From a virus: a stretch of DNA of 64,000 bases. Below are positions 1-64,000 of this stretch, in pieces. The notes beneath the pieces are model-generated. The model ran no database searches. It had not been told where the DNA came from and saw only the letters and a list, made by a program, of their open reading frames with translations. Both the position numbers and the translations under genes were made by a program. The first letter of the stretch is position 1. The number at the start of each line of letters is the position of its first letter. Location: positions 1 through 64,000 of the IMG/VR virus record IMGVR_UViG_3300017917_004642. One strand, given 5' to 3'.

Positions 1-86
1 CCAGGTAAAGAAGAAGGTGATGCAGATTACGACGTAAAAGTTGTAACAGCTAAAGCCAAAAACCCAGAAGTAATGGATATAGATCC
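1..86 (+). repeat. Direct repeat, copy 1 (86 bp visible)
   Basis: Bases 1-86 are identical to bases 214-299 (offset 213 bp, 71 codons), inside the acidic repeat protein. The copy may continue upstream of the window. Perfect identity between copies suggests recent duplication or gene conversion. Confidence 0.9.
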
Positions 87-504
87 AGATTTAGCTTCTG
101 CACCCGGCGACGAAAAAGCAAAATCTCTTGATTATGAGGTTAACAAAGAAATGGGATATAATGTAGACGAATCTGCTGACATTATGAAAACGGATCAGGA
201 ATTAGCCAAAGCACCAGGTAAAGAAGAAGGTGATGCAGATTACGACGTAAAAGTTGTAACAGCTAAAGCCAAAAACCCAGAAGTAATGGATATAGATCCT
301 AATTTCGCCAAAGCACCTGAAAAAGGATCAAAGGCAGATACTGATGTGGAGGTAAATTCTGAAATGGGTTATAATCTTGGTGAAGCTATTGAATACTTGA
401 AGAAGAATATGAATACTGAAGAAGTAAAGAAATTCTTGCAAGAAATGGCAACTGAGCTTGAAGCTAATTCTTTAGACGAAAGCGAAGAATCAAAAAAAAA
501 CTAA
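1..504 (+). CDS. Acidic repeat protein, 5'-truncated by window
   Basis: The reading frame is open from base 1, so the gene starts upstream and only its last 167 codons are visible. I do not recognise the family. The protein is very acidic and lysine-rich, with alternating segments built on MDIDPxxAxAP and EVNxEMGYN, repeated at a spacing of 71 residues; one segment is identical at DNA level in two copies. The C-terminal part (EAIEYLKKN...KKFLQEMATELEANSLDE) looks helical. It could be a virion or scaffold-like protein, but nothing shown here proves that. It ends on an A-run followed by TAA at 502-504, where a -1 shift would extend it by 57 codons (see the entry at 501-674). Confidence 0.75.
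   Translation, partial: PGKEEGDADYDVKVVTAKAKNPEVMDIDPDLASAPGDEKAKSLDYEVNKEMGYNVDESADIMKTDQELAKAPGKEEGDADYDVKVVTAKAKNPEVMDIDPNFAKAPEKGSKADTDVEVNSEMGYNLGEAIEYLKKNMNTEEVKKFLQEMATELEANSLDESEESKKN
214..299 (+). repeat. Direct repeat, copy 2 (86 bp)
   Basis: This is the second identical copy of bases 1-86, in the same reading frame. Divergence begins at base 300, where the first copy has CCAGAT and this one CCTAAT. Confidence 0.9.
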
Positions 505-674
505 AGAAAATACTCAGTAGAGTTTGGTCGGTAGCACCATCAAGCTCTGAGCAAGACGAAAAGCCAAAACCTTTCGTTGACGATTATAAAAAAGGGATGA
601 GTGTAGCCCCAGACGGAAAAGATAAGTCTGAGGATGCACTCATTTCTTATGAAGAGGGTGAGGAGAAGAAGTAA
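501..674 (+). other. Possible -1 frameshift extension of the upstream gene
   Basis: After the TAA at 502-504 an open frame in the -1 register runs for 57 codons to a TAA at 672-674. It has no plausible early start of its own; its first ATG is at 597. Its content (acidic, lysine-rich, with SVAPDGKDKSEDALISYEEGEE) resembles the upstream repeat style (LASAPGDEKAKSLDYEV). The zero frame crosses nine A residues at 492-500 and contains the heptamer A-AAA-AAC at 495-501, a classical -1 slippery arrangement. A sequencing or assembly error in the homopolymer, or a real mutation, would give the same picture. Confidence 0.5.
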
Positions 675-730
675 TCTGAAACTATCCTCGAGGTTTAGGC
701 TAAAATCTTAGATAAAATAATTTTAATTTA

Positions 731-1090
731 ATGGCAAAAGCATACGTAAATAATACGGACTTAATGGCTGCAATCCTACAGTCCAAAGAAAAGGGGCAGC
801 TAACGCCAGAAACAATTAAAATGTTTACCTTAATGATTCAGGGCATTTCTAAGAAAATGGCTTATAAAGACCCTGAAGATAGAGAGGATTGTATGGCTTT
901 TGCAATGGAGGACCTGGTTAAATATTGGAACAGATTCGATCCATCCAAGTCCAATAACCCATTTGCTTACTATACACAGATTGCTAAAAACGGTTTTGCC
1001 AAGGGGTGGAAAAAGATGCATCCGCCAAAAGCACCTAAAACAATTCCATTTTCATATATTACAGGCGACGATAATTCTTATAATGTTTAA
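731..1090 (+). CDS. gp55: Late-transcription sigma factor, T4 gp55-like
   Basis: Short sigma factor that directs host RNA polymerase to late promoters in T4-like phages. The 119-residue protein has the N-terminal YVNNxxLMAAI segment (residues 5-16), which resembles the start of T4 gp55. It also has the region-2-like segment FDPSKSNNPFAYYTQI (69-84), the most conserved part of the family. It is shorter than T4 gp55 (about 185 residues), lacking most of the C-terminal tail; the clamp-contacting end is not obvious here. It is followed after 5 bp by the head-completion gene. Its likely target is the GATATATA octamer found upstream of many late units in this window (inference). Confidence 0.87.
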   Translation: MAKAYVNNTDLMAAILQSKEKGQLTPETIKMFTLMIQGISKKMAYKDPEDREDCMAFAMEDLVKYWNRFDPSKSNNPFAYYTQIAKNGFAKGWKKMHPPKAPKTIPFSYITGDDNSYNV

Positions 1091-1095
1091 TCTAA

Positions 1096-1581
1096 ATGAC
1101 TGATATAAAAAAGATAAAGCCAAACGGTGATTATAAGTCTGGCCTTTTTGTACCTCAGAATCCAGACAAATACATCGGAGACGTTCACAATATAATTTGC
1201 AGATCCTCTTGGGAATTCAGATTTTGTAAATATTGCGATACGAACCCAAGAATATTAAAGTGGAGTTCGGAACCTGTTGTAATTCCTTATTACAATCCAT
1301 TGGACAAGAAGGAACATAATTATAATGTTGATTTCTATATGAAAGTTATACAGGAGGATGGGCAGGAAGCCGAATGGATAATCGAGATCAAGCCAGAGAA
1401 CCAACATAAAAAACCCATTTATGAAGGTAGCGCAACATTACCTAAGCTAAAATCTTACAACTACAAAATGCAAATTTGGATTACGAATCAATCTAAATTT
1501 AAAGCAGCAAGGGCTTGGGCAGAAGCAAGAGGAATGAAATTTGGTGTGGTTGATGAAAATTTCCTATTTAAAAGCTCGTGA
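1096..1581 (+). CDS. gp4: Head completion protein, T4 gp4-like (nuclease fold)
   Basis: Needed in T4 to finish DNA-filled heads so that tails can join. The protein (161 residues) matches the T4 gp4 pattern along its length: YIGDVHNIICRSSWE (26-40), the WSSE segment (56-59), NVDF (77-80) and IEIKP (96-100). The D79...E97-x-K99 arrangement is that of a PD-(D/E)xK/TnsA-like nuclease core. The C-terminal part (QIWITNQSKFKAARAWAEA) also follows gp4. Its stop overlaps the GTG start of the next gene (GTGA, 1578-1581), which indicates translational coupling. Confidence 0.88.
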   Translation: MTDIKKIKPNGDYKSGLFVPQNPDKYIGDVHNIICRSSWEFRFCKYCDTNPRILKWSSEPVVIPYYNPLDKKEHNYNVDFYMKVIQEDGQEAEWIIEIKPENQHKKPIYEGSATLPKLKSYNYKMQIWITNQSKFKAARAWAEARGMKFGVVDENFLFKSS

Positions 1582-2180
1582 AGACTTTTCTTGAACAGCT
1601 TAAACAGCTCAAGGAAAAATCCCAATCTATTTCAGCACTATCGTCTGAAGTGAATGCTTACATATCTAAAAAATATGGCGCTAATAGCAAAGGTGGCGAT
1701 GAATCTTTTAAAGACTTCGTAAGCGGTAAGATATATTTTTCTGAGTATATTACACCAACAAGGCTATCAGATAAGGTAAGATATATCAACAGATATCCAT
1801 TGTTTTTATTCGTTTCTGAGGAAAGGATTGACAATGAAACTATCTGCAAAGTTTTGGATCTAAATGTTATACCTCCTGAATACAGAGGAAATATTTTAAC
1901 TAAGATATTTGACCATTATTTTCAAAAGATCAACGAGAATAGTGAAGATCCAAATTCAGCACAGCAATCTTTAGGTCTAAATGGAATTGCATTACAATCC
2001 CTTTTGAAGGATACTGGATATCAGAGTTCTGTAACGGGATTTAAAAAGAAATATCTTATAAACCCTAAGGTCGTAGACTATAAGGATTGGGTAAGGATAC
2101 CCTACATTTCTATCTCTTCCATACAGGGTCTTCCAGTAGAGCAGATATATACTTCTTATAGATCGAAATTAAACCAATAA
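1578..2180 (+). CDS. Conserved-looking hypothetical, coupled to gp4
   Basis: A 200-residue protein starting with GTG inside the gp4 stop codon. I do not recognise the family. It is mixed alpha/beta with charged N-terminal helices and no signal peptide or membrane segment. Recognisable local features are a FSEYITPTRLSDKVRYINRY block (about 55-74) and IPPEYRGNILTKIFDHYFQK (about 97-116). Its place between head completion and portal genes suggests a virion-assembly role. A T4 gp53-type wedge sits at this position in T4, but the sequence does not look like gp53; a better gp53 candidate is at 36486. Confidence 0.7.
   Translation: MKTFLEQLKQLKEKSQSISALSSEVNAYISKKYGANSKGGDESFKDFVSGKIYFSEYITPTRLSDKVRYINRYPLFLFVSEERIDNETICKVLDLNVIPPEYRGNILTKIFDHYFQKINENSEDPNSAQQSLGLNGIALQSLLKDTGYQSSVTGFKKKYLINPKVVDYKDWVRIPYISISSIQGLPVEQIYTSYRSKLNQ
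2154..2161 (+). promoter_or_regulatory. Candidate late promoter GATATATA upstream of portals
   Basis: The octamer GATATATA lies inside the end of the preceding gene, 52 bp before the first portal ATG. It matches the motif seen upstream of most late units, but its intragenic location makes chance occurrence quite possible. Confidence 0.3.
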
Positions 2181-2213
2181 TCCAATCTAAAAACATACAT
2201 CTAAAATCGCAAG

Positions 2214-3866
2214 ATGCCAGGATTTGTAGAAAACCCAAACAGCAACCCAATTTTTCAGAGGATTAGAGACTCTGTTAAAAATCTGAGCAATTTCGGTTTG
2301 AGGTATGGAGATATGGTTGTTAAGAACTCGCAAGCAATCGGAACAACAGAAGCTGAGTTTCTAAAAAAAGGTCCGATCGAAGACGAGACAACTTTCTTTT
2401 CTTTAGGAAGACAGGATACAACAACCAGACAATACATTGCATACTTTGATAAAGATTATGCAGGAAAGAGAGATTATCTTAGAAAGTTCTCTTTGAACCC
2501 GGAGATTGAATACATCCTTGATACAATCTGTGACGAATCCATAACTTACGACCCGTTTAACTTTTTTGCATATCCAGCTTTTCTAAATCTTACTGGGCTA
2601 AAACCGAAAGTTGTAGACCGTGTCGATTCTGCCTACAAACAGCTGTATGACATGTTTGGATTCAATGACGACATCAGTGCATGGCAATATTTTAGACAAT
2701 TATTGGTAGATGGATTTATAGCATTCGAGATTGTATACGATGACAAGGGAAAAAATGTGATTGGATTTAAAGAATTGGATGCTACCACATTAATGTCATC
2801 TGTTGAAAAGCAGCCTGATGGTTCTTATCTTAATGTTTGGTACCAATACCCAAAAGATGAGAAGAAGAGAAGAATGCTTTACGACTCACAGATCATTTAC
2901 ATTTCTCACGCAAAAGGAAATTCAGTATCTAGAGTAAGCTATACAGAGCGTTTAATTCGTCCGTATAACGTTCTGAGGATCATCGAATACACAAGAGTAA
3001 TCTGGTCGGTGATGAATGCATCGTTTAGAATGAAAATGACCGTTCCTGTTGGGTCCAGATCACAACAAAAAGCAATGCAAACACTTGGAGAATTGATGAG
3101 CATCTATAAAGAAGATATTCAATTCAATGACGAGAGCGGAGAACTTGCGGTAAATGGACAGCCAAAGATTCAGTTTTATAAAAACTATCTTATGCCCAAG
3201 GGAGTAAATGGGACACCAACCATTGAGCCTTTAAATACCGCTGGACCAAATCTTAACGATCCAGCTCCTTTAGCTTATTTCTTCGATAAATTGGTCCAAG
3301 AATCTAAGGTACCTTTTTCGAGGTTTCAAGGACCAGATGGCGGATCAATAGGAAACTATTCGAATGCTGCTGAAGGACTAGACAAGGAAGAAATAAGATT
3401 TGCTAAGTTCATCATGAGACTTAGATCCAATTTCCAGGATATACTTATAAAGCCTTTGTGGCTTCAACTATGTAAAGATTTTCCAGAACTGGAGAAAGAT
3501 TACATGTTTAAAAGTCAGCTTGGATTAACTTTCATTTCGGATAACCCTTTTAGGGTAAACCAGGAAATCGAAAGCATGAGTAAGAAAAAAGAGTCTATCG
3601 ATGCTCTTTATGGATTACTTGGTGAGGATGGACAACCTTTCTTTTCGTTAGCTTATCTCATCGAAAATTATTTGGGCATGACTGAGGACGATATCCAAGC
3701 TAACAAAGAAGCTAAGCTTAAGAGAGAAAAAGAAAAGCAAAAAGAAGCTAAGAAAGCTCAAGCAGAAGCACCACCTGCAGAAAGTGAAGAAACCTCAACT
3801 AGCACAGAGACTGAAGCACCACCGGCAGAAGAAGCACCACCGGCAGAAGAGGCTACACCGGCTTAA
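2214..3866 (+). CDS. gp20: Portal protein A, T4 gp20-like
   Basis: Portal protein: a dodecameric ring at the unique head vertex through which DNA is packaged and ejected, and the nucleator of prohead assembly. 550 residues. The core resembles gp20: RVSYTERLIRPYNVLRIIEY, then NASFRMKMTVPVG, QKAMQTLGELM, and the segment PLAYFFDKLVQESKVPFSRF. The C-terminus is unusual, with a lysine-rich helix followed by a Pro/Ala/Glu tail containing repeated APPAEE blocks. A paralogue follows 15 bp downstream with clear similarity over the whole core, for instance NSQAIGTTEAEF here against NSQAIGATESTF there. Having two full-length gp20 homologues in tandem is not the T4 arrangement. Confidence 0.88.
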   Translation: MPGFVENPNSNPIFQRIRDSVKNLSNFGLRYGDMVVKNSQAIGTTEAEFLKKGPIEDETTFFSLGRQDTTTRQYIAYFDKDYAGKRDYLRKFSLNPEIEYILDTICDESITYDPFNFFAYPAFLNLTGLKPKVVDRVDSAYKQLYDMFGFNDDISAWQYFRQLLVDGFIAFEIVYDDKGKNVIGFKELDATTLMSSVEKQPDGSYLNVWYQYPKDEKKRRMLYDSQIIYISHAKGNSVSRVSYTERLIRPYNVLRIIEYTRVIWSVMNASFRMKMTVPVGSRSQQKAMQTLGELMSIYKEDIQFNDESGELAVNGQPKIQFYKNYLMPKGVNGTPTIEPLNTAGPNLNDPAPLAYFFDKLVQESKVPFSRFQGPDGGSIGNYSNAAEGLDKEEIRFAKFIMRLRSNFQDILIKPLWLQLCKDFPELEKDYMFKSQLGLTFISDNPFRVNQEIESMSKKKESIDALYGLLGEDGQPFFSLAYLIENYLGMTEDDIQANKEAKLKREKEKQKEAKKAQAEAPPAESEETSTSTETEAPPAEEAPPAEEATPA

Positions 3867-3881
3867 TAAAAAACTAGAGGA

Positions 3882-5474
3882 ATGGCAGGATTTTTAGATA
3901 ACTCAGTAGAAAGAACATTTTTAGGGAATTTATATAAGAACTTAGCTAAGGTTAGCAAGTTCGGTATGCAATATGAGGATATGGTTATTCGTAATTCTCA
4001 AGCAATTGGTGCCACTGAATCAACATTTTTTAATAGCGAGGGAACTGGATTTACCGAAAATAATGCTTTCTTCTGGACTCTAGGATATCAAGACACAAGG
4101 GTTAGAAAATACATTGCATATTTCGACAAGGATTATCTAGGAAAAAGAGACTTCCTGAGAAAATTTGCTTTGAATGGTGAGATTGATTTTATTCTGGATA
4201 CCCTTTCTGATGATGCTGTAAATTACGACGACAAGAATTTCTTTTCTTATCCAAGTTTAGTAAACATAGATCTAAAAGACGAGATAAAAGAAAAGGTAGA
4301 AGAGAACTTTAGAAATCTTTACATGCTATTTGGTTTCCAGCAGAGTATTCTTGCCTGGCAATACTTTAGACAATTTCTTATTGATGGATTTTTAGCTTTT
4401 GAGATCGTTTATTCAACCGACGGTAAAAAGATAGTAGGTTTTAAGGAATTAGATGCTACTTCTTTGCAACCTGCAACAGAGCAAATGCCGAATGGTGAAT
4501 TCCAACAGATCTGGATTCAGTACCCTCAAGATAATAGAATGACCAGAAAACTGAAATCTGAACAAGTTCTGTATCTTTCGTATGCTAAAGGTAACACGGT
4601 ATCTAGAGTAAGCTACACAGAAAGATTAATTAGATCTTATAACATTCTTAGAGTGATGGAAAACACCAGAGTAATCTGGAATGTTATGAATGCTTCTTAC
4701 CGTTTAAAGTTTGTTATCCCTGTTGGAACACAGTCCATGCAAAAGGCAATGCAAACTTTGGGGCAGTTAATGTCTGTGTACAAGGAAGAAATCCAAATCA
4801 ATGATTACTCAGGTGAACTTACAGTAAATGGTACACCTAAGGTTCAGTTTTATAAAAATTACCTTTTCCCTGAAAAAGATGGCGAATCTCCAGACATTAA
4901 CACATTAAACCCGTCTGGACCTGACTTCAACGTTATGGAGAACGTGGTTTATTTTTACAATAAGCTTAAGTTAGATTCAAAATTACCCTATGCAAGATTT
5001 GCATTTAGAGGTGGAACCCCTGCTAATTACCAAATCAGTATTGATCAGCTTGAGAGAGACGAGATTAGATACGAAAAATTTGTAGGCAGACTTAGATCTA
5101 TATTCCAAGAGATAATTGTAAAGCCTTTGTACATCCAAATGTGTTTGGATTTTCCTGAATTGTCTAAGGATAGAACTTTTAAGGCCAATCTTGGTTTGAA
5201 TTTTGTCAAAGAGAATATGTTTGAACAATTGATTCAGCTTTCTAATTACACAAAGAGATCTGATTTTATTACATCAATGGGAGATATGAAGCAGAGAATC
5301 GGTGAGGAAGAAGTTGCTTATTTTGACAAGGAATTCTTGATTAAAAGATGGCTTGGTTTAAGCATGGACGAATACAGGATGAACCAGAAGTACAAAGACG
5401 AAGAAGCAGCTCAGTCGGAAAAGAAGAAAGAAGAAGGAGGAGCAGAAGGAGCAGAGGGAGGATTTACCCTTTAA
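3882..5474 (+). CDS. gp20: Portal protein B, second gp20-like copy
   Basis: A tandem paralogue of the preceding portal gene, 530 residues, intact and with no sign of decay. It keeps the same landmarks: SKFGMQYEDMVIRNSQAIG near the N-terminus, YIAYFDKDYLGKRDFLRKFA, RVSYTERLIRSYNILRVMEN, NASYRLKFVIPVG and QKAMQTLGQLMSVYKEEI. It lacks the Pro/Ala/Glu tail of copy A and instead ends in a Lys/Glu/Gly-rich stretch. Either the two form a mixed ring, or one has been given another task such as a neck or prohead-initiation role. Choosing between these is not possible from sequence alone. Confidence 0.87.
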   Translation: MAGFLDNSVERTFLGNLYKNLAKVSKFGMQYEDMVIRNSQAIGATESTFFNSEGTGFTENNAFFWTLGYQDTRVRKYIAYFDKDYLGKRDFLRKFALNGEIDFILDTLSDDAVNYDDKNFFSYPSLVNIDLKDEIKEKVEENFRNLYMLFGFQQSILAWQYFRQFLIDGFLAFEIVYSTDGKKIVGFKELDATSLQPATEQMPNGEFQQIWIQYPQDNRMTRKLKSEQVLYLSYAKGNTVSRVSYTERLIRSYNILRVMENTRVIWNVMNASYRLKFVIPVGTQSMQKAMQTLGQLMSVYKEEIQINDYSGELTVNGTPKVQFYKNYLFPEKDGESPDINTLNPSGPDFNVMENVVYFYNKLKLDSKLPYARFAFRGGTPANYQISIDQLERDEIRYEKFVGRLRSIFQEIIVKPLYIQMCLDFPELSKDRTFKANLGLNFVKENMFEQLIQLSNYTKRSDFITSMGDMKQRIGEEEVAYFDKEFLIKRWLGLSMDEYRMNQKYKDEEAAQSEKKKEEGGAEGAEGGFTL

Positions 5475-5580
5475 TTCCCATTACTATCTAATTTTTTAAG
5501 GATGCAGTTCTTGTTTTCCTTTTTATGATTAACCAAAGATTTTATTTTTTTAAACCGCATTTCTTTTCTAGATTTGCAAC
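5475..5580. other. Intergenic leader before ligase, T-rich
   Basis: A 106-bp AT-rich gap between the portal pair and the replication genes. It contains several T-runs but I see no clear hairpin terminator and no GATATATA octamer. The replication block that follows therefore probably uses a different (early or middle) promoter class. Confidence 0.4.
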
Positions 5581-6927
5581 ATGATCAAAGAACTCAGAAC
5601 ATTAGCGGAGGTTGAACTCTTAACCGGTAACGGTTCTCAAAAAGAGAAGCAAAGACTCATTTCGGAGAACCTGTCCGAAGAAATGCTTTACATAATCGAC
5701 ATCTGCTTCAATCCTTTCGTTACCACGAAATTGCATAAACTGGAGATTGAAAAAACTAGAGGAATTATACCACCCTCAGCATTTCCAGGATTCCAAGCTT
5801 TCAAGGATCTTGTTGAAGATCTCAAAAAGGCACCAGCTGCAAATGATTCTCTTAGACAAAGAGCTAACTTCCTGATTAACTCTTGCCTCGTCGAAGATCC
5901 AAAAGAGGATCTTTTGTTACGTGATATCCTGATGAAAATTCTTACAAAAAGAATGAATATTGGGATTGGTGCTAAGCTTATCAATAAAGCAGTTGGAAGC
6001 GAATTAATTCCGGATCCTTCAGTAATGCTTGCTTCTGATGACCAAAAAGAAGTTTCTGGCTGGAGCAAAATTTATTGCGAAGAGAAATATGATGGTGTTC
6101 GAGTAATTGCAGTTGGAAACAGAGAAAATGGATTTCAATTTTACACCAGAGCATTTAACGAGCTTGACAAGACTAAGCTTTCTGGTATAGAATCTGAGCT
6201 CGTTAAGATGCTACATGCTGCTAACGTGATTTCAGATGTTTTCTTTGACGGAGAACTCACAGATCTCAATAGAAAATCTGTTTCGGGAAAAGTAACACAG
6301 ATCCTTAAAGGGACTGCTTCAAACGACATCGACAAAGAATTCATCTTCAATGTTTTTGATGTCGAAAAATCAGAAGTTTTGAAGACTGGAAAGGGAACCA
6401 CACCCTTCATTAAAAGAAGACAAGAGCTCGAATTCCTCACCGGTTTTTTGCCGGAACAAAGCCCGGTTAAATTAGCTCGCCAGTGGGTAGTGGATTCAAT
6501 GGAGAAAACCCACGAGATATATGGACTGATAGTATCGATGGGAGGGGAAGGCGTTATTCTAAAACCTGAGGATCACGTCTATGAATGTAAACGCAGTAAA
6601 AAATGGATTAAATTAAAGCAGATCCAGGACTGTGATTTGGAGATCACTGGGTGGTATCCAGGTGAAGGTAAAAGAGAAGGCTTTATAGGCGGATTCATCT
6701 GTACGGATTCATCTAAAACTTTGAATGTAAAAATTGGGTCTGGGTTTACTGATAAGGATCTTCAAGAACTTAGTAAAGATCCAGACACACTGATTGGTAA
6801 AATCATAGCTGTACAGTACAATGAGCCAATCACTGATAAGTTTGGAGGCAGGAGCTTGTTTCTACCACGTTTTATTGAGGTTCGACACGATAAGAATGAA
6901 GCAGACGACCTTTCCAAAAAGTTCTAA
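5581..6927 (+). CDS. gp30: ATP-dependent DNA ligase
   Basis: Seals nicks in phage DNA during replication, repair and recombination. The 448-residue protein has the nucleotidyltransferase motif I EEKYDGVRV with K169 as the predicted adenylated lysine. It also has FFDGELTDLN (motif III-like), GGEGVILKP (motif IV region) and KRSKKWIKLK (motif V), followed by an OB-type C-terminal domain (EITGWYPGEGKREGFIGG...IGSGFTDKDL). The order and length fit T4 gp30-type ligases. It opens the replication-repair block and is followed after 49 bp by the clamp loader gene. Confidence 0.93.
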   Translation: MIKELRTLAEVELLTGNGSQKEKQRLISENLSEEMLYIIDICFNPFVTTKLHKLEIEKTRGIIPPSAFPGFQAFKDLVEDLKKAPAANDSLRQRANFLINSCLVEDPKEDLLLRDILMKILTKRMNIGIGAKLINKAVGSELIPDPSVMLASDDQKEVSGWSKIYCEEKYDGVRVIAVGNRENGFQFYTRAFNELDKTKLSGIESELVKMLHAANVISDVFFDGELTDLNRKSVSGKVTQILKGTASNDIDKEFIFNVFDVEKSEVLKTGKGTTPFIKRRQELEFLTGFLPEQSPVKLARQWVVDSMEKTHEIYGLIVSMGGEGVILKPEDHVYECKRSKKWIKLKQIQDCDLEITGWYPGEGKREGFIGGFICTDSSKTLNVKIGSGFTDKDLQELSKDPDTLIGKIIAVQYNEPITDKFGGRSLFLPRFIEVRHDKNEADDLSKKF

Positions 6928-6976
6928 ATGTGGAAACTTAACCCCCCTTTTTCCGTAAGATAAGAAAAGGTTTTCC

Positions 6977-7927
6977 ATGATAGACCAACTACTTACAGAG
7001 AAATTAAGACCAAAGGAAGTTAAGCACATGATTCTCCCAAACAGAATTAGGATTCTGTTTGAGGGTAAAGGATTAAATCAGAACATTTTATTGGCTGGTT
7101 CACCTGGCTGCGGAAAGACAACACTAGCAAAAATCCTGTCCAGAGATTTACCACACATTTTCATCAACGTTTCCGATGAAAGTTCGGTTGAGACTATCAG
7201 AACAAAGATCAATGATTTTTGTTCTACGATTAGCATACTGGACGGAAAATCGGCAAAGAAGGTGGTAGTTCTTGACGAGTTCGATGGTGCTTCTGATCAA
7301 TTTTATAAAGCTCTTCGAGGAACTATAGAAAAATTTGCTGGCAACACTAGATTTGTTGCAACATGCAATTGGATCAATAAAGTACCAGAAGCCATCCAAT
7401 CCAGGTTTGAAGTCATTAATTTTGATCCAATTAATCAGGAAGAAGAAGACTTTGTAAAGAATGAATGGAAAGGAAGGATTAGACTCATTCTTACTAAACT
7501 TGGTATTTCTATTGATGATTCTTCTTTGGATGAATTCGAAAAGGAATATTTCCCTGATCTTAGATCAGCACTAAACAGAATCCAGTCTTGGCAGATAGAA
7601 GGAATCTCCTCAGTCGATTCCTCTAAGATAAAAGATTCAGCTTGGTCTTACGAAGATCTATACCAAATGATTTTTAATTCAAAGGATCCGATTTCTAATT
7701 ATCAGGTTATTGTCGGACAATATTCTAGTAAGGTTGATGATGTCATGACAGCTTTGGGTGAAGAATTTATTAATTGGATTATTAAAAATAAACAAAACAT
7801 GTCCAAGATTATTCCTGGAGTAGTAGTTTTGGTAGCAGAACATCAAGCACAAAGAACACAGGTAATTGACCCTGTAGTTTCTCTCTTAGCACTAATCTTC
7901 AAAATTCAAAAATTAACAGACAACTAA
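6977..7927 (+). CDS. gp44: Sliding-clamp loader large subunit, T4 gp44-like
   Basis: AAA+ ATPase that opens and loads the phage sliding clamp onto primed DNA. 316 residues. Walker A is GSPGCGKT (41-48), Walker B VVVLDEFD (96-103), sensor 1 ATCN (128-131), and the SRF arginine-finger motif is at 142-144. N-terminal RP (11-12) precedes the ATPase core as in other clamp loaders. The gene ends one base before the ATG of the next gene, so the two are probably translated together. A separate gp62-type small subunit was not recognised with confidence nearby. Confidence 0.9.
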   Translation: MIDQLLTEKLRPKEVKHMILPNRIRILFEGKGLNQNILLAGSPGCGKTTLAKILSRDLPHIFINVSDESSVETIRTKINDFCSTISILDGKSAKKVVVLDEFDGASDQFYKALRGTIEKFAGNTRFVATCNWINKVPEAIQSRFEVINFDPINQEEEDFVKNEWKGRIRLILTKLGISIDDSSLDEFEKEYFPDLRSALNRIQSWQIEGISSVDSSKIKDSAWSYEDLYQMIFNSKDPISNYQVIVGQYSSKVDDVMTALGEEFINWIIKNKQNMSKIIPGVVVLVAEHQAQRTQVIDPVVSLLALIFKIQKLTDN

Positions 7928-8247
7928 TGGATCTTTTATCGGAAGAAATCAGAAAAAACGGGTTCATCTACCGTCTTGAAAAAAGAGGTGAAAAGGCCAT
8001 GATGTATCGTCAGATTTGCCCAGAGGAAGGCGACACTATTGCTTATGAGGTTTTCAAAATAAAAGTTGATAAACCCAAGGTTGTATTTGGTATTCAGCTT
8101 AACGAGAGAGAAATTTTTCCCGGTAACGAAGACTTTGGTAAATGGGCTTGGTCTACTAGATACCCAGATAGAGCGGAGATCATCTACGAAAGGATTGAAT
8201 CTGGAATAGTAGATGATGATCAGGAAAAGGAACCAGCAGATGAATAA
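7927..8247 (+). CDS. Small hypothetical next to clamp loader
   Basis: A 106-residue acidic protein whose ATG overlaps the TAA of the clamp-loader gene (TAATG, 7925-7929). The family is unknown to me. It has a basic N-terminal half and a segment FPGNEDFGKWAWSTRYPDRA (about 68-87). It could be the clamp-loader partner by position, but it is much smaller than T4 gp62 and shows no similarity I can see. Its end overlaps the next start by 8 bases. Confidence 0.65.
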   Translation: MDLLSEEIRKNGFIYRLEKRGEKAMMYRQICPEEGDTIAYEVFKIKVDKPKVVFGIQLNEREIFPGNEDFGKWAWSTRYPDRAEIIYERIESGIVDDDQEKEPADE

Positions 8248-8755
8248 GAGGATCATAATAGTAGGAAAGGGCGGATCTGGTAAGGACCATCTTAGAAAGT
8301 CTCTTTCTGAAATTGGCTATAAATATTGCGTGTCTCACACTTCAAGACCGCCTAGACAAGGAGAAGAAAATGGGGTTGATTATTTCTTTGTAGATCTTAA
8401 TGAAGTTTCAGATCCGAAATTTCTAGAAAAGAATTTCTACGAGTATGTTATGTTCAATGGATGGTTTTATGGAACATCAATTCCAGAATTTAAAAAAAGC
8501 GATCTGTTAATCATGACGCCATCGGGTGTAGAAAAGCTAAAACCAGAGGACAGGAAAGAATCCCATATAATCTATTTAGATATCTCTGAGAATATCAGAA
8601 GAGAAAGACTATTATCTAGAAATGATGCGGATAATGCTGAAAGAAGAATAAAGACAGATCATGAAGATTTCTTAAACTTCACTGACTATGACGATCGAAT
8701 CACGGATCCGTTTTTTGATCTTCAAACAATTCTAACTGATTACACAAAAAAATAA
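8240..8755 (+). CDS. Guanylate-kinase-like protein
   Basis: Predicted to phosphorylate GMP/dGMP for dNTP supply. The ATG at 8240 is preferred over the upstream in-frame ATG at 8213 because it gives the usual MNKRIIIVGKGGSGK start and a short ATGA-type overlap; this gives 171 residues. The P-loop is GKGGSGKD (9-16), with Asp in place of the usual Ser/Thr after Lys. The GMP-binding block SHTSRPPRQGEENGVDYFFV (32-51) is typical of guanylate kinases. The lid and C-terminal parts are shorter than in cellular enzymes. The odd P-loop residue leaves some doubt about full activity. Confidence 0.82.
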   Translation: MNKRIIIVGKGGSGKDHLRKSLSEIGYKYCVSHTSRPPRQGEENGVDYFFVDLNEVSDPKFLEKNFYEYVMFNGWFYGTSIPEFKKSDLLIMTPSGVEKLKPEDRKESHIIYLDISENIRRERLLSRNDADNAERRIKTDHEDFLNFTDYDDRITDPFFDLQTILTDYTKK

Positions 8756-8760
8756 AAGAT

Positions 8761-9900
8761 ATGATAAATGTGTGTGTTGATGGAAATTATATTTTCCACA
8801 AGACCTTTGGCGTTTTCGGCGGATATGGATCTAAGGATCCAGCTGAAGTCCTGAAAACAAAGGGAGAGCAAGCTATGTTCATCAAAAAGATTGCTACTGA
8901 TTTGTGCTCAAGCCTTAAAATGATACCGACTGGAGGAAGATTAATCTTTACTATAGATAGCAAAAGCTGGAGAAAAGATGTTGAGATAGAGGATGGAGGA
9001 TATAAGTCAAATCGGGTAAAGGATGAAAATGTAGATTGGTCTATTTTTTATGATCTTATGCTTGATTTCGGTAAACAGCTTGAAAAGATGGGTTTTATTT
9101 TTTCTAAAGTCGAGGGAGCAGAGGGTGATGACCTATTGTATTTCTGGGCGGATCACTTCAATAAATCCGGTGAGGATTGCATTATAATTTCTGGCGATAA
9201 GGACATGCACCAGATGGCTAGGTATACTGGTAAAAATTGGACTGCTGTATGGAATAGCAATTCAAAGAACAATGTAATTTCTGTACCACAAGGATGGGAA
9301 GAAAATTGGCTAAATTCATCAGGCCCAGTTTCAGTTTTTGAAATGTCTGACATAATGGCTCCTGATAAAAATAAGATGAAGGAATTCCTGACCAAAGTTT
9401 CGTTAGAAACTATTAATCCCAGAGACTTTATTTTCAATAAAATGCTAATTGGTGATAAGGGTGATGCAGTTCCTAGCATTTGGGAATTCGAACCAACCCC
9501 GGGAAAAAATTCCAAGCTTTCTCCCAAAAAAGCTGAATCTATTATGGAGTCTTTGTCTCAATCGAAATGGGGAGACTGTTCATTCAATTATCTTTTATCT
9601 GATAGTGAATTTTTAGATTGGGTCTCTGGGTACACACTTCGTCTTATGAAGGATGTTGATAACAGAGAAAACAGAGATAAAGTAACCAAAAATTTACTAA
9701 GAAATTATACGTTAATGTGGCTTGACCATTCGGTTATACCAGACTGGGTAACTCAGAAAGCTCAAAATGAAATCGAAAGAGGAATGAGTCTTCCTAGGAA
9801 ATCTATAACGTTAGATAGAATTAAAATTCTAGATGGAACTGAATGGGCAACTGCTCAGTCTGCACCTAAAACATTTGATCCGTTCGCTGACTTTATTTAA
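8761..9900 (+). CDS. rnh: 5'-3' exonuclease / RNase H, FEN family
   Basis: Flap/5'-nuclease that removes RNA primers and flaps on the lagging strand. 379 residues. The acidic metal-binding positions of the FEN/T4 RNase H family are visible: D7 (CVDGNY), D66 (TIDSKSWRK), E118 and D123-D124 (EGAEGDDLLYF) and D146/D148 (ISGDKDMHQM). The middle region NKMLIGDKGDAVPSI corresponds to the helix-hairpin-helix/IGDxxDxxP part. It lies directly after the guanylate-kinase gene with a 5-bp gap and belongs to the replication block. Confidence 0.88.
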   Translation: MINVCVDGNYIFHKTFGVFGGYGSKDPAEVLKTKGEQAMFIKKIATDLCSSLKMIPTGGRLIFTIDSKSWRKDVEIEDGGYKSNRVKDENVDWSIFYDLMLDFGKQLEKMGFIFSKVEGAEGDDLLYFWADHFNKSGEDCIIISGDKDMHQMARYTGKNWTAVWNSNSKNNVISVPQGWEENWLNSSGPVSVFEMSDIMAPDKNKMKEFLTKVSLETINPRDFIFNKMLIGDKGDAVPSIWEFEPTPGKNSKLSPKKAESIMESLSQSKWGDCSFNYLLSDSEFLDWVSGYTLRLMKDVDNRENRDKVTKNLLRNYTLMWLDHSVIPDWVTQKAQNEIERGMSLPRKSITLDRIKILDGTEWATAQSAPKTFDPFADFI

Positions 9901-9901
9901 G

Positions 9902-10336
9902 ATGGAATTATTCGATATAATTAAAACTATATTCAAATCTGATAAAGATTGGAAGAACGTAGGAAGAAATGACAAGGTTAGAAATTTCTTTATGATAAAT
10001 CGAATTATGTCTATCCAATTCCCTGCTCAGGCAAATCAGTTTAATCATACGAAAGTTTCTCCTAGACCGGTAGTAGATTGGTGGCACAACACTTTGTCTA
10101 AGCACTACAGCAAACAGCCAAGCTGGATTTTTACAAGCACCAAAAAGAAAGCTAAAACGGAGGAAAAGAAAGATCCCGAAATTTATTCAGCTGCAGAAGA
10201 ATTTATAATTAAAAGATTTGAGATATCTAAGAGAGAAATCTCAGATCTAAAGAAATTCTATCCTGAGAAATACCAAACGTGGATAAAATCAATAAATGAC
10301 CAGATAGGATCTGTTTCAAAAAAAGAAGATATATAA
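9902..10336 (+). CDS. Hypothetical basic protein, replication block
   Basis: 144 residues, beginning with the ATG one base after the stop of the FEN gene. Earlier in-frame starts would overlap that gene heavily. The protein is basic with a tryptophan pair (VVDWWHNTL, about 59-67), a lysine-rich linker and a helical C-terminus. The position just after rnh would suit an accessory replication factor, but I cannot assign a family. Confidence 0.65.
   Translation: MELFDIIKTIFKSDKDWKNVGRNDKVRNFFMINRIMSIQFPAQANQFNHTKVSPRPVVDWWHNTLSKHYSKQPSWIFTSTKKKAKTEEKKDPEIYSAAEEFIIKRFEISKREISDLKKFYPEKYQTWIKSINDQIGSVSKKEDI
10328..10335 (+). promoter_or_regulatory. Weak candidate GATATATA site
   Basis: GATATATA overlapping the last codons and stop of the preceding gene, 17 bp before the ATG at 10353. 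It matches the late motif, but the downstream gene is not obviously a late gene, so this may be coincidence. Confidence 0.3.
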
Positions 10337-10352
10337 AGTAATTACTTTCCTT

Positions 10353-10895
10353 ATGCACAAAGATTTTCAAAAATTGATCGATAAATTAATCCAAAGTTTA
10401 GATTGGGATTCGATATTTACTATTCACCAGGCATTCAAATTTGGTGTTGGTGAAGGTAGCGAAGTCATTCCTGGCTTAAAGAGGAAGGTATTTAGCGAAA
10501 ACCTATCGAAAAACGATATTAAAAACGAGCTAAAGACACTCTTGAAGTTTGTTATCGAGAATGATTTAAACAAGATGGTATATGGACAGTGGATGATCTT
10601 TTGGTTCAACCAGGAGTGGGATATTGACCAGGAACTGGAAATGGGAGAAGACATTGATGAGGATGAAGAAATGGAGATTGAATTCTATATTACCGAGTCC
10701 AGAATTGAAGTGATCTATGCTCCTCAAAGAATTTGTCTAACTGTCGATGCTAACTCTGGTCAACTTCCTGTTGCTGCACAATCTGATTATTCAACTTTAC
10801 AATCTATGCTGGAAAAAGCTCTTGCAAAAGAAGACTATGAATTAGCACAAAAACTTCAAGAAATCTTAAAGCTCACAAATAACACTGAGCAGTGA
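10353..10895 (+). CDS. Acidic protein with C-terminal UVR motif
   Basis: 180 residues. The last third (STLQSMLEKALAKEDYELA..., about 147-176) fits the UVR motif, a two-helix element of UvrB, UvrC and some stress proteins used for protein-protein contact. The rest is acidic (EDIDEDEEMEIEFYI, about 98-112) and not assigned. No helicase or nuclease domain is present, so this is not UvrB or UvrC itself. It sits beside repair genes; an adaptor role is possible but is an inference. Confidence 0.65.
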   Translation: MHKDFQKLIDKLIQSLDWDSIFTIHQAFKFGVGEGSEVIPGLKRKVFSENLSKNDIKNELKTLLKFVIENDLNKMVYGQWMIFWFNQEWDIDQELEMGEDIDEDEEMEIEFYITESRIEVIYAPQRICLTVDANSGQLPVAAQSDYSTLQSMLEKALAKEDYELAQKLQEILKLTNNTEQ

Positions 10896-10921
10896 GATAA
10901 ATACAATAAATAAGTTTTACT

Positions 10922-11404
10922 TTGAATCACATTTTAACCATAAACGAATATTTTGACTCCGGTATCTTTGGTGATACGTATGGATATGGCGGTGCTAATG
11001 GAATCTTCAAAGTTACTTATAAACCGTATAGGGATCTTGCGGTTACCGTAGGACCAGATCCTAACGTACCCAGAGATATTGAAGGATCTAAATTTCAGGT
11101 TGGTGACATTGTATTAGGCATTCCTTTAAATTCTAAAAAGAAGGTGGCAGGGATGGTAGTAAAAAATGTAAGAACACCGGACAATAAAAGCTATAGATAT
11201 TTTGTTCAAGTTCATCAAAGAGGTAAAAAGGATGAAAATGTCCTTGAGCTAGTTCCAGATACTGTTGAATTTGTCGATATGGGAGATAAAGGTCATAGAC
11301 AAGTAGTTTCTCAGTACAAGTTTAACAATTTACCTGCTGACGTTTATAACTCTAAAACAGTTTACAATAACCCTGGACTGGGTATTGAAGCTGTTGGTGG
11401 ATAA
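10922..11404 (+). CDS. Hypothetical, possible packaged protein
   Basis: 160 residues starting at TTG. The N-terminus HILTINEYFDSG resembles the short targeting-like leaders seen on head proteins elsewhere in this window, with I7-N8-E9 as a possible prohead-protease site. A central segment FQVGDIVLGIPLNSKKKVAGMV (about 59-80, given here as key residues) looks like a small SH3/KOW-type beta barrel. Function unknown. The TTG start is inferred because no ATG gives a comparable length. Confidence 0.6.
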   Translation: MNHILTINEYFDSGIFGDTYGYGGANGIFKVTYKPYRDLAVTVGPDPNVPRDIEGSKFQVGDIVLGIPLNSKKKVAGMVVKNVRTPDNKSYRYFVQVHQRGKKDENVLELVPDTVEFVDMGDKGHRQVVSQYKFNNLPADVYNSKTVYNNPGLGIEAVGG

Positions 11405-11438
11405 GGAACTTTCCTAGACTTATTCTCTAGAGATCTAG

Positions 11439-12326
11439 ATGATTCTGAGTAAAACCCCACACAAGTTGGGATGCGTTATTAAAAACAATCTTACCGCATT
11501 TGATCCTAATACAGGCAGATTCGAGTTTGTTGAAAAAATTCTAAATTGCGTTGAGTCTAACCATAAACTTGGTATCGAATTAACATGTTTTGAATTACCT
11601 CAGGATAGCTCAGGTTTCCCAGACTTTTGTGTTGTTGAAGAGGATGAAATTGAAAACGATATCTTAGATAAATTAGCTTTCTTTGTTAGGAATAGCTCAC
11701 ATAAAATTTTCTTTATGCTACCTCAGCACTATTTTCTGGGAAGCCAAATAGAATCTGTTGTGTCTGATACCTCAGCTTTACTTTACAAGATTTCATATTT
11801 TCTTGAACATCTTGGTATTCAATCATCTTCAATAATAATTAGAATTGGTAGTGCATACGGGAATAGAAAAACGACTATGACCCGTTTTAACACAGAAGTT
11901 AATGGATTACATTCCGGTGTAAGAAAATTATTGTGCGTAACAAACGATGAAAAGCCAAGCCTTTTCTCTGTAACTGATCTTATGTCGGGTGTTTTTTACT
12001 CTACAAATTTACCTATTTGCTTTCGATTTCTTCCACATCAGTTTAATTCTGGCGGACTGTCTGCCAGAGAGGCTTTGTTCCTAAGCTGTTCGACGTGGCA
12101 GGATGGAGTTAAACCAATTTTCATCCACGCAGAATCGAATGAATGCGACGAGAATGGATTAGCCTTATCGGTTTCTCCTAGCCCTTTACTTAAACATAGG
12201 ATACCAACTTTTGGTCTGGATGTTGATGTTATTATTGACAATTCGGATCCAAAAAATTCCTGTATTAAGTACCTGGCAGAATCATACGGTCTTAAACCGA
12301 TGGTTATAAATAAAGTCTCAAAGTAA
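11439..12326 (+). CDS. UvsE/UVDE-like TIM-barrel protein, altered active site
   Basis: 295 residues resembling UV damage endonuclease (UvsE). Corresponding segments are IIRIGSAYGNRKTTMTRF (133-150), LLCVTNDEK (164-172), LPICFRFLPHQFNSGG (191-206) and CSTWQDGVKPIFIHAES (217-233). Active UVDE enzymes carry His/Glu/Asp metal ligands in these segments. Here, by recalled motif comparison, the HLGG His is R135, the ENDE first Glu is T168, the Asp before LHH is R196 and its first His is P199; H230 is kept. It may thus bind DNA or metal differently, or be a dead paralogue. It is followed by an Fpg-like gene, making a repair pair. Confidence 0.7.
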   Translation: MILSKTPHKLGCVIKNNLTAFDPNTGRFEFVEKILNCVESNHKLGIELTCFELPQDSSGFPDFCVVEEDEIENDILDKLAFFVRNSSHKIFFMLPQHYFLGSQIESVVSDTSALLYKISYFLEHLGIQSSSIIIRIGSAYGNRKTTMTRFNTEVNGLHSGVRKLLCVTNDEKPSLFSVTDLMSGVFYSTNLPICFRFLPHQFNSGGLSAREALFLSCSTWQDGVKPIFIHAESNECDENGLALSVSPSPLLKHRIPTFGLDVDVIIDNSDPKNSCIKYLAESYGLKPMVINKVSK

Positions 12327-12372
12327 TTTTTTATTTACGACTTAAGAGCATAAGTTTGTAAAAAGAAAAAAA

Positions 12373-13167
12373 ATGCCAGAATTAGCCGAGCTGAAATTAA
12401 CAGCAGATTTTATAAACCGACATTCTGAAGGTAAAGTTTTCCATTCAATTTGGAAAAACCCAGTGCACAAAGGTAATGAAGTTAGGTTTTCATATCCCTT
12501 TGAATTGAAAGCATTCTCAAGAGGAAAGGAACTAATGCTTCAGGTTTTTGCTGCTGATTGTTTTTTAACCGATGCCAATAACGAGTTTATCCCTTTAATG
12601 ATGACCATGGGCATGTCAGGTCATTTCCAATGGGCACATAAAAACGACAGACCTAAACACACCCACCTTGCTTTCGATTGTGATGAAGATAGTCTTTGTT
12701 TTGTAGACGTTAGAAGGTTTGGCAGATGGAATTTTGGGTGGTGGAATTCAAACAGAGGTCCAGATCCAACATTGAACTTCAACGAATTTGTTGAGAACAT
12801 ACAGAAAAAAGGATTGCAGAGTAAAGAATTCCAAAAGCCAATTCACGAGGTACTGATGAACCAAACTTACTTTAACGGGATTGGAAATTATCTTAGAGCA
12901 GAGATTCTTTATAGAGTTGATTGCAATCCTTTCGTTTCTGCCGAGAGAGCAATAAAAGAACATCCAGAAATCTTGGACCTTTGTAGAGACATTCCTCTTC
13001 TATCGTACAGTCTGGGCGGGGGTAGGTTAAAAGATTGGAAAAACCCGAATGGAGAGGAGCCACCAAAAAATTGGGGCGAATTCATGAAATGTTATGCAAT
13101 CAAAGGAATGGAAAAAATACAGGATAAAAACGGTCGTACTTTTTGGTACGATCCCAAATGGAAATAA
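12373..13167 (+). CDS. Fpg/Nei-type DNA glycosylase, zinc-less
   Basis: Base-excision repair glycosylase/lyase for oxidised bases. 264 residues. The N-terminal PELAE follows Met, so Pro2 is the predicted nucleophile and Glu3 the acid. K52 sits in SRGKELML, TMGMSGHF is at about 78-85, DVRRFGRW is at 112-119, and the helix-two-turn-helix block NQTYFNGIGNYLRAEIL is at 163-179. The C-terminal zinc finger of bacterial Fpg is missing its cysteines; in its place is GMEKIQDKNGRTFWYDP, keeping the key arginine (R255). This resembles the zinc-less finger of plant and NEIL1-type members. Confidence 0.87.
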   Translation: MPELAELKLTADFINRHSEGKVFHSIWKNPVHKGNEVRFSYPFELKAFSRGKELMLQVFAADCFLTDANNEFIPLMMTMGMSGHFQWAHKNDRPKHTHLAFDCDEDSLCFVDVRRFGRWNFGWWNSNRGPDPTLNFNEFVENIQKKGLQSKEFQKPIHEVLMNQTYFNGIGNYLRAEILYRVDCNPFVSAERAIKEHPEILDLCRDIPLLSYSLGGGRLKDWKNPNGEEPPKNWGEFMKCYAIKGMEKIQDKNGRTFWYDPKWK

Positions 13168-13169
13168 AA

Positions 13170-13880
13170 ATGATAGCAAAAGAAATTTTAAATAAGTGTC
13201 TCTTTTTTGACGTTGAAACCGCTGGGTGTGCACCAGACTATGAACATCTTAAGAATGAAAACCCAAGACTTGCTAAGCTTTTCAACAGAAGACTAAAATA
13301 CTATCAAGGAACACCAGAGTTCCAGAATTCCACTATAGATGAGGTCTTTTTGAGTAAATCTGGATTAGAACCAGAATACGCAAAAATAGTCTGCGTTTCT
13401 TTTGGTACTCTGTTTATTGATTCTGATGGTGTACAAAAAAATAAACTGATCTCTTTTTACGGTGAAGACGAGACGGAAATTTTAATTAAATCAAACAAAG
13501 TTTTTTCAAATGCAGCATCGAAGGGAATGAAAATATGCGGCCACAACATTAAAGGATTCGATGTCCCATGTTTAGGAAAACGCATGCTTTACAATTCAAT
13601 TGAACCTGCTGGGATTCTTAACATCTGGGACAAGAAACCGTGGGAGGTCCCATTCCTGGACACATCTGAAGTCTTTTCTTTCGGATCGTGGTCTCAACAG
13701 AAATATCTAAGTCTTGATCTGCTGGCATGTTCTTTAGGTGTAGATTCACCCAAAGAGGATATCGACGGATCTCAAGTACACAACACATTTTGGCAAGAGA
13801 AAGACTACGAAAAGATAAAAATCTATTGTGAGAAAGACGTTGAAACAGTCATAAACGTCTTGAATAAGATTTCACACTAA
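13170..13880 (+). CDS. PolB-type DnaQ-like 3'-5' exonuclease
   Basis: Stand-alone DEDD exonuclease of the type related to the PolB proofreading domain. 236 residues from the ATG at 13170; an ATG at 13158 and a TTG at 13143 are in frame but overlap the glycosylase gene. Motif Exo I is FFDVETAG (D14, E16), Exo II is CGHNIKGFDVPCLGKR, and Exo III is YCEKDVETVINV near the C-terminus. SLDLLACSLGV precedes Exo III as in this family. It probably trims DNA ends in repair or proofreading. The gene ends just before a strong terminator hairpin. Confidence 0.87.
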   Translation: MIAKEILNKCLFFDVETAGCAPDYEHLKNENPRLAKLFNRRLKYYQGTPEFQNSTIDEVFLSKSGLEPEYAKIVCVSFGTLFIDSDGVQKNKLISFYGEDETEILIKSNKVFSNAASKGMKICGHNIKGFDVPCLGKRMLYNSIEPAGILNIWDKKPWEVPFLDTSEVFSFGSWSQQKYLSLDLLACSLGVDSPKEDIDGSQVHNTFWQEKDYEKIKIYCEKDVETVINVLNKISH

Positions 13881-13900
13881 ACCCGCTTTACTTTTTACTG

Positions 13901-13940
13901 AAAGATTGTTTGGATATATAGTCCAAACAATCTTTTTTTT
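13901..13940 (+). terminator. Strong hairpin terminator with promoter motif in its loop
   Basis: A perfect 14-bp stem (AAAGATTGTTTGGA, 13901-13914, pairing with 13922-13935) with loop TATATAG, followed by a T-run up to 13940. It should end transcription of the repair block. The stem end and loop together spell GGATATATAG, so the late-promoter octamer (13913-13920) lies inside the hairpin, and the next gene starts immediately after the T-run. Confidence 0.87.
13913..13920 (+). promoter_or_regulatory. Candidate late promoter GATATATA for head genes
   Basis: The octamer sits 20 bp before the GTG start at 13941, inside the terminator loop. Spacing is like that of the same motif upstream of other late units. 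Transcripts starting a few bases downstream would have a leader made largely of the U-run. Confidence 0.6.
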
Positions 13941-14729
13941 GTGGACCCAGTAAAAAGCTTTTCCGATTTTTTATTTGAGAACAAGGTAGGTTCTTTTTAT
14001 AACGATGAGTTAAATCCGAAGTTCTGGGATAAGCATGTTAATAAAGAGGGATCTGTTAAATACGAGTTCGATCCAATCGTCAGAAAAAAACTTCTGAAGA
14101 TAGCTGATGACTTCTTTTCCAAGTTTGGAGATTTATTAGGTGGTGCCAAAATACAGGATATCCAGCTCACTGGCTCGTTAGCAAATTTTAATTACACGGA
14201 TTATTCTGATCTAGATGTCCATGTCCTAATTAATTTTAGTGATGTTGATGCTCCGAAGGATTTGTTAAAGTCTGCAATAGACGGTATTAGATTTATTTGG
14301 AATCTAAGACATGATGTAATAATTAGAGGTCATGATGTGGAATTGTACCTACAGGATGCGAAAGAACCCCACGTAGCATCTGGTCTATTTTCACTAAAGG
14401 ATAACGAATGGATTAAAAAGCCAAAATTCGATCCTCCGACTGTAGATGATCAGGACGTACAGAAAAAATTTGATGGTATCGCTTCAGATATCAATCAGCT
14501 TGAATCCAAATTATTGCTTGTTAAAAACATGCCATCCGATGCAAAAGAACTTTACAAAAGAGCAAACAAGGTAAAGGAAAAATTGCAAAAGATGAGAAAA
14601 GAAGATCTTGCAAAGAATGGTGAATTCTCTGTTGGTAATCTTGCCTTTAAGAAGCTTAGAAATGAGGGATATATAGAAAAGCTCATAGATATTATCTCTG
14701 GAGCATATGGAAGAATCTACTCAGAATAA
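13941..14729 (+). CDS. Nucleotidyltransferase-fold protein, possibly packaged in head
   Basis: 262 residues from a GTG that follows the T-run directly; the next in-frame Met is far inside the protein. The motif LTGSLANFNYTDYSDLDVHV (76-95) is the GS...SDxD signature of the polymerase-beta-like nucleotidyltransferase fold (G78-S79, D90, D92). The N-terminus VKSFSDFLFENKVGS looks like a T4-type capsid-targeting leader, with L11-F12-E13 as possible protease site. If so, the enzyme would be carried in the head and delivered into the host, like T4 Alt in concept only. The substrate cannot be told. The C-terminal half is helical and basic. Confidence 0.72.
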   Translation: MDPVKSFSDFLFENKVGSFYNDELNPKFWDKHVNKEGSVKYEFDPIVRKKLLKIADDFFSKFGDLLGGAKIQDIQLTGSLANFNYTDYSDLDVHVLINFSDVDAPKDLLKSAIDGIRFIWNLRHDVIIRGHDVELYLQDAKEPHVASGLFSLKDNEWIKKPKFDPPTVDDQDVQKKFDGIASDINQLESKLLLVKNMPSDAKELYKRANKVKEKLQKMRKEDLAKNGEFSVGNLAFKKLRNEGYIEKLIDIISGAYGRIYSE

Positions 14730-14740
14730 AAGAAGCTAAA

Positions 14741-17371
14741 ATGATTTTAATTTTTAAAAGAGGGTCAAAGTTTAAGGGAACCGTCGGCAACGAAGATATT
14801 GATGCCGAAGGTAATACCTTTCCCCTAATATCACTTCCTGTAAACGAAGAAGGATCTCCCACAGAGTTAAACGATTTCCAGTGGTGGGCTTTTACAGATC
14901 AATGGAATCAATGGCTTAAAAAGAACCCAAGAGAATGGACTGCAGAATCGAGTCAAAGTCCTATTGACAATGCTCAAAAGATCTGGGAAGAAGTTTTCAA
15001 CAAGCCTAATCCATATTCTCAATTTTTCAACTTTCAGGTTTCTTCAATTCTGGAAAAAGGTAAAATATCTTCTTTCGATGAATTTGCAAAAGTTTATGAA
15101 GCGGAAGAAGCAGATGCATCCGGTGTTACCAAAAAATTTATAAAACTAGGCTACGCAATCGAAGCATTAGTAAAGGCGGGAACTCTAAAACCTGATCTTT
15201 CCTTAGATGATGTCAGAGACGGAGAAAAGATTGCACTTGTTGTTGATTTTAGAGACGAGAAAGGAAATGCAATCCTCGAAAGTAGACAGGCATTAAGATT
15301 TGCAAAGATTAAAGATACAGAAAAGCTAACCCTTGGTCTAATTGACTATAGCATCCCGATCGGTGAAATAAAAGATGATCCAGGATCACTATTGAAAAAA
15401 GTCGGTGAATATGCAGCCGCAGTTTTAGTTGGCGGAATAGCAGTTGGCAGTCTAATTCTGGTTGGACAGGTTGCTGGTGGTTTGGCTAGTGCTTGGGCTT
15501 TGAATAAAGCGGTAAGAGGTGTCTACTCAAATTTTGCAAAACCTCAGAGTGTTTCTAAAGTTGTGAATTCTCCTGGTATGTGGGACAAAATCAAAAACTT
15601 TGGATCCTCGATATTTGGTAGAGGAGCAGCTTCTTCAGCATCTGGTGTTGCAAATGCTGCTAGAGTAGTTTTACCGTCTGGAGCCTATGTTGAAGGCGGG
15701 ATTGCTTATAATGCAGCGGGAACAGCATTGAGAGGTGCTGCTGCAAAGGGAGTACAGGCAGCAGCCGCAAGGACAGTTACTGCAGGAGCAGCTCAGGCAG
15801 CAGCTGCTGGTGGTAGCGGATTGGCTGCAGCTGAAGCATCAAATCCAGTAGGGTGGATAATTGCTGCAGCGTCAGCAGTAGCTTCTGCAGGTCAGCAGTT
15901 GTATAACTGGATGAGTGATAAACAGGCTCCTAAATTTGGTGATGTAGATGACTTCGCTAAGGGTGAATTCAAACCTGCTCAGATTCCAGTTGGAAAGCCC
16001 ATTACTATCTGTTGGACCAGCGATGGCGGTGCAGGTTTTTGGGGTGGAGTGCTTAAGGTTTTAACACTTTCTAAAGACGACACAAGAACAACCATGGACC
16101 TAGTTAAGATAGGTGATTTTGGCGGTAGGTCTATCTTTATACTTCTTGATGTGCATTCTCAGTCAATGGAAAAAACACTTAAAGAGAATGATCTAATAAT
16201 GTTGTCATTTGACAATGATGTAACTTTCGAAAGAGGGTATCTTGATAATGATGATCTTGAATTCAACACGATTGCAATTCCTGACATGAAAGCATTCATG
16301 ATATCGACATCTTTCGTCGGATATTGTTCGTGGGAAGATATGCAGGAAGCATACAGTAAAGCACCTGATGTTCCATTTGTTGTACCAGAAAATGCCCCAG
16401 AAGAATATCAGTTTAATTACACCAACAATAAAGGAGAAAAGATAAACGTAAATGGTAGTCTTTTATCTGCTGAAGAACTAGAGCAGATGAACATCGAAGA
16501 AATTCTACCAACTACTTCTGAGATTGCTACATCAGAGTCTTTCCAAGATTACAGAAACTATAAAATTATCAATGAGGATTCAAGAGTTTTGTCTTTTGCT
16601 GATTTTAGCTCATCTCTTATCGTGGAGGCAGAGAAAAAATCGGATTCAAAAAAGGAATCTGAAAAAATAATTGATCAATGGGTAAACGATTACACCAAAG
16701 ATTCTAACGTTGCTAAAGGCCAAGAATTGCAAGCCAAAAAGACAGAAAGCAGCTATGGTCAGGTTTCTATGCCTGTTTACAAGGCAACTGAAATTCAATT
16801 TGTAGATCCAAATTCAAAAGGAGAAGTTCCTAAATTTAGATATTTCATCGTTGGTGACGAAAGCTTGGATGCAGAAAAGGATGAAGCGATCAACGTTGAG
16901 GTTACATCTAGCGATGCAGTAAATGCACCAAGATACGGACTTGCAACCTACGTACCTCCTGCACAGAAAGAAGAGGAAAGTGAGGAAGATTCGGAGGAAG
17001 GAGTTAAACCAATCACGCAAGAAGATCTTGAGAAATCTCCAGAGTTTGTGACAAACAGGGAAGACGTTGACGTCAAGCAAAAGAAAAATTCACTAGTTAT
17101 CTCAGATACTGATACTGAAACAGAAGAAGACGTAAATGTACTGGAAGACTTTGTTACAGAATTGGACAAAAAGGAATTGGGCATTAAAGACTGGAAAAAC
17201 CTAACAAAAATGACAGTTAGGTACGATAGCTCAAAGAACCCAGTTAAAGTAATACTTAGAAACAAGTTCGGCGGCGAAGACAAGGTTAGAAGAATCAGAA
17301 AGGGAGAAGCAGGTTTTGATGCAGCGGTTAAGCTCGTCGACAAGGTGAAATCTGGAATTAAATACGATTGA
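14741..17371 (+). CDS. Large head or ejection-type protein with hydrophobic core
   Basis: 876 residues, family not recognised. An N-terminal Trp-rich domain (about 1-105) is followed by a leader-like segment ISSFDEFAKVYEAEEA (111-121 core). Then come an alpha/beta part, a Gly/Ala-rich hydrophobic segment (about 223-250), a long Ala-rich low-complexity stretch (about 290-365), and a second hydrophobic segment (about 371-391). A further domain is followed by another leader-like segment LSFADFSSSLIVEAE (617-631) and an acidic C-terminus. The two internal leader-like segments with (I/V)-x-E endings may be prohead-protease cleavage points, so it may be matured into pieces. It lies between the nucleotidyltransferase and the protease gene. 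Confidence 0.7.
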   Translation: MILIFKRGSKFKGTVGNEDIDAEGNTFPLISLPVNEEGSPTELNDFQWWAFTDQWNQWLKKNPREWTAESSQSPIDNAQKIWEEVFNKPNPYSQFFNFQVSSILEKGKISSFDEFAKVYEAEEADASGVTKKFIKLGYAIEALVKAGTLKPDLSLDDVRDGEKIALVVDFRDEKGNAILESRQALRFAKIKDTEKLTLGLIDYSIPIGEIKDDPGSLLKKVGEYAAAVLVGGIAVGSLILVGQVAGGLASAWALNKAVRGVYSNFAKPQSVSKVVNSPGMWDKIKNFGSSIFGRGAASSASGVANAARVVLPSGAYVEGGIAYNAAGTALRGAAAKGVQAAAARTVTAGAAQAAAAGGSGLAAAEASNPVGWIIAAASAVASAGQQLYNWMSDKQAPKFGDVDDFAKGEFKPAQIPVGKPITICWTSDGGAGFWGGVLKVLTLSKDDTRTTMDLVKIGDFGGRSIFILLDVHSQSMEKTLKENDLIMLSFDNDVTFERGYLDNDDLEFNTIAIPDMKAFMISTSFVGYCSWEDMQEAYSKAPDVPFVVPENAPEEYQFNYTNNKGEKINVNGSLLSAEELEQMNIEEILPTTSEIATSESFQDYRNYKIINEDSRVLSFADFSSSLIVEAEKKSDSKKESEKIIDQWVNDYTKDSNVAKGQELQAKKTESSYGQVSMPVYKATEIQFVDPNSKGEVPKFRYFIVGDESLDAEKDEAINVEVTSSDAVNAPRYGLATYVPPAQKEEESEEDSEEGVKPITQEDLEKSPEFVTNREDVDVKQKKNSLVISDTDTETEEDVNVLEDFVTELDKKELGIKDWKNLTKMTVRYDSSKNPVKVILRNKFGGEDKVRRIRKGEAGFDAAVKLVDKVKSGIKYD

Positions 17372-17426
17372 TAAAAAAGGTCAATTTTTCTCAGAAAGAG
17401 AGAAGATATATAAGCTTAAATAAAAG
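17372..17426. other. Short gap with leader of the protease-capsid unit
   Basis: A 55-bp AT-rich gap that holds the late-promoter octamer at 17405-17412. No Shine-Dalgarno-like run is obvious before the ATG at 17427. Confidence 0.4.
17405..17412 (+). promoter_or_regulatory. Candidate late promoter GATATATA, protease-capsid unit
   Basis: GATATATA 14 bp before the ATG at 17427, in intergenic DNA. It probably drives the protease-scaffold and major capsid genes. Confidence 0.65.
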
Positions 17427-19457
17427 ATGACTGAAGGAATGGAAAAATCCACGTCTATGAACGAAAATCTGGTTTTTATTCTAGAGAAGCAATCCAATAA
17501 TTTGTCTGCTTCAAAAGAAAAGACTAACGACGGAGACAGCTATGTTCTTCAGGGTATTGCCGCTCAATTTGGCAAAGAGAACAACAACAACAGAATCTAC
17601 GAGGAAGGTGAGTATTTACCACACCTAGATTATTTGAACGACAAGATTTCTCAAAAAAGATTACTTGGCGAGTTGGATCACCCTGAAAAATTTGATGTAT
17701 CGCTAAAAAACATCTCACACGTTATCGAGGAGCTTTCTTACGATAAAGATGGAAGAGTCCTTAAGATAAAAGTTAGATTGTTGGATACACCAGCTGGACA
17801 AATTGCAAAAAAATTAGTTGATGCTGGAATTCCTCTTTCTATTTCATCAAGAGCAGCAGGAAATGTTGGCCCTGATAAAAAAGTACAGATCAAAAAAATC
17901 TTTACTTATGATTTAGTTGCTGATCCTGGATTTCAGGATGCACAACTTGAACGCGTTTACGAAAGCGCAGGTTTTACGTTTTCTGAATTCTCAGAAAGAA
18001 CCAAAAATTCTATTGTTAATTCTTTAGTGTGCATGAACGAATCATTAGGTATTAAAAATGATTCTGGATTGATGATATATAATGTCGACAATAACGAAGA
18101 ATTCGAAAAAATCTTTAAGCAAGAAAAAAATAAATCCGATATTATGGAGTCCAATAAAAAAGAATTTGTAACTAGCGAAGAGCTCAATAGTTATTCGATT
18201 TTCCTTAAGAAAAAGATGGATGAACTTGAGTCTCAGATCTCTGAGATGAAAAAAACACCCGCAGCAGTTTCTGAAAACAAAACCGAAGAAGTTTCTGAAC
18301 TCGAAGAAAGAGTTGCTCGTTTAGAAAAGTACTCCGAGTACCTAGCAGAAAATTTGGAAAGCGCAATTAAGTATGGCGAATACCTCGCAGAAAATCTTGA
18401 TAGCAGCATTACTTACAGTAAGTATTTGGCTGAAAACCTAGACAAAACTATTTCATACTCGAAATACATTGCAGAAAACGTAGATAAGTCTATTTCTTAT
18501 TCTGAGTATGTAGCAGAGAATGTAGATAAAGCAATCGATTACTCTAAGTATTTGGCTGAGAAAGTAGATGACAATATCCAGTACACAGAATACGTTGCTG
18601 AAAATTTGGATAAGACCATTTCTTATTCTGAATACTTAGCAGAAAACGTAGATAAGTCTATCTCTTATTCTGAGTATCTTGCAGAAAACCTTGACAAAGG
18701 TATTGCTTATTCTGAGTACATTGCAGAAAAACTAGATCAAGGTATTTCTTACACTGAGTATCTTGCAGAAAATGTAAACAAGACCATTTCTTATTCTGAG
18801 TATCTTGCAGAAAGCTTAAATAAAGGAATTGCTTATTCCGATTATTTGGCAGAAAAATTAAATGGCACGATTTCTAATGCCGAATCTCTTTCAGAAGGTG
18901 AAAAGACTACTAAAGTCAATTCACTTAACGAAAGCGCAAAAGAACAAGCAGAAATCGCTTCTAAAACTGAATTAGTAGAGTCTGGATTTGCTGGTGATTA
19001 TGGATCACTTTCAAATCAACTAGACGCTCTGATTGAATCAGTCCAAACACAAAAGACTGACGAATTAATACAAAAGGCTGAAAGCAAATTCCAGCCAGCT
19101 GCTCAAACACAAAAAGCGGAAGAGACTTTAAATGAGAACGAAGCATCAGCTAAAGTTCAGTCATCAGGTCACAAGTTTATTGATGAAATGCCCGAAGATT
19201 ACGTTCAGATTTGGGAATCTCTAAATGAAGGTCACAAGCAATCAGTTATTGCACAATCAACTTTCTACAATTTAGAAACACCTTATCAGATCAAAAATTT
19301 CTGGTCAACTCGTCAGCTTGGTGCTAAACCTGTTGGTCTTCAGAAACTCACTGAAAGTCAAGAAACAACAACCACTTCAACCACTTCAGCTCAACCTTAT
19401 AACTCAGATTATCTGGCATGGGTGGCTAAGTCATTAGAAGGAAAATTCAAAAACTAA
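17427..19457 (+). CDS. gp21: Prohead protease fused to scaffold core protein
   Basis: 676 residues. The N-terminal ~175 residues are a T4 gp21-type prohead protease: NNRIYEEGEYL, LGELDHPEKF with H85 and PLSISSRAAG with S140 or S141 as predicted catalytic residues, then FTYDLVADPGFQDA. The rest is scaffold-like: a charged helical part, then thirteen 14-residue repeats (302-483) of the type YSEYLAENLDKTIS, then an acidic tail with several (L/I)-x-E sites. In T4, protease (gp21) and main scaffold (gp22) are separate genes. Here they are one chain, which fixes their ratio unless processing or internal starts intervene. The major capsid gene follows directly. Confidence 0.87.
   Translation: MTEGMEKSTSMNENLVFILEKQSNNLSASKEKTNDGDSYVLQGIAAQFGKENNNNRIYEEGEYLPHLDYLNDKISQKRLLGELDHPEKFDVSLKNISHVIEELSYDKDGRVLKIKVRLLDTPAGQIAKKLVDAGIPLSISSRAAGNVGPDKKVQIKKIFTYDLVADPGFQDAQLERVYESAGFTFSEFSERTKNSIVNSLVCMNESLGIKNDSGLMIYNVDNNEEFEKIFKQEKNKSDIMESNKKEFVTSEELNSYSIFLKKKMDELESQISEMKKTPAAVSENKTEEVSELEERVARLEKYSEYLAENLESAIKYGEYLAENLDSSITYSKYLAENLDKTISYSKYIAENVDKSISYSEYVAENVDKAIDYSKYLAEKVDDNIQYTEYVAENLDKTISYSEYLAENVDKSISYSEYLAENLDKGIAYSEYIAEKLDQGISYTEYLAENVNKTISYSEYLAESLNKGIAYSDYLAEKLNGTISNAESLSEGEKTTKVNSLNESAKEQAEIASKTELVESGFAGDYGSLSNQLDALIESVQTQKTDELIQKAESKFQPAAQTQKAEETLNENEASAKVQSSGHKFIDEMPEDYVQIWESLNEGHKQSVIAQSTFYNLETPYQIKNFWSTRQLGAKPVGLQKLTESQETTTTSTTSAQPYNSDYLAWVAKSLEGKFKN
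18330..18875 (+). repeat. Thirteen tandem 42-bp units (14-residue repeat)
   Basis: Thirteen consecutive in-frame units encode variants of YSEYLAENLDKTIS, residues 302-483 of the protease-scaffold protein. DNA copies differ mostly at synonymous sites, while Y1, Y4, A6, E7 and I13 are nearly fixed. The 14-residue period equals two heptads and suits a long amphipathic helix or coiled coil. Each unit contains L/I/V-A-E, the general form of the T4 prohead-protease cleavage site. Confidence 0.95.
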
Positions 19458-19471
19458 AAAAACATAAAAAA

Positions 19472-21190
19472 ATGAAACTCATCAACGAAGCAGAAATCTT
19501 CGATACCTGGGCGCCTATCATTGAGCAAAAAGCCGGTATTGTTGATTCAGAAAAAAAACAGTGGCTTTCTAAATACTGCCACTACCACTCATTAAACGAA
19601 TCAGCTGGTGCTTACCAGTCTTTGAACGTTGTTAACGGTATGGGTCCCGTTGCACCTCCAGCATTCCCAGCTTCTACGCAAGCAGGTTCTGTAGGCGGTT
19701 ATTCACCTAACCAAGGATTCTACAGCCAGTCATGGCAAGGATCTGGCGATAAATTCCCTTCACTTCTTCCTTTGGCTATTCAGGTAGCTGCGAAGACTGT
19801 AGGTTTTGATATCGTTCCAGTTATCCCTATGTCAGGTCCTTCAGGCGTATTGTCATACCTTGACTACGTTTACGCTGGTGGTAAAGTTAGCCCAGCAAGT
19901 GTTGGTACAACCTCTGCAGATGCTTTGGCTGCTGCTCCAACCATGATCAAAGTACAGATCACTTCTTATGCTGCAGGTTATCCTGATTCATTCGTAGTTG
20001 GTACTACTTACTACATCACTAACGCTACATCAGCAAGTGCTTACTTGACTACCAAATTTGTTGGTCTTTCAAGAATCGATGGTTATCCTATCTTCGAAAT
20101 CACCGACGTAACTGCAGGTGAGTCAGTAGCTTCTGTAATTAACGGTGGTGCTACTAAAATTGGTACAGCTCCTGACGGTTCACAAGCTGGTACTACTACT
20201 GCTTCTGCATCTTTGGTAAAAGCTCTTGAAGATCATATCCAAGGTTTCTCTGGTGCTGGTTTCTATGACAACCAAAACTGGCAAGGTCCTTTCGTAGATG
20301 GTACCAAGACTTACAACCCAATGTTGAGAAGCGTAGGAGAAGAAAACTACTACAACTTGATGGGTCTTTCGACTTTCACCAAGTTCGTAGAAGCTGATAC
20401 TTTCCAAGTAGCTGCTTCAGTTACAACTGAGCAAATCCAAGATCTTAATAAGCAATTCGGTATCGACGTAATTTCTATGATCGAGAACGCATTGGTTAAT
20501 GAGGTTTCACAAGCTATTAACAAGCACATCCTTGCTAGAGCTTTTGCTCTTGGTTGGTCTAACAACAACGCTTTCTTCACAACTGAAGGCCAAAACCTTA
20601 ACCTTAACCTTGTAATTGGTGGTACTGCTGGTTCTTACACCATCCCATCTTACGTAGGTAAAGACGATACCGCCATCACAATGGCTGGTACTGCTGGTCC
20701 TGCTAGCACAAACTACGAGAACTTGTCAACTTTACAAAGAAGATTGTTCTCTAGAATTCTTGCTGCAGCTAACGTAGTAGCTAACAGAGGTAGAAGAGGT
20801 CCTGCTAACTTCATCGTAACTAACGCTAACTTGGCGTCTTCGATGCAAGATATCAGCCAATTCACTTTCGCTCCATTCTCAAACACCCTTACCCAAAACA
20901 ACGGAACTCTTTATCCAGTAGGTTCTCTTGCAGGTATGACAGTGTATGTAGATCAGAACATGAAATACAATGACACTAGAATCCTTATCGGTAGAAAAGG
21001 TGGTGATGATGAGCCAGGTTTGAAATTCATGCCTTACATGATGGCTGAGTCAATCCAGACTATTTCTGAAGGAACTATGTCTCCTAAGATCGCAGTTAAG
21101 TCACGTTATGCTTTAGTAGAAGCTGGTTTCCATCCAGAAACTATGTATTTCTGCTTCAACGTTAACGTTCCAACTGGCGGTTTGAACTAA
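19472..21190 (+). CDS. gp23: Major capsid protein, T4 gp23-like
   Basis: 572 residues (T4 gp23 has 521). It follows the protease-scaffold gene as in T4 (21-22-23 order). The N-terminal segment MKLINEAEIFDTWAPIIEQK and the block YCHYHSLNESAG (35-46) precede the mature shell sequence. Cleavage after L41-N42-E43 would match the gp23-type propeptide removal by the gp21 protease. GSGDKFPSLLPLAIQVAAKTVGFDIVPVIPM (key residues about 91-121) is a conserved HK97-fold start. The gene is visibly richer in C-ending codons (AAC, TTC, ATC) than its neighbours, as expected for a very highly expressed product. A strong terminator follows. Confidence 0.93.
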   Translation: MKLINEAEIFDTWAPIIEQKAGIVDSEKKQWLSKYCHYHSLNESAGAYQSLNVVNGMGPVAPPAFPASTQAGSVGGYSPNQGFYSQSWQGSGDKFPSLLPLAIQVAAKTVGFDIVPVIPMSGPSGVLSYLDYVYAGGKVSPASVGTTSADALAAAPTMIKVQITSYAAGYPDSFVVGTTYYITNATSASAYLTTKFVGLSRIDGYPIFEITDVTAGESVASVINGGATKIGTAPDGSQAGTTTASASLVKALEDHIQGFSGAGFYDNQNWQGPFVDGTKTYNPMLRSVGEENYYNLMGLSTFTKFVEADTFQVAASVTTEQIQDLNKQFGIDVISMIENALVNEVSQAINKHILARAFALGWSNNNAFFTTEGQNLNLNLVIGGTAGSYTIPSYVGKDDTAITMAGTAGPASTNYENLSTLQRRLFSRILAAANVVANRGRRGPANFIVTNANLASSMQDISQFTFAPFSNTLTQNNGTLYPVGSLAGMTVYVDQNMKYNDTRILIGRKGGDDEPGLKFMPYMMAESIQTISEGTMSPKIAVKSRYALVEAGFHPETMYFCFNVNVPTGGLN

Positions 21191-21211
21191 TAAACTAGAT
21201 TAACTAACTAT

Positions 21212-21243
21212 AAAACCCCAAGCTTCGGCTTGGGGTTTTTTGT
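21212..21243 (+). terminator. Terminator after major capsid gene
   Basis: A perfect 12-bp stem (AAAACCCCAAGC with GCTTGGGGTTTT) closed by a TTCG tetraloop and followed by a T-run. It ends the protease-capsid unit. Confidence 0.95.
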
Positions 21244-21262
21244 GTTTATCATTTAATGGTAT

Positions 21263-21270
21263 GATATATA
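21263..21270 (+). promoter_or_regulatory. Candidate late promoter GATATATA, internal-protein operon
   Basis: GATATATA in the gap after the capsid terminator, 33 bp before the ATG at 21304. A second, less exact GTATATAA lies at 21293-21300, too close to the ATG to be the promoter. Confidence 0.65.
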
Positions 21271-21303
21271 GTCTAAAGTAAATCTTCGGATAGTATATAA
21301 GCT

Positions 21304-22425
21304 ATGAGCAAAATTTTTAGATTTGAGCAATATTTAGAAGAAAGGGATTATTTTTCACCTGTCTCTGAAGATTTGTACTCAGAAATATCTGATTGGGTTA
21401 CTAATGAATCCATTAACGAAGGACTGCTGGATACAATTAAAAACAAGCTATCAAAAAATCTATTGGGTGATTTTTCTAAGGTTTCCGCAATAGATGCAAT
21501 CAGAAAGGGCAATCTTGAAATTGAAAAGGATCTTGTTTTGAAGAAATATGATTTCAACGATAAGCTTGATGCTTTGGAATTGAAACTAGCTAAGGTTACA
21601 AGAAGCGGAAATAGATCTGCAATCTTGGCAGTACAGAACGAAATTGATAAGAAAAGGGCAGAACAAAAAGCTTACATAAAAAGTAAAAAAGCTCAAATTG
21701 AAAACGGATTGTTATTACTGTCTAAAGCTATCGATAAGAATAAGAGAAGAAAAGAATATTATGAAGCTGGTAAAGCAGAGGATGAATTAGCATTTGCCAA
21801 TTTCGAATATGATATCGCAAAGAAAAAATCAAGCTCACAGAAAGAGGTTGATAAATTGAAAAAATCTTTGGATAAAGCTAAAGCAGATGCTGAAGAACTT
21901 ATTAAAAGATTCAAGGATTCTGTTTCTGTTTCTAATGATAATCCAGTTGAAATAGAAAGCAAAGACCTTATAAACCCAGATAAGATCAAGAAAAAGCTTT
22001 CTGCCAAGAAATTCAGTGACCTTATAGAGATTAAAGAAAAAACAAAGCAAAACGTTAACAAGAAAAAAGAAGACCTTGTTAAGTACCTTGAAGATCTAGC
22101 TAATACCATCGAGAAGCATAGTAAAGCTATGGTCAATGTTAAAAGCTCGGTTTTAGCATCAGCTGAAAAAAAATCTACCGATTTAGCAAATGAAATTGAT
22201 GCTCAAATTAATCTTCTTAATCTTTATAATAATATAGGTAATTCCCAAACCGAGATCGAAAAGGTATTAAAGGATCCTTCCGATTTAAAATCTTTGTTTT
22301 CAAAAATCAGTAATGCAATTAAAGATTCTAAGGATGATTCCTCTGGGATTTCAAAAGAAATTCTTGTTGTTTTTTCTGATCCGACTGCTAAAAAATTGAA
22401 ACAAGCAATTAAAAAAATTAAATAA
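21304..22425 (+). CDS. Coiled-coil protein, likely internal head protein
   Basis: 373 residues, mostly charged helix (Lys/Glu/Asp/Ala-rich, coiled coil about 70-230 and 255-310), no enzyme motif. The N-terminus IFRFEQYLEERDYF is leader-like (L11-E12-E13) and a second site I37-N38-E39 precedes GLLDTIKNKL. It is first in an operon of four similar lysine-rich helical proteins directly after the capsid gene, where T4-like phages often place internal or head-associated proteins. The function is not known; a packaged, DNA-associated role is an inference. Confidence 0.72.
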   Translation: MSKIFRFEQYLEERDYFSPVSEDLYSEISDWVTNESINEGLLDTIKNKLSKNLLGDFSKVSAIDAIRKGNLEIEKDLVLKKYDFNDKLDALELKLAKVTRSGNRSAILAVQNEIDKKRAEQKAYIKSKKAQIENGLLLLSKAIDKNKRRKEYYEAGKAEDELAFANFEYDIAKKKSSSQKEVDKLKKSLDKAKADAEELIKRFKDSVSVSNDNPVEIESKDLINPDKIKKKLSAKKFSDLIEIKEKTKQNVNKKKEDLVKYLEDLANTIEKHSKAMVNVKSSVLASAEKKSTDLANEIDAQINLLNLYNNIGNSQTEIEKVLKDPSDLKSLFSKISNAIKDSKDDSSGISKEILVVFSDPTAKKLKQAIKKIK

Positions 22426-22426
22426 G

Positions 22427-23317
22427 ATGCTGTATAACTTTAAACGGTGGCAAAATGAAATTGCCTTAAACGAATCTAAATCCATGGATAGCATCATGAA
22501 TTGGCTTAGCTCCAATTTTGGCGGTTCTGTGGCAAAGATAGATTCCCTACTCGGTAACATTCTTTCTATTGAAGAAGATTACATGAAAGAATGGAATGAT
22601 ATACAAACAGAAATAGACTCTTTGGAAGTTCAAAAAGCACAGATCAAAAGTGATCCGGCTGAAGCTAAAAAATTGGAAAGAATGATTTCCAGAAGCCACA
22701 AGCTTCTTGACGCATTATCCAAGAAAAGAAGAGCTAAGATTGATGACGTTGAGAAAAAGGTGGAAGCTGCTACAGAAGGCAAACAAAGACTGATCGCTTA
22801 TTGGAACATGAAGAAATCTGAGGCTGAATCTGATGTTGCTGAAAAGTTGTATAAGATTGCTAAAAATCTTACCGATTCTTCGATTGCTGATGAACTATAC
22901 GACAAGTATAAAGATGCTGCATTAATGGCAAAAAAGAAAGATGAACAATTCAGATCTAAATTTGGTGAACTTAAACTTTCTTCAGCAAGTACTTCACTCG
23001 ACTCTGATGAAAAGCCATCTAAAACTAGTAGTTTTTCACTAGACCCTATCCTTGCAATGAATGCTGTTCAATTTACCAAGTATGTTCAAGGATTAGAAAA
23101 AGGTGCGGTTAAAGAGCTAATCAAATTTATGATGACCGAAAGAAACGAAAGGTATGCAACCATTGACACAGAAAGGGATAGGCTTGAAGCTCAAGCTGAT
23201 AAAAAAGGACTTTCTGCATCCGATGTTAAATCAAGTCTGAAAGATTTAAGAGAAACCCTGATGGAGCAGGTCAGAGATTTAAGAACGAAAATAACCATCG
23301 CAAGAAGATATGCCTAA
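22427..23317 (+). CDS. Coiled-coil protein, likely internal head protein
   Basis: 296 residues starting one base after the previous stop. The N-terminus YNFKRWQNEIALNESKS carries L14-N15-E16 before Ser17, a good match to the prohead-protease site. The rest is helical with charged heptads (about 45-125), a Ser-rich linker (about 185-205) and a C-terminal coiled coil. The family is unknown. Its end overlaps the next start by 8 bases. Confidence 0.7.
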   Translation: MLYNFKRWQNEIALNESKSMDSIMNWLSSNFGGSVAKIDSLLGNILSIEEDYMKEWNDIQTEIDSLEVQKAQIKSDPAEAKKLERMISRSHKLLDALSKKRRAKIDDVEKKVEAATEGKQRLIAYWNMKKSEAESDVAEKLYKIAKNLTDSSIADELYDKYKDAALMAKKKDEQFRSKFGELKLSSASTSLDSDEKPSKTSSFSLDPILAMNAVQFTKYVQGLEKGAVKELIKFMMTERNERYATIDTERDRLEAQADKKGLSASDVKSSLKDLRETLMEQVRDLRTKITIARRYA

Positions 23318-23594
23318 TCTAAGTCAATCACCTAAAATTGTTGGGCTTAAGGATTTCCAAATTAACGAGGGTGTTAATGAGAATTTAATCACTGCAAAGA
23401 AACTTGTTAATGATAAACTTGCAGAGATTGCCGGTGAAATTGCTAACGAGAAAAAACAAATCACAACTCCCAATAAAATTGCTAGTATGAGAAAGCAGGC
23501 GACACTCTATAGTCAAATGCCAGCTCTTATTAACAAACTAGCAGATGCTATAGATGCTAAAGAAAAATCAGGAGATAGAACAAACATTTATTAA
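23310..23594 (+). CDS. Small helical protein, likely internal head protein
   Basis: 94 residues. KIVGLKDFQINEGVNENL at the N-terminus has the leader form with I18-N19-E20 before Gly21. The remainder is a lysine-rich helix. Its start lies within the last codons of the previous gene and its stop is 4 bases before the next ATG, so the operon is tightly packed. No known domain. Confidence 0.68.
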   Translation: MPNLSQSPKIVGLKDFQINEGVNENLITAKKLVNDKLAEIAGEIANEKKQITTPNKIASMRKQATLYSQMPALINKLADAIDAKEKSGDRTNIY

Positions 23595-23598
23595 GACT

Positions 23599-26049
23599 AT
23601 GAAAAATTACTTTGGTAATAACCCAATTGCTAGACAGATAGCATTAGATACCTACAGATTAGATGAGAATGCTTCTGTTGATAGTTTATTAAAGAGAGCA
23701 ACCGAGGTTACACTCGATACTTTTAAAAAGTTGATATTTGATCTTGCTGTAAAATCAAGTAGAAATCCGGATGCCCTCCGTCTTAAATTAACTGATGTTG
23801 GCTCTTCTAAGACTATCAAGAATCTTGTAGCCAAAATTAAAGATTATGCTAGTGAGGTTGAACTCTCTGATTCTAAATATGCTGAAGTGAAACAGATGTA
23901 TCTTAAAGCTTTGGATCAGATTTCTGATGCTCTAAAAAGACTTGTTGAGGTTGATCCAAAACTTGGAGATATGGCGATTGATAATTTCCAAGAGCTTTCA
24001 ACTAAACTTGTAAAGTCTTTGGAAGAAATAGCCACTTCATATTCTTCAAAAATGAACGATTCTGCTGACTTCGAAGGAACTCCGTTGAACGAATCTATTT
24101 TTACCGGATACAAAGGAAGAATCGAAAAGCTTAGAAAAAAGCTAGTAAATCTTATCTCTGATTCGAAAGGAAAGGATACTAAATCAGGATATGGTAGAGA
24201 TTGGCAGAGAATGTTTAGTGCATTGGATCAAAAGCTAGATGCAATTGATACAGCAAAAGATGTAGTTGGTGAGAAGGATAGAAAAAATCTTGCGGATCTA
24301 GAAAAGCAAACTGACAATCTAGCACAGGAGTATTACAATTACAAGATTAAAGCGACAGAGCAGGTTATGAAGAAAATCGTTGATGACGATGAGCTTGTGA
24401 CCAAATTTTCTGATGTGAATGATCTAATTACAACAGCTCTTGATATGATTGCTAAAGCCAATGTACAGGAAGCTATCATCGAAACCAGAATTAGAGAAGA
24501 TCTCGAGGAAGAAGAAGCTAAAATTAACGAGAAGGTATTTCCGATTAAAACTGGTTCTAAGGACACCGATCTTAAGTACAAAAAATCAGGCATCATTAAA
24601 GCAGTTCAGAAATCATTAATGGATGCATTCCCATCAATTGGCAGGTTGCTGTCAGAAAGAGGTGGGTCTGATGGTATCTACGGGGATAGAACAACTGTGG
24701 CAATTAAAGCAATACAGGGTGCATTCGGCAACAAAAACGTTAACGGTGAATTGGACAAAGCCTTACTCGATACCATTTTATCTTTAGATCAAGTTTCCTC
24801 TGATAATAAAAAATTGATTAACGAAAGTTTGGAGAAGCTGAAAAAAGCTTATGCAGTTTCAGAAAGTAATAGAGTATTAAGTTCTCTTGAATTCTTAAAA
24901 ATGAACGAGGCTTCTTTGTACATCAATGACGAGGATCTACAGAAGCAGATTGAAAAACACTCAGAGGATCTAGCAAATTCACCAGTTACCAATTCTGCTC
25001 CCGGTAAAATTTCAACCTCCGATTCAGAATTGGCTAAAGATTTAGCAAAGGGCCTACGCAAAGAAGGATATAACAAGAATGCGGAGGAAGACAATTTCAT
25101 TAGAGAGGATGGAACGTTTAAAGCTTCTTACCCTGTTGAGTATGTTCAGGCCTGGTATGACACTATAGTGGCAAACGAGGGCAAAGATAAAAAGCCTTCT
25201 TTCTTCTGGCTTCAAAAAGAAGGAGATGATATTGGTGGACTTTACCCAACAAGAAGACTTTCTGGTAACATAAAGAAGCCATGCAACTGGCCAAAGTGGA
25301 GTGAATTGTCTAGTTCTGATTCTGATTCAGAAATTAATAGCTTTGCTAACTGGTACACTAGCATATATTCAAATTTTGGTGGTGCAACAGATTCAGCAAG
25401 ATTGGATACTCTGAAAGATATTTTAACGTTTCATGCAGATTCGGAAAATGTCGACGAAGCTCCTGCTGGAATGAGTGACGAAGTATCAAGATTGGTTTCT
25501 TCCTATGATGAAGTTAGAGATTCCTTAAGATCCGAGAAATCAGAAGGGAAGGACAATGCCTACGAGTATTTTTCTAGGGGATACATTACTCCAGCAACGA
25601 TGAAAATTATTGCAGAAGCTGCTAAAAAAGGTGCCCAAGTAGGAGACAAGGATCCAGATTTGGGTGAATATGATTTTATGCTAATTGCAAACCTAATTGC
25701 ATTGGTAGCAACTTGTGTAACTTATGATAACAAAAATAAAAAGTTTTCTCCCGCTATAGATATTCTGTTAAGAGATGCTCTTAATGAAGAAGTCATGTCA
25801 AGAATCATGAAGGATAAAAGCTTTAGCACAGGTAAGAAAAAACACAAGATGGCAAAGCTTGTTAGCGGAAGCGGAATTATAGTTGGAGATAAGGAATACG
25901 ATGCTAAAAAAGTTATGGAGAACAACATTAAGAGAGCAAAAGAGGTTCATAAAAAATTAATCGAGCAACATGCATCTAGAATGAATATGAAAAATATCGA
26001 CGATGCTTCTGCTGCTGCCAGCGCTACCATTTACGTGGTGCCAGAATAA
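23599..26049 (+). CDS. Large helical head-associated protein with PG-binding-like domain
   Basis: 816 residues from the ATG at 23599; a longer in-frame start at 23554 would overlap the previous gene by 41 bases. The N-terminal 300 residues are helical and charged. P162-L163-N164-E165 before Ser166 is a possible protease site. Residues about 325-396 (GIIKAVQKSLMDAFPS...GSDGIYGDRTTVAIKAIQ...NGELDKALLDTIL) fit a peptidoglycan-binding-type (PG_binding_1) three-helix domain. A Trp-rich domain (about 500-590) includes NWPKWSEL and INSFANWY. This is the last gene before a terminator. A cell-wall-binding role inside a head protein would be unusual, so the domain may be used for another contact. Confidence 0.68.
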   Translation: MKNYFGNNPIARQIALDTYRLDENASVDSLLKRATEVTLDTFKKLIFDLAVKSSRNPDALRLKLTDVGSSKTIKNLVAKIKDYASEVELSDSKYAEVKQMYLKALDQISDALKRLVEVDPKLGDMAIDNFQELSTKLVKSLEEIATSYSSKMNDSADFEGTPLNESIFTGYKGRIEKLRKKLVNLISDSKGKDTKSGYGRDWQRMFSALDQKLDAIDTAKDVVGEKDRKNLADLEKQTDNLAQEYYNYKIKATEQVMKKIVDDDELVTKFSDVNDLITTALDMIAKANVQEAIIETRIREDLEEEEAKINEKVFPIKTGSKDTDLKYKKSGIIKAVQKSLMDAFPSIGRLLSERGGSDGIYGDRTTVAIKAIQGAFGNKNVNGELDKALLDTILSLDQVSSDNKKLINESLEKLKKAYAVSESNRVLSSLEFLKMNEASLYINDEDLQKQIEKHSEDLANSPVTNSAPGKISTSDSELAKDLAKGLRKEGYNKNAEEDNFIREDGTFKASYPVEYVQAWYDTIVANEGKDKKPSFFWLQKEGDDIGGLYPTRRLSGNIKKPCNWPKWSELSSSDSDSEINSFANWYTSIYSNFGGATDSARLDTLKDILTFHADSENVDEAPAGMSDEVSRLVSSYDEVRDSLRSEKSEGKDNAYEYFSRGYITPATMKIIAEAAKKGAQVGDKDPDLGEYDFMLIANLIALVATCVTYDNKNKKFSPAIDILLRDALNEEVMSRIMKDKSFSTGKKKHKMAKLVSGSGIIVGDKEYDAKKVMENNIKRAKEVHKKLIEQHASRMNMKNIDDASAAASATIYVVPE

Positions 26050-26067
26050 ATTAAAAACAAATTTAAT

Positions 26068-26100
26068 AAATGGAGCACTTTTAAGTGTTCCATTTTTTTT
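26068..26100 (+). terminator. Terminator after internal-protein operon
   Basis: The stem AAATGGAGCACTT pairs with AAGTGTTCCATTT (one G-U pair) with a 2-base loop, followed by a T-run. Confidence 0.87.
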
Positions 26101-26146
26101 GCACGAAGGATTTTAGTAATTTTGATTAGTAACAAAAAACAGAATT

Positions 26147-26512
26147 ATGAAAACAAACATCCTTTTGCTCGCAATTTTATCCTTAGCCATTTTCTCTTGT
26201 ACCGAAGAAAAGAAAACCACAGCACCAGTGGTTAAAGCACATCACCTGGATGGATTTCTCGAAAAATCTAAATCTGCAACTAAGGAGATTCAGGATTCAG
26301 AGATAGACGTCGAATCGACTACCAAATTGGCCATTTGTCTGGATGAATGGAAAAGCGAATTTCCTGGTGATTATGACGTAATTTCTAAAGAATCCAATGG
26401 ATGGGAGATTGCCAAGAAACTAAAGAGAAACAAAAATTTCGTACAGATAGCTCAACGTAATGGATTTGGCATCAAATCAATTCACTATATAGAGAATGGT
26501 CTTACCCAATAA
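26147..26512 (+). CDS. Small phage lipoprotein
   Basis: 121 residues with a clear lipoprotein signal: Met-Lys, the hydrophobic stretch NILLLAILSLAIF and the lipobox cysteine C18 (AIFSC), followed by TEEKK. The acidic residues just after Cys recall the Bacteroidota surface-lipoprotein export signal. The mature part is charged, without a known domain. Phage lipoproteins placed in the envelope often act in superinfection exclusion or lysis control; this is a family-level guess only. It stands alone between a terminator and the kinase gene. Confidence 0.75.
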   Translation: MKTNILLLAILSLAIFSCTEEKKTTAPVVKAHHLDGFLEKSKSATKEIQDSEIDVESTTKLAICLDEWKSEFPGDYDVISKESNGWEIAKKLKRNKNFVQIAQRNGFGIKSIHYIENGLTQ

Positions 26513-26592
26513 TCAGTTGCAAGGTTCACAAATAACGAAAAATCCGAAATAACTTTTCTTAGGTGCAGTAAAATGTTCAAAAGGAAAGGATT

Positions 26593-27132
26593 ATGATCAC
26601 TATATTCGAAGGACCAAGGAATTCTGGAAAAACATTTTTAGCAAACAGATATTCCAAGCTAAAGAATTCAAAGATATTTAAATTTGACTTTGTTGGCTGG
26701 TTCAATGAATTAGAATTACAAGACTCGTCCGAATCGACACACCTCTTTGCTTTGGGCAAAGAGGCTATGTTGTTGCAATTGAATCGTGACGGAATGCTTC
26801 CGGATTTTGTGTTGGATAGAGGCTTTCTTACTGTATTAACGTGGGGTATATTATCTGGCAGAATAACGGAGGATCAAGCACATCGTCATTTAATAATACT
26901 TGCAGAAAAGGGTCTGCTAAAAGACTGTAAGATTATTTACGTCCTTGGCCAGAACCCAAATAAAGACACTAGAAATAAAGATAACTGGGATCATGTTGAA
27001 GAATCTGGTAGGGAAAGAGATGTTATGGAAAATTTAAGAGATTTTATCTGTAATCAACCGTATAACGTAGAAACTATATTTGTCCACAATCCATTTAATG
27101 ATTCTGTAAACTTACAATTGGAAAAAATTTGA
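26593..27132 (+). CDS. P-loop nucleotide kinase, thymidylate-kinase-like
   Basis: 179 residues. The N-terminal FEGPRNSGKTFLANRYSK holds the P-loop (GPRNSGKT, about 6-13). LDRGFLTVLTWG carries the DR(G/S) nucleoside-monophosphate-binding motif of thymidylate kinases. The lid region with Arg residues (KDTRNKDNW...ESGRERD) follows. It probably makes dTDP or other dNDPs for phage DNA synthesis. The next gene begins one base after its stop. Confidence 0.75.
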   Translation: MITIFEGPRNSGKTFLANRYSKLKNSKIFKFDFVGWFNELELQDSSESTHLFALGKEAMLLQLNRDGMLPDFVLDRGFLTVLTWGILSGRITEDQAHRHLIILAEKGLLKDCKIIYVLGQNPNKDTRNKDNWDHVEESGRERDVMENLRDFICNQPYNVETIFVHNPFNDSVNLQLEKI

Positions 27133-27133
27133 T

Positions 27134-28531
27134 ATGTGCGGAATACTATTAACTAATGATGGATCTGAAAAGGTTCTAAATTCAATTCAACACAGGGGAA
27201 TTGAAAAAAGCGTGATTGAAAAAAATGGATTCTTTTTATGCCACCATAGATTACCGATCCAAACTTCTGACGGTGACGACTGGAATCAGCCCAGAGAAAT
27301 ATCACCCGGTGTATTTCTTATGTTTAATGGCGAGATATTCAATTATGAAAAATCTAACTATAGCTCCGACATCGAATACCTCTGTTCAATCTTCAGCATG
27401 TATAAAGGTGGATCCTTCCAGATGTTTTGTGCTATGTTTCTGCCGAGAATACAAACGTGGGACGGGTTTTGGTCGATTGTAATATACGACTCAAACAATA
27501 AGGAAGTAATTGCATTTACAGATCCACTCGGCAAGAAGTGTTTATATTATAATCAGGATGGCGAGATTTCTTCCGAGATTAAAAGTTTATATCATTCACA
27601 AAGTCCAGTTGATGAGCACTTTATAAGTTCAGTTAGAAAATGGGGATACGTGACAAACGATTCTACCCCCTTCGGAGACGTAAAAAGATTCCTGCCAAAT
27701 AACATCTATCACTACAGTCTGGACAATCCTGATTTTAAGATAACATACCCCAATTATTATAAGGGTTTTGAACACCCAATCGAGGAGCTTAAAGGATGCA
27801 CATACGAAGAACATTTAGAATGGCTGTGGAATAAAATGTTTGAATCCGTTCAGAATAGACTTGTTTCAAAGAATTATCCCATTTCTCTTCTGGTATCTGG
27901 TGGATTAGATTCATCGATAATTGCTGCAATACTTTCAGAGCTAAATGCAGATGTAAAATGGTTTAGCATCGAAAACGGAGAAAAAGAGTACATAGACATT
28001 CTAAGGAAGCATCTTAATAAGGAGGTTACATTCCTTGATTACAGTATGGACGATTCAATCGTTAAAGAAATATACCAAATCTGGAACGAAGGACCGATAG
28101 ATCTAGGATCTGTTATTCCTCAATACCACTTGTTTGAGGCTGTAAAAAAATTCGGTGGTTATCGTATTGTTTTAAGCGGAGACGGATCTGATGAACTCTT
28201 TGGTGGGTATAGCAGAATCAACGAATACGATTCACAGAAGTCAGATGTCTTTGACGAGCTTTCTTTTTACCATCTGCCGAGACTTGATAAAATGTCAATG
28301 GCCCATACATTGGAATTAAGAAGTCCTTTCTTACATCTTGATATTGTAAGGTTTGCCCTTCACCTTCCTTTGGAGTGGAGAAAAGGTAAACAGATCCTTA
28401 AAGATACTTTTTCACCTCTACTTCCTTCTGAGATTGTTGACAGAAAAAAAGAAGCTTTAAAGAATCCAAAGATCAAAGCTGATAAACTTGCATATCGTCA
28501 GCATGCTGTTGATCTATTTCTAGATCTTTAA
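27134..28531 (+). CDS. Asparagine-synthetase-like amidotransferase
   Basis: 465 residues with both AsnB domains. The class II glutamine amidotransferase part begins MCGIL (Cys2 nucleophile) with HRG (20-22), FNGEIFN (64-70) and DGFWS (110-114). The synthetase part has the PP-loop SGGLDSS (255-261), SGDGSDELFGGY and a LRSPFLHLDIVRFALHLP segment. It is somewhat shorter than cellular AsnB but all key motifs are present. It may make asparagine, or amidate another carboxylate such as a cell-envelope or protein substrate. It is coupled to the kinase gene upstream. A metabolic gene of this size in a phage deserves attention. Confidence 0.88.
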   Translation: MCGILLTNDGSEKVLNSIQHRGIEKSVIEKNGFFLCHHRLPIQTSDGDDWNQPREISPGVFLMFNGEIFNYEKSNYSSDIEYLCSIFSMYKGGSFQMFCAMFLPRIQTWDGFWSIVIYDSNNKEVIAFTDPLGKKCLYYNQDGEISSEIKSLYHSQSPVDEHFISSVRKWGYVTNDSTPFGDVKRFLPNNIYHYSLDNPDFKITYPNYYKGFEHPIEELKGCTYEEHLEWLWNKMFESVQNRLVSKNYPISLLVSGGLDSSIIAAILSELNADVKWFSIENGEKEYIDILRKHLNKEVTFLDYSMDDSIVKEIYQIWNEGPIDLGSVIPQYHLFEAVKKFGGYRIVLSGDGSDELFGGYSRINEYDSQKSDVFDELSFYHLPRLDKMSMAHTLELRSPFLHLDIVRFALHLPLEWRKGKQILKDTFSPLLPSEIVDRKKEALKNPKIKADKLAYRQHAVDLFLDL

Positions 28532-28548
28532 TAACTCAAACCTAGGAA

Positions 28549-28556
28549 GATATATA
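28549..28556 (+). promoter_or_regulatory. Candidate late promoter GATATATA
   Basis: GATATATA in the short gap after the amidotransferase gene, 21 bp before the ATG at 28578. Confidence 0.6.
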
Positions 28557-28577
28557 GCTTAAATATCTTCTATTTCG

Positions 28578-29270
28578 ATGATTAAAAAATTTGGCGAATT
28601 CGTAAAGAAGCCTGTTAATGAAGCGGATCTTTTTTCGTGGGATACTGTAACATCTCTATTTGGTAAGGGATTGGATGCCGTGTCCGATGTGGTTAAATCG
28701 AAAGTAGTATCTACTCTATTATCTAAATTAGGAATTAAAGAAGGTACTATTTTTAGTAAGCTAGTTGAAAATTTCGTAGAGACAATTCCAGTTGGAGATT
28801 ATTACTCTTTAATGTTTAAAGGTAAGGCAAGTGCTCCTTACTTAGCTCCAAAGGCTGCTCAGGCAACGATTGAATTCCTTATGGAAAAAGGAGTTGATGG
28901 TGTAGCAGAAAGTCTTGGTATAGAAAAAGATGGACTTATCTACAGAACAGTCTCTGAAATGATAACTAACGAAACATCTAGAGAAAATTTCAAAAAGACT
29001 TTAGAAAAATTCTACTTGGAAATATTTGGAGGCATAGAGCCTACGTCAGTAGAACAATTCAAAAAAGATCTAAGCTCTGATGAAAAAACACAGATTATGT
29101 CAAGCTTAGAGAAAACTGCAAAATCACAGGGTACTGATCTAAAAGACCAGGATGCAAAACAGGGTATGTTTGATTCGTTCTTTGGTAATCTTGCAACCGC
29201 ATCTAATGCAAATATGGCCCAATCATCAACAACCTCAGGTGATTTTTTCAAAAATTTAACCGGAAAATAA
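28578..29270 (+). CDS. Hypothetical, likely packaged head protein
   Basis: 230 residues. The N-terminus MIKKFGEFVKKPVNEADLF is a good leader-like segment, with V13-N14-E15 before Ala16. The body is helical with small-residue-rich stretches (FSWDTVTSLFGKGLDAVSDV) and no enzyme motif. It is preceded by the late octamer, which agrees with a virion protein. The function is unknown. Confidence 0.68.
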   Translation: MIKKFGEFVKKPVNEADLFSWDTVTSLFGKGLDAVSDVVKSKVVSTLLSKLGIKEGTIFSKLVENFVETIPVGDYYSLMFKGKASAPYLAPKAAQATIEFLMEKGVDGVAESLGIEKDGLIYRTVSEMITNETSRENFKKTLEKFYLEIFGGIEPTSVEQFKKDLSSDEKTQIMSSLEKTAKSQGTDLKDQDAKQGMFDSFFGNLATASNANMAQSSTTSGDFFKNLTGK

Positions 29271-29280
29271 AACAACAAGC

Positions 29281-29634
29281 ATGAATATAAATGATGTTTC
29301 AAAAAGAGAAATCCTAGACTTTAAGCAGTTTCTCGGTAAAGTTATGGACAATACATACAAACCTCTTTCTCCAGAGAATCAAAAAGATAGTTCGGATAGA
29401 ACTGGTTTACATGTAATTAAACGCGAACCAGCTTACGATTGGGTAGGATATGCAAATGCAGTATTTAGTCCAGATCAGGCAGGTATAGAAGTTCCAGGTT
29501 ACAATGCTACAGACAACAGACAATATGTCAACGCTATCGGTGGTGTTGGTATCGTTCAAAAGATTGCAAATGCTATCAAAGCAAACGAATCTGAAGAAAT
29601 TGATTCAACTCTTAAAAGATTGAAAGATTTCTAA
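29281..29634 (+). CDS. Small hypothetical, late gene
   Basis: 117 residues. The N-terminus REILDFKQFLGKVMDN is aromatic/acidic like the other leaders, but lacks a clear (I/L)-x-E end. The middle part (YDWVGYANAVFSPDQAG) is compact; no family was recognised. It shares the unit with the preceding gene (10-bp gap) and is followed by a terminator. Confidence 0.65.
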   Translation: MNINDVSKREILDFKQFLGKVMDNTYKPLSPENQKDSSDRTGLHVIKREPAYDWVGYANAVFSPDQAGIEVPGYNATDNRQYVNAIGGVGIVQKIANAIKANESEEIDSTLKRLKDF

Positions 29635-29650
29635 TCACAAATTGATTTTT

Positions 29651-29684
29651 TAAAAAGGACAGGTTTTGGAACTTGTCCTTTTTT
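29651..29684 (+). terminator. Terminator after small late unit
   Basis: The stem AAAAAGGACA pairs with TGTCCTTTTT around a 12-base loop, ending in T-run 29679-29684. Confidence 0.85.
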
Positions 29685-29701
29685 GTTTTCTATGACTCTG
29701 C

Positions 29702-30373
29702 ATGCATAGGATTAAACTCGTTCACATTTTAACCGAAATTGATGCACAAAGAGAAATTGCTTCTGTTGAATCCGTCTCTGGAGTTTCTGAATATGGTGTG
29801 GATTACATTAAACAAGTCAACACCAGGTACAAAGGTGACGGATGGAAAAATACTCCTGCAATAAGTCAAAGCCAATTCACTAACCACGGACCGGGTCATT
29901 TCGGTGCTTTTCAATCTTTCAAGAAAGCAATCATAGATAATTTCACACCCGATGTAGATGCTCTAGTTTTATGTGAGTGCGATTGCATCATAGAAACATC
30001 GCTTGATTTCTTTGTAAAAAAACTTAGTGATGGTATCGATTTTTGCAACCGCTATCAAATAGAATATCTTTCCTTGGGATCAAGGTTTGTAAATGGTTTT
30101 TTGCAATCCCCAGTCATTGAAGAGATAGAAAGTTATCCTGATTTTTATGTCACAAATAAAATCATACTTGCCCACTGTCTTGTTCTACCACAGAGGTCAA
30201 GGCAGTTTTTACTGGAAGCTCTAAACAAATATTCCTGGGATAGCCCGGACATCTGGTTCAATGAGGTTTATTGGAGGGAAGGAAGATCCAAATTTGGTAT
30301 CATCAAAGAAAGATTAGCTAGGCAACACGAGGGTTTGTCTTTAATAGATAATGTGTGGAAAGAATCTCAGTGA
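29702..30373 (+). CDS. Glycosyltransferase-like protein (GT-A type)
   Basis: 223 residues. The order of elements fits a small GT-A enzyme: an N-terminal strand (IKLVHILTEI), GPGHFGAFQSFKKAI, then DALVLCECDCIIE (about 82-94), whose ExD stands where DxD metal motifs are found. A later segment ends with WFNEVYWREG. It could modify a host surface glycan or phage DNA/protein. Assignment rests on these motifs only. It converges with the minus-strand gene downstream, overlapping its stop. Confidence 0.55.
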   Translation: MHRIKLVHILTEIDAQREIASVESVSGVSEYGVDYIKQVNTRYKGDGWKNTPAISQSQFTNHGPGHFGAFQSFKKAIIDNFTPDVDALVLCECDCIIETSLDFFVKKLSDGIDFCNRYQIEYLSLGSRFVNGFLQSPVIEEIESYPDFYVTNKIILAHCLVLPQRSRQFLLEALNKYSWDSPDIWFNEVYWREGRSKFGIIKERLARQHEGLSLIDNVWKESQ

Positions 30374-31095
30374 AAATTATCGTTCTGAGTTTCCTGTTTT
30401 TCCATTTCTCTTATAAAAAGCTCTTTTGCAATTTTTAGAATAACCGAATCCTTATTGAAATCCTCTTCGATTTCCATAATTATTGTTCTTGGACATTCTT
30501 TCAATTCCAGGTTTAAATTCTGAACAATCTCGTGAATAAGGAATTCATAAGAAAGAGAGTAATAACTATTCAATAGATTTACTTTCTTCATAAGAACACC
30601 ATTTCCGTTTGCTGCAGAATTCCCAGTGTACCACCAATAGGGAATTACCTCGTCAGTAGCCATATTTCTTAAAAGTAGTATACCTATGTTCTTCTCTGAA
30701 CTTGTAGTTGGTATTTCGAAAGAATTAATTCTTTGCTCTATTTTCTTCCAAATGGAAGCACCAAGATCAGCATATCTGTAAAGACTTGCTAGAGATATCT
30801 CTACGATTTCCTTTAACTCCTCATTTTCTTCCTCCGAGAAAAGAGACGATTCGTAAAACTCGATAACACTTTTCTCACCCTTTGTCAGATTTTGGTTTAT
30901 GAATTCCGATTTTTCTAGAAGACCTTTTGCTAATGCTAATTCTCTAATCATCGAAAAGATCTTTTTAACCGGCGTGTAAATGTCATCTCTTTGAATGTCT
31001 TCATTCACGCTTTGCAAAAAATCTAAAAGGACGTACTGCTTGTGCTCCGAATCTATTGGATGGTGGAGAAACCATGTTGTTTTAATCTCTTTCAT
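30367..31095 (-). CDS. Hypothetical, lone minus-strand gene
   Basis: 242 residues on the opposite strand to all its neighbours, overlapping the upstream gene tail to tail by 7 bases. No family was recognised. It has acidic helices in the middle (EEENEELKEIVEI) and a segment IPYWWYTGNSAANGNGVL (about 148-165). It is likely to be expressed at another time from the surrounding late genes. Confidence 0.7.
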   Translation of the reverse strand: MKEIKTTWFLHHPIDSEHKQYVLLDFLQSVNEDIQRDDIYTPVKKIFSMIRELALAKGLLEKSEFINQNLTKGEKSVIEFYESSLFSEEENEELKEIVEISLASLYRYADLGASIWKKIEQRINSFEIPTTSSEKNIGILLLRNMATDEVIPYWWYTGNSAANGNGVLMKKVNLLNSYYSLSYEFLIHEIVQNLNLELKECPRTIIMEIEEDFNKDSVILKIAKELFIREMEKQETQNDNFH

Positions 31096-31117
31096 GGCTA
31101 GTAAATTTTGTTCACAC

Positions 31118-31125
31118 TATATATG
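31118..31125 (-). promoter_or_regulatory. Possible minus-strand promoter variant CATATATA
   Basis: On the minus strand the sequence TGTCATATATAGTG lies 22 bp before the ATG of the minus-strand gene. It differs from the + strand octamer by its first base; weak evidence. Confidence 0.3.
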
Positions 31126-31175
31126 ACACAATAAAAAAAAGACTTGAGAGATTTTAATATCCATTTTCAATTTTC

Positions 31176-31183
31176 GATATATA
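31176..31183 (+). promoter_or_regulatory. Candidate late promoter GATATATA
   Basis: GATATATA in the divergent 117-bp gap between the minus-strand gene and the late pair at 31213-32560; 29 bp to the ATG. Confidence 0.6.
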
Positions 31184-31212
31184 ATACATAAAAAAGTGTC
31201 CCAACTACAACT

Positions 31213-31647
31213 ATGCCAAGAATACAAGATTATGTAGATTTCAGTGTACAGAAAAAGAAATTGGTTTCTTCTGAATACTCTTTTTCAGCTGAAATTGATT
31301 ATTTGGACATTAATGTTATAAATAGACCACCAGAACTTTCAGATATTGATGACATAAAATGCGAGATTGAATATGATGCTTCAATAGTCAGAAAAAAAAC
31401 TGGAATCGAGGATATTAATTTCAAGGTTAAGCTTATTGAACTTGAAATGAAGGTTGATGACTACCCAAACGACCCAAAAGAGTTTGAGTTTGATATATTT
31501 CCTGGTGGAAATATTAACGAAAATAGCGTGGTGATCAAGAGAAGAGAAAAGCTAGTTCCTTCCTCACCGACAATGCTTAACATAGATATGAGAAAATCTA
31601 TGAATGTTTCCGATTTTAAAATCGATGTATATTTTGGAAATGATTGA
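31213..31647 (+). CDS. Hypothetical, first gene of a late pair
   Basis: 144 residues, acidic, mainly beta-strand-like pattern (alternating charged and hydrophobic residues), no known motif. No signal peptide. The next gene starts within its last codons. The late promoter motif upstream suggests a virion or assembly role. Confidence 0.65.
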   Translation: MPRIQDYVDFSVQKKKLVSSEYSFSAEIDYLDINVINRPPELSDIDDIKCEIEYDASIVRKKTGIEDINFKVKLIELEMKVDDYPNDPKEFEFDIFPGGNINENSVVIKRREKLVPSSPTMLNIDMRKSMNVSDFKIDVYFGND

Positions 31648-32560
31648 TAGATCCATAATTTTAAATTTCTCCGACTTTAATCTTTTGAACGAGTCATATT
31701 CAGCCGGGAAAAAAAATTTAGGTATTATCGGACCTCTTGCAAACTGGTCCATGAAGATCCAAGCTTATCCCGAGCCAAATAATGGAATGATTGGGTATGC
31801 ATTAGATGAAGATGCAATCGAGTTATTCCACGGCAACCATAAATTGAAAATTCCGTCTAAATACTGTAACTTCGAAAAGAAGCCAGAATATCTAGTAGTT
31901 GAAATTAAGCCACATACAAAGTGGATCGATTCAGCAAACTCTAGAGAAGATCTAGAGAATTTCATAGAGGAATATGTAAATTTAAAAACAAAGCAAAATC
32001 TAGATCCAGCTCAATCCGTTAGCGATGATATAGAAATGATCATAGATCTTTTAGGTCTTGATGCAAAGGTTAAAAGTTGCAATCGCTCCAGGGATAATTT
32101 CTTCGAAGCTGACCTGGATAATGGAATGCAAATTGAATTAAAGAAAGGTCAAAACGAAGACCTGTTCAAGAATTTCAAAATCTATCGTGACAGCACTTCT
32201 AGATTTCCTGATGTGAAAATAAAAAGATCTGGTGTTGGCAAGGTTGGTGAATTTAGAACTAAAATGGGAGAATTCACTGAATCTGGTGATTCGATAAGTG
32301 ATCTCTTCAAACAGCCCTGCACCAAATATCTAATACAGAATTCACTGGGATCTGCAGACGAAGAAACAAAAAACGACCTTCTTTCCCATTATAAGAACCT
32401 TCTTAAGCATCATGAATTTTACAAAGAAGATTCGTCACACAACTTAGTAAAACATGAAATGGAGAAACAAGAGATCTCCCGTGTAAAAAGGATATTATCC
32501 AATAGCCTATCCGAAGAAGATTTAGAAAAGATCTATAACGAATTTAGATGTTCTAAATAA
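31640..32560 (+). CDS. Hypothetical, likely packaged protein with leader
   Basis: 306 residues from the ATG at 31640; starts at 31604 or 31628 are possible but overlap more. IILNFSDFNLLNESYSAGKK (6-25) is a leader-like segment ending L16-N17-E18 before Ser19, one of the clearest in the window. The rest is mixed alpha/beta, rich in charged residues, with no known motif. Together with the upstream gene it forms a two-gene late unit. Confidence 0.68.
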   Translation: MIDRSIILNFSDFNLLNESYSAGKKNLGIIGPLANWSMKIQAYPEPNNGMIGYALDEDAIELFHGNHKLKIPSKYCNFEKKPEYLVVEIKPHTKWIDSANSREDLENFIEEYVNLKTKQNLDPAQSVSDDIEMIIDLLGLDAKVKSCNRSRDNFFEADLDNGMQIELKKGQNEDLFKNFKIYRDSTSRFPDVKIKRSGVGKVGEFRTKMGEFTESGDSISDLFKQPCTKYLIQNSLGSADEETKNDLLSHYKNLLKHHEFYKEDSSHNLVKHEMEKQEISRVKRILSNSLSEEDLEKIYNEFRCSK

Positions 32561-32658
32561 ATCGGAACTTTCCACTTTTTGTACGTATAATCTCCAAACG
32601 TGGTTTATCGTGCCAAATCTATACCTAATTAAAGTTTTATTAAAATTTACTAACTAGT

Positions 32659-33300
32659 ATGGAATGGCTAAAGAAATTATTCACAAAAGAAAAAAGAATG
32701 AGCTTAAAGGACAAAAGTTATGATGAGTTAGTTGAATTTCTGCATAATAAAGATTTTCAATGGCTAAAAGGTGATCAAATGGGAAATATCGAAAAGTACA
32801 AAGGTGTTGAAGTTGACACTAGTACTGGTATGACCTTCGTAAGCTTTAAGTCTGGTGGAAGAATGAACGTTGAACTCATTAATGAGTACTTGGATCTTTT
32901 TCCTTCCAATGGAAATGACTTTGGATTACAAAACGATGTTCCACCTGTTAATAAGCAAGCTCCTAAAGTAGCTGAGAAAGATATTCCTGTTACTGCTCAA
33001 CGCAAAAACACTGTATCTGTAGTGGAGCTTGAAGATTCACCGATATATACATTGCTTAAAAAGCAAAAACCTAACTGGGTGAGTGTAAACATTTCTTTGA
33101 AATTAAATTTACCCACGAAAAATCTTTACGGTATCCTTACCTCTTCGTTTGATGAAGCAGAAACTGAGGTGATTAATTACGTCACCGAGGGTATTGATAT
33201 CGAGGATATAAGGGCTGCTTTAAGCGAATCTATCTTATCTTATTACGATAAGAAAAAAACTAATATGTTGCAAAATCAAATTGAAGGTAATGGAGAATAA
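32659..33300 (+). CDS. Hypothetical, helical
   Basis: 213 residues. The basic N-terminus (MEWLKKLFTKEKRM) is followed by a small alpha/beta part containing SGGRMNVELINEYLDLFP and a C-terminal helical part. No family was recognised. Its last codons overlap the start of the Nudix-like gene, so the two are translationally linked. Confidence 0.65.
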   Translation: MEWLKKLFTKEKRMSLKDKSYDELVEFLHNKDFQWLKGDQMGNIEKYKGVEVDTSTGMTFVSFKSGGRMNVELINEYLDLFPSNGNDFGLQNDVPPVNKQAPKVAEKDIPVTAQRKNTVSVVELEDSPIYTLLKKQKPNWVSVNISLKLNLPTKNLYGILTSSFDEAETEVINYVTEGIDIEDIRAALSESILSYYDKKKTNMLQNQIEGNGE

Positions 33301-33871
33301 AACATTTTTCGAAAACGATTCATTTAAACTTGTTGAAAGGAACGGAATGGTTGGAATTATTCCACTTTTTACAAATGTCGTTGTAATGCCTTTTATTTCT
33401 GACGAGCAAGGCTTACCTCTTTCTATTGGTGTGCTAAAAGAACCAAACCCCTTTAGAGACGGCGGAATGTCAGTTTGTTTGATAACAGGAACTTCTGATG
33501 AGGATGATCCAGATCTTTTGTCGACCGCCAAAAGAGAATTAAAGGAAGAGAGCGGATTTGATGTACCAGATAATTCTAGATGGTATTTCCTTGGGTCTGT
33601 TACATCTTCTAAATTCGTAGATCATGAGCAGCCATGTTTTGCAGTAGATGTTACTGGTATAGAAAAAGGTGAACCACAGCCTGATGACAACGAAAAGGAG
33701 CAAAATATGGAATTTAAATTCATCTCTGCAAATGACGTTGTTAAGGCTAAGGATGTTTTCATCCCTGGGCTATTCCTAAAACTTTTCAAATACGTTTTGG
33801 GAATTGATATCCAGGGTCAAGAACAAGGTTTTAGCTTAGGTAAAGATAAAGGTTTTAATTTTTCAATTTAA
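33290..33871 (+). CDS. Nudix-like hydrolase, degenerate box
   Basis: 193 residues from the ATG at 33290, inside the end of the previous gene. The core KRELKEESGFDV (81-92) matches the second half of the Nudix box (REUxEExGU). The first half is not standard: the Gly and Glu expected 14 and 8 residues before R82 are Thr and Pro. The overall layout, with an N-terminal beta domain and a C-terminal segment KFISANDVVKAKDVFIPG, resembles ADP-ribose-pyrophosphatase-type members. It may hydrolyse a nucleoside diphosphate derivative, with altered metal binding. Confidence 0.7.
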   Translation: MENKTFFENDSFKLVERNGMVGIIPLFTNVVVMPFISDEQGLPLSIGVLKEPNPFRDGGMSVCLITGTSDEDDPDLLSTAKRELKEESGFDVPDNSRWYFLGSVTSSKFVDHEQPCFAVDVTGIEKGEPQPDDNEKEQNMEFKFISANDVVKAKDVFIPGLFLKLFKYVLGIDIQGQEQGFSLGKDKGFNFSI

Positions 33872-33872
33872 T

Positions 33873-34211
33873 ATGAGTAGTCAATCAAGACGCCAAAGAA
33901 GGGCAATAGCAAAACAGCTGGGTTATCTGGGCAAAAAAGAATCTGTTACAGAATTTTTAGAAAGAACTAAGAGATCCTCAGATTTTGGAAAGCAGCTTCA
34001 CACGTTACAACTGGAACAGAATATGAACTACCAGTTGGAGAACGAAAGATCGAAAAAGGCGTTACAGGAAATGGATCAGATCCAGCAAGCTATCGTTTCA
34101 AGTCCAAGTGATGAAATTGAAGCAAAATTGGATAGCGAAGCCTTTACCTTTCTGAAAGAAACATACCAAGAAGGTCCAGAGCCTAGTGCTTCTGAACTTG
34201 ATGTTTTATAA
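33873..34211 (+). CDS. Small charged helical hypothetical
   Basis: 112 residues, starting one base after the Nudix gene. The N-terminus SSQSRRQRRAIAKQLGYLGKK is very basic, the rest acidic and helical, like many small structural or nucleic-acid-binding phage proteins. No domain was recognised. Confidence 0.62.
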   Translation: MSSQSRRQRRAIAKQLGYLGKKESVTEFLERTKRSSDFGKQLHTLQLEQNMNYQLENERSKKALQEMDQIQQAIVSSPSDEIEAKLDSEAFTFLKETYQEGPEPSASELDVL

Positions 34212-34215
34212 AATA

Positions 34216-34551
34216 ATGTCAGATTGTTTGCAAGTAGCTAAGTTCGTTTTAACCAGATGTTCAGTAAAGGAAGCAAAAAAGAAATTTTGTGCCGGTGCTG
34301 ATTTTTATGTGGTTGATATAGGAAAGATAATCCGTGAGCTTGGGTACGATACTTCCTATCTAACACAGGAATCCGAATTTGTTATAAATTACTCCGTTCA
34401 GAAGAAAATTTTACAAGGAATATATAGTACTAGATGTAATGATATCTTAGTTGTGTACAAAAACATCTCAGACGATTTTGTCGATAATCTCAAAGAGTTT
34501 CTCGATGGAAGATCTGAAGAAGGTTTAGAGTACGTAATAGAGATATTATAA
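34216..34551 (+). CDS. Small hypothetical
   Basis: 111 residues from the ATG at 34216; an in-frame ATG at 34201 and GTG at 34186 overlap the preceding gene. Contains VVDIGKIIRELGYD and YVIEIL at the end; no family was recognised. It is the last gene before the tail module. Confidence 0.58.
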   Translation: MSDCLQVAKFVLTRCSVKEAKKKFCAGADFYVVDIGKIIRELGYDTSYLTQESEFVINYSVQKKILQGIYSTRCNDILVVYKNISDDFVDNLKEFLDGRSEEGLEYVIEIL

Positions 34552-34566
34552 AAATAAGTACTATAG

Positions 34567-36480
34567 ATGCCAGGAAGCCAATTCCAAGGAACAAATACAC
34601 CAACCCCAGGAAATACTTTTTCAGTAGCAGATGGATTATTAAATCCAACTCTAAAAGAGTATTGGTTTGGTTCTAGGGAAGCTGCCCAGCAAGAGATATC
34701 TGCTGATATAACTTCTCGGTGGTCAAACTTAGGTAGTGCAAATCCATTAAAGGGTCCAACTGCAAGATCGTTATTTTATAATGCTGCAAATCTTTATGGT
34801 GACGACGCCAAATATGGACAATTTCTCTTTTATTCTTTTTCTAATAACCAGAATACTTTTAGACAAGAATACTATCAATCAGAGCAAACTGAATTTAATC
34901 CATTTATTTCTTCTGTTGCTTCTAAAAACCCATCTGCCGGTGCTTTAGTCAGGGAAACAAACAACAATCTTACTGCAACACAAAGTGACCAAATTGGTAA
35001 CGATGTGAATACTGGAAATAATACCATTGGTAATCCAAGTAAAATTATAGGCGGAGCATCGGCTCCCTATTACTGGAGAGATTTTTTATATTGCAAGTAC
35101 TATGGTGCAATTCCAAATAACTACATGATTACTTTAAGAAGATTCCCTGCTCCAATGCGGGACAATCTATCAATCCCAACACAGTTGTTACAAAGTAATC
35201 TTTACAGAAAAAAAGGAGCAGGAAGACCTGTAGCACAGGCAGTTACCTGGTGGGGACCAAATACCGGAAACAGCTTAAATGATGTAGTTTCATTTACTAC
35301 CGGATTAAATTGGGATTCCAAAACTCAAGCTGAGATAGCAAATGTCGAAGGATTTGATCAGGGATTCTTTAAAACTGTTTTAGGTAGGGCTTTTGGAGCG
35401 GCAGCAGGAGCAGTTGGTGGAGCTGGTGTTTTAGCAGCAATGGGAGATGCAGCATCTGTAGTAATTGCTTCAACTGATAGCGGAAGATCTGAAATTACGA
35501 TGCCTAAGATCAACCAGGCTTTGCGTGATAAATTCAGCACAAACAACGGTCCATTATCTGATTTCATTTTTAATCCAGTAGATACAGTCGATTCAACTTA
35601 TTTCAGAGCAAGAGGGCTTAATTTTCAAGCTGGCCCAATTGATTTAAAATTCCACTATGAACTAACTTCTGTTGGTGAGGTTAACACCAAAGCTGCAATG
35701 GTGGATATTATCGGAAATCTATTAGCACTTGGAACAAACTATGGAAACTTCTTAACCCCAGACGTTAGATACGATAATGGGTTTCCTGCTATTGGATTCC
35801 CTGGTGGCGATAAAGGTCTATTCAAATTTTATTCTGATCCATTAGGTTGGACAAAAAAAGCAATTCAGTATTTAGCAGATCCTAACGGTACAACTAATGA
35901 AGATCCTGAGTTGGAAGAATTTAGAAGAGCACAGACCGAAATTGACCAGTCTGTTCAACAATTGGAAAGTGTAATTAGCCAAATTTCATCCGAAGGTGGG
36001 GACTTGGACAGTTTAGCAAAACAACTTGACGGACCATTGGGTAATATTCTTGCTTATGCACTTGCTGACGATCTTATTGAAAAGGTTGCAGTTCCTTTAT
36101 CTTTGAAGACCGGAGCTCCTGTTGGAGAATGGCATCTTGTAGTTGGCAATCCGATGAACCCTGTTGCTATGATAGGAAACCTCATCTGTAAGGGAGTTAA
36201 GATTGAATTTGGCGAAGTTTTAGGACCTGACGATTTTCCAACCGAGGTTATTGCAACTTTCACTTTAGAACACGGCAGAGACAGAGAAAGAGGCGAAATT
36301 GAGTCAATGTTCAATCGTGGAGATGGAAGATTATATCAAAGTAATTTACCAACTTATTCGAATACGCAATCCCTTGCAAACGTTGCACTTACTGACGGTA
36401 GCAGTATACCTGTAGATCAGACTGATTCTACACTCTCGAATCCTTATGGGTTCTTCAACGATTTCCAATTTGGTAACTAA
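34567..36480 (+). CDS. Large tail/baseplate structural protein
   Basis: 637 residues, first gene of the tail module. It is Gly/Asn/Ser-rich with aromatic patches such as APYYWRDFLYCKYYGAIPNNYM (about 159-180). NYMITLRRFPAPMRDNL is a striking motif. A Gly/Ala-rich helix (FGAAAGAVGGAGVLAAMGDAA) lies in the middle and a beta-rich C-terminus contains WHLVVGNPMNPVAMIG. I cannot assign a T4 gene. Its place just before the gp53-like and hub-like genes suggests a baseplate or tube-end protein. Confidence 0.65.
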   Translation: MPGSQFQGTNTPTPGNTFSVADGLLNPTLKEYWFGSREAAQQEISADITSRWSNLGSANPLKGPTARSLFYNAANLYGDDAKYGQFLFYSFSNNQNTFRQEYYQSEQTEFNPFISSVASKNPSAGALVRETNNNLTATQSDQIGNDVNTGNNTIGNPSKIIGGASAPYYWRDFLYCKYYGAIPNNYMITLRRFPAPMRDNLSIPTQLLQSNLYRKKGAGRPVAQAVTWWGPNTGNSLNDVVSFTTGLNWDSKTQAEIANVEGFDQGFFKTVLGRAFGAAAGAVGGAGVLAAMGDAASVVIASTDSGRSEITMPKINQALRDKFSTNNGPLSDFIFNPVDTVDSTYFRARGLNFQAGPIDLKFHYELTSVGEVNTKAAMVDIIGNLLALGTNYGNFLTPDVRYDNGFPAIGFPGGDKGLFKFYSDPLGWTKKAIQYLADPNGTTNEDPELEEFRRAQTEIDQSVQQLESVISQISSEGGDLDSLAKQLDGPLGNILAYALADDLIEKVAVPLSLKTGAPVGEWHLVVGNPMNPVAMIGNLICKGVKIEFGEVLGPDDFPTEVIATFTLEHGRDRERGEIESMFNRGDGRLYQSNLPTYSNTQSLANVALTDGSSIPVDQTDSTLSNPYGFFNDFQFGN

Positions 36481-36485
36481 TAATC

Positions 36486-37085
36486 ATGCTTAACATAGAT
36501 ACACTTTACAGAAATAAAAGTATATTTAATCCCAATAAGGAGTTACAGAACCAAGGGGTTGGTATATGGGATCTTACTGGTGGATCCATGTCATATAGAA
36601 ACATTAATCTTAAGATAACCGGATATCAGCTGGTTAGAGAAGAGTTTCAAATGAGACCGGACCAGATTGCTTTCCAAACGTACGGTGATCTTTCCTACAC
36701 GGGTTCTCTGATGAAGATTAATGGTATATCAAACCCATTTGCAGTCAAAGAAGGAAATCTTTTTGTGATACCTACACAAGAAAGAATTGATGCTGCATTC
36801 GATCTTAAGCAAGCAACTATTTTGCAGTCTAATACTACTAGTAACCCAAACCAGCAATTTAGGAATATTCAAGAGCAAAAGAAATTTAAGATCAGTAATT
36901 CTAGACAAAAGTTTCTTGAACTCAGAGGTAAAGCTAAAAATCCAGTTGCACAAATTATACCTTCCAACTTAACACAAGCAGGGGAAAGACAAACTGTTAG
37001 AACTAATGTTGTAATTGGACTTGCACCTGATGTAAGCAATGCAGCACCAAATCCAGCAGGAAATCTTAATTCCAATCCGACATAA
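36486..37085 (+). CDS. gp53: Baseplate wedge protein, gp53/LysM-like
   Basis: 199 residues. The segment DLSYTGSLMKINGISNPFAVKEGNLFVIPT (key residues about 64-97) has the LysM-like form seen in T4 gp53 and in tail-assembly LysM proteins: a short helix-turn, then NPFxxKEGxxFxIP. The rest is an N-terminal beta part and a disordered C-terminus. It probably links wedge and hub. The neighbour order (gp53-like, hub-like, unknown, gp5-like) supports a baseplate role. T4 gp53 has a similar length. Confidence 0.6.
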   Translation: MLNIDTLYRNKSIFNPNKELQNQGVGIWDLTGGSMSYRNINLKITGYQLVREEFQMRPDQIAFQTYGDLSYTGSLMKINGISNPFAVKEGNLFVIPTQERIDAAFDLKQATILQSNTTSNPNQQFRNIQEQKKFKISNSRQKFLELRGKAKNPVAQIIPSNLTQAGERQTVRTNVVIGLAPDVSNAAPNPAGNLNSNPT

Positions 37086-37087
37086 TT

Positions 37088-38590
37088 ATGGCAGCAGAGG
37101 ATATTGTCATACAAAACATTGCCAGAACCAGCATCCAAATAGATGAACTCGTAGTTCCAAATAGAACTGGAGGTCCAAACGCTGGTTTAGATGACGCACT
37201 TATGGACGCCGATGATAAATCATTCGGTGGTTATAGACCTGTAGTTTTCATCAACGGGTATTATGTTGAAAAATACCTTGAATTCTTTGAACTTGACATG
37301 ACTGGATTTTTGCCTGTTATAAGATTTAAATTCACAATGGGAAATCCACTTTTTATAAGTGTTAACTATCCAACTGATGGTGACATAGTGTCTGTGTATT
37401 TTAGATCCTGGGTAAGCGTTTATAGACCATTAAGAATGGATTTTAATGTTCTAAGCGTGAGATCTTCTCCATCCGAGAACTCTGAGGGGACAGGTCTTAC
37501 TTTCACCATATTAGGCGAGACTAGAATTCCTGGTTTATATAATGAGGTTTCGAAAGCATTTAGAACAAGAACATCGTACGATACACTCTTTGACATCTCT
37601 CAGGATTTAGATCTTGGGTTTTCGACAAACGAAGCCGAGGTTGTTGATACTATGACCTGGATCTGTCCAAATTTATCCTATTATGATTTCATCAAGGAGG
37701 TTGTGAGCAGATCTTATAAAGATGATAGAAGCTTCTTCACATCCTTTATCGACGGGTACTACAATCTAAATTTCGTAAATCTGAACAATCAGCTAAGTAC
37801 TAATGATGTAGCACAGACATGCAAAGTAATTAGAGGCTTAAGAACAGGAACTGCTGATGATACTGCATTTGCTAAAACCGAATTAAGCGAAGTAGAAGTT
37901 GGCTTGCTACTGACCAATGAAAAAGGAGCGGCAGATTTACCATTCTATATTTCTGGTTATACGTTGCTTTCAAAAGCTGGAAACGTGACAAATCACAGAG
38001 GCTATGTCCAAGAAGTACAATTTTGGGATGAAGGATTGGTAACAGACAATCCACTTGAAAGATACATTTCTTATTCCGTTGAATCCATAACAACCGAGAA
38101 CGTTGGTGAAAATATGATTCTCCAAAAAGGAAGAGCAAAGGAAAATGAATATCTAAAAGAGTACAGAAAAAACTGGTATGGTGTACTAAATAATTACGCC
38201 GATGGTGGAGTGCACGAAAATTTTATTCAAGCCCTAATTCAAAACGAATTCAACAACGACGATCTTCACAAGTTTACTCTCCAAGTTGAGACTAATTCCT
38301 ATTTTGGTGGATTCTACAGAGGTCAAGTTATTCCTGTTGCAATATACGTGAATGAACAGGGAATAAGAAAGCAAAACGCTGGAGCAAACAACAACCAAAA
38401 TCCAGAGCAAAGTATTAATCCTGTATTGGATCGTTTTCTTTCTGGAATCTATGTAATTACCGGAATGCAGGTAAACTACGACAGGTATAAAGGAATCTAT
38501 ATGGTATTAAATCTCAATAAAAGAGAATGGACACTTAACAGTGCTGGTCAATTCCCGAAAGCATTCCCTCTAAATCTTGTAACCGGATAA
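37088..38590 (+). CDS. Baseplate hub protein, gp27/gpD-like
   Basis: 500 residues. The pattern of the middle part (SYDTLFDISQDLDLGF... VDTMTWICPNLSYYDFIKEV) is typical of hub proteins of the gp27/gpD/VgrG-head class, where a beta-barrel pair is followed by such a helical linker. The C-terminal part (FTLQVETNSYFGGFYRGQVI and NLNKREWTLNS) would be the second barrel. It should form the trimeric hub that carries the spike. The gp5-like spike gene is two genes downstream. Confidence 0.58.
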   Translation: MAAEDIVIQNIARTSIQIDELVVPNRTGGPNAGLDDALMDADDKSFGGYRPVVFINGYYVEKYLEFFELDMTGFLPVIRFKFTMGNPLFISVNYPTDGDIVSVYFRSWVSVYRPLRMDFNVLSVRSSPSENSEGTGLTFTILGETRIPGLYNEVSKAFRTRTSYDTLFDISQDLDLGFSTNEAEVVDTMTWICPNLSYYDFIKEVVSRSYKDDRSFFTSFIDGYYNLNFVNLNNQLSTNDVAQTCKVIRGLRTGTADDTAFAKTELSEVEVGLLLTNEKGAADLPFYISGYTLLSKAGNVTNHRGYVQEVQFWDEGLVTDNPLERYISYSVESITTENVGENMILQKGRAKENEYLKEYRKNWYGVLNNYADGGVHENFIQALIQNEFNNDDLHKFTLQVETNSYFGGFYRGQVIPVAIYVNEQGIRKQNAGANNNQNPEQSINPVLDRFLSGIYVITGMQVNYDRYKGIYMVLNLNKREWTLNSAGQFPKAFPLNLVTG

Positions 38591-38613
38591 ATAATAAAAA
38601 GAAAAACACTTAG

Positions 38614-40932
38614 ATGGGAATTCAGGCAACAGATAAAAATCGTACTCTCTTTCTCAAGGGGTTTAAACTTTCAGACCAGGGTAAGAACGAAGATCCAACA
38701 TATCTTGGATTTAAATTCGTTTTTGACTTTGGTGCTTTGCCCGTTGATCCTGAATTTGGCTGGGCACCTAGTCCATTGTTAAGAGTGAATAATTACACTC
38801 CCGGAAACGGTGCAGGAATTGCATCTGGACTGCAGAATCCGTTTGGCCAGCCTGCTTATAATTTAGGTGGGCCTATTTATTATTCTGCATACAATTACCT
38901 TCTACAAAGAGAAGGTGCTTTTGCTGGTACATCCAACCAAATTAAAAGAGCACAAGCACTTAGACAATTTCAGGTTTTATTGAATGACATTAACACAAAT
39001 TCACCTTGGTTTTTCCAATCTGTTGAAGGTCTTAATGAATTGGAAAAAGTTAAAATATCTGGGTTTCAAACAGAAGGCGAGGTGGACGATTTCAATCCTC
39101 AGAGAACGTCAGGAAAGGTTCTAACGATAAACTGTTTGGAATCTATAAATTTAAGGATTTCCGCTTTAGCTAACCTTTACAATCAGGCAGTTTTCGATGC
39201 AGATAATATGAGATGGCTGGTTCCCAGGAACATGCGAAAATTTACTATGTGGATTTTCGTCACCGAGATTAGAAATTTCTATAAAACTTCAAGACTTACC
39301 GGTTCTTCTACAGTCCTAGCTGCATTAGATAATCTTTCGTCTACACTAACAACGAACCGAAATCCGGGTTCGAATATCCAGGTAAATGACACTGGCCAAT
39401 ATTCTGTTGATGGTTATAATCTTTCAGATCCTGTTGAAAATATGTCAGGAAATCCTGGTAACTCTTTTTCAAGCTTTGTTTCTAATGCGTTCAGTCAGTC
39501 TGGTGTTCAAAGTGACGCTCAAGCTTTTAGAAACCAATCGGATCAGAGTGGAATTAAGCCTGTCTTGATTTACGAATGCCAGCAGTGCGAATTTGATTTC
39601 AGCGAAAGCACACCTTTGAAATCCTCTGTCGATATGGGTTCAAGCACTGCTGATCCAGAAAACCAAAGCTTTAAGATTCACGTCGGAAAGGTTAGGATGA
39701 AAAATCAATACCCGAACATTAGGGTCGATAAGAAGCCATTAATTCTAGCAGATGGAACTTATCAGGATAGAACTTCTGTTTATGTCTATGACGATTCGTT
39801 AAGTATCGAGAGGTTGGCATCATTGGGAAATGAGCTTATTTCCAATTTTACCACAGCAGCTATTAACGACCTAGTAAATGAAGGAGTCAATCAATTTGTT
39901 AATCCTCTACTAAGCGGTGTAAACCAATCCCTTCTTGGCAACATATATTCATTCAACCCATCACAGCTTGGAAGGCTTACAAATCAGAATGGAAATTTTG
40001 CTTTTAATAATGCGCAGAATTTTTTAAATGGTGCTGCAGAAACTGGGATAGATAACATTTTCAAAGGCAACCTACCAAACCCACAAACTATGGGACTTGG
40101 AGGTCCGCAAGAAAGAGCATATCCACCAATAAATCCTCCACAGGACGTTTACCCAAATGTACCTGGGACAGATCAGGGTGTTCCAGATAGAGTATACCCA
40201 GCCCCAGTAGGAGACGCTTATCCAAATGTACCCGGACCTGATCTTGGAGTACCTGATAGAGTTTATCCTCCTTCTCAGGGAGATGCTTATCCAGATGTTC
40301 CTGGGTTTGATCTTGGAGTACCTGATAGAGTATATCCTGCACCCGGCGGTGATGTTTACGATAGAGTACCTGGACCTGATCTTGGAGTACCTGATAGAGT
40401 TTACGTAGCTCCGGGTGGAGATGCTTATCCAGATGTACCCGGTTCTGATCTGGGAGTACCAGATAGAGCATACCCAGCACCCGGCGGGGATGCGTATCCA
40501 AATGTACCTGGACCTGATCTTGGAGTACCAGATAGAAATTACACTACACCACCTTTGGGTGATGCATACGGGACTGTCCCTGGATCGGATCTAGGTGTTC
40601 CTGCCAGAAAATATCCACAGTTTAATGAGGATGTATACACAAACACTTTTACACCAGATTCTTTAAATCCTGAAGTTGTCTATCCTCCTTCAGAGTTATT
40701 GAACATAGGTGGTGAATTAAGATCCCCTGAAAATTCATTCTCTTCCCCTCCTAGTGCGGTATATCAGTCAGAAGCATTCGCGTATCAAAGGGGTGATATA
40801 GGAAAAGTGTACCCACCGACACTTGGTGATTTTATAATAGAACCTCCATTAAATCTTGGTAATTCTAAGCCATCTAATAAATTCAACCCAAGTCTTGGTA
40901 CATTCAACCCAGACACTTCTGAAGAACAATAA
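38614..40932 (+). CDS. Tail/baseplate protein with proline-rich repeat tail
   Basis: 772 residues. The N-terminal 470 residues are folded-looking, with ESINLRISALANLYNQAVFD and RWLVPRNMRKFTMWIFVTEI (about 190-230) and a CQQCEFDFSES segment. No family was recognised. Residues about 511-672 are seven copies of a 23-24-residue unit of the form DAYPNVPGPDLGVPDRVYP. This gives an extended, proline-rich arm, possibly a tether or a surface for partner binding. It sits between the hub-like and gp5-like genes, so it is likely part of the central baseplate or tube end. Confidence 0.65.
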   Translation: MGIQATDKNRTLFLKGFKLSDQGKNEDPTYLGFKFVFDFGALPVDPEFGWAPSPLLRVNNYTPGNGAGIASGLQNPFGQPAYNLGGPIYYSAYNYLLQREGAFAGTSNQIKRAQALRQFQVLLNDINTNSPWFFQSVEGLNELEKVKISGFQTEGEVDDFNPQRTSGKVLTINCLESINLRISALANLYNQAVFDADNMRWLVPRNMRKFTMWIFVTEIRNFYKTSRLTGSSTVLAALDNLSSTLTTNRNPGSNIQVNDTGQYSVDGYNLSDPVENMSGNPGNSFSSFVSNAFSQSGVQSDAQAFRNQSDQSGIKPVLIYECQQCEFDFSESTPLKSSVDMGSSTADPENQSFKIHVGKVRMKNQYPNIRVDKKPLILADGTYQDRTSVYVYDDSLSIERLASLGNELISNFTTAAINDLVNEGVNQFVNPLLSGVNQSLLGNIYSFNPSQLGRLTNQNGNFAFNNAQNFLNGAAETGIDNIFKGNLPNPQTMGLGGPQERAYPPINPPQDVYPNVPGTDQGVPDRVYPAPVGDAYPNVPGPDLGVPDRVYPPSQGDAYPDVPGFDLGVPDRVYPAPGGDVYDRVPGPDLGVPDRVYVAPGGDAYPDVPGSDLGVPDRAYPAPGGDAYPNVPGPDLGVPDRNYTTPPLGDAYGTVPGSDLGVPARKYPQFNEDVYTNTFTPDSLNPEVVYPPSELLNIGGELRSPENSFSSPPSAVYQSEAFAYQRGDIGKVYPPTLGDFIIEPPLNLGNSKPSNKFNPSLGTFNPDTSEEQ
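40144..40629 (+). repeat. Seven tandem 69-72-bp units (proline-rich)
   Basis: Seven in-frame copies encoding variants of DAYPNVPGPDLGVPDRVYPAPGG. Near-identical core GVPDR in six units and GVPAR in the last. A diverged eighth unit follows. The antisense ORF over this region is a by-product of the repeat. Confidence 0.92.
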
Positions 40933-40934
40933 CT

Positions 40935-41603
40935 ATGTCATCACCACGATTATACCTTGGAGAAATTGTTGATATTAACGACCCTAGAAAAGAAGGCAGG
41001 GCTCGTGTAAAAGTATTTGGCCTTTTTGATAACATCGAAGTTCAAGATACCCCTTGGGCAGATCAGATTAGCGGTCTGTCTTTTGGTAAAAATGGAAGTG
41101 GTGGAATAACAATACCTAGACTAGGGGCTGTTGTTGCAGTTGAATTTGACGGGCAGAATTACTACAAGATGTCGTACCATTACGAAAAGGAAAGTGCTCC
41201 CGATCTTCTTGCAGAGATTGCAGATTCGTATGAAGGAGCACAATCTATTTGGTATGATGGTGATGCTCTACCCGGACCACTTAAACTGTTTTACACCAGA
41301 AAAAAGGGAGCGGTATTCTCTTTAGGCGACGCAAAAATACAGCTTGATACACAAGACGGCGGACAACTAAGAGTTGTAATTGAAATGGGCCAGGATCAGA
41401 TTAGAATGGAAAATAACAAGGTTATAATCAATTCTAATAACATTGAGCTTGGTGAGAATGCAATTCAATCTGTAATCAAAGGAAATCTCTTCCAAACATA
41501 CTTTAATAGTCATACACACATTGGGAATCTTGGAGCTCCAACAAGTCCACCAGTAATACCATCGGATCCTTCGCATTTGTCTAATGTTTCTAAAACTCTT
41601 TAA
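40935..41603 (+). CDS. gp5: Baseplate spike protein, gp5 OB-fold / gpV-like
   Basis: 222 residues. The N-terminal OB domain is plain: YLGEIVDINDPRKEGRARVKVFG (4-26, key residues), TPWADQI (39-45), GGITIPRLGAVVAVEF (56-71). The following strand-rich region (VIEMGQDQIRMENNKVIINSNNIELGENA) is a short beta-helix spike. The C-terminal NSHTHIGNLGAPTSPP is the usual end of such proteins. There is no lysozyme domain, unlike T4 gp5. It forms the membrane-piercing tip on the hub. Confidence 0.87.
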   Translation: MSSPRLYLGEIVDINDPRKEGRARVKVFGLFDNIEVQDTPWADQISGLSFGKNGSGGITIPRLGAVVAVEFDGQNYYKMSYHYEKESAPDLLAEIADSYEGAQSIWYDGDALPGPLKLFYTRKKGAVFSLGDAKIQLDTQDGGQLRVVIEMGQDQIRMENNKVIINSNNIELGENAIQSVIKGNLFQTYFNSHTHIGNLGAPTSPPVIPSDPSHLSNVSKTL

Positions 41604-41606
41604 TCC

Positions 41607-44270
41607 ATGGCAATTCTTCCTGATAAAATTTTATCTGATTCTGAGATAAATTCTTTCATTGAGAGGGTAAACGCAACTGCTGATGAGATAGTCGGTGACA
41701 GCAAATTTCAGATTACCAATTCAAGCTTGCCTGGACTAGGTCTTCTGGTCAAACTACAGATCCGTGCTTTTGAAAAGTCTATTGCTTCATCTTTTGCACC
41801 AATTTTTATTGGCGCTAAGATTATTAATGATGCTAAAGAAAGTCCGGCCAGATTTTTTTCGATCGTTAACGAAGGAATAGATTCAGTCAACACACTGTTT
41901 AAGAACCCGATCCAATTCATTCTGGATGAAGGGATAAACAATTCGCTAAAAGAATTCCCATTCCCGATAGCTATTCTCTTCAACGGACAAACTAAAGATA
42001 CCAATAGACTAAAACAGCTAATTGATTCTTCACAGCCAAGTCAAGGATCATCTCAACTGCAGGAATATAATTACAATCTTGTATTAAATAATGCTTTGCC
42101 ACCTGGTCCAGGTGAAGCTGTCTCTACAGCTACTACAGTAAACTCAATTAAAAGCATCTCAGTTAACTACCAAACAAAAACAACCGGAGAAAAAGCACCA
42201 GTACAGTTTCTTGCAGAAGGTGACACTTTTTCTGTCTCTGACGGTCTTATTACAGCAACATACAGTGTATCTTCAGTTAAACCAGACAACGAATTTGCTG
42301 TAGTGTTTCTTCAACTCGTAGCATCGGATTCGCCGAGTGCGGGAGACAATAAAACAGTAGCAATCCCTGGTTTTAGACAATCTGGAATTTCCCTGTCGAA
42401 GAACGTCTCGTTAAGAGAATTTCTTTTACCTGACGGTAGACTCATTATACCTTTTAGTGTTCTTGGTATCGATTTACCACTACTTTCAAACGTTGGTTTT
42501 GAAATTGGAAATTTTTCAAACCTAAAAGAAGGTAGCCCAACCAAAGATTTTGTCGTCCAGCTAGAAGCAAGAAGCGGTTTAAAGTTCAACCAGGTTTTTT
42601 CTTCTATGATAGATGGGATTTTCCCTCAGATCGATTGGGTTTCTTTAACTAATGAAAAATCCGGTTTAGACAGCAAGGCAAAAGAAACCTCTAAGGAGGA
42701 GCTAGTTTCGTTGGCTAGACTTTTACAGATTGGGACTGACAATCCGTTTTTTCTTATTAAAGTCTTACTCAATTACATTAAGCTTTTACTACTTCCTTTA
42801 CAACTAGTGCTTGGAGTTTTCCAGTCTTTTGCTAGCCTGATTACAAGCCCAGCAAAATTAATCCAGACGGTTTTTCTGTTTATCACAGATCCTCTAAAAG
42901 CATTGTGCAATTTAATTTCTGAATCTTTTTTAACCTTTCTCCGTCCTTATCTTGAGCCGGTTGTATCTGCGGTGATGCCTTACAGTGAAGCACTACAAGA
43001 TCCGGATGATAAAAGCAGGGGTCTAAAACCTTTATTCTCTGATCTGGTCTGCGGTAAATTCTCTGGTAAATTAAAAAACTATGTTCCCAATGCCAATTTC
43101 TTTGCAACACAAAGAAATAGTTCGGAACCATCTACAACAAATCTAAATCCGCCTGTCCAACTGCCATTTACTCTCAGCGAGAATAAACAAATACCAGAAC
43201 CCGGCGAAATAGTCACAAATTCTAAAAATCCATCCTCTGTAACTAATTTGAGAATCAGCACGGTTACTAATACTGTTGAAGATGGAATAGCTTACCTAGC
43301 ATCTATTCAAACAGGCTCTGTTATTAGCTTATCTGTTTCTAACAAATATCAAACTTATCTAGTTACATCAAAAACTTTGCAGCAAAATAACGGACAAAGC
43401 TATTTCGAGTATCTAGTTCAACCCACTACACAATCCATAAGAAGAGGACAAAGTGGTGCACAAACACAATCTTTCTCTGATGGACTATTAGCTTCTTTAA
43501 GTGTAGATAATCCAAATAAAGCATTCCTATTCATTGTCGAGAACTACCTTCCAATAAAATTGATAGGAAGCTGGGAATCTATTAAAGGAATACTAGCAAT
43601 TACTATCTCTTTAGCAGCAGAGATTCCTTCTTTAGTTCCGGCAATTTTCAGAAGCATTTTTGCAATAGATCAGCAAACTAATCCAACCTCTCCTGCAAAC
43701 GAATCAGCAACAGACTTGCTTCTTTTGCTTGCTAACGGTGAAGACTCTTTACTTCGGGGATTGGTTGGGAATAACAGCGAACAGTATGACGAAATTGTAA
43801 GATCTATTATCGGTAACACAAATGATGTGTCAAGCTCTGGAATAGAAACCATATTTTCTAACCTATCTGATTTTCGCCAACCACAATCTCAAAGCACGAT
43901 AATCTATAGAAACGACGTGAGCTCAGACGTCAGATCCGATTTTAGGTATAATGAAATTAGTCTATCTGAATTGGGTCAGAATATAAAGGGATTACTTCAG
44001 ATCTATTATTCGATTAGAGATGAGAAAAATGCTGGAGGTTTAAACTACGTTAATAAAGATCGACCCGTTGGTAAGATATATGGTGTAAAATCCGGTACTG
44101 TTGAAATCCTTTATGATGGCGGAATTTACGATGCTTTCGAAAAATTCAAACTCACGAATTCTAATCCAACTACTCTTCTTAAAACCGTTCAGGTTAAATC
44201 GCTGAGAGAAACCATCGTTAACAATCTAAATTATGCTGCAATTTATCTAGTTCCAGCTCTAGAAAATTAG
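41607..44270 (+). CDS. Large virion protein with hydrophobic middle
   Basis: 887 residues, family not recognised. N-terminal helices (about 1-120), then beta-rich domains. A hydrophobic helical region at about 390-470 (LLNYIKLLLLPLQLVLGVFQ, FLFITDPLKALCNLISESFL) is followed by beta-rich domains and a C-terminal KIYGVKSGTVEILYDGGIYD. The location directly after the spike gene suggests a baseplate or tail-sheath-initiator component. The hydrophobic part might insert into membrane during infection, but this is inference. Confidence 0.62.
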   Translation: MAILPDKILSDSEINSFIERVNATADEIVGDSKFQITNSSLPGLGLLVKLQIRAFEKSIASSFAPIFIGAKIINDAKESPARFFSIVNEGIDSVNTLFKNPIQFILDEGINNSLKEFPFPIAILFNGQTKDTNRLKQLIDSSQPSQGSSQLQEYNYNLVLNNALPPGPGEAVSTATTVNSIKSISVNYQTKTTGEKAPVQFLAEGDTFSVSDGLITATYSVSSVKPDNEFAVVFLQLVASDSPSAGDNKTVAIPGFRQSGISLSKNVSLREFLLPDGRLIIPFSVLGIDLPLLSNVGFEIGNFSNLKEGSPTKDFVVQLEARSGLKFNQVFSSMIDGIFPQIDWVSLTNEKSGLDSKAKETSKEELVSLARLLQIGTDNPFFLIKVLLNYIKLLLLPLQLVLGVFQSFASLITSPAKLIQTVFLFITDPLKALCNLISESFLTFLRPYLEPVVSAVMPYSEALQDPDDKSRGLKPLFSDLVCGKFSGKLKNYVPNANFFATQRNSSEPSTTNLNPPVQLPFTLSENKQIPEPGEIVTNSKNPSSVTNLRISTVTNTVEDGIAYLASIQTGSVISLSVSNKYQTYLVTSKTLQQNNGQSYFEYLVQPTTQSIRRGQSGAQTQSFSDGLLASLSVDNPNKAFLFIVENYLPIKLIGSWESIKGILAITISLAAEIPSLVPAIFRSIFAIDQQTNPTSPANESATDLLLLLANGEDSLLRGLVGNNSEQYDEIVRSIIGNTNDVSSSGIETIFSNLSDFRQPQSQSTIIYRNDVSSDVRSDFRYNEISLSELGQNIKGLLQIYYSIRDEKNAGGLNYVNKDRPVGKIYGVKSGTVEILYDGGIYDAFEKFKLTNSNPTTLLKTVQVKSLRETIVNNLNYAAIYLVPALEN

Positions 44271-44273
44271 TTT

Positions 44274-44281
44274 GATATATA
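44274..44281 (+). promoter_or_regulatory. Candidate late promoter GATATATA
   Basis: GATATATA in the 42-bp gap, 31 bp before the ATG at 44313. Confidence 0.6.
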
Positions 44282-44312
44282 GCAGGACTAACTTTCTTAA
44301 ACAAAAATATTA

Positions 44313-45473
44313 ATGAACACCTTTCAAGAAGAAAACTCAATTAGCGGAGTATTTAACTGGGATATACCCAGTACGCTAACTGTGAACAAAAAAATTAAAA
44401 CTAGCGATAAATCTAAAGTTTATTGTCACGATGACTATGCTGAAAATCTATATCAGCAAATCCTGGGCAATATCAAAGATGTACAGTCTTCTAAAGACCT
44501 AGTTCAAGGAGAGCTTTACAGTTGCAAGATTATCTCAATTAACGAACAATATGCATTGGCACAAACCGATGCTGGACAAACTGTTTACATTGATCTTAAA
44601 AAAGAATACAAAGATGCAAATCGTTTGGGAATCACCGCAATGGATTTTGTTATTGGTGGTAAGATTGAGGCATTAGTTAGAAATTCTACAGGTACCTATT
44701 ATGGTTCTGTAATTGAATGTTACATCCAGAATCTTAAATCTGAATTCTTTGAACAGATTAAAAAAGAATCTTCTGCATACGAAGCTGTTGTTGAGTCGGT
44801 AAACAAGGGTGGATATATGGTGGACGTACAGGGAATCAAATGCTTCTTACCAGGATCACTTGCTGCCGCTAACAAGATTACTGATTTTGATGCTTTCATC
44901 GGCAAAAAATTCTATGTTATGATTGACGGTTATGTACCTGCCAAAGACATTTTCGTTGTTTCTTATAAAAAGTACTTAACCAGGATCATGGACCAAAAGA
45001 TCCAAGAGCTTGACCTAACTAAAAAATACAAAGGTCACGTAACTGGAACATCTAACTTTGGTGTATTTGTAGAATGGGAAGACATCTACACTGGCTTGAT
45101 CCACAAGACTGAATTTGAAAATCAAGTTGTTTCTGGTTTCTATCCTGGTGACGAGATTGAATTCTACATCAAAGAAGTTAAAGAAGACAATAGATTGACC
45201 CTGACGTTCGGTCAGCCAGTCGAAAAAACCATGAGACTTTACGATCTGAAGAAACTAGCAGATGAGGGAAAGGGTCTGGAGGTTTATGCTTCTATTAAGC
45301 ACAAGAGAAAAAATGGAGCTCTAGTTGAACTCATCGGTGAGAACCTGATGGCTTTAATTCCTCAGGAGAAACTAGAAAAGAGCAACAAAAACATTAAAAC
45401 TGGCGATTCCCTGCTTGTTAAAATCTACCAGGTGGATCCAGTTTTAGGAAAAATATTTGCAAGACCAGTATAA
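44313..45473 (+). CDS. Four-domain S1-like RNA-binding protein
   Basis: 386 residues with four S1-type OB domains at about 65-124, 154-222, 238-299 and 320-384. The third is the most typical (GHVTGTSNFGVFVEWEDIYTGLIH, key residues 241-264). The others are more diverged. This resembles part of ribosomal protein S1 (cellular S1 has more domains), which brings mRNA to the 30S subunit. In a host lineage with few Shine-Dalgarno sites, such a protein could favour AT-rich phage leaders. It starts a late unit and ends with TAATG overlap into the next gene. Confidence 0.82.
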   Translation: MNTFQEENSISGVFNWDIPSTLTVNKKIKTSDKSKVYCHDDYAENLYQQILGNIKDVQSSKDLVQGELYSCKIISINEQYALAQTDAGQTVYIDLKKEYKDANRLGITAMDFVIGGKIEALVRNSTGTYYGSVIECYIQNLKSEFFEQIKKESSAYEAVVESVNKGGYMVDVQGIKCFLPGSLAAANKITDFDAFIGKKFYVMIDGYVPAKDIFVVSYKKYLTRIMDQKIQELDLTKKYKGHVTGTSNFGVFVEWEDIYTGLIHKTEFENQVVSGFYPGDEIEFYIKEVKEDNRLTLTFGQPVEKTMRLYDLKKLADEGKGLEVYASIKHKRKNGALVELIGENLMALIPQEKLEKSNKNIKTGDSLLVKIYQVDPVLGKIFARPV

Positions 45474-46870
45474 TGTCCAACCAGTCACATTTCGACAAAG
45501 CTCATGCACTCGCTTCCTCTGTTATAGGATTTGAGTTTGAATTCTTCTCTGATATGGTCAGAGGCAGAATTATTGAGTCTTTGTCGAAATTGCTGGGTAA
45601 GAAAATTGTACTTTCTTCTAAATATCATTCCAAAATTCCAGTAAGCGCTTCTACGTTTAAACTCGAACCTGATTACTCAGGCGGAAGTAAAATGAATGAA
45701 TTGATTACCGGCCCCATGCCTTATGCTGAGGCTATTCCTGTACTGATTAAAGTCCTTAATTGGATAGATGAAAATGGCTGGACCAATGACAAGTGTGCCT
45801 TCCAATTTTCAATAAGCTTCGATAACAGAGATCGAAAATTGGACAAGATGGAAAGACTTGATAGACTCAAGTTTATTCTTGGTATTGATGAAAATGTAAT
45901 CTATTCAAACTTCGGAAACCGAACTAACAACGTTTACGCTAAGTCAATAAAAAGAATAGTACCACAGAATAGATTTTCTATCTTAGAAAATGTAACTAGC
46001 ATAGATCCGAAATTATTTAAATTGCCGGACGACAAATACTTTGGTGCTAATTTTACAAAACTCCCACAGGGCTATATCGAAATAAGATATCTTGGAGGAA
46101 AAGACTATCAAAAGAAAGTTGGTGCAATTAGGGATGTTATTAATTACGTTGTACTATTTCTACATGATATACTTTCTGGCAAAAAGCCTTATGACAAAAA
46201 TGATCTTGATCGTCTTAGAGAGATGATGAGAGAACACACTAAGGTTGTTAGAAGCTTCTCTGATCCAGATTCTTTCTTCATGAATTTCCCGGATTTTCAC
46301 GTTCTTGTTGATTTGAAGGGTTATGAGGAGAACATTAAAACATATTGGTCTCACATCAGAGAAAAAATATTTGATCTTATCGTAGAAGGAGGTGTAAAAT
46401 CTTGCTTCTTTAACTATGATACAGCTGTTGGCAGATTTCAGATTAAAGATGCAAAAAGCAAGGATGCAATCTTTATCAAAGATGTTGACATACTAGATTC
46501 AAGAATAAAAAATGGAAAGATCTACAACTGCAGATTGTATGGCTGTGAGGTTAAAAATTCGGAAGTTTATGAATCACAATTGATCAACGGAAACAAAGTC
46601 GTTGATTCTAAATTCCAATCATCTTCTGCAGATTATGGAAATGCTCTAGAAAATTGTTATATCGATTCACCTGGAAAGAAAATTGACTGTGACGTTAAAG
46701 GTGGAGTTATACGTAAGGCAGATCTTGGGCGAAATGCAGAGGTTAGCAAAGAAACTGAAAAGGTTAATGACTTTAACGAGCTAAGACTAACAAGATTTAT
46801 CACAGATTCAAGACTTAAGGATTTGAACGATCCTGCAAGAAAAATCAATTTCAAAAATTCTAATTACTAA
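45473..46870 (+). CDS. Amidoligase-like protein with beta-helix-like tail
   Basis: 465 residues. The N-terminal part fits the amidoligase family of the glutamine-synthetase/GCS fold: VIGFEFEFFS (17-26), then LEPDYSGGSKMNELITGP (64-81), and CAFQFSISF. These enzymes join an amine to a carboxylate using ATP, often to make peptide-like links. The C-terminal part (about 325-430) reads like short repeated strands (FIKDVDILDSRIKNGKIYNC, RLYGCEVKNSEVYESQL), as in right-handed beta-helices. Such a pair is unusual. Its place in the tail module, directly after the S1-like gene, suggests it modifies a virion or host protein. Confidence 0.68.
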   Translation: MSNQSHFDKAHALASSVIGFEFEFFSDMVRGRIIESLSKLLGKKIVLSSKYHSKIPVSASTFKLEPDYSGGSKMNELITGPMPYAEAIPVLIKVLNWIDENGWTNDKCAFQFSISFDNRDRKLDKMERLDRLKFILGIDENVIYSNFGNRTNNVYAKSIKRIVPQNRFSILENVTSIDPKLFKLPDDKYFGANFTKLPQGYIEIRYLGGKDYQKKVGAIRDVINYVVLFLHDILSGKKPYDKNDLDRLREMMREHTKVVRSFSDPDSFFMNFPDFHVLVDLKGYEENIKTYWSHIREKIFDLIVEGGVKSCFFNYDTAVGRFQIKDAKSKDAIFIKDVDILDSRIKNGKIYNCRLYGCEVKNSEVYESQLINGNKVVDSKFQSSSADYGNALENCYIDSPGKKIDCDVKGGVIRKADLGRNAEVSKETEKVNDFNELRLTRFITDSRLKDLNDPARKINFKNSNY

Positions 46871-46871
46871 G

Positions 46872-47651
46872 ATGACACTAGAGGAACTAATACAGGAAAT
46901 TAAAGATGATATTTCAGCAAGTTGCTCTTTGCCTTACAATCTGAATGACGACGAGATAATACGTATTATCAATCGTGCTAAGGCCTGGATGTATGATAAC
47001 TATCAATACTCAGTGGAAAAAAGATACTTCGTTCTAGCGAATTATTTTTTCCAAACACCTCAGTTTAGAAACACCAGACAGATTCAACTTCCTCCGAAGA
47101 TTGTGACCGTTTTTGACGTTAGACAAACCAACGGCAATGGAATTTCTGGAAACCCTGATAAAGACTTTAGCGATTCTAAATTGCTTGGATCTGAATTATT
47201 GCTTTCTCCATTTACTGGGGACAACTTAGTTTACCGTACAGTAATGTACTCTTACTTTGATTTAGCTCAGGCATATGTTTTGCCGACCTACGCTTTTAAC
47301 TGGAATAAAAACACCAAGAAGCTTACAATCTTAGGACGAGATCCAGCAAGAAGCGGAAATAACACGTCCACTGGAACTGGAGCTGGACACATGGGTCAGG
47401 ATTTGGCTGTTAGCTGTTTTGTTGCCATCGAAGACTATGAGTTATTCCAAGATGAATTGTTTGTTAGATACTGCATGGCAAAAGCAAAAATTTCCCTTTC
47501 TAGAGTATTAAGTGCATTTGATTATAACCTGCCAGGTGGTGTAAAAGTTAACACATCCCTGATAAGACAAGATGGCGAAAGAGAACTTCAGGAGGTTATG
47601 GATATGATAAACGGCGAAAACACTCCGTCTTATTTCTTGCAATGGAATTGA
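46872..47651 (+). CDS. Candidate neck or head-tail connector protein
   Basis: 259 residues, starting one base after the previous stop. The N-terminal helices (EELIQEIKDDI... DDEIIRIINRAKAWMYDN) followed by QIQLPPKIVTVFDVRQTNG resemble neck/connector proteins in which helices precede a strand core; gp13-like in T4 terms, but only weakly. The C-terminal helix RYCMAKAKISLSRVLSAFD is also typical. Not a firm identification. Confidence 0.5.
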   Translation: MTLEELIQEIKDDISASCSLPYNLNDDEIIRIINRAKAWMYDNYQYSVEKRYFVLANYFFQTPQFRNTRQIQLPPKIVTVFDVRQTNGNGISGNPDKDFSDSKLLGSELLLSPFTGDNLVYRTVMYSYFDLAQAYVLPTYAFNWNKNTKKLTILGRDPARSGNNTSTGTGAGHMGQDLAVSCFVAIEDYELFQDELFVRYCMAKAKISLSRVLSAFDYNLPGGVKVNTSLIRQDGERELQEVMDMINGENTPSYFLQWN

Positions 47652-47822
47652 CCTCCATACACTAAAAAATTAGTAATGTACGCTTAAAAAAGTTTTTATC
47701 TCAGAATTGGGCAGGCCGATCTAAGAAGTAATTTCTAGATTATAAAAAAACTCAGAAAATTGATAAATTGCCTAGTTTTTCTTCTCTTTAATTTCTTGAT
47801 ATATATGGGAAACTAGATCCCA
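47652..47822. other. 171-bp gap before baseplate wedge unit
   Basis: AT-rich. It contains a weak possible hairpin (AAAAACT near 47744-47752 against AGTTTTT near 47773-47779) that might end the preceding unit, and the late octamer at its 3' end. No tRNA-like fold or ORF of note was seen. Confidence 0.4.
47798..47805 (+). promoter_or_regulatory. Candidate late promoter GATATATA, wedge unit
   Basis: GATATATA 17 bp before the gp25-like ATG at 47823. Confidence 0.65.
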
Positions 47823-48194
47823 ATGATAGAGATTTATAACAGAGACCCCGGTGACCCATTTTACAAAAGTGATGTTATAGAGATCACAGATCCTATCGAG
47901 ATCTGCATTGGTCAGCTTAAAATGCTTCTGTTGACTATCAAGGGTGAGGTTCTCGGAGATCCATCTTTTGGATTAAGTCTGGAAGAGCTTGTTTTTAGCA
48001 TGGATCTCTCACAGAAGACCTTAACCGACATCATAGATCGTAACATCAGAAACTATGTTCCCATGTTTTATCAGCTTGGCGGATACTTCAATGTTGAGTT
48101 TTATGCTGGTACCTCAAGAGATATTGTTTATCTAAATTTTTATATCCCAAGTTACGGAGGACAAAGTCCTTTAGTTTCTTTGAAAGTAACCTAA
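47823..48194 (+). CDS. gp25: Baseplate wedge protein, gp25/GPW-like
   Basis: 123 residues (T4 gp25 has 132). The family pattern is clear: ICIGQLKMLLLTIKGEVLGDPSFGLSLEEL (key residues about 28-57), then DIIDRNIRNYVPMF and a C-terminal strand pair. It joins the sheath to the baseplate wedge and, with the gp6-like protein downstream, forms the conserved wedge core of contractile systems. Confidence 0.87.
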   Translation: MIEIYNRDPGDPFYKSDVIEITDPIEICIGQLKMLLLTIKGEVLGDPSFGLSLEELVFSMDLSQKTLTDIIDRNIRNYVPMFYQLGGYFNVEFYAGTSRDIVYLNFYIPSYGGQSPLVSLKVT

Positions 48195-48200
48195 AACCAA

Positions 48201-49931
48201 ATGGCTAATAACATTTTTCAAAAAAATAACATTTTAGTAAGGGGTCTTTTAAACGACACCTACAATTTTCTGCAAAGAACTTACAATCAGACTAAAAATG
48301 TTTTCACTGTAGCTTCTGCTTGGGGTCAAATCCTGTTTGTTCTTGAGAACATTTCACAGCTTATTCTTTATTTCATTGAAGATTCAATTACAGAATTAAA
48401 CATCTATCAGGCAACAAGAGATTACTCGATTCGAAGTCTGGCTAGAATTGCTGGATATGATCCAGCTAGAGGTATGGCTGCACAGGGAGAAATCGAGCTA
48501 AGCTGGAACTTAAAAAGTGCCGATGTTGGTGGTGGTGCTGTTATTCTAAGTGGGAATCCTAGGATACAGTGCGAGCAAAATGGATTGGTTTACACTATCG
48601 TTCTAAATTCACCAACAGTAAAAATCCCCTTAAATCGGGGTGCTTCTTTCAATTTCAAGATTGTTCAGGGAGCTTTTGCTACAGCACAATTTACTGGAAC
48701 TGGAGCAGCTTTACAGAGCTACAATGTGGTTTCAAGATCTGGTACTTTGATAGACCAATTCTATGTTAATATCTCAGTGAATGATAACCCATGGAAGAAA
48801 TATTTCTCTTTGTATGATATTCCTCTTAATGCAAAGGGGTATCTAATTAAATCTGGTATTTCTGAAGGTATTGACATCTATTTTGGTAACGGAAACTTTG
48901 GTCAGCCCCCACTAAAAGGAAGTATAATTAGAGTTGATTATTTGCAGACCAGCGGATTTAACGGCAACATTAAGGCACAAAAAGATGCCCAGTTAACATA
49001 TAGATTTCTTGACACTGGTACGGATCTTTTTGGTAAAGAGGTGAATTTGAATACTTATATAAGAATTGCCGGTATTCTGGATCCATCATTCGGTAGTGAT
49101 CCTGAACCAATCGAATTAACAAGACTTGTTGCACCAAAAACAAGTAGAGCATTTGTTTTTGCAAATCCGGAGAATTACGAGATCTACCTTCAGAGATTCA
49201 ACATATTTTCGCAAATTCAGGCTTTTACAACGTTCGGAGATGATTTCTTAGATGATGATAATGTGGTTTACCTGTTCTTGATCCCTGACGTGAGCATCAG
49301 CATTCTTACCGGGCAAGACTATTTTGACATTCCGGTCGAGAATTTCATATTGACAACATCTCAAAAACTTTCCATCCTAAATTTAATAGAGGATTCTGGA
49401 CAAATGATTGCCACAACTGTTGTAAAGATTCTAGATCCTCAGATTCAGAACTATGTGGGTAATTTGATTCTTTCAATTTTTGAAGGCTACGATCCTGAAG
49501 TTATCAAAGACAAAGCAAGAACATCAATTTCTGAATATTTTCTAAATATTAAAAGAAGAGATAGAGTTCCAAAATCTGATATCATTGCGATTGTTGAAGC
49601 GATAGAGGGAGTAGATTCTGTCTCGTTTTATTTTGTTGGTCAGGCCAATGAAGAGTATCATTCAACCATCGATAGTCTTGCTAACGCTAGTACAGCACAG
49701 CTTAATAGACAGATAGGATTGGATGATTTTGGCGACATCATCATAAATTCCGGAGAGCTTGTCCTTCTTAGAGGCGGATGGACAGATAGATACGGAACTG
49801 CCTATGAGGTTGGTATAGTACCAGGTAAACCTTCGGCCTTGAATATTTCGATAGCGTCTGTCAACCAGAAGACCCTAAATAATCAGCTTAACTCAGAGCA
49901 AAGAGCAAGAATAATAGCACAAAATCAATAA
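48201..49931 (+). CDS. gp6: Baseplate wedge protein, gp6/J-like
   Basis: 576 residues. It follows the gp25-like gene as in most contractile tails. The helical N-terminus with TRDYSIRSLARIAGYDPARG (about 74-93), the middle strand-rich part and IVEAIEGVDSVSFYFVG (about 465-481) match the baseplate J / gp6 layout. The helix DKARTSISEYFLNIKRRDRV precedes the last domain. It would form the inner wedge ring. Confidence 0.72.
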   Translation: MANNIFQKNNILVRGLLNDTYNFLQRTYNQTKNVFTVASAWGQILFVLENISQLILYFIEDSITELNIYQATRDYSIRSLARIAGYDPARGMAAQGEIELSWNLKSADVGGGAVILSGNPRIQCEQNGLVYTIVLNSPTVKIPLNRGASFNFKIVQGAFATAQFTGTGAALQSYNVVSRSGTLIDQFYVNISVNDNPWKKYFSLYDIPLNAKGYLIKSGISEGIDIYFGNGNFGQPPLKGSIIRVDYLQTSGFNGNIKAQKDAQLTYRFLDTGTDLFGKEVNLNTYIRIAGILDPSFGSDPEPIELTRLVAPKTSRAFVFANPENYEIYLQRFNIFSQIQAFTTFGDDFLDDDNVVYLFLIPDVSISILTGQDYFDIPVENFILTTSQKLSILNLIEDSGQMIATTVVKILDPQIQNYVGNLILSIFEGYDPEVIKDKARTSISEYFLNIKRRDRVPKSDIIAIVEAIEGVDSVSFYFVGQANEEYHSTIDSLANASTAQLNRQIGLDDFGDIIINSGELVLLRGGWTDRYGTAYEVGIVPGKPSALNISIASVNQKTLNNQLNSEQRARIIAQNQ

Positions 49932-49932
49932 G

Positions 49933-50463
49933 ATGGCACAAAGTTATTCACCGTATTTTCCACAAGATACTGTTAACGCATACACGGTTAATGGTGTAAA
50001 ATTCAATTCGACAACAACGAATTTTGAAACAAGCAACGACCTGTATCTTTCCTCCGATAAAGCTTCTATCAGAGCAACCAATATTGGGTGCCAGGGATAT
50101 AGATCTGTAATAGCTAACTCTGTTGGTCAGCCTCAGTATGCTCCATGCACTACCTTTGCAGCATATCAAGAAATTATGAAACAGATGGAGGTTACAAACC
50201 CAAGCAGAAGATACTATGAATTTGATCCTTTAGAGAATGTTGATGACGTGATGAACTCGATCAATGACAGAGTTTATGAGGGATTTATATACAAAGATCA
50301 AATCTTCGAAAGAACAATGTCCAACCTTCTCTTTAAAGACCCAACTAAGAATTTAATTTTGAGATATTTCCAAAGAGTTGTTTACTCGTTGATTGAGACG
50401 ACCAAGCAGATCAAGAATTATTTTAATTACACAGTACCTTTTAACAATAGAAGAGTTTTTTAA
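49933..50463 (+). CDS. Hypothetical baseplate/tail protein
   Basis: 176 residues between gp6-like and a very large wedge-like gene, with start and stop spaced by 1 base each. The N-terminal half is strand-rich; the C-terminal half is helical (TKNLILRYFQRVVYSLIETT). No family was recognised; a wedge component by context. Confidence 0.62.
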   Translation: MAQSYSPYFPQDTVNAYTVNGVKFNSTTTNFETSNDLYLSSDKASIRATNIGCQGYRSVIANSVGQPQYAPCTTFAAYQEIMKQMEVTNPSRRYYEFDPLENVDDVMNSINDRVYEGFIYKDQIFERTMSNLLFKDPTKNLILRYFQRVVYSLIETTKQIKNYFNYTVPFNNRRVF

Positions 50464-50464
50464 A

Positions 50465-53400
50465 ATGGCAAATCTTGGTTTAAGATTCTATAATAAACAA
50501 GGTGATCCCTTAAATCTTGAGTACGTCGGGCCAACAGCTTCTGCTCCGTTGGACACGTCGTTTACTTACAGAACTAATTCACAGAATACCACTCCTGGTC
50601 AGGGGTATATCTCTTTTTTGAATCTGTCAAGCAATCTGGTTTATATGAACCTGCTGGATGTAAGCGGGTTTGATCTAACCACTTGGTGTAATAGTGTAAA
50701 TAACTCTGTTGCAAATGGAGCAAACGTTACTATCGTTTATACTTTTGCTCCAGCACAAACACTTACCTGTGTCATCTCCGGAATAACTATATCTAGTGGG
50801 GTTGCAACACTTGCTATTAGTTCAGCAATTGGACCTGTTAGTATTTCGAACGATGTTGTAATGTACTGTCAGACGAAGTATCAAAATCTTCCTGGTGGAT
50901 ATTTTTCAGGTACGGTTTATTTCAATGAAGTGTCTGCTGGACTGTATGAAAACGATCAAATTTTTATTGTTCAAGAATTCGTAGATCCAGTTTCCAGTGC
51001 ACGCTTTTTAGGTTATCCCCACACCGGATCTACTGGTGGTACTGGTCCTACATCTTGGAGGACAAGGTGGGATAACAACACTTACGGAAATGTTGATGTT
51101 ACGGACATTATCTTTACGTATCAGATAGAGGAGAATGATCCTGAAATTGATGGTGATCCTGCAATCATTAATTATCAGAACATAGCAATTCCAGTAATAC
51201 AGAATAGCTCAGACTATGTACAGGGTGGATTTGTATATACTGCAGAATCACAAACTCCATCTAAAGCTCTTCAAATTAATGTTGCCTTAAATTCTTCTGG
51301 TGCTGCTGCAGAAATCTACGAGAGAAAATTAATCGTAGAGGATTTAACATCTGGAACACCTGAGAAAATTCTAGAACTTCAATTCTATGGTCAAATTATT
51401 GGAGAGGACGAAAGATTAAATGTACTAACTCAAAACCTGGGCAGGGCTTTCTATGGGACAGATTCTGTAATATTAAGGAATCATGATCCAAACGAGATAT
51501 TTCCAAATTACGTTGAGATAAACGAAAAGAGAAAAGAGCTTATGATAGCCGGGGAAGAGATATTCCCTTACATCGGAAGTTATAAAGGTCTAATTGGTGC
51601 TCTTAAGTTTTTTGGATATCAAGATCTGAGAATCAAAGAATATTGGCTAAATCTAAACTACAATAAATTAACATTACAGCCACTCCAGGAAAATCAGGCA
51701 TTCCTGGATAACTATCTAAATACTCCATTTCCAAATCAGCAGATTGCTGTCGCAGATGTTTTGGAAAATGAGAATTCTGGAAAGTATCGTTTAGAACAGA
51801 CATATGGTCCTAATTCCGATGGCGAGTATGTGCTAAACGTATCAAGCGAGAATACACTAGTTCCAAGCAGGACGTACAAGAAAACTGCTCTGTTTGGTCT
51901 ATATTACGATCTTGTTAACACGACAGATTCTGTAGACCCTTATGGATATCCAATTACACAGGAGACATTTGCGTTTACCCAAGAGGAAGTACTCCTTAAG
52001 CTGTTTGCTCTAAAGGAAAGACTTAAGCAAAGCTATCTACCGTTAAATGCAAGAATAGTCGACATCACGGGAGAAGGTGTTTATTTCAACGTTTATAATA
52101 CTAAAGAATGGACAGATTTTCTGGATCGAAGTGACGTAGAATCTGGAAACAATATCGAATTTATTGCAAACCCAGATTTTGGGTTTATCGAAGATCTAAG
52201 AGCATTTGGAATCAGGAACAATCCTCTCTCCATACAGGCTCCGATGAACTATTACGATGTTGTCGACGTCTATGTTAGCGTTGCTGGTCCATCAGGTGAT
52301 GCTTTCAGATTTGCAGGATCTACTGGTGATCTAGTTCAGAATTTTTCTGCAACAGGTGACAATCCAACAATCCAGCTATCCAGAGGAAAACAGTACAATT
52401 TTAACCTTGTTACTCCTGGATATGATCTGTATTTCACTACCCAACCAGGACTGAGTCAAATAGATCCTCTTGGTATAGAAAATAATGGTGCTTCTGCTGG
52501 AACTGTTGTATTAAACGTTAATCCACAGGAACAGGATCAGATCTATTATTATTCCACTGTAAACACTGCAAAGCTCAGTGGTAGTGCTGATGTGTTTGAT
52601 TCTCCTGTTTCTGATCTTGGTAATTTGATACAGCCCCTGTTCAACAACCAGCAATATACTGCTAGTCAAAATTCATCATTGGTAACTTCCATTTCAAATT
52701 TTTACAATCTGAAAGAGAATGGACTGATTAAAAATCTTGGTGATGGATTGCAGGACCCGGTTGCTTTTGTTGATCCAACAACGGGTGAGACATACGAAAA
52801 TCCAGTAGGAATGCCTATAGTTCTGGAACTTGTACTTGATAGATGGGTTTGGAATGACTTAGGTCAGAATTGGATTGCATTAGATCTTCCATCATTTACA
52901 AGCCAGCAAGCTGCACTTACGTGGGACACCATAGATTTTTCTGCATATAACGAAATAGAATGGATTATAGAGAAAAGTCAAAGTCAAACAGGGTCTGGGT
53001 ATTACTTTTCGACCAGAGGATTTGCTGTTGATTTCTATAAGCTAGCACATTTCCTCCCGTACACTGGAGATTATAACGTTACCTGTCTTCTATATGATTC
53101 TTTTAACTTTGTCAACAGAAAAATAGTTCAGACTGCAATTAAGGTTGCACCAAAGCAAATTACAATTGACGCCTGGACTAGATACAGAGAAAATGAAATC
53201 TACCTTTGGGATCAAACAATTAGAGGATGGGATGCTTACGAATCCATTTGGGAGTATCCAGCGGAAGGTAAAACATTTGACGATGTTTCAAAGCAAATAC
53301 CAAAAGAGATTTTAGATTTTGCTGTTTACGGCAACAATTCTCAAGAAGGACAAACTTTACAGGTTAGATCTGATATACAACCACAAGGAGCATCGGGTAA

Positions 53401-54544
53401 TATAGTTCTAAATCAGAACATATTGGATGTTACTAAAGCATATTCTCTTTTCGTTTCTGGAGCACAGTATGGAAATTTAATAGTGTTCACCAGTCAACCT
53501 CATGGATTTACATCAGGATCTCAGGTTTATCTAGAAGGCATGATGCCAGAAATAAATAAATCGTGGGAAATAACAGTTCCAAGCGGATCTACAGGATACT
53601 CGTTCGAGGTTCCTTATGTGCTTGGCCTCACAGCTGGTGTTGGTGCAACTTCTGGCATTGGGTCAATTGCTGGAGCAACAGCTTATTACATAATCCCAAG
53701 TTATTATCCAACACAAACTGTTACTGGAGGTGGAAGCATTAGTGTCAGTGTCAATGGGAGAGTAATCGGTGCAACAAGTTCGGGTTCAAATTTACAGGCC
53801 ACTGTCAATTCGATTATCCAAGAGATAAACTCTGTAAAAACACAACCTGATTATTTTGCACAAACTTATGTTCCCAATCAATTTCCGGTCTCTCTAAATA
53901 TCTCAGCAGATACTAGCACAGGGAATATTGGTAACGGTAACACATTAACTGCTACTGTAACAGGATCTTTAGAAATCGTCAGTATAGACACAGCTTTAAG
54001 TGGAGGAGTAACAGGATCAAATTCTTACCTAGATTGGAATCCTGTAACCGGAGGCTTGCCTGTTGAATCTTTGAAATATTTTGGAACTAAAAATCTAACG
54101 TGGAATACTTTCAATGAATCCCTTTGGGATGAGGCGTATGCTCATGGATGGTACGACTTTGAGTATGAAAGCGGATGGCTAGGAGGGTTTGAAATACACA
54201 GTTCTAAGGTTGGTGACAATATTAAAGTTAGCACAGGAAACGAAACGTATCCATTCCCTGTGGGTGTAACGTTTGCTGCAACTGGAGGAATCACCGGACC
54301 ATCCGGTTATATCACACTAGGTGCTGTAGCCGAACAACTTAACAATTCTTCGGACACACATATTACCAATTTTTATTATCGGGTTGTACCATCTAACGCT
54401 ACAGCTCTGTTGACTACAAACGGTCCGGTTTCACCGATCTTTAGCTCTTTCCCAGCAACAGGTGGTTCCGCTTCGGTTCCAGCTACTGTGCCAGGATCAC
54501 CACCAGTTCTAACTGTTTCTTTCACCTATGCTACAGGACCATAA
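50465..54544 (+). CDS. Very large baseplate wedge or tail-arm protein
   Basis: 1359 residues from the ATG at 50465; an earlier in-frame start at 50393 lies inside the preceding gene. The N-terminal region has Ig-like strand-rich domains. About 350-560 is a more conserved-looking part with IFPYIGSYKGLIGALKFFGY, KEYWLNLNYNKL and EEVLLKLFALKERLKQSYL. Scattered TG-rich motifs (TGSTGGTGPTS) are shared with the following fibre-like genes. By order (after gp25- and gp6-like) it could take the role of T4 gp7, but I see no direct similarity. Confidence 0.65.
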   Translation: MANLGLRFYNKQGDPLNLEYVGPTASAPLDTSFTYRTNSQNTTPGQGYISFLNLSSNLVYMNLLDVSGFDLTTWCNSVNNSVANGANVTIVYTFAPAQTLTCVISGITISSGVATLAISSAIGPVSISNDVVMYCQTKYQNLPGGYFSGTVYFNEVSAGLYENDQIFIVQEFVDPVSSARFLGYPHTGSTGGTGPTSWRTRWDNNTYGNVDVTDIIFTYQIEENDPEIDGDPAIINYQNIAIPVIQNSSDYVQGGFVYTAESQTPSKALQINVALNSSGAAAEIYERKLIVEDLTSGTPEKILELQFYGQIIGEDERLNVLTQNLGRAFYGTDSVILRNHDPNEIFPNYVEINEKRKELMIAGEEIFPYIGSYKGLIGALKFFGYQDLRIKEYWLNLNYNKLTLQPLQENQAFLDNYLNTPFPNQQIAVADVLENENSGKYRLEQTYGPNSDGEYVLNVSSENTLVPSRTYKKTALFGLYYDLVNTTDSVDPYGYPITQETFAFTQEEVLLKLFALKERLKQSYLPLNARIVDITGEGVYFNVYNTKEWTDFLDRSDVESGNNIEFIANPDFGFIEDLRAFGIRNNPLSIQAPMNYYDVVDVYVSVAGPSGDAFRFAGSTGDLVQNFSATGDNPTIQLSRGKQYNFNLVTPGYDLYFTTQPGLSQIDPLGIENNGASAGTVVLNVNPQEQDQIYYYSTVNTAKLSGSADVFDSPVSDLGNLIQPLFNNQQYTASQNSSLVTSISNFYNLKENGLIKNLGDGLQDPVAFVDPTTGETYENPVGMPIVLELVLDRWVWNDLGQNWIALDLPSFTSQQAALTWDTIDFSAYNEIEWIIEKSQSQTGSGYYFSTRGFAVDFYKLAHFLPYTGDYNVTCLLYDSFNFVNRKIVQTAIKVAPKQITIDAWTRYRENEIYLWDQTIRGWDAYESIWEYPAEGKTFDDVSKQIPKEILDFAVYGNNSQEGQTLQVRSDIQPQGASGNIVLNQNILDVTKAYSLFVSGAQYGNLIVFTSQPHGFTSGSQVYLEGMMPEINKSWEITVPSGSTGYSFEVPYVLGLTAGVGATSGIGSIAGATAYYIIPSYYPTQTVTGGGSISVSVNGRVIGATSSGSNLQATVNSIIQEINSVKTQPDYFAQTYVPNQFPVSLNISADTSTGNIGNGNTLTATVTGSLEIVSIDTALSGGVTGSNSYLDWNPVTGGLPVESLKYFGTKNLTWNTFNESLWDEAYAHGWYDFEYESGWLGGFEIHSSKVGDNIKVSTGNETYPFPVGVTFAATGGITGPSGYITLGAVAEQLNNSSDTHITNFYYRVVPSNATALLTTNGPVSPIFSSFPATGGSASVPATVPGSPPVLTVSFTYATGP

Positions 54545-54557
54545 GTTATAAAAAATC

Positions 54558-56177
54558 ATGGCAGAACAAATTCAAATATTTCAAACTCAGGCAGTAAATT
54601 TTACTGATACGTCAAGTGGTGGGCAACCGCCTTTAAGCAGATTGTGGTCTTTCCAGGGAGGATCAATTTCTTCCGCCACCGGAGCAACAGCCACTGTTTA
54701 TTATTCGAACCCGGGATTATACAATGTGAGTCTTACTGTTACTGATAGCTTAGATACTAGCAAGATTCTCACAAAAACAAACCTGGTAAACGTATCTCCT
54801 GCTTACGTAACTTCAGATTTTACCGGAACACCAACGTCAAGTGTTTTAATGAGCACTCCGATAAATTTTGTCGATGTCTCTACTGGACAGCCACAGGCAC
54901 CAGATACTTGGTCTTGGAATATAGCTGGTGTTACCTCTACATCGCAGAACTTTTCGTTTAGTGGTTTTAACGACTGGTTTTCAATTGGTGGTGTTTCTGG
55001 TGATTCACCAGGACATGTTATTTCTGTCAATGCTCAGCTTACTGCATCAAGAGGTGGACTTTCAGATGTTAATGTTAAAAGCTTTCCTGTAACTAAAATT
55101 GGACCAGCAGAGACTAATTGGATTAATTCTGGTGGATCGACAGGAGCTTGGGTAATAGATTCATCATTCTCGTTCGAGATGAATGGTTTGGTACCACTAA
55201 ATACATCAGACATTTCGTATCCTGGTACTGATATTATCTATAATCTTGGACTGTCTGGGGGTTCACAGAATATCGATAAGTTCCATACAACCACTGAAGA
55301 TGCTACTCTTACATACACGGGCGGTATATTACCTTCAAATACCGGGATTTGCGAATCGCCAGGCTATATTATCATCGAGGATTCTCTATATGCAAGCGGA
55401 TTTCCGTCTATAGAATATGGTCAATTTATTTCACCCGCATTGGTTAATAACCTGTACTTTACTTCACAACAATTGGATTCAGCCTACAATGGTAACTATA
55501 TTGTCGGATATAGCTATTCTCAAGCATTAATCGAGGATTGTGTTAACTCTAGATACCCACAAACCAATTCTGGTCAAGCTCCATCTCTAAACAAAGTGTT
55601 TCCGTTTAACGAAGCATTTGGAACTGATGAATATCCGGTAGTACCTTCACAAACATATTATTACCAAACTTCTGGTACTACTGGAACATATCAAATAATA
55701 ATCGATGTTGATTTTTTTGGCGGAACCGCTGCTAGCGCAACAGTAAACTTCACTGCTAACTCTGGTCTTGGAAACGAACCCGGAGGTGGCTTACAAGGTT
55801 TTTATTATGTGATGCAGGACATTGGGCCAAATCTTGGTGTTGCAACACAAATCAATAATGCAATTGCTTCATCTAGCATTCCTGGAGGAACTTCTTCGAT
55901 TGAAGCTTACGCAAGCCCGATTTATAATACAAAAACAGGAGGATTAACTGGCGATTATTACGGGTTGTCTTTGCAGTTTAAAAACGTAAACATACAAACC
56001 GTTACAATCACTGACAATTCAGATTTATTGAATCCTTTAGCATTAACATTTCCTTTTTCACTTTCAAATTCAAACCCAGCACCTGCAACATGTACTGGAA
56101 TAATCGGTACCATGGATTTGAGCTCATATACACCGGGATTTGGAACACGATTAGATTATGGAGGTTCAATCTACTAA
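54558..56177 (+). CDS. PKD-domain tail protein
   Basis: 539 residues. The N-terminal part (about 10-80) is a PKD/Ig-like domain: VNFTDTSSGGQPPLSRLWSF, then YSNPGLYNVSLTVTDS. A second, less regular PKD-like unit follows (INFVDVSTGQPQAPDTWSW, about 98-116). PKD domains are common in phage adhesins and bind surface polysaccharide or act as spacers. It probably belongs to a receptor-binding or tail-fibre structure. Confidence 0.77.
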   Translation: MAEQIQIFQTQAVNFTDTSSGGQPPLSRLWSFQGGSISSATGATATVYYSNPGLYNVSLTVTDSLDTSKILTKTNLVNVSPAYVTSDFTGTPTSSVLMSTPINFVDVSTGQPQAPDTWSWNIAGVTSTSQNFSFSGFNDWFSIGGVSGDSPGHVISVNAQLTASRGGLSDVNVKSFPVTKIGPAETNWINSGGSTGAWVIDSSFSFEMNGLVPLNTSDISYPGTDIIYNLGLSGGSQNIDKFHTTTEDATLTYTGGILPSNTGICESPGYIIIEDSLYASGFPSIEYGQFISPALVNNLYFTSQQLDSAYNGNYIVGYSYSQALIEDCVNSRYPQTNSGQAPSLNKVFPFNEAFGTDEYPVVPSQTYYYQTSGTTGTYQIIIDVDFFGGTAASATVNFTANSGLGNEPGGGLQGFYYVMQDIGPNLGVATQINNAIASSSIPGGTSSIEAYASPIYNTKTGGLTGDYYGLSLQFKNVNIQTVTITDNSDLLNPLALTFPFSLSNSNPAPATCTGIIGTMDLSSYTPGFGTRLDYGGSIY

Positions 56178-56190
56178 GATAAATACATAA

Positions 56191-59100
56191 ATGGCAAACT
56201 CGTTACTTTACATAAATCAAGGTGCACTAGATTCGTCAGAAAACGTTTGGTGTGTCGGAAGAGACCTTACTGTTTACGATGGTCAATCTTGGACATACTT
56301 CAATTACCTCAATTCGATAGTACCAAACAATAGCCCTTATTTTTTGGATACCAGATCAATCTCGATTGATTCTGATGATACAAAGTGGATTGGTTGTGCT
56401 GTATCAAGTGGTTTGTCACAGGATCTAATCTTTTATGCAGAAGGACCTCAAGCTGCAACAGGTTCATCCTGGACTATTAACGATTTTAATCTTTCTGGTG
56501 CAAACTGGGAGGTTCCAACAATTTATGCTAGTCCTTATGGAGACGAGATTCTTGCTTTCATTTCGCCACTAAACGGAGGTGGAGGAACAGGAGCTACTGG
56601 AAACGTGGGTGTCACCGGGGGTTATCTTTGGTCATACAATAAGATAAGTTCAGAGTGGAAAGAAGTATCTCCTGGTTATGTTTGGCCACACATTTATGAA
56701 ATCAAGGCCAAGGGAAAGGATGGAATAAATTGGGATTACTATCTAGCTACTACAGATGGTGTACAGATAATTCCAAATGGAATTCTTGATACCTCAGTTT
56801 TGCAGGACGGAAGTAAATTTATACCAAATCTCAAAAAAATAAACGGGTACAATTCAAGTCTGAATTCCAATACAGTTTATTCCATAAGCTTTGACGAGAA
56901 TGGTCACTATTGGCTGGGAACTGAAGCTGGTCTAACTTATTGGGATGGATCCAAATATTATAATTGGGTAACACCGGGTTCTGAATCTGTTCAATCTGTT
57001 GTTGCAAGGCCTAACGGTCACGTTTTTTTCAGCGAAGGAAATCCGTTTGAAACACCGTCAGGAACAAATGGTTTCTATCATTTCAATGGTGATACATTTA
57101 CTAATTACAATACCTCAAATTCCACACTGCCGGACGATTTAGTTATCTCTATTCTATTAGTCCCTGAAAAGACTTCCAAAGGATCGCTAACGCTCTATCC
57201 CAACGATCTTTGGATAGTTGCTGGAAATTATGTAGTTCTTTTTGATTATGTCATACCACACGTCTATGGATCTTCCAAGTATGAAGGTACGACAGGCTGG
57301 AATTTTATTGACTACACACCAAATGCAACAGGTGCAACAACGGATGCAGCGAATCTACCAAAAACTGAAAGGTTCAACTGGGTTTATCCTTCTTGGCAGG
57401 GATATGAAAATTTTGAGCTTTCTAACAATCATCCTGGTATGGACCCAAGAAATCTATTTCTTGATACCGATTTCAAAGCTATTGCTGATGGGAGAGCGGG
57501 AAATCAAGATTACTGGAACTGGGGACAAGTCATTCCTTACGAACAACAGGTAGAAGCTGGGTTGATCCCTGATTACACCTGGATTAACGGAATAACAGGG
57601 GCAAGTCAGATTACGATATCTTCTGTTTCTAGATACAAGAATTTAAATGTTCTATCTGGATACAGTAACAACCCGTACACAAACTTTGGCCCATCTAGTA
57701 ACACAGAGAATGAATTCATAGTTGCCAATCCTAATCCTACAAACGGCACATCAGGAACACAGAATTTTGGATTTGTAACATTCTATAGCGACGGAGGGCA
57801 GGTACAGGGGACTATTCCTTTTAGAGGCTATAACACTAGGGTTTTAAGTGCAAAACCATCATATGACAATTCTTCACTCGTAGTTTTGGGTTCTTATTCA
57901 GGATATGTTGAAGGCGGTAAGTTTGTGTGGGGATCTGAGTATCCTACTGCTGCCAATATGACAGTAACTGGAACAACAGGTCCAATTGGTGGACCAATTG
58001 GATTTTCTAATATTGCTACTCCTGGAATTACCGCAAGTTTTGATTACCCATGGATATTAAACGGAGCGACAGGAGCGACCTCTGGTGTCTATATCCCACA
58101 GCCTTCGGTCTTAACTTCTACTATTGGGTATTTCCTAGCAGAAGTTGATTTTGAAATTGGCGACGAAACAAGTTATGGCGGGATAGATTTTTCAACAGAA
58201 ACAACATCTTCCAAATTTTGTCTTAAGAATTTTAGAACCTTCCCTGGCGCAAACTCAAGTTATGACCCAGCAATACACCCTGCAGGAACATTACCAACGC
58301 AGATTGGAAATTCGGATCTGTCTATAAGTCAAAATTCAATTAGATTTACTGGTAATATAACCGGTGGAATATCAACACTAAAAAATGATTATGAAAATAC
58401 AAACGACCTACCAAACTCTCCTGAATTTATTTTCTCATCCTTTAGCAATTCCTCTTATGTTTCAAGTGGATTCGTTATTGATGTTAGCCCTGATTTTTTC
58501 TTAAAGAATGGATCTTCTGTTGGTATGACCGGTAACGGCTCATTAGATACCATCGCATCACTTCCAAACGGTCAAACTTTTTTACTAACCGGAACTTCAA
58601 CAGATAACTTAAGCTACGAAAATCTCAATGTTCCACATTCATCAGGCGGAGCCATGTATCCCTGGTTTGTTCTATCTGATGAAAACAACCGGGGTATCAC
58701 TGGTTCATTCTTTAAAAATAGCTCAAGCGGTGATGCAAACTACCAGTCGTGGAACAATACAGTAACATCCTTTTCTAGCACTAGCAATTTCTATAGTGCG
58801 ATGATTTACACAGGAAACGGATCCATTGAAAGCTATAATGGATCTTCTCTGACTGTTGGAGGTGCATCTGGAGCAGTAAATTCTGCAATCGTCTCTATTA
58901 CACCAGGTGGAAAAGTAAGTCTAGCATCAAGCTACGAAATACTACCTTCTGATTACGAGTTTGCGTATAATGCAACAATAAGTTCTGTACAAGGTGTTAG
59001 AGCAAATGATTCATACTATTTAGCAGTAAATTATCAACACAATCCTGGTGTTACTGGAAACGGAAATATCATAATTAAAAGATCAGTGAGTGGAACTCAC

Positions 59101-59835
59101 GTTGATGATTTCTCAACCTTCCCTATTGATCCAAACAGTGGTACACAAAGTCCATTAAAATTAAGTGTTGATGCAGATCTAAATGTATTCGTTGCTGGTG
59201 GAAATTCTGGAATAACCGGTCCTACAGGTCTTCCTTACCCTGCTGGAAATCTTTCCTTTGTTTCACTGCTTGAAAGTTTTAAACCACCAGTTGGTGTTGA
59301 TATGGGTGATATCATATCTAGAGCGGGATCTGGTGCATGGACTTGGGTAGATGTTCATAATTCAGATTCAGATCTGAATGTACCTATGCTCTCGACAGTT
59401 TTCTTTAGCAACTACAATTCACAAATTTTTGGTAAAAATTCAAATCGATGGGTGTTAACCGATGCAAGATTGGGTGAAGTAATACTGGATGTCAAACAAA
59501 TCCCATATTTCATATACACGTTTGTTAAGTCCGGATACTACTCAATACAGAACACAGTGGAAGATGCTGCAGGCAACGTTTACGAGATTGCTAAACCAGC
59601 TTTCATAAAAGTTGTCAATCAATCAATTGCAAGAGCAGATGACCCAAATCCATTCTTGGTAAATTCAGCAGATTACGGGTATGTACAAGAAAAAAGAGGA
59701 TTTGAAAACGAAGCTGAAAAACTGGACAAAGACATGCTTGAGCAGCAGATTGAGATTAGACTTAAAAACATTCCTCCTTTTGGATCTGGATTAATTATCA
59801 AAGACGATCCAGATGCGACATTTAGAGGCGATTAA
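56191..59835 (+). CDS. Propeller-repeat tail fibre/adhesin
   Basis: 1214 residues. The N-terminal part has two-component-regulator-type propeller repeats (NVWCVGRDLTVYDGQSWTYF, HYWLGTEAGLTYWDGSKYYN), suggesting a beta-propeller. The long middle is Ser/Gly/Thr-rich and strand-like, with TGATG-type motifs. Near the end there is a PKD-like strand segment (SGYYSIQNTVEDAAGNVYEI) and a charged C-terminal helix. Probably a host-recognition fibre. Its stop overlaps the stop of the minus-strand phoH C-part gene. Confidence 0.72.
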   Translation: MANSLLYINQGALDSSENVWCVGRDLTVYDGQSWTYFNYLNSIVPNNSPYFLDTRSISIDSDDTKWIGCAVSSGLSQDLIFYAEGPQAATGSSWTINDFNLSGANWEVPTIYASPYGDEILAFISPLNGGGGTGATGNVGVTGGYLWSYNKISSEWKEVSPGYVWPHIYEIKAKGKDGINWDYYLATTDGVQIIPNGILDTSVLQDGSKFIPNLKKINGYNSSLNSNTVYSISFDENGHYWLGTEAGLTYWDGSKYYNWVTPGSESVQSVVARPNGHVFFSEGNPFETPSGTNGFYHFNGDTFTNYNTSNSTLPDDLVISILLVPEKTSKGSLTLYPNDLWIVAGNYVVLFDYVIPHVYGSSKYEGTTGWNFIDYTPNATGATTDAANLPKTERFNWVYPSWQGYENFELSNNHPGMDPRNLFLDTDFKAIADGRAGNQDYWNWGQVIPYEQQVEAGLIPDYTWINGITGASQITISSVSRYKNLNVLSGYSNNPYTNFGPSSNTENEFIVANPNPTNGTSGTQNFGFVTFYSDGGQVQGTIPFRGYNTRVLSAKPSYDNSSLVVLGSYSGYVEGGKFVWGSEYPTAANMTVTGTTGPIGGPIGFSNIATPGITASFDYPWILNGATGATSGVYIPQPSVLTSTIGYFLAEVDFEIGDETSYGGIDFSTETTSSKFCLKNFRTFPGANSSYDPAIHPAGTLPTQIGNSDLSISQNSIRFTGNITGGISTLKNDYENTNDLPNSPEFIFSSFSNSSYVSSGFVIDVSPDFFLKNGSSVGMTGNGSLDTIASLPNGQTFLLTGTSTDNLSYENLNVPHSSGGAMYPWFVLSDENNRGITGSFFKNSSSGDANYQSWNNTVTSFSSTSNFYSAMIYTGNGSIESYNGSSLTVGGASGAVNSAIVSITPGGKVSLASSYEILPSDYEFAYNATISSVQGVRANDSYYLAVNYQHNPGVTGNGNIIIKRSVSGTHVDDFSTFPIDPNSGTQSPLKLSVDADLNVFVAGGNSGITGPTGLPYPAGNLSFVSLLESFKPPVGVDMGDIISRAGSGAWTWVDVHNSDSDLNVPMLSTVFFSNYNSQIFGKNSNRWVLTDARLGEVILDVKQIPYFIYTFVKSGYYSIQNTVEDAAGNVYEIAKPAFIKVVNQSIARADDPNPFLVNSADYGYVQEKRGFENEAEKLDKDMLEQQIEIRLKNIPPFGSGLIIKDDPDATFRGD

Positions 59836-60257
59836 TTTTTTGGTTTAGCATTTCCAGTACCGCCCTGTGCTTTACTGTGCTTCCATTCCTCATATCTTTT
59901 TACGATTTCTTTCAGAATTTTAGATCTGACGATATCTTCTTCACCGAATTGAAATTCTCCAATGTTTTTAACCCCTCTTACAAGTTCCATAAAGAAAGGT
60001 AAAGCAACCTTCTCATAAGAAATGTCGTGCTGGGTTACATCTCCCGCAATCACCATCTTTGAATTTTTACCCAACCGAGAAGTGTAAAGCATTAACTGTT
60101 TCATATCACAATTCTGAGATTCGTCAAGAATCATAATGCAATTTTTACTTAATAGACCATGTGTGGCAAAGTAATTGTGATTATCTTTTACGTTTACGGA
60201 AAAGAATGGTACATTTTCATACTCACTCTCAATCCTAGTTATTTTTTTTACTCTCAT
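59832..60257 (-). CDS. phoH: C-intein half fused to PhoH C-part
   Basis: 141 residues. Residues 1-39 are a C-terminal intein half: VPFFSVNVKDNHNYFATHG (16-34, block F) and LLSKN (35-39, block G), followed by Cys40 as the +1 residue. The penultimate residue is Lys38 rather than the usual His. Residues 40-141 are the PhoH C-extein: CIMILDESQNC with Walker B (IMILDES), then SKMVIAGDVTQHDI and a C-terminal helix. The ATG overlaps the endonuclease stop (ATGA), so it is the third gene of the operon. Spliced to the N-part it would complete a 235-residue PhoH-like ATPase. Confidence 0.9.
   Translation of the reverse strand: MRVKKITRIESEYENVPFFSVNVKDNHNYFATHGLLSKNCIMILDESQNCDMKQLMLYTSRLGKNSKMVIAGDVTQHDISYEKVALPFFMELVRGVKNIGEFQFGEEDIVRSKILKEIVKRYEEWKHSKAQGGTGNAKPKN
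60141..60257 (-). other. C-terminal split-intein segment
   Basis: Codons 1-39 of the preceding entry. It carries intein blocks F and G and ends in Asn39, whose codon (60141-60143) is directly before the Cys40 codon (60138-60140). The length is typical of C-halves of naturally split inteins. Confidence 0.87.
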
Positions 60258-61501
60258 TTATATAAATTATAATTTGTTAGATCCAGACTATCATCGACCA
60301 AACCAAAAAACCACCCGTCTATTTCTTCTTTTGTCTCGAAGCATTTATCTTTATATTTTCTGTGTGGCAAAGGTTTGAAATTTGATAATTTTTCTTTGCA
60401 GAATTTTTTAAAGTTACCCGCAGTAACCCATTTTTCACCATTTGGGAAATGTATGATTATCTTTTTTGACATCGGATTCTTATCACCCGATATTTTCTCG
60501 CCGTTTTTATAATTTGGGTTATTTATTCCCATCCGGTATTTTGCCATCCATTCATTAAATTCTTTTTCTCCTAATTGAACACGGTTTTTATGAAATGATG
60601 AATTATCCCCCCTTCTTACATCTTCCATATATTTTTCTCTTTCTTCCGGAGGTAAAGAATTTAATTTTTTTGAAAATGGATTATTTACAGAAGAACTGTT
60701 ATTGAATATCCATTCTTTTTTTTCCTCTTCATTTAATCCTGATAAAAATTTGTAATATGCTGAATTATCACCTGTCCTATCCGTTTTTTTAAAACAGCTT
60801 ATACACATTGAAGATTTATTACCTTTTCTTCCTGAACAAATTTTGCATATCGTTTTCCCTTTCCAATGTGGACTATTTTCTTTTAATATATATTTGGATT
60901 TCCATAATTCCAATTCTTCTTCACTTTTATTTCTAAAATGATTAGATTTTTTAACCGATATTGAAAATTGTAATCTGAATGAATCGTCACATTCCGCCCA
61001 GAATTTTTTTAATCCATTTGATATTTTAGTCTTTATTTCCTCTATTTCATTTTCTTTCTTATTTTCGAAAATGTTTTTCCCATACATTGGGTTCCTTTCG
61101 CCACTTAAGATTGGGTTCCTAACCCCTGGGATTGTTAAATTGCAAAGACTTCCTTCCCCTATTTCATCAGATATCTTTGTTCTAGTACCAATCTGTTCGC
61201 AAACCTTATATTCTATTTCAAGAGCTTTATCCTCCGTTAATCCATCTTTTATTTTTATAATGAATTTATCCTTGAAATCGTTTACGGTTACATCCGATAA
61301 AATTTTACTTATTATTCTATTTTTCAGCGGGTTATTTTTTATAGGTTTAAGATGATCGTATAATCTATTACCTTTACCCTTACCGACATAAAATGGCTGA
61401 AATTCCAGTGTAAATCTATCACCATCAATAATTAATTCCCTAGATTCTGGTTTTCTAGGATCTAAATATACGTAAGTGTAAAATGAATTATCACATTTCA
61501 T
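60254..61501 (-). CDS. Free-standing GIY-YIG homing endonuclease inside phoH
   Basis: 415 residues. The GIY-YIG nuclease domain is N-terminal: FYTYVYLDP (7-15) and PFYVGKGKGNRLYDHL (36-51), with R46 as likely catalytic arginine and E95 or E97 (ALEIE) as metal ligand. It is followed by NUMOD3-like DNA-binding repeats (GERNPMYGK, RGDNSSFHK, GINNPNYK, GDKNPMSKK) and a Cys4 ribbon (C219, C222, C233, C236). It has its own ATG overlapping the end of the N-intein gene by 11 bases, and its stop overlaps the ATG of the C-intein gene. It is visibly more AT-rich than the flanking extein. It would cut intein-less phoH and spread the element. Confidence 0.92.
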   Translation of the reverse strand: MKCDNSFYTYVYLDPRKPESRELIIDGDRFTLEFQPFYVGKGKGNRLYDHLKPIKNNPLKNRIISKILSDVTVNDFKDKFIIKIKDGLTEDKALEIEYKVCEQIGTRTKISDEIGEGSLCNLTIPGVRNPILSGERNPMYGKNIFENKKENEIEEIKTKISNGLKKFWAECDDSFRLQFSISVKKSNHFRNKSEEELELWKSKYILKENSPHWKGKTICKICSGRKGNKSSMCISCFKKTDRTGDNSAYYKFLSGLNEEEKKEWIFNNSSSVNNPFSKKLNSLPPEEREKYMEDVRRGDNSSFHKNRVQLGEKEFNEWMAKYRMGINNPNYKNGEKISGDKNPMSKKIIIHFPNGEKWVTAGNFKKFCKEKLSNFKPLPHRKYKDKCFETKEEIDGWFFGLVDDSLDLTNYNLYK

Positions 61502-62192
61502 AGTATATTATATCATCTTCTTCCGTAAGATCTTTTGCCTCTACAATACCCCTATTTGATGTGTAAAATTTATGAGAATCTGTTACGTTTATGCTTGAAC
61601 CATTTTCCAATTCTACACAAATGTATTTATTTGTTAGTGACATTGAAATTGCATCTAATTCTTTTTCTTCTAATTCCCCTTTCGGGTTTGAAGTTATAAC
61701 AATATGATATATCCCATTTGAAGCATCCTCAAAAATTTGGTCCACCGTAATGTAACCTTTGTTCGTAAGTATTTTTTCACCCGAAATTAAACATTCATCA
61801 AACGTTGCACCTCTCATATATGCCAATGGTCTAAATTCGATTACTTTATCGTTTATTAATTGGGTTAGAACATCTTTCTTTATGATCTTTTCCATAGTGA
61901 TCAAAAAGCTTTCCATGTAGGGTCCAATCTTTTCTCCAACGTCTCCTGGTAAACTTCCAAGTTTTTCCCCCGATTCCTGGATTGGCTTGGTAAAGATTAT
62001 TTTTTCGATGACTCCTTTTTGTAAAAGTCTAAGAGCTGTATAGCAGGCAGAAAATGTTTTAGAAGATCCAGCAGGTCCCCAACAAAAGGTAATCGTATTG
62101 TTGAAGATTGTTTCTGAATACTCTTTTTGTTTTGGTGATAATGAAATGTCTAAAAATGAGCTTGCGGTTAACTTGTTTTTTCCTACTGGCAT
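61491..62192 (-). CDS. phoH: PhoH N-part fused to N-intein half
   Basis: 233 residues. Residues 1-133 are the PhoH N-extein: SPKQKEYSETI, Walker A GPAGSSKT (39-46), FTKPIQESGEKLGSLPGD and PLAYMRGATFDE (122-133). Residue 134 is Cys, the intein first residue: CLISGEKILT (block A), then GSSINVTDSHKFYT (block B, T204-x-x-H207). The gene ends soon after (EEDDIIYYEM), without the further intein or endonuclease part in frame. Read on into the C-gene, the extein gives YMRGATFDE-CIMILDESQN, the usual continuous PhoH Walker B region. Confidence 0.92.
   Translation of the reverse strand: MPVGKNKLTASSFLDISLSPKQKEYSETIFNNTITFCWGPAGSSKTFSACYTALRLLQKGVIEKIIFTKPIQESGEKLGSLPGDVGEKIGPYMESFLITMEKIIKKDVLTQLINDKVIEFRPLAYMRGATFDECLISGEKILTNKGYITVDQIFEDASNGIYHIVITSNPKGELEEKELDAISMSLTNKYICVELENGSSINVTDSHKFYTSNRGIVEAKDLTEEDDIIYYEM
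61494..61793 (-). other. N-terminal split-intein segment
   Basis: Codons 134-233 of the phoH N-gene, from Cys134 (61791-61793) to the stop. About 100 residues with blocks A and B, matching N-halves of natural split inteins; with the 39-residue C-half the intein totals about 139 residues, a minimal intein size. Confidence 0.87.
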
Positions 62193-62257
62193 ATTTGAGT
62201 GTTTGTTAATAGTGTGATATATATTTCTAAACTTAGAAACTAAAAAATTGACCTCAA
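62193..62257. other. Divergent intergenic region between phoH and fibre gene
   Basis: 65 bp between the minus-strand phoH operon and the + strand gene at 62258. It carries the late octamer for the + strand. I see no clear separate promoter for phoH, though the AT-rich alternating stretch could serve both directions. Confidence 0.4.
62216..62223 (+). promoter_or_regulatory. Candidate late promoter GATATATA
   Basis: GATATATA in the divergent gap, 34 bp before the ATG at 62258. Confidence 0.55.
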
Positions 62258-63142
62258 ATGGCTACAGTAAGCACTACTTCAATTCTAGGATCTGATTCAA
62301 TTTCTGGATCTAGACCCACAATTAATTCTAATTTTCAGATTTTAGAAAACTGGATTAATCAATACAATAATGTATTTGGCATTGATTCAACGAATGGTAT
62401 TTTGGACCTTTCTGCTGCTTCAACTGGAAGAGTATCAGCTAGAACCGGAAGATTTGACCAAATCATCGTTCCGAGCGGAGGAACAGCACTTGCCCAGATT
62501 CTTTCAACAGGTTCTGCTTCTTTCGTTAGTACAGCAACAACGACTTTAACAGCAAGCGGGGCATCAACTTTAAATGGTGTTTTCACTTCAAACAATAGCT
62601 CGACATTTAACTCGACGACTAATCTTTTTGGCGCAACCAACCTTAATAGCTCATTCACAATCTCTTCTGCTGGTCACTTTGTTGGACAAAATACAACTTA
62701 TGCAACTGGTGCAACTGCTGGAACTGCCTTCCCTGCTAACACCCTTGGTGGTGGCGGTAGAGCTTCTTCTCTAGCTGTACCTTACCAAATCACTGGTTTA
62801 GAGGATATCATCTATGCTCAGTGTGGTGGCGGATTTTATATGACAGTTGGAACTACCGGTGCTACTGCTTCTAATTTGGCTGCAGGTACAAGAATTACCA
62901 TTATCAATACTGGAGGAACAGGCGGATTTATAGCTACTGGAATTCAAAACGGTGGAGCATATTACACTGGATTTAATACCCAAGCATCTTATGGTAATTT
63001 CCCATCCACTGGAATAACATGTGATAATTTAAGACCTTACCAATCAGCTTTACAGCTTCAATGGGAACCAAGAGTAGGAAAAGGAACCGGCACACAAGAG
63101 GGATCTTGGGTAGTTTTGGGTTCTTCAAAAATGACTTGGTAA
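62258..63142 (+). CDS. Ser/Thr-rich virion (fibre-like) protein
   Basis: 294 residues. The N-terminal part ends with NTLGGG; before it is a long Ser/Thr/Asn/Ala-rich stretch (about 75-145: TATTTLTASGASTLNG, SNNSSTFNSTTNLFG) with a regular strand periodicity, as in fibre shafts. The C-terminal part (about 160-294) is a Gly-rich beta domain ending in GSWVVLGSSKMTW. It is likely a small fibre or decoration protein. Late octamer upstream. Confidence 0.65.
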   Translation: MATVSTTSILGSDSISGSRPTINSNFQILENWINQYNNVFGIDSTNGILDLSAASTGRVSARTGRFDQIIVPSGGTALAQILSTGSASFVSTATTTLTASGASTLNGVFTSNNSSTFNSTTNLFGATNLNSSFTISSAGHFVGQNTTYATGATAGTAFPANTLGGGGRASSLAVPYQITGLEDIIYAQCGGGFYMTVGTTGATASNLAAGTRITIINTGGTGGFIATGIQNGGAYYTGFNTQASYGNFPSTGITCDNLRPYQSALQLQWEPRVGKGTGTQEGSWVVLGSSKMTW

Positions 63143-63158
63143 TAATAAAATTTTCTAA

Positions 63159-64000
63159 ATGGCAAAAACCCCGTTTATACGTCCTTTACAGGTTCAAGGT
63201 GGTACATTCTACGCCTTTTCTTCTGCTGCAGAAGACTTATCTTTTACTTTCAATAATTCTGTAAATAAATTTAAGTTTTCTAAATTTGCTTTGCTTAACA
63301 TCCCAGAAATAAATTCTGGTGATCCCTTGGGTAATAGCTTGAAGTTGAACGCTCCCGACAGTGCATTCATAGACAAAGCTACAAATGCTCAGAATATAAT
63401 TACCAATAACGCAAACGTTAATTTTTCTCAAAGTTTCCAAAGTTATTGCCTTAACCTAGAAACAACAATCTTAAGCGGTTCTGATTACGATTCAAGTCTA
63501 AAACAGAATATCTCAGAGAGAGTATTTTGGAAATGGCTTAAAGAACTTGGTGGAATGAGATATCAACCAGCTTCTTCGGATCAGGTTGTTTCTACACTGG
63601 ACCAGAACACTGTTTTAACCATTAACAATATACCAGTTACACAAAAAAGATATGTCGAAGGTGATCCTGCAGGCGGAACTGGATCCTATGGTTTAACTGG
63701 AGCAACCTACAATAGAGTTGTTCAGTACATTGGAAACCTTGACATTGTAAATTCTGTAAAAAACAACAGTAACACATATTCTGAAGTTTATGTTTTAGTT
63801 CCAACCAAAGACGGTAACACGCCAACTGTTCTTTTTAAGAATGTAACGGATCAGAACTACCTATTGGATTATGGCTGGACTAATAATCCGGCGGATCCTT
63901 TGAATGACGAATATTTAACAGGACGTGCATATGATGAGTTGAACCCTAGCGGATTAACAAATTTAGCAATATTCGATGACGATGTAATCGGACAACCCAC
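63159..64000 (+). CDS. Virion-type hypothetical, 3'-truncated by window
   Basis: The frame from the ATG at 63159 stays open to the last base (280 codons seen). It begins AKTPFIRPLQVQGGTFYAFSSAAEDLSF and is Asn/Ser/Thr-rich and strand-like. RVFWKWLKELGGMRY and the TGSYGLTGATYN motif are visible. No family was recognised. It follows the fibre-like gene with a 16-bp gap and is probably in the same late unit; a baseplate/tail protein by context. Confidence 0.7.
   Translation, partial: MAKTPFIRPLQVQGGTFYAFSSAAEDLSFTFNNSVNKFKFSKFALLNIPEINSGDPLGNSLKLNAPDSAFIDKATNAQNIITNNANVNFSQSFQSYCLNLETTILSGSDYDSSLKQNISERVFWKWLKELGGMRYQPASSDQVVSTLDQNTVLTINNIPVTQKRYVEGDPAGGTGSYGLTGATYNRVVQYIGNLDIVNSVKNNSNTYSEVYVLVPTKDGNTPTVLFKNVTDQNYLLDYGWTNNPADPLNDEYLTGRAYDELNPSGLTNLAIFDDDVIGQP

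Follow-up and report, generated by a model that had tools for sequence, protein, structure and literature searches.

The portal is the ring by which DNA passes into and out of a phage head. Portals of tailed phages and herpesviruses are described in the open literature surveyed as rings of one protein. In T4, a structural protein duplicated and specialised within one virion is represented by the capsid paralogues gp23 and gp24, with gp24 at the vertices. Hetero-oligomeric rings derived from duplicated homomers include the archaeal thermosome and MCM2-7.

The closest described portal is T4 gp20 (PF07230; PDB 3ja7, 6uzc, 9lu6, 9mkb), a one-protein ring encoded by one gene. The DNA is contacted by an inner clip loop, a channel loop at the start of stem helix 2, and a tunnel loop (PMC4493910). 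On the tail side, a gp13 dodecamer links the portal to the gp14 hexamer (PMC12270204). Here we describe a large lineage of environmental phages, themselves large, that carries two diverged genes of this family side by side. No heteromeric or duplicated portal was found in open-access full text; subscription papers and preprints lay largely outside this search, and an earlier description is possible.

Two portal genes among head morphogenesis genes

The window, meaning the whole 64,000-nt stretch of DNA analysed, is part of an 83.6-kb viral contig. The features relevant to the analysis are as follows, with the two portal paralogues referred to as A and B.

731..1090, plus strand: late sigma-type factor, a neighbour conserved in synteny whether the phage has the pair or a single portal
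1096..1581, plus strand: head closure protein (phrog_218), syntenic neighbour
1578..2180, plus strand: 200-aa protein adjoining the portal, upstream of the single portal in outgroups too
2214..3866, plus strand: portal paralogue A, 550 aa, T4 gp20 family (PF07230, 204 bits; phrog_213; Foldseek to 6uzc, 1e-16)
3261..3386, plus strand: stem helix 2 and tunnel loop of A (aa 350-391), which line the channel and hardly vary among the A copies of the window's clade (located by alignment with the T4 gp20 domains, PMC4493910)
3717..3863, plus strand: C-terminal tail of A, Pro/Ala/Glu-rich, without a TL end
3867..3881, plus strand: A-B spacer, 15 bp
3882..5474, plus strand: portal paralogue B, 530 aa, T4 gp20 family (PF07230, 195 bits; phrog_213; Foldseek to 9lu7, 9e-18)
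4935..5057, plus strand: stem helix 2 and tunnel loop of B (aa 352-392), hardly varying among the B copies of the window's clade and unlike A
5397..5471, plus strand: C-terminal tail of B, Lys/Glu/Gly-rich, ending in a conserved FTL
17427..19457, plus strand: single-copy head maturation protease with a long extension at its C-terminus
19472..21190, plus strand: major capsid protein, single copy
46872..47651, plus strand: head-tail adaptor Ad2-like neck protein, single copy

A preliminary description of this DNA had reported two full-length portal paralogues in tandem, separated by 15 bp, and its coordinates proved exact. Both proteins cover nearly the whole of the PF07230 Portal_T4 profile (cut-off 22.9 bits), and they are 49% identical to each other over 507 aa. 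T4 gp20 was the top Foldseek match for the AlphaFold (AF2) models of both A and B, and the AF2 secondary structure together with this match placed the clip, stem, wing and crown in the same order in each, at a modest mean pLDDT of 64. Judged from their sequences, A and B are members of the gp20 family by every feature tested except single copy: they have in common with T4 gp20 the full-length profile, the predicted fold, the clip-stem-wing-crown order and the head-gene neighbourhood. The difference is that T4 has one gene and a one-protein ring, whereas the lineage of the window retains two diverged genes together.

The pair is located among head morphogenesis genes, with the head-closure gene upstream and the protease and capsid genes 12 kb downstream, and besides A and B no paralogous ORF pair was found within the window. 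The spacer between A and B ranges from 2 to 23 bp among the close relatives measured and therefore leaves no room for a separate promoter. Fusion of A to B by readthrough or a recoded stop was considered and rejected; two TAA stops (TAA TAA) precede B, and the length and frame of the spacer vary among relatives.

Some additional features of the neighbourhood were recorded. The head maturation protease carries approximately 450 extra residues, with the same layout in single-portal relatives, and may be a protease-scaffold fusion. A 143-aa ORF with imperfect repeats resembling 'MDIDPDLAxAPG...YNVDE' lies at 73-504, beside the late sigma-type gene. Many relatives contain a cargo gene, absent from the window, between portal B and a DNA ligase gene; in contig L003 (9608-10615) it resembles by eye a PfkB-type sugar kinase.

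Retention and ancestry of the pair

Viral contigs were searched with A and with B as queries, which identified 151 distinct contigs of the lineage. The tandem A-B order was present in every contig that covered both genes (126 of 151); in the other 25 the pair was cut by a contig end. Both copies were intact and adjacent in 124 of these 126 contigs, and each of the other two had one break. In L206, portal A is interrupted by a single in-frame TAG (about 2973-2975), which may be a sequencing error, a nonsense variant or a suppressible stop, and is otherwise intact; in L343 there is a frameshift in B. Neither search, by A or by B, found a contig that had room for the partner gene and lacked it. 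The retained pairs range from 96% to about 54% identity to the copies in the window, and the longest records (151-373 kb) have exactly two portals each. The contigs are not fully independent, the clade of the window contributing 53 distinct pairs, of which 29 are below 97%. The preliminary description had found neither window copy decayed, and the same was true of the relatives, where decay of the second copy was looked for and did not occur. An assembly artefact, a chance event or a recent copy was ruled out by the 49% identity of the paralogues and by their recurrence in 124 contigs.

One portal per genome, the usual situation in the T4-type family although its sequence- or fold-based definition does not require it, is not what was found in the window and its covered relatives, which have two. 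Group O, the closest relatives to lack the pair, is about 44% identical to each paralogue and comprises the 462-kb huge phage LR756500 and many environmental IMG/VR contigs, all with one portal at the locus. Each of the 12 single-portal records that were searched whole contained one full-length portal. When B was compared with the annotated phage collection, it matched 2,066 records at 2,068 places, the two extra places being due to one 735-kb genome that was deposited twice. This extra match in LR756501 (735 kb) was rejected as a second portal: it is a lone 101-aa crown-like ORF, corresponding to the C-terminal region of a portal only, and is found on the minus strand (L087 1486-1788) far from the true portal gene. 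The Lak megaphages also have a single portal, 33-37% identical to A and B.

Gene order upstream of the portal is common to the window and group O (sigma factor, head closure, 200-aa protein, portal). The portal of group O is located directly before the protease and capsid genes, whereas in the window a replication block lies in between. In the 462-kb phage two related endonuclease-like ORFs (L083 5183-6796 and 13423-15222) flank the portal-capsid block and look by eye like mobile homing genes.

In the phylogenetic tree, A, B and the single-copy O sequences formed one clade each, with B the more weakly supported (81/70 in the careful tree). A separate duplication in the deepest clade was rejected (AU p 0.001), as was a separate duplication on the window's side (AU p 0.0002). 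This topology and the rejection of separate duplications show one ancient duplication, which predates the split of all clades found. Gene conversion was rejected, A-B identity being 0.498 within the same contig and 0.497 across contigs.

Strong purifying selection acts on A and B, and they evolve equally fast. Within the clade of the window their stems are equal (1.12 and 1.13), the mean identity is 0.80 within A and 0.80 within B, and each is 0.434 identical to group O; dN/dS is about 0.03 and 0.02 for the two copies, as calculated from only three unsaturated pairs. The question raised in the preliminary description of which copy is under the stronger constraint thus has the answer that neither is. 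The identities of A, taken pair by pair, correlate with those of B at 0.95, more than in any other pair of neighbouring genes tested, although this correlation can be explained by shared phylogeny alone.

Divergence in the DNA channel and exchange of tails

We took the domain limits for A and B from T4 gp20 (PMC4493910) and compared the paralogues domain by domain. In the clade of the window, A-B identity was 0.57-0.78 in the wing, stem 1 and clip, but fell to 0.35 for stem 2 and 0.34 for the tunnel loop, although both rank with the most conserved regions when A or B is considered by itself. For stem 2 and tunnel loop together the A-B identity was 0.345, versus 0.61 (minimum 0.44) in 147 orthologous pairs of group O with the same core divergence, and it was 0.41 or less in all 841 A-B pairs. 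Fixed differences between A and B were enriched in this channel region (odds ratio 5.4, p 2e-4), the excess divergence having been noticed before it was tested, and a scan-wide permutation over windows gave weaker values (p 0.008-0.06). By this sequence comparison, the channel-lining stem helix and tunnel loop are where A and B of the window's lineage differ most, beyond what is found in orthologues at equal distance. The middle clade showed a strong contrast as well (0.28), the deepest clade a weaker one (0.43; ratio 0.79), and because of the latter, specialisation of the channel may postdate the duplication. An ancestral-state partition, in which A keeps the channel of the outgroup and B its clip, reached only p 0.03-0.05 with few sites and was not relied upon.

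The preliminary description had contrasted a Pro/Ala/Glu-rich with a Lys/Glu/Gly-rich C-terminal tail, and this contrast stands in the window; among relatives, the tail type is not bound to the paralogue. All B copies in the clade of the window terminate in a TL-type motif, FTL in most cases, and their A partners carry a Pro/Ala/Glu tail. The deepest clade is reversed, with A ending in F(T/K)L and B having a Pro/Ala/Thr tail. In the middle clade both copies usually end in TL, the motif being found on both or on either. Such swaps between clades ruled out tail type as a fixed property of a paralogue. Comparison of contigs L378-L402 with L003-L082 shows tail types exchanged between clades on cores that keep their A or B identity, which suggests 3'-end exchange or convergent tail replacement between the tandem paralogues. 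At least one TL-type end was present in 77 of 78 distinct pairs. As read from these sequences, the need for the tail is met by the pair and not by a particular paralogue.

Proposed role of the two proteins in the portal

It is mainly because the pair as a whole meets the need for the tail that we place both proteins in one complex. On balance we lean toward a single portal complex that needs both A and B as subunits; its most likely form is a mixed dodecamer, perhaps an alternating A6B6 ring. Such a mixed ring is favoured because it agrees with the equal constraint on both copies, their retention together, their arrangement in one operon and the exchangeable tails, the last as one would predict for a tail that acts on behalf of a shared complex. 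We are more tentative in proposing that a whole lineage of large phages could have an obligatory heteromeric, alternating A6B6 portal with differing DNA-contact loops and internal tails, six-fold rather than twelve-fold in symmetry. What we infer here is the co-assembly, the 1:1 ratio, the alternation and the function, be it DNA grip or gating, or matching to the neck.

An ancestral homomeric portal of the gp20 type would have been duplicated once, and the copies, sharing a ring interface, would have continued to co-assemble. Selection may then have split their roles: the lineage of the window would have fixed two versions of the channel stem helix and tunnel loop, and the C-terminal tails inside the head may have become two types to be supplied by the pair as a whole. 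With A and B alternating as A6B6, the 12-fold ring would become 6-fold, its DNA-contact loops alternating over the six-fold tail, and such a ring could match the six-fold neck and tail. The proposed evolutionary route is that of the archaeal thermosome and MCM2-7; no such viral portal was found in the open literature surveyed. A and B are like gp23 and gp24 in being a duplicated structural ring or lattice protein, the difference being that gp24 has a separate site whereas a portal has one site per head. A lineage that keeps two diverged portal subunits is a natural test of the role of each ring position. The pair makes it testable how a 12-fold ring meets a 5-fold capsid and a 6-fold tail, and whether each channel loop works by itself or all work together, and it offers two separately tunable subunits for portal studies.

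The clip and wing also differ between A and B (about 60% identity), a point against the mixed ring that makes separate homomeric rings possible. A12 and B12 would then be alternatives, each founding its own heads, either as two particle types or for different conditions or hosts. The complete portal fold and strong constraint of both proteins are in keeping with this, as are the two versions of the channel loops that became fixed in the clade of the window. We nevertheless consider it unlikely, as it requires insulation between rings of common origin with about 60% core identity, does not predict the swap of tails between cores, and has to accommodate one operon with capsid and protease genes in single copy.

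Somewhat more doubtful still is that one paralogue is the real portal and the other an assembly factor absent from the mature ring, such as an initiator bound to the membrane or a template removed at a later stage. An initiator role is conceivable given that head assembly in T4 begins on gp20 at the membrane (PMC4493910), and the TL tail is usually on one member only. However, the member bearing the tail changes between clades, no domain has been lost from either copy, and both are equally slow in their evolution.

The preliminary description had suggested three readings: a mixed ring, a second portal-like ring in the neck, and stage-specific use. The mixed ring fits best of the three because divergence is symmetric, retention is at the level of the pair, and tail types are swapped between subunits. 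A second neck ring is improbable and gained no positive support: the clip, docking site of neck proteins, is kept in both paralogues, but so are the wing and crown, which face the capsid and DNA and would be useless in the neck, and pair-carrying and single-portal phages alike have a protein of neck type (phrog_211, head-tail adaptor Ad2). No portal is known to stack in this way. Simple dosage or redundancy of two interchangeable portals would account for the equal rates of A and B, yet is the least probable of these explanations given their 49% identity, the paralogue-specific channel residues fixed across clades, and the near absence of loss in 126 contigs since an old duplication. Stage-specific use of the two portals is conceivable but hard to square with a single tight operon.
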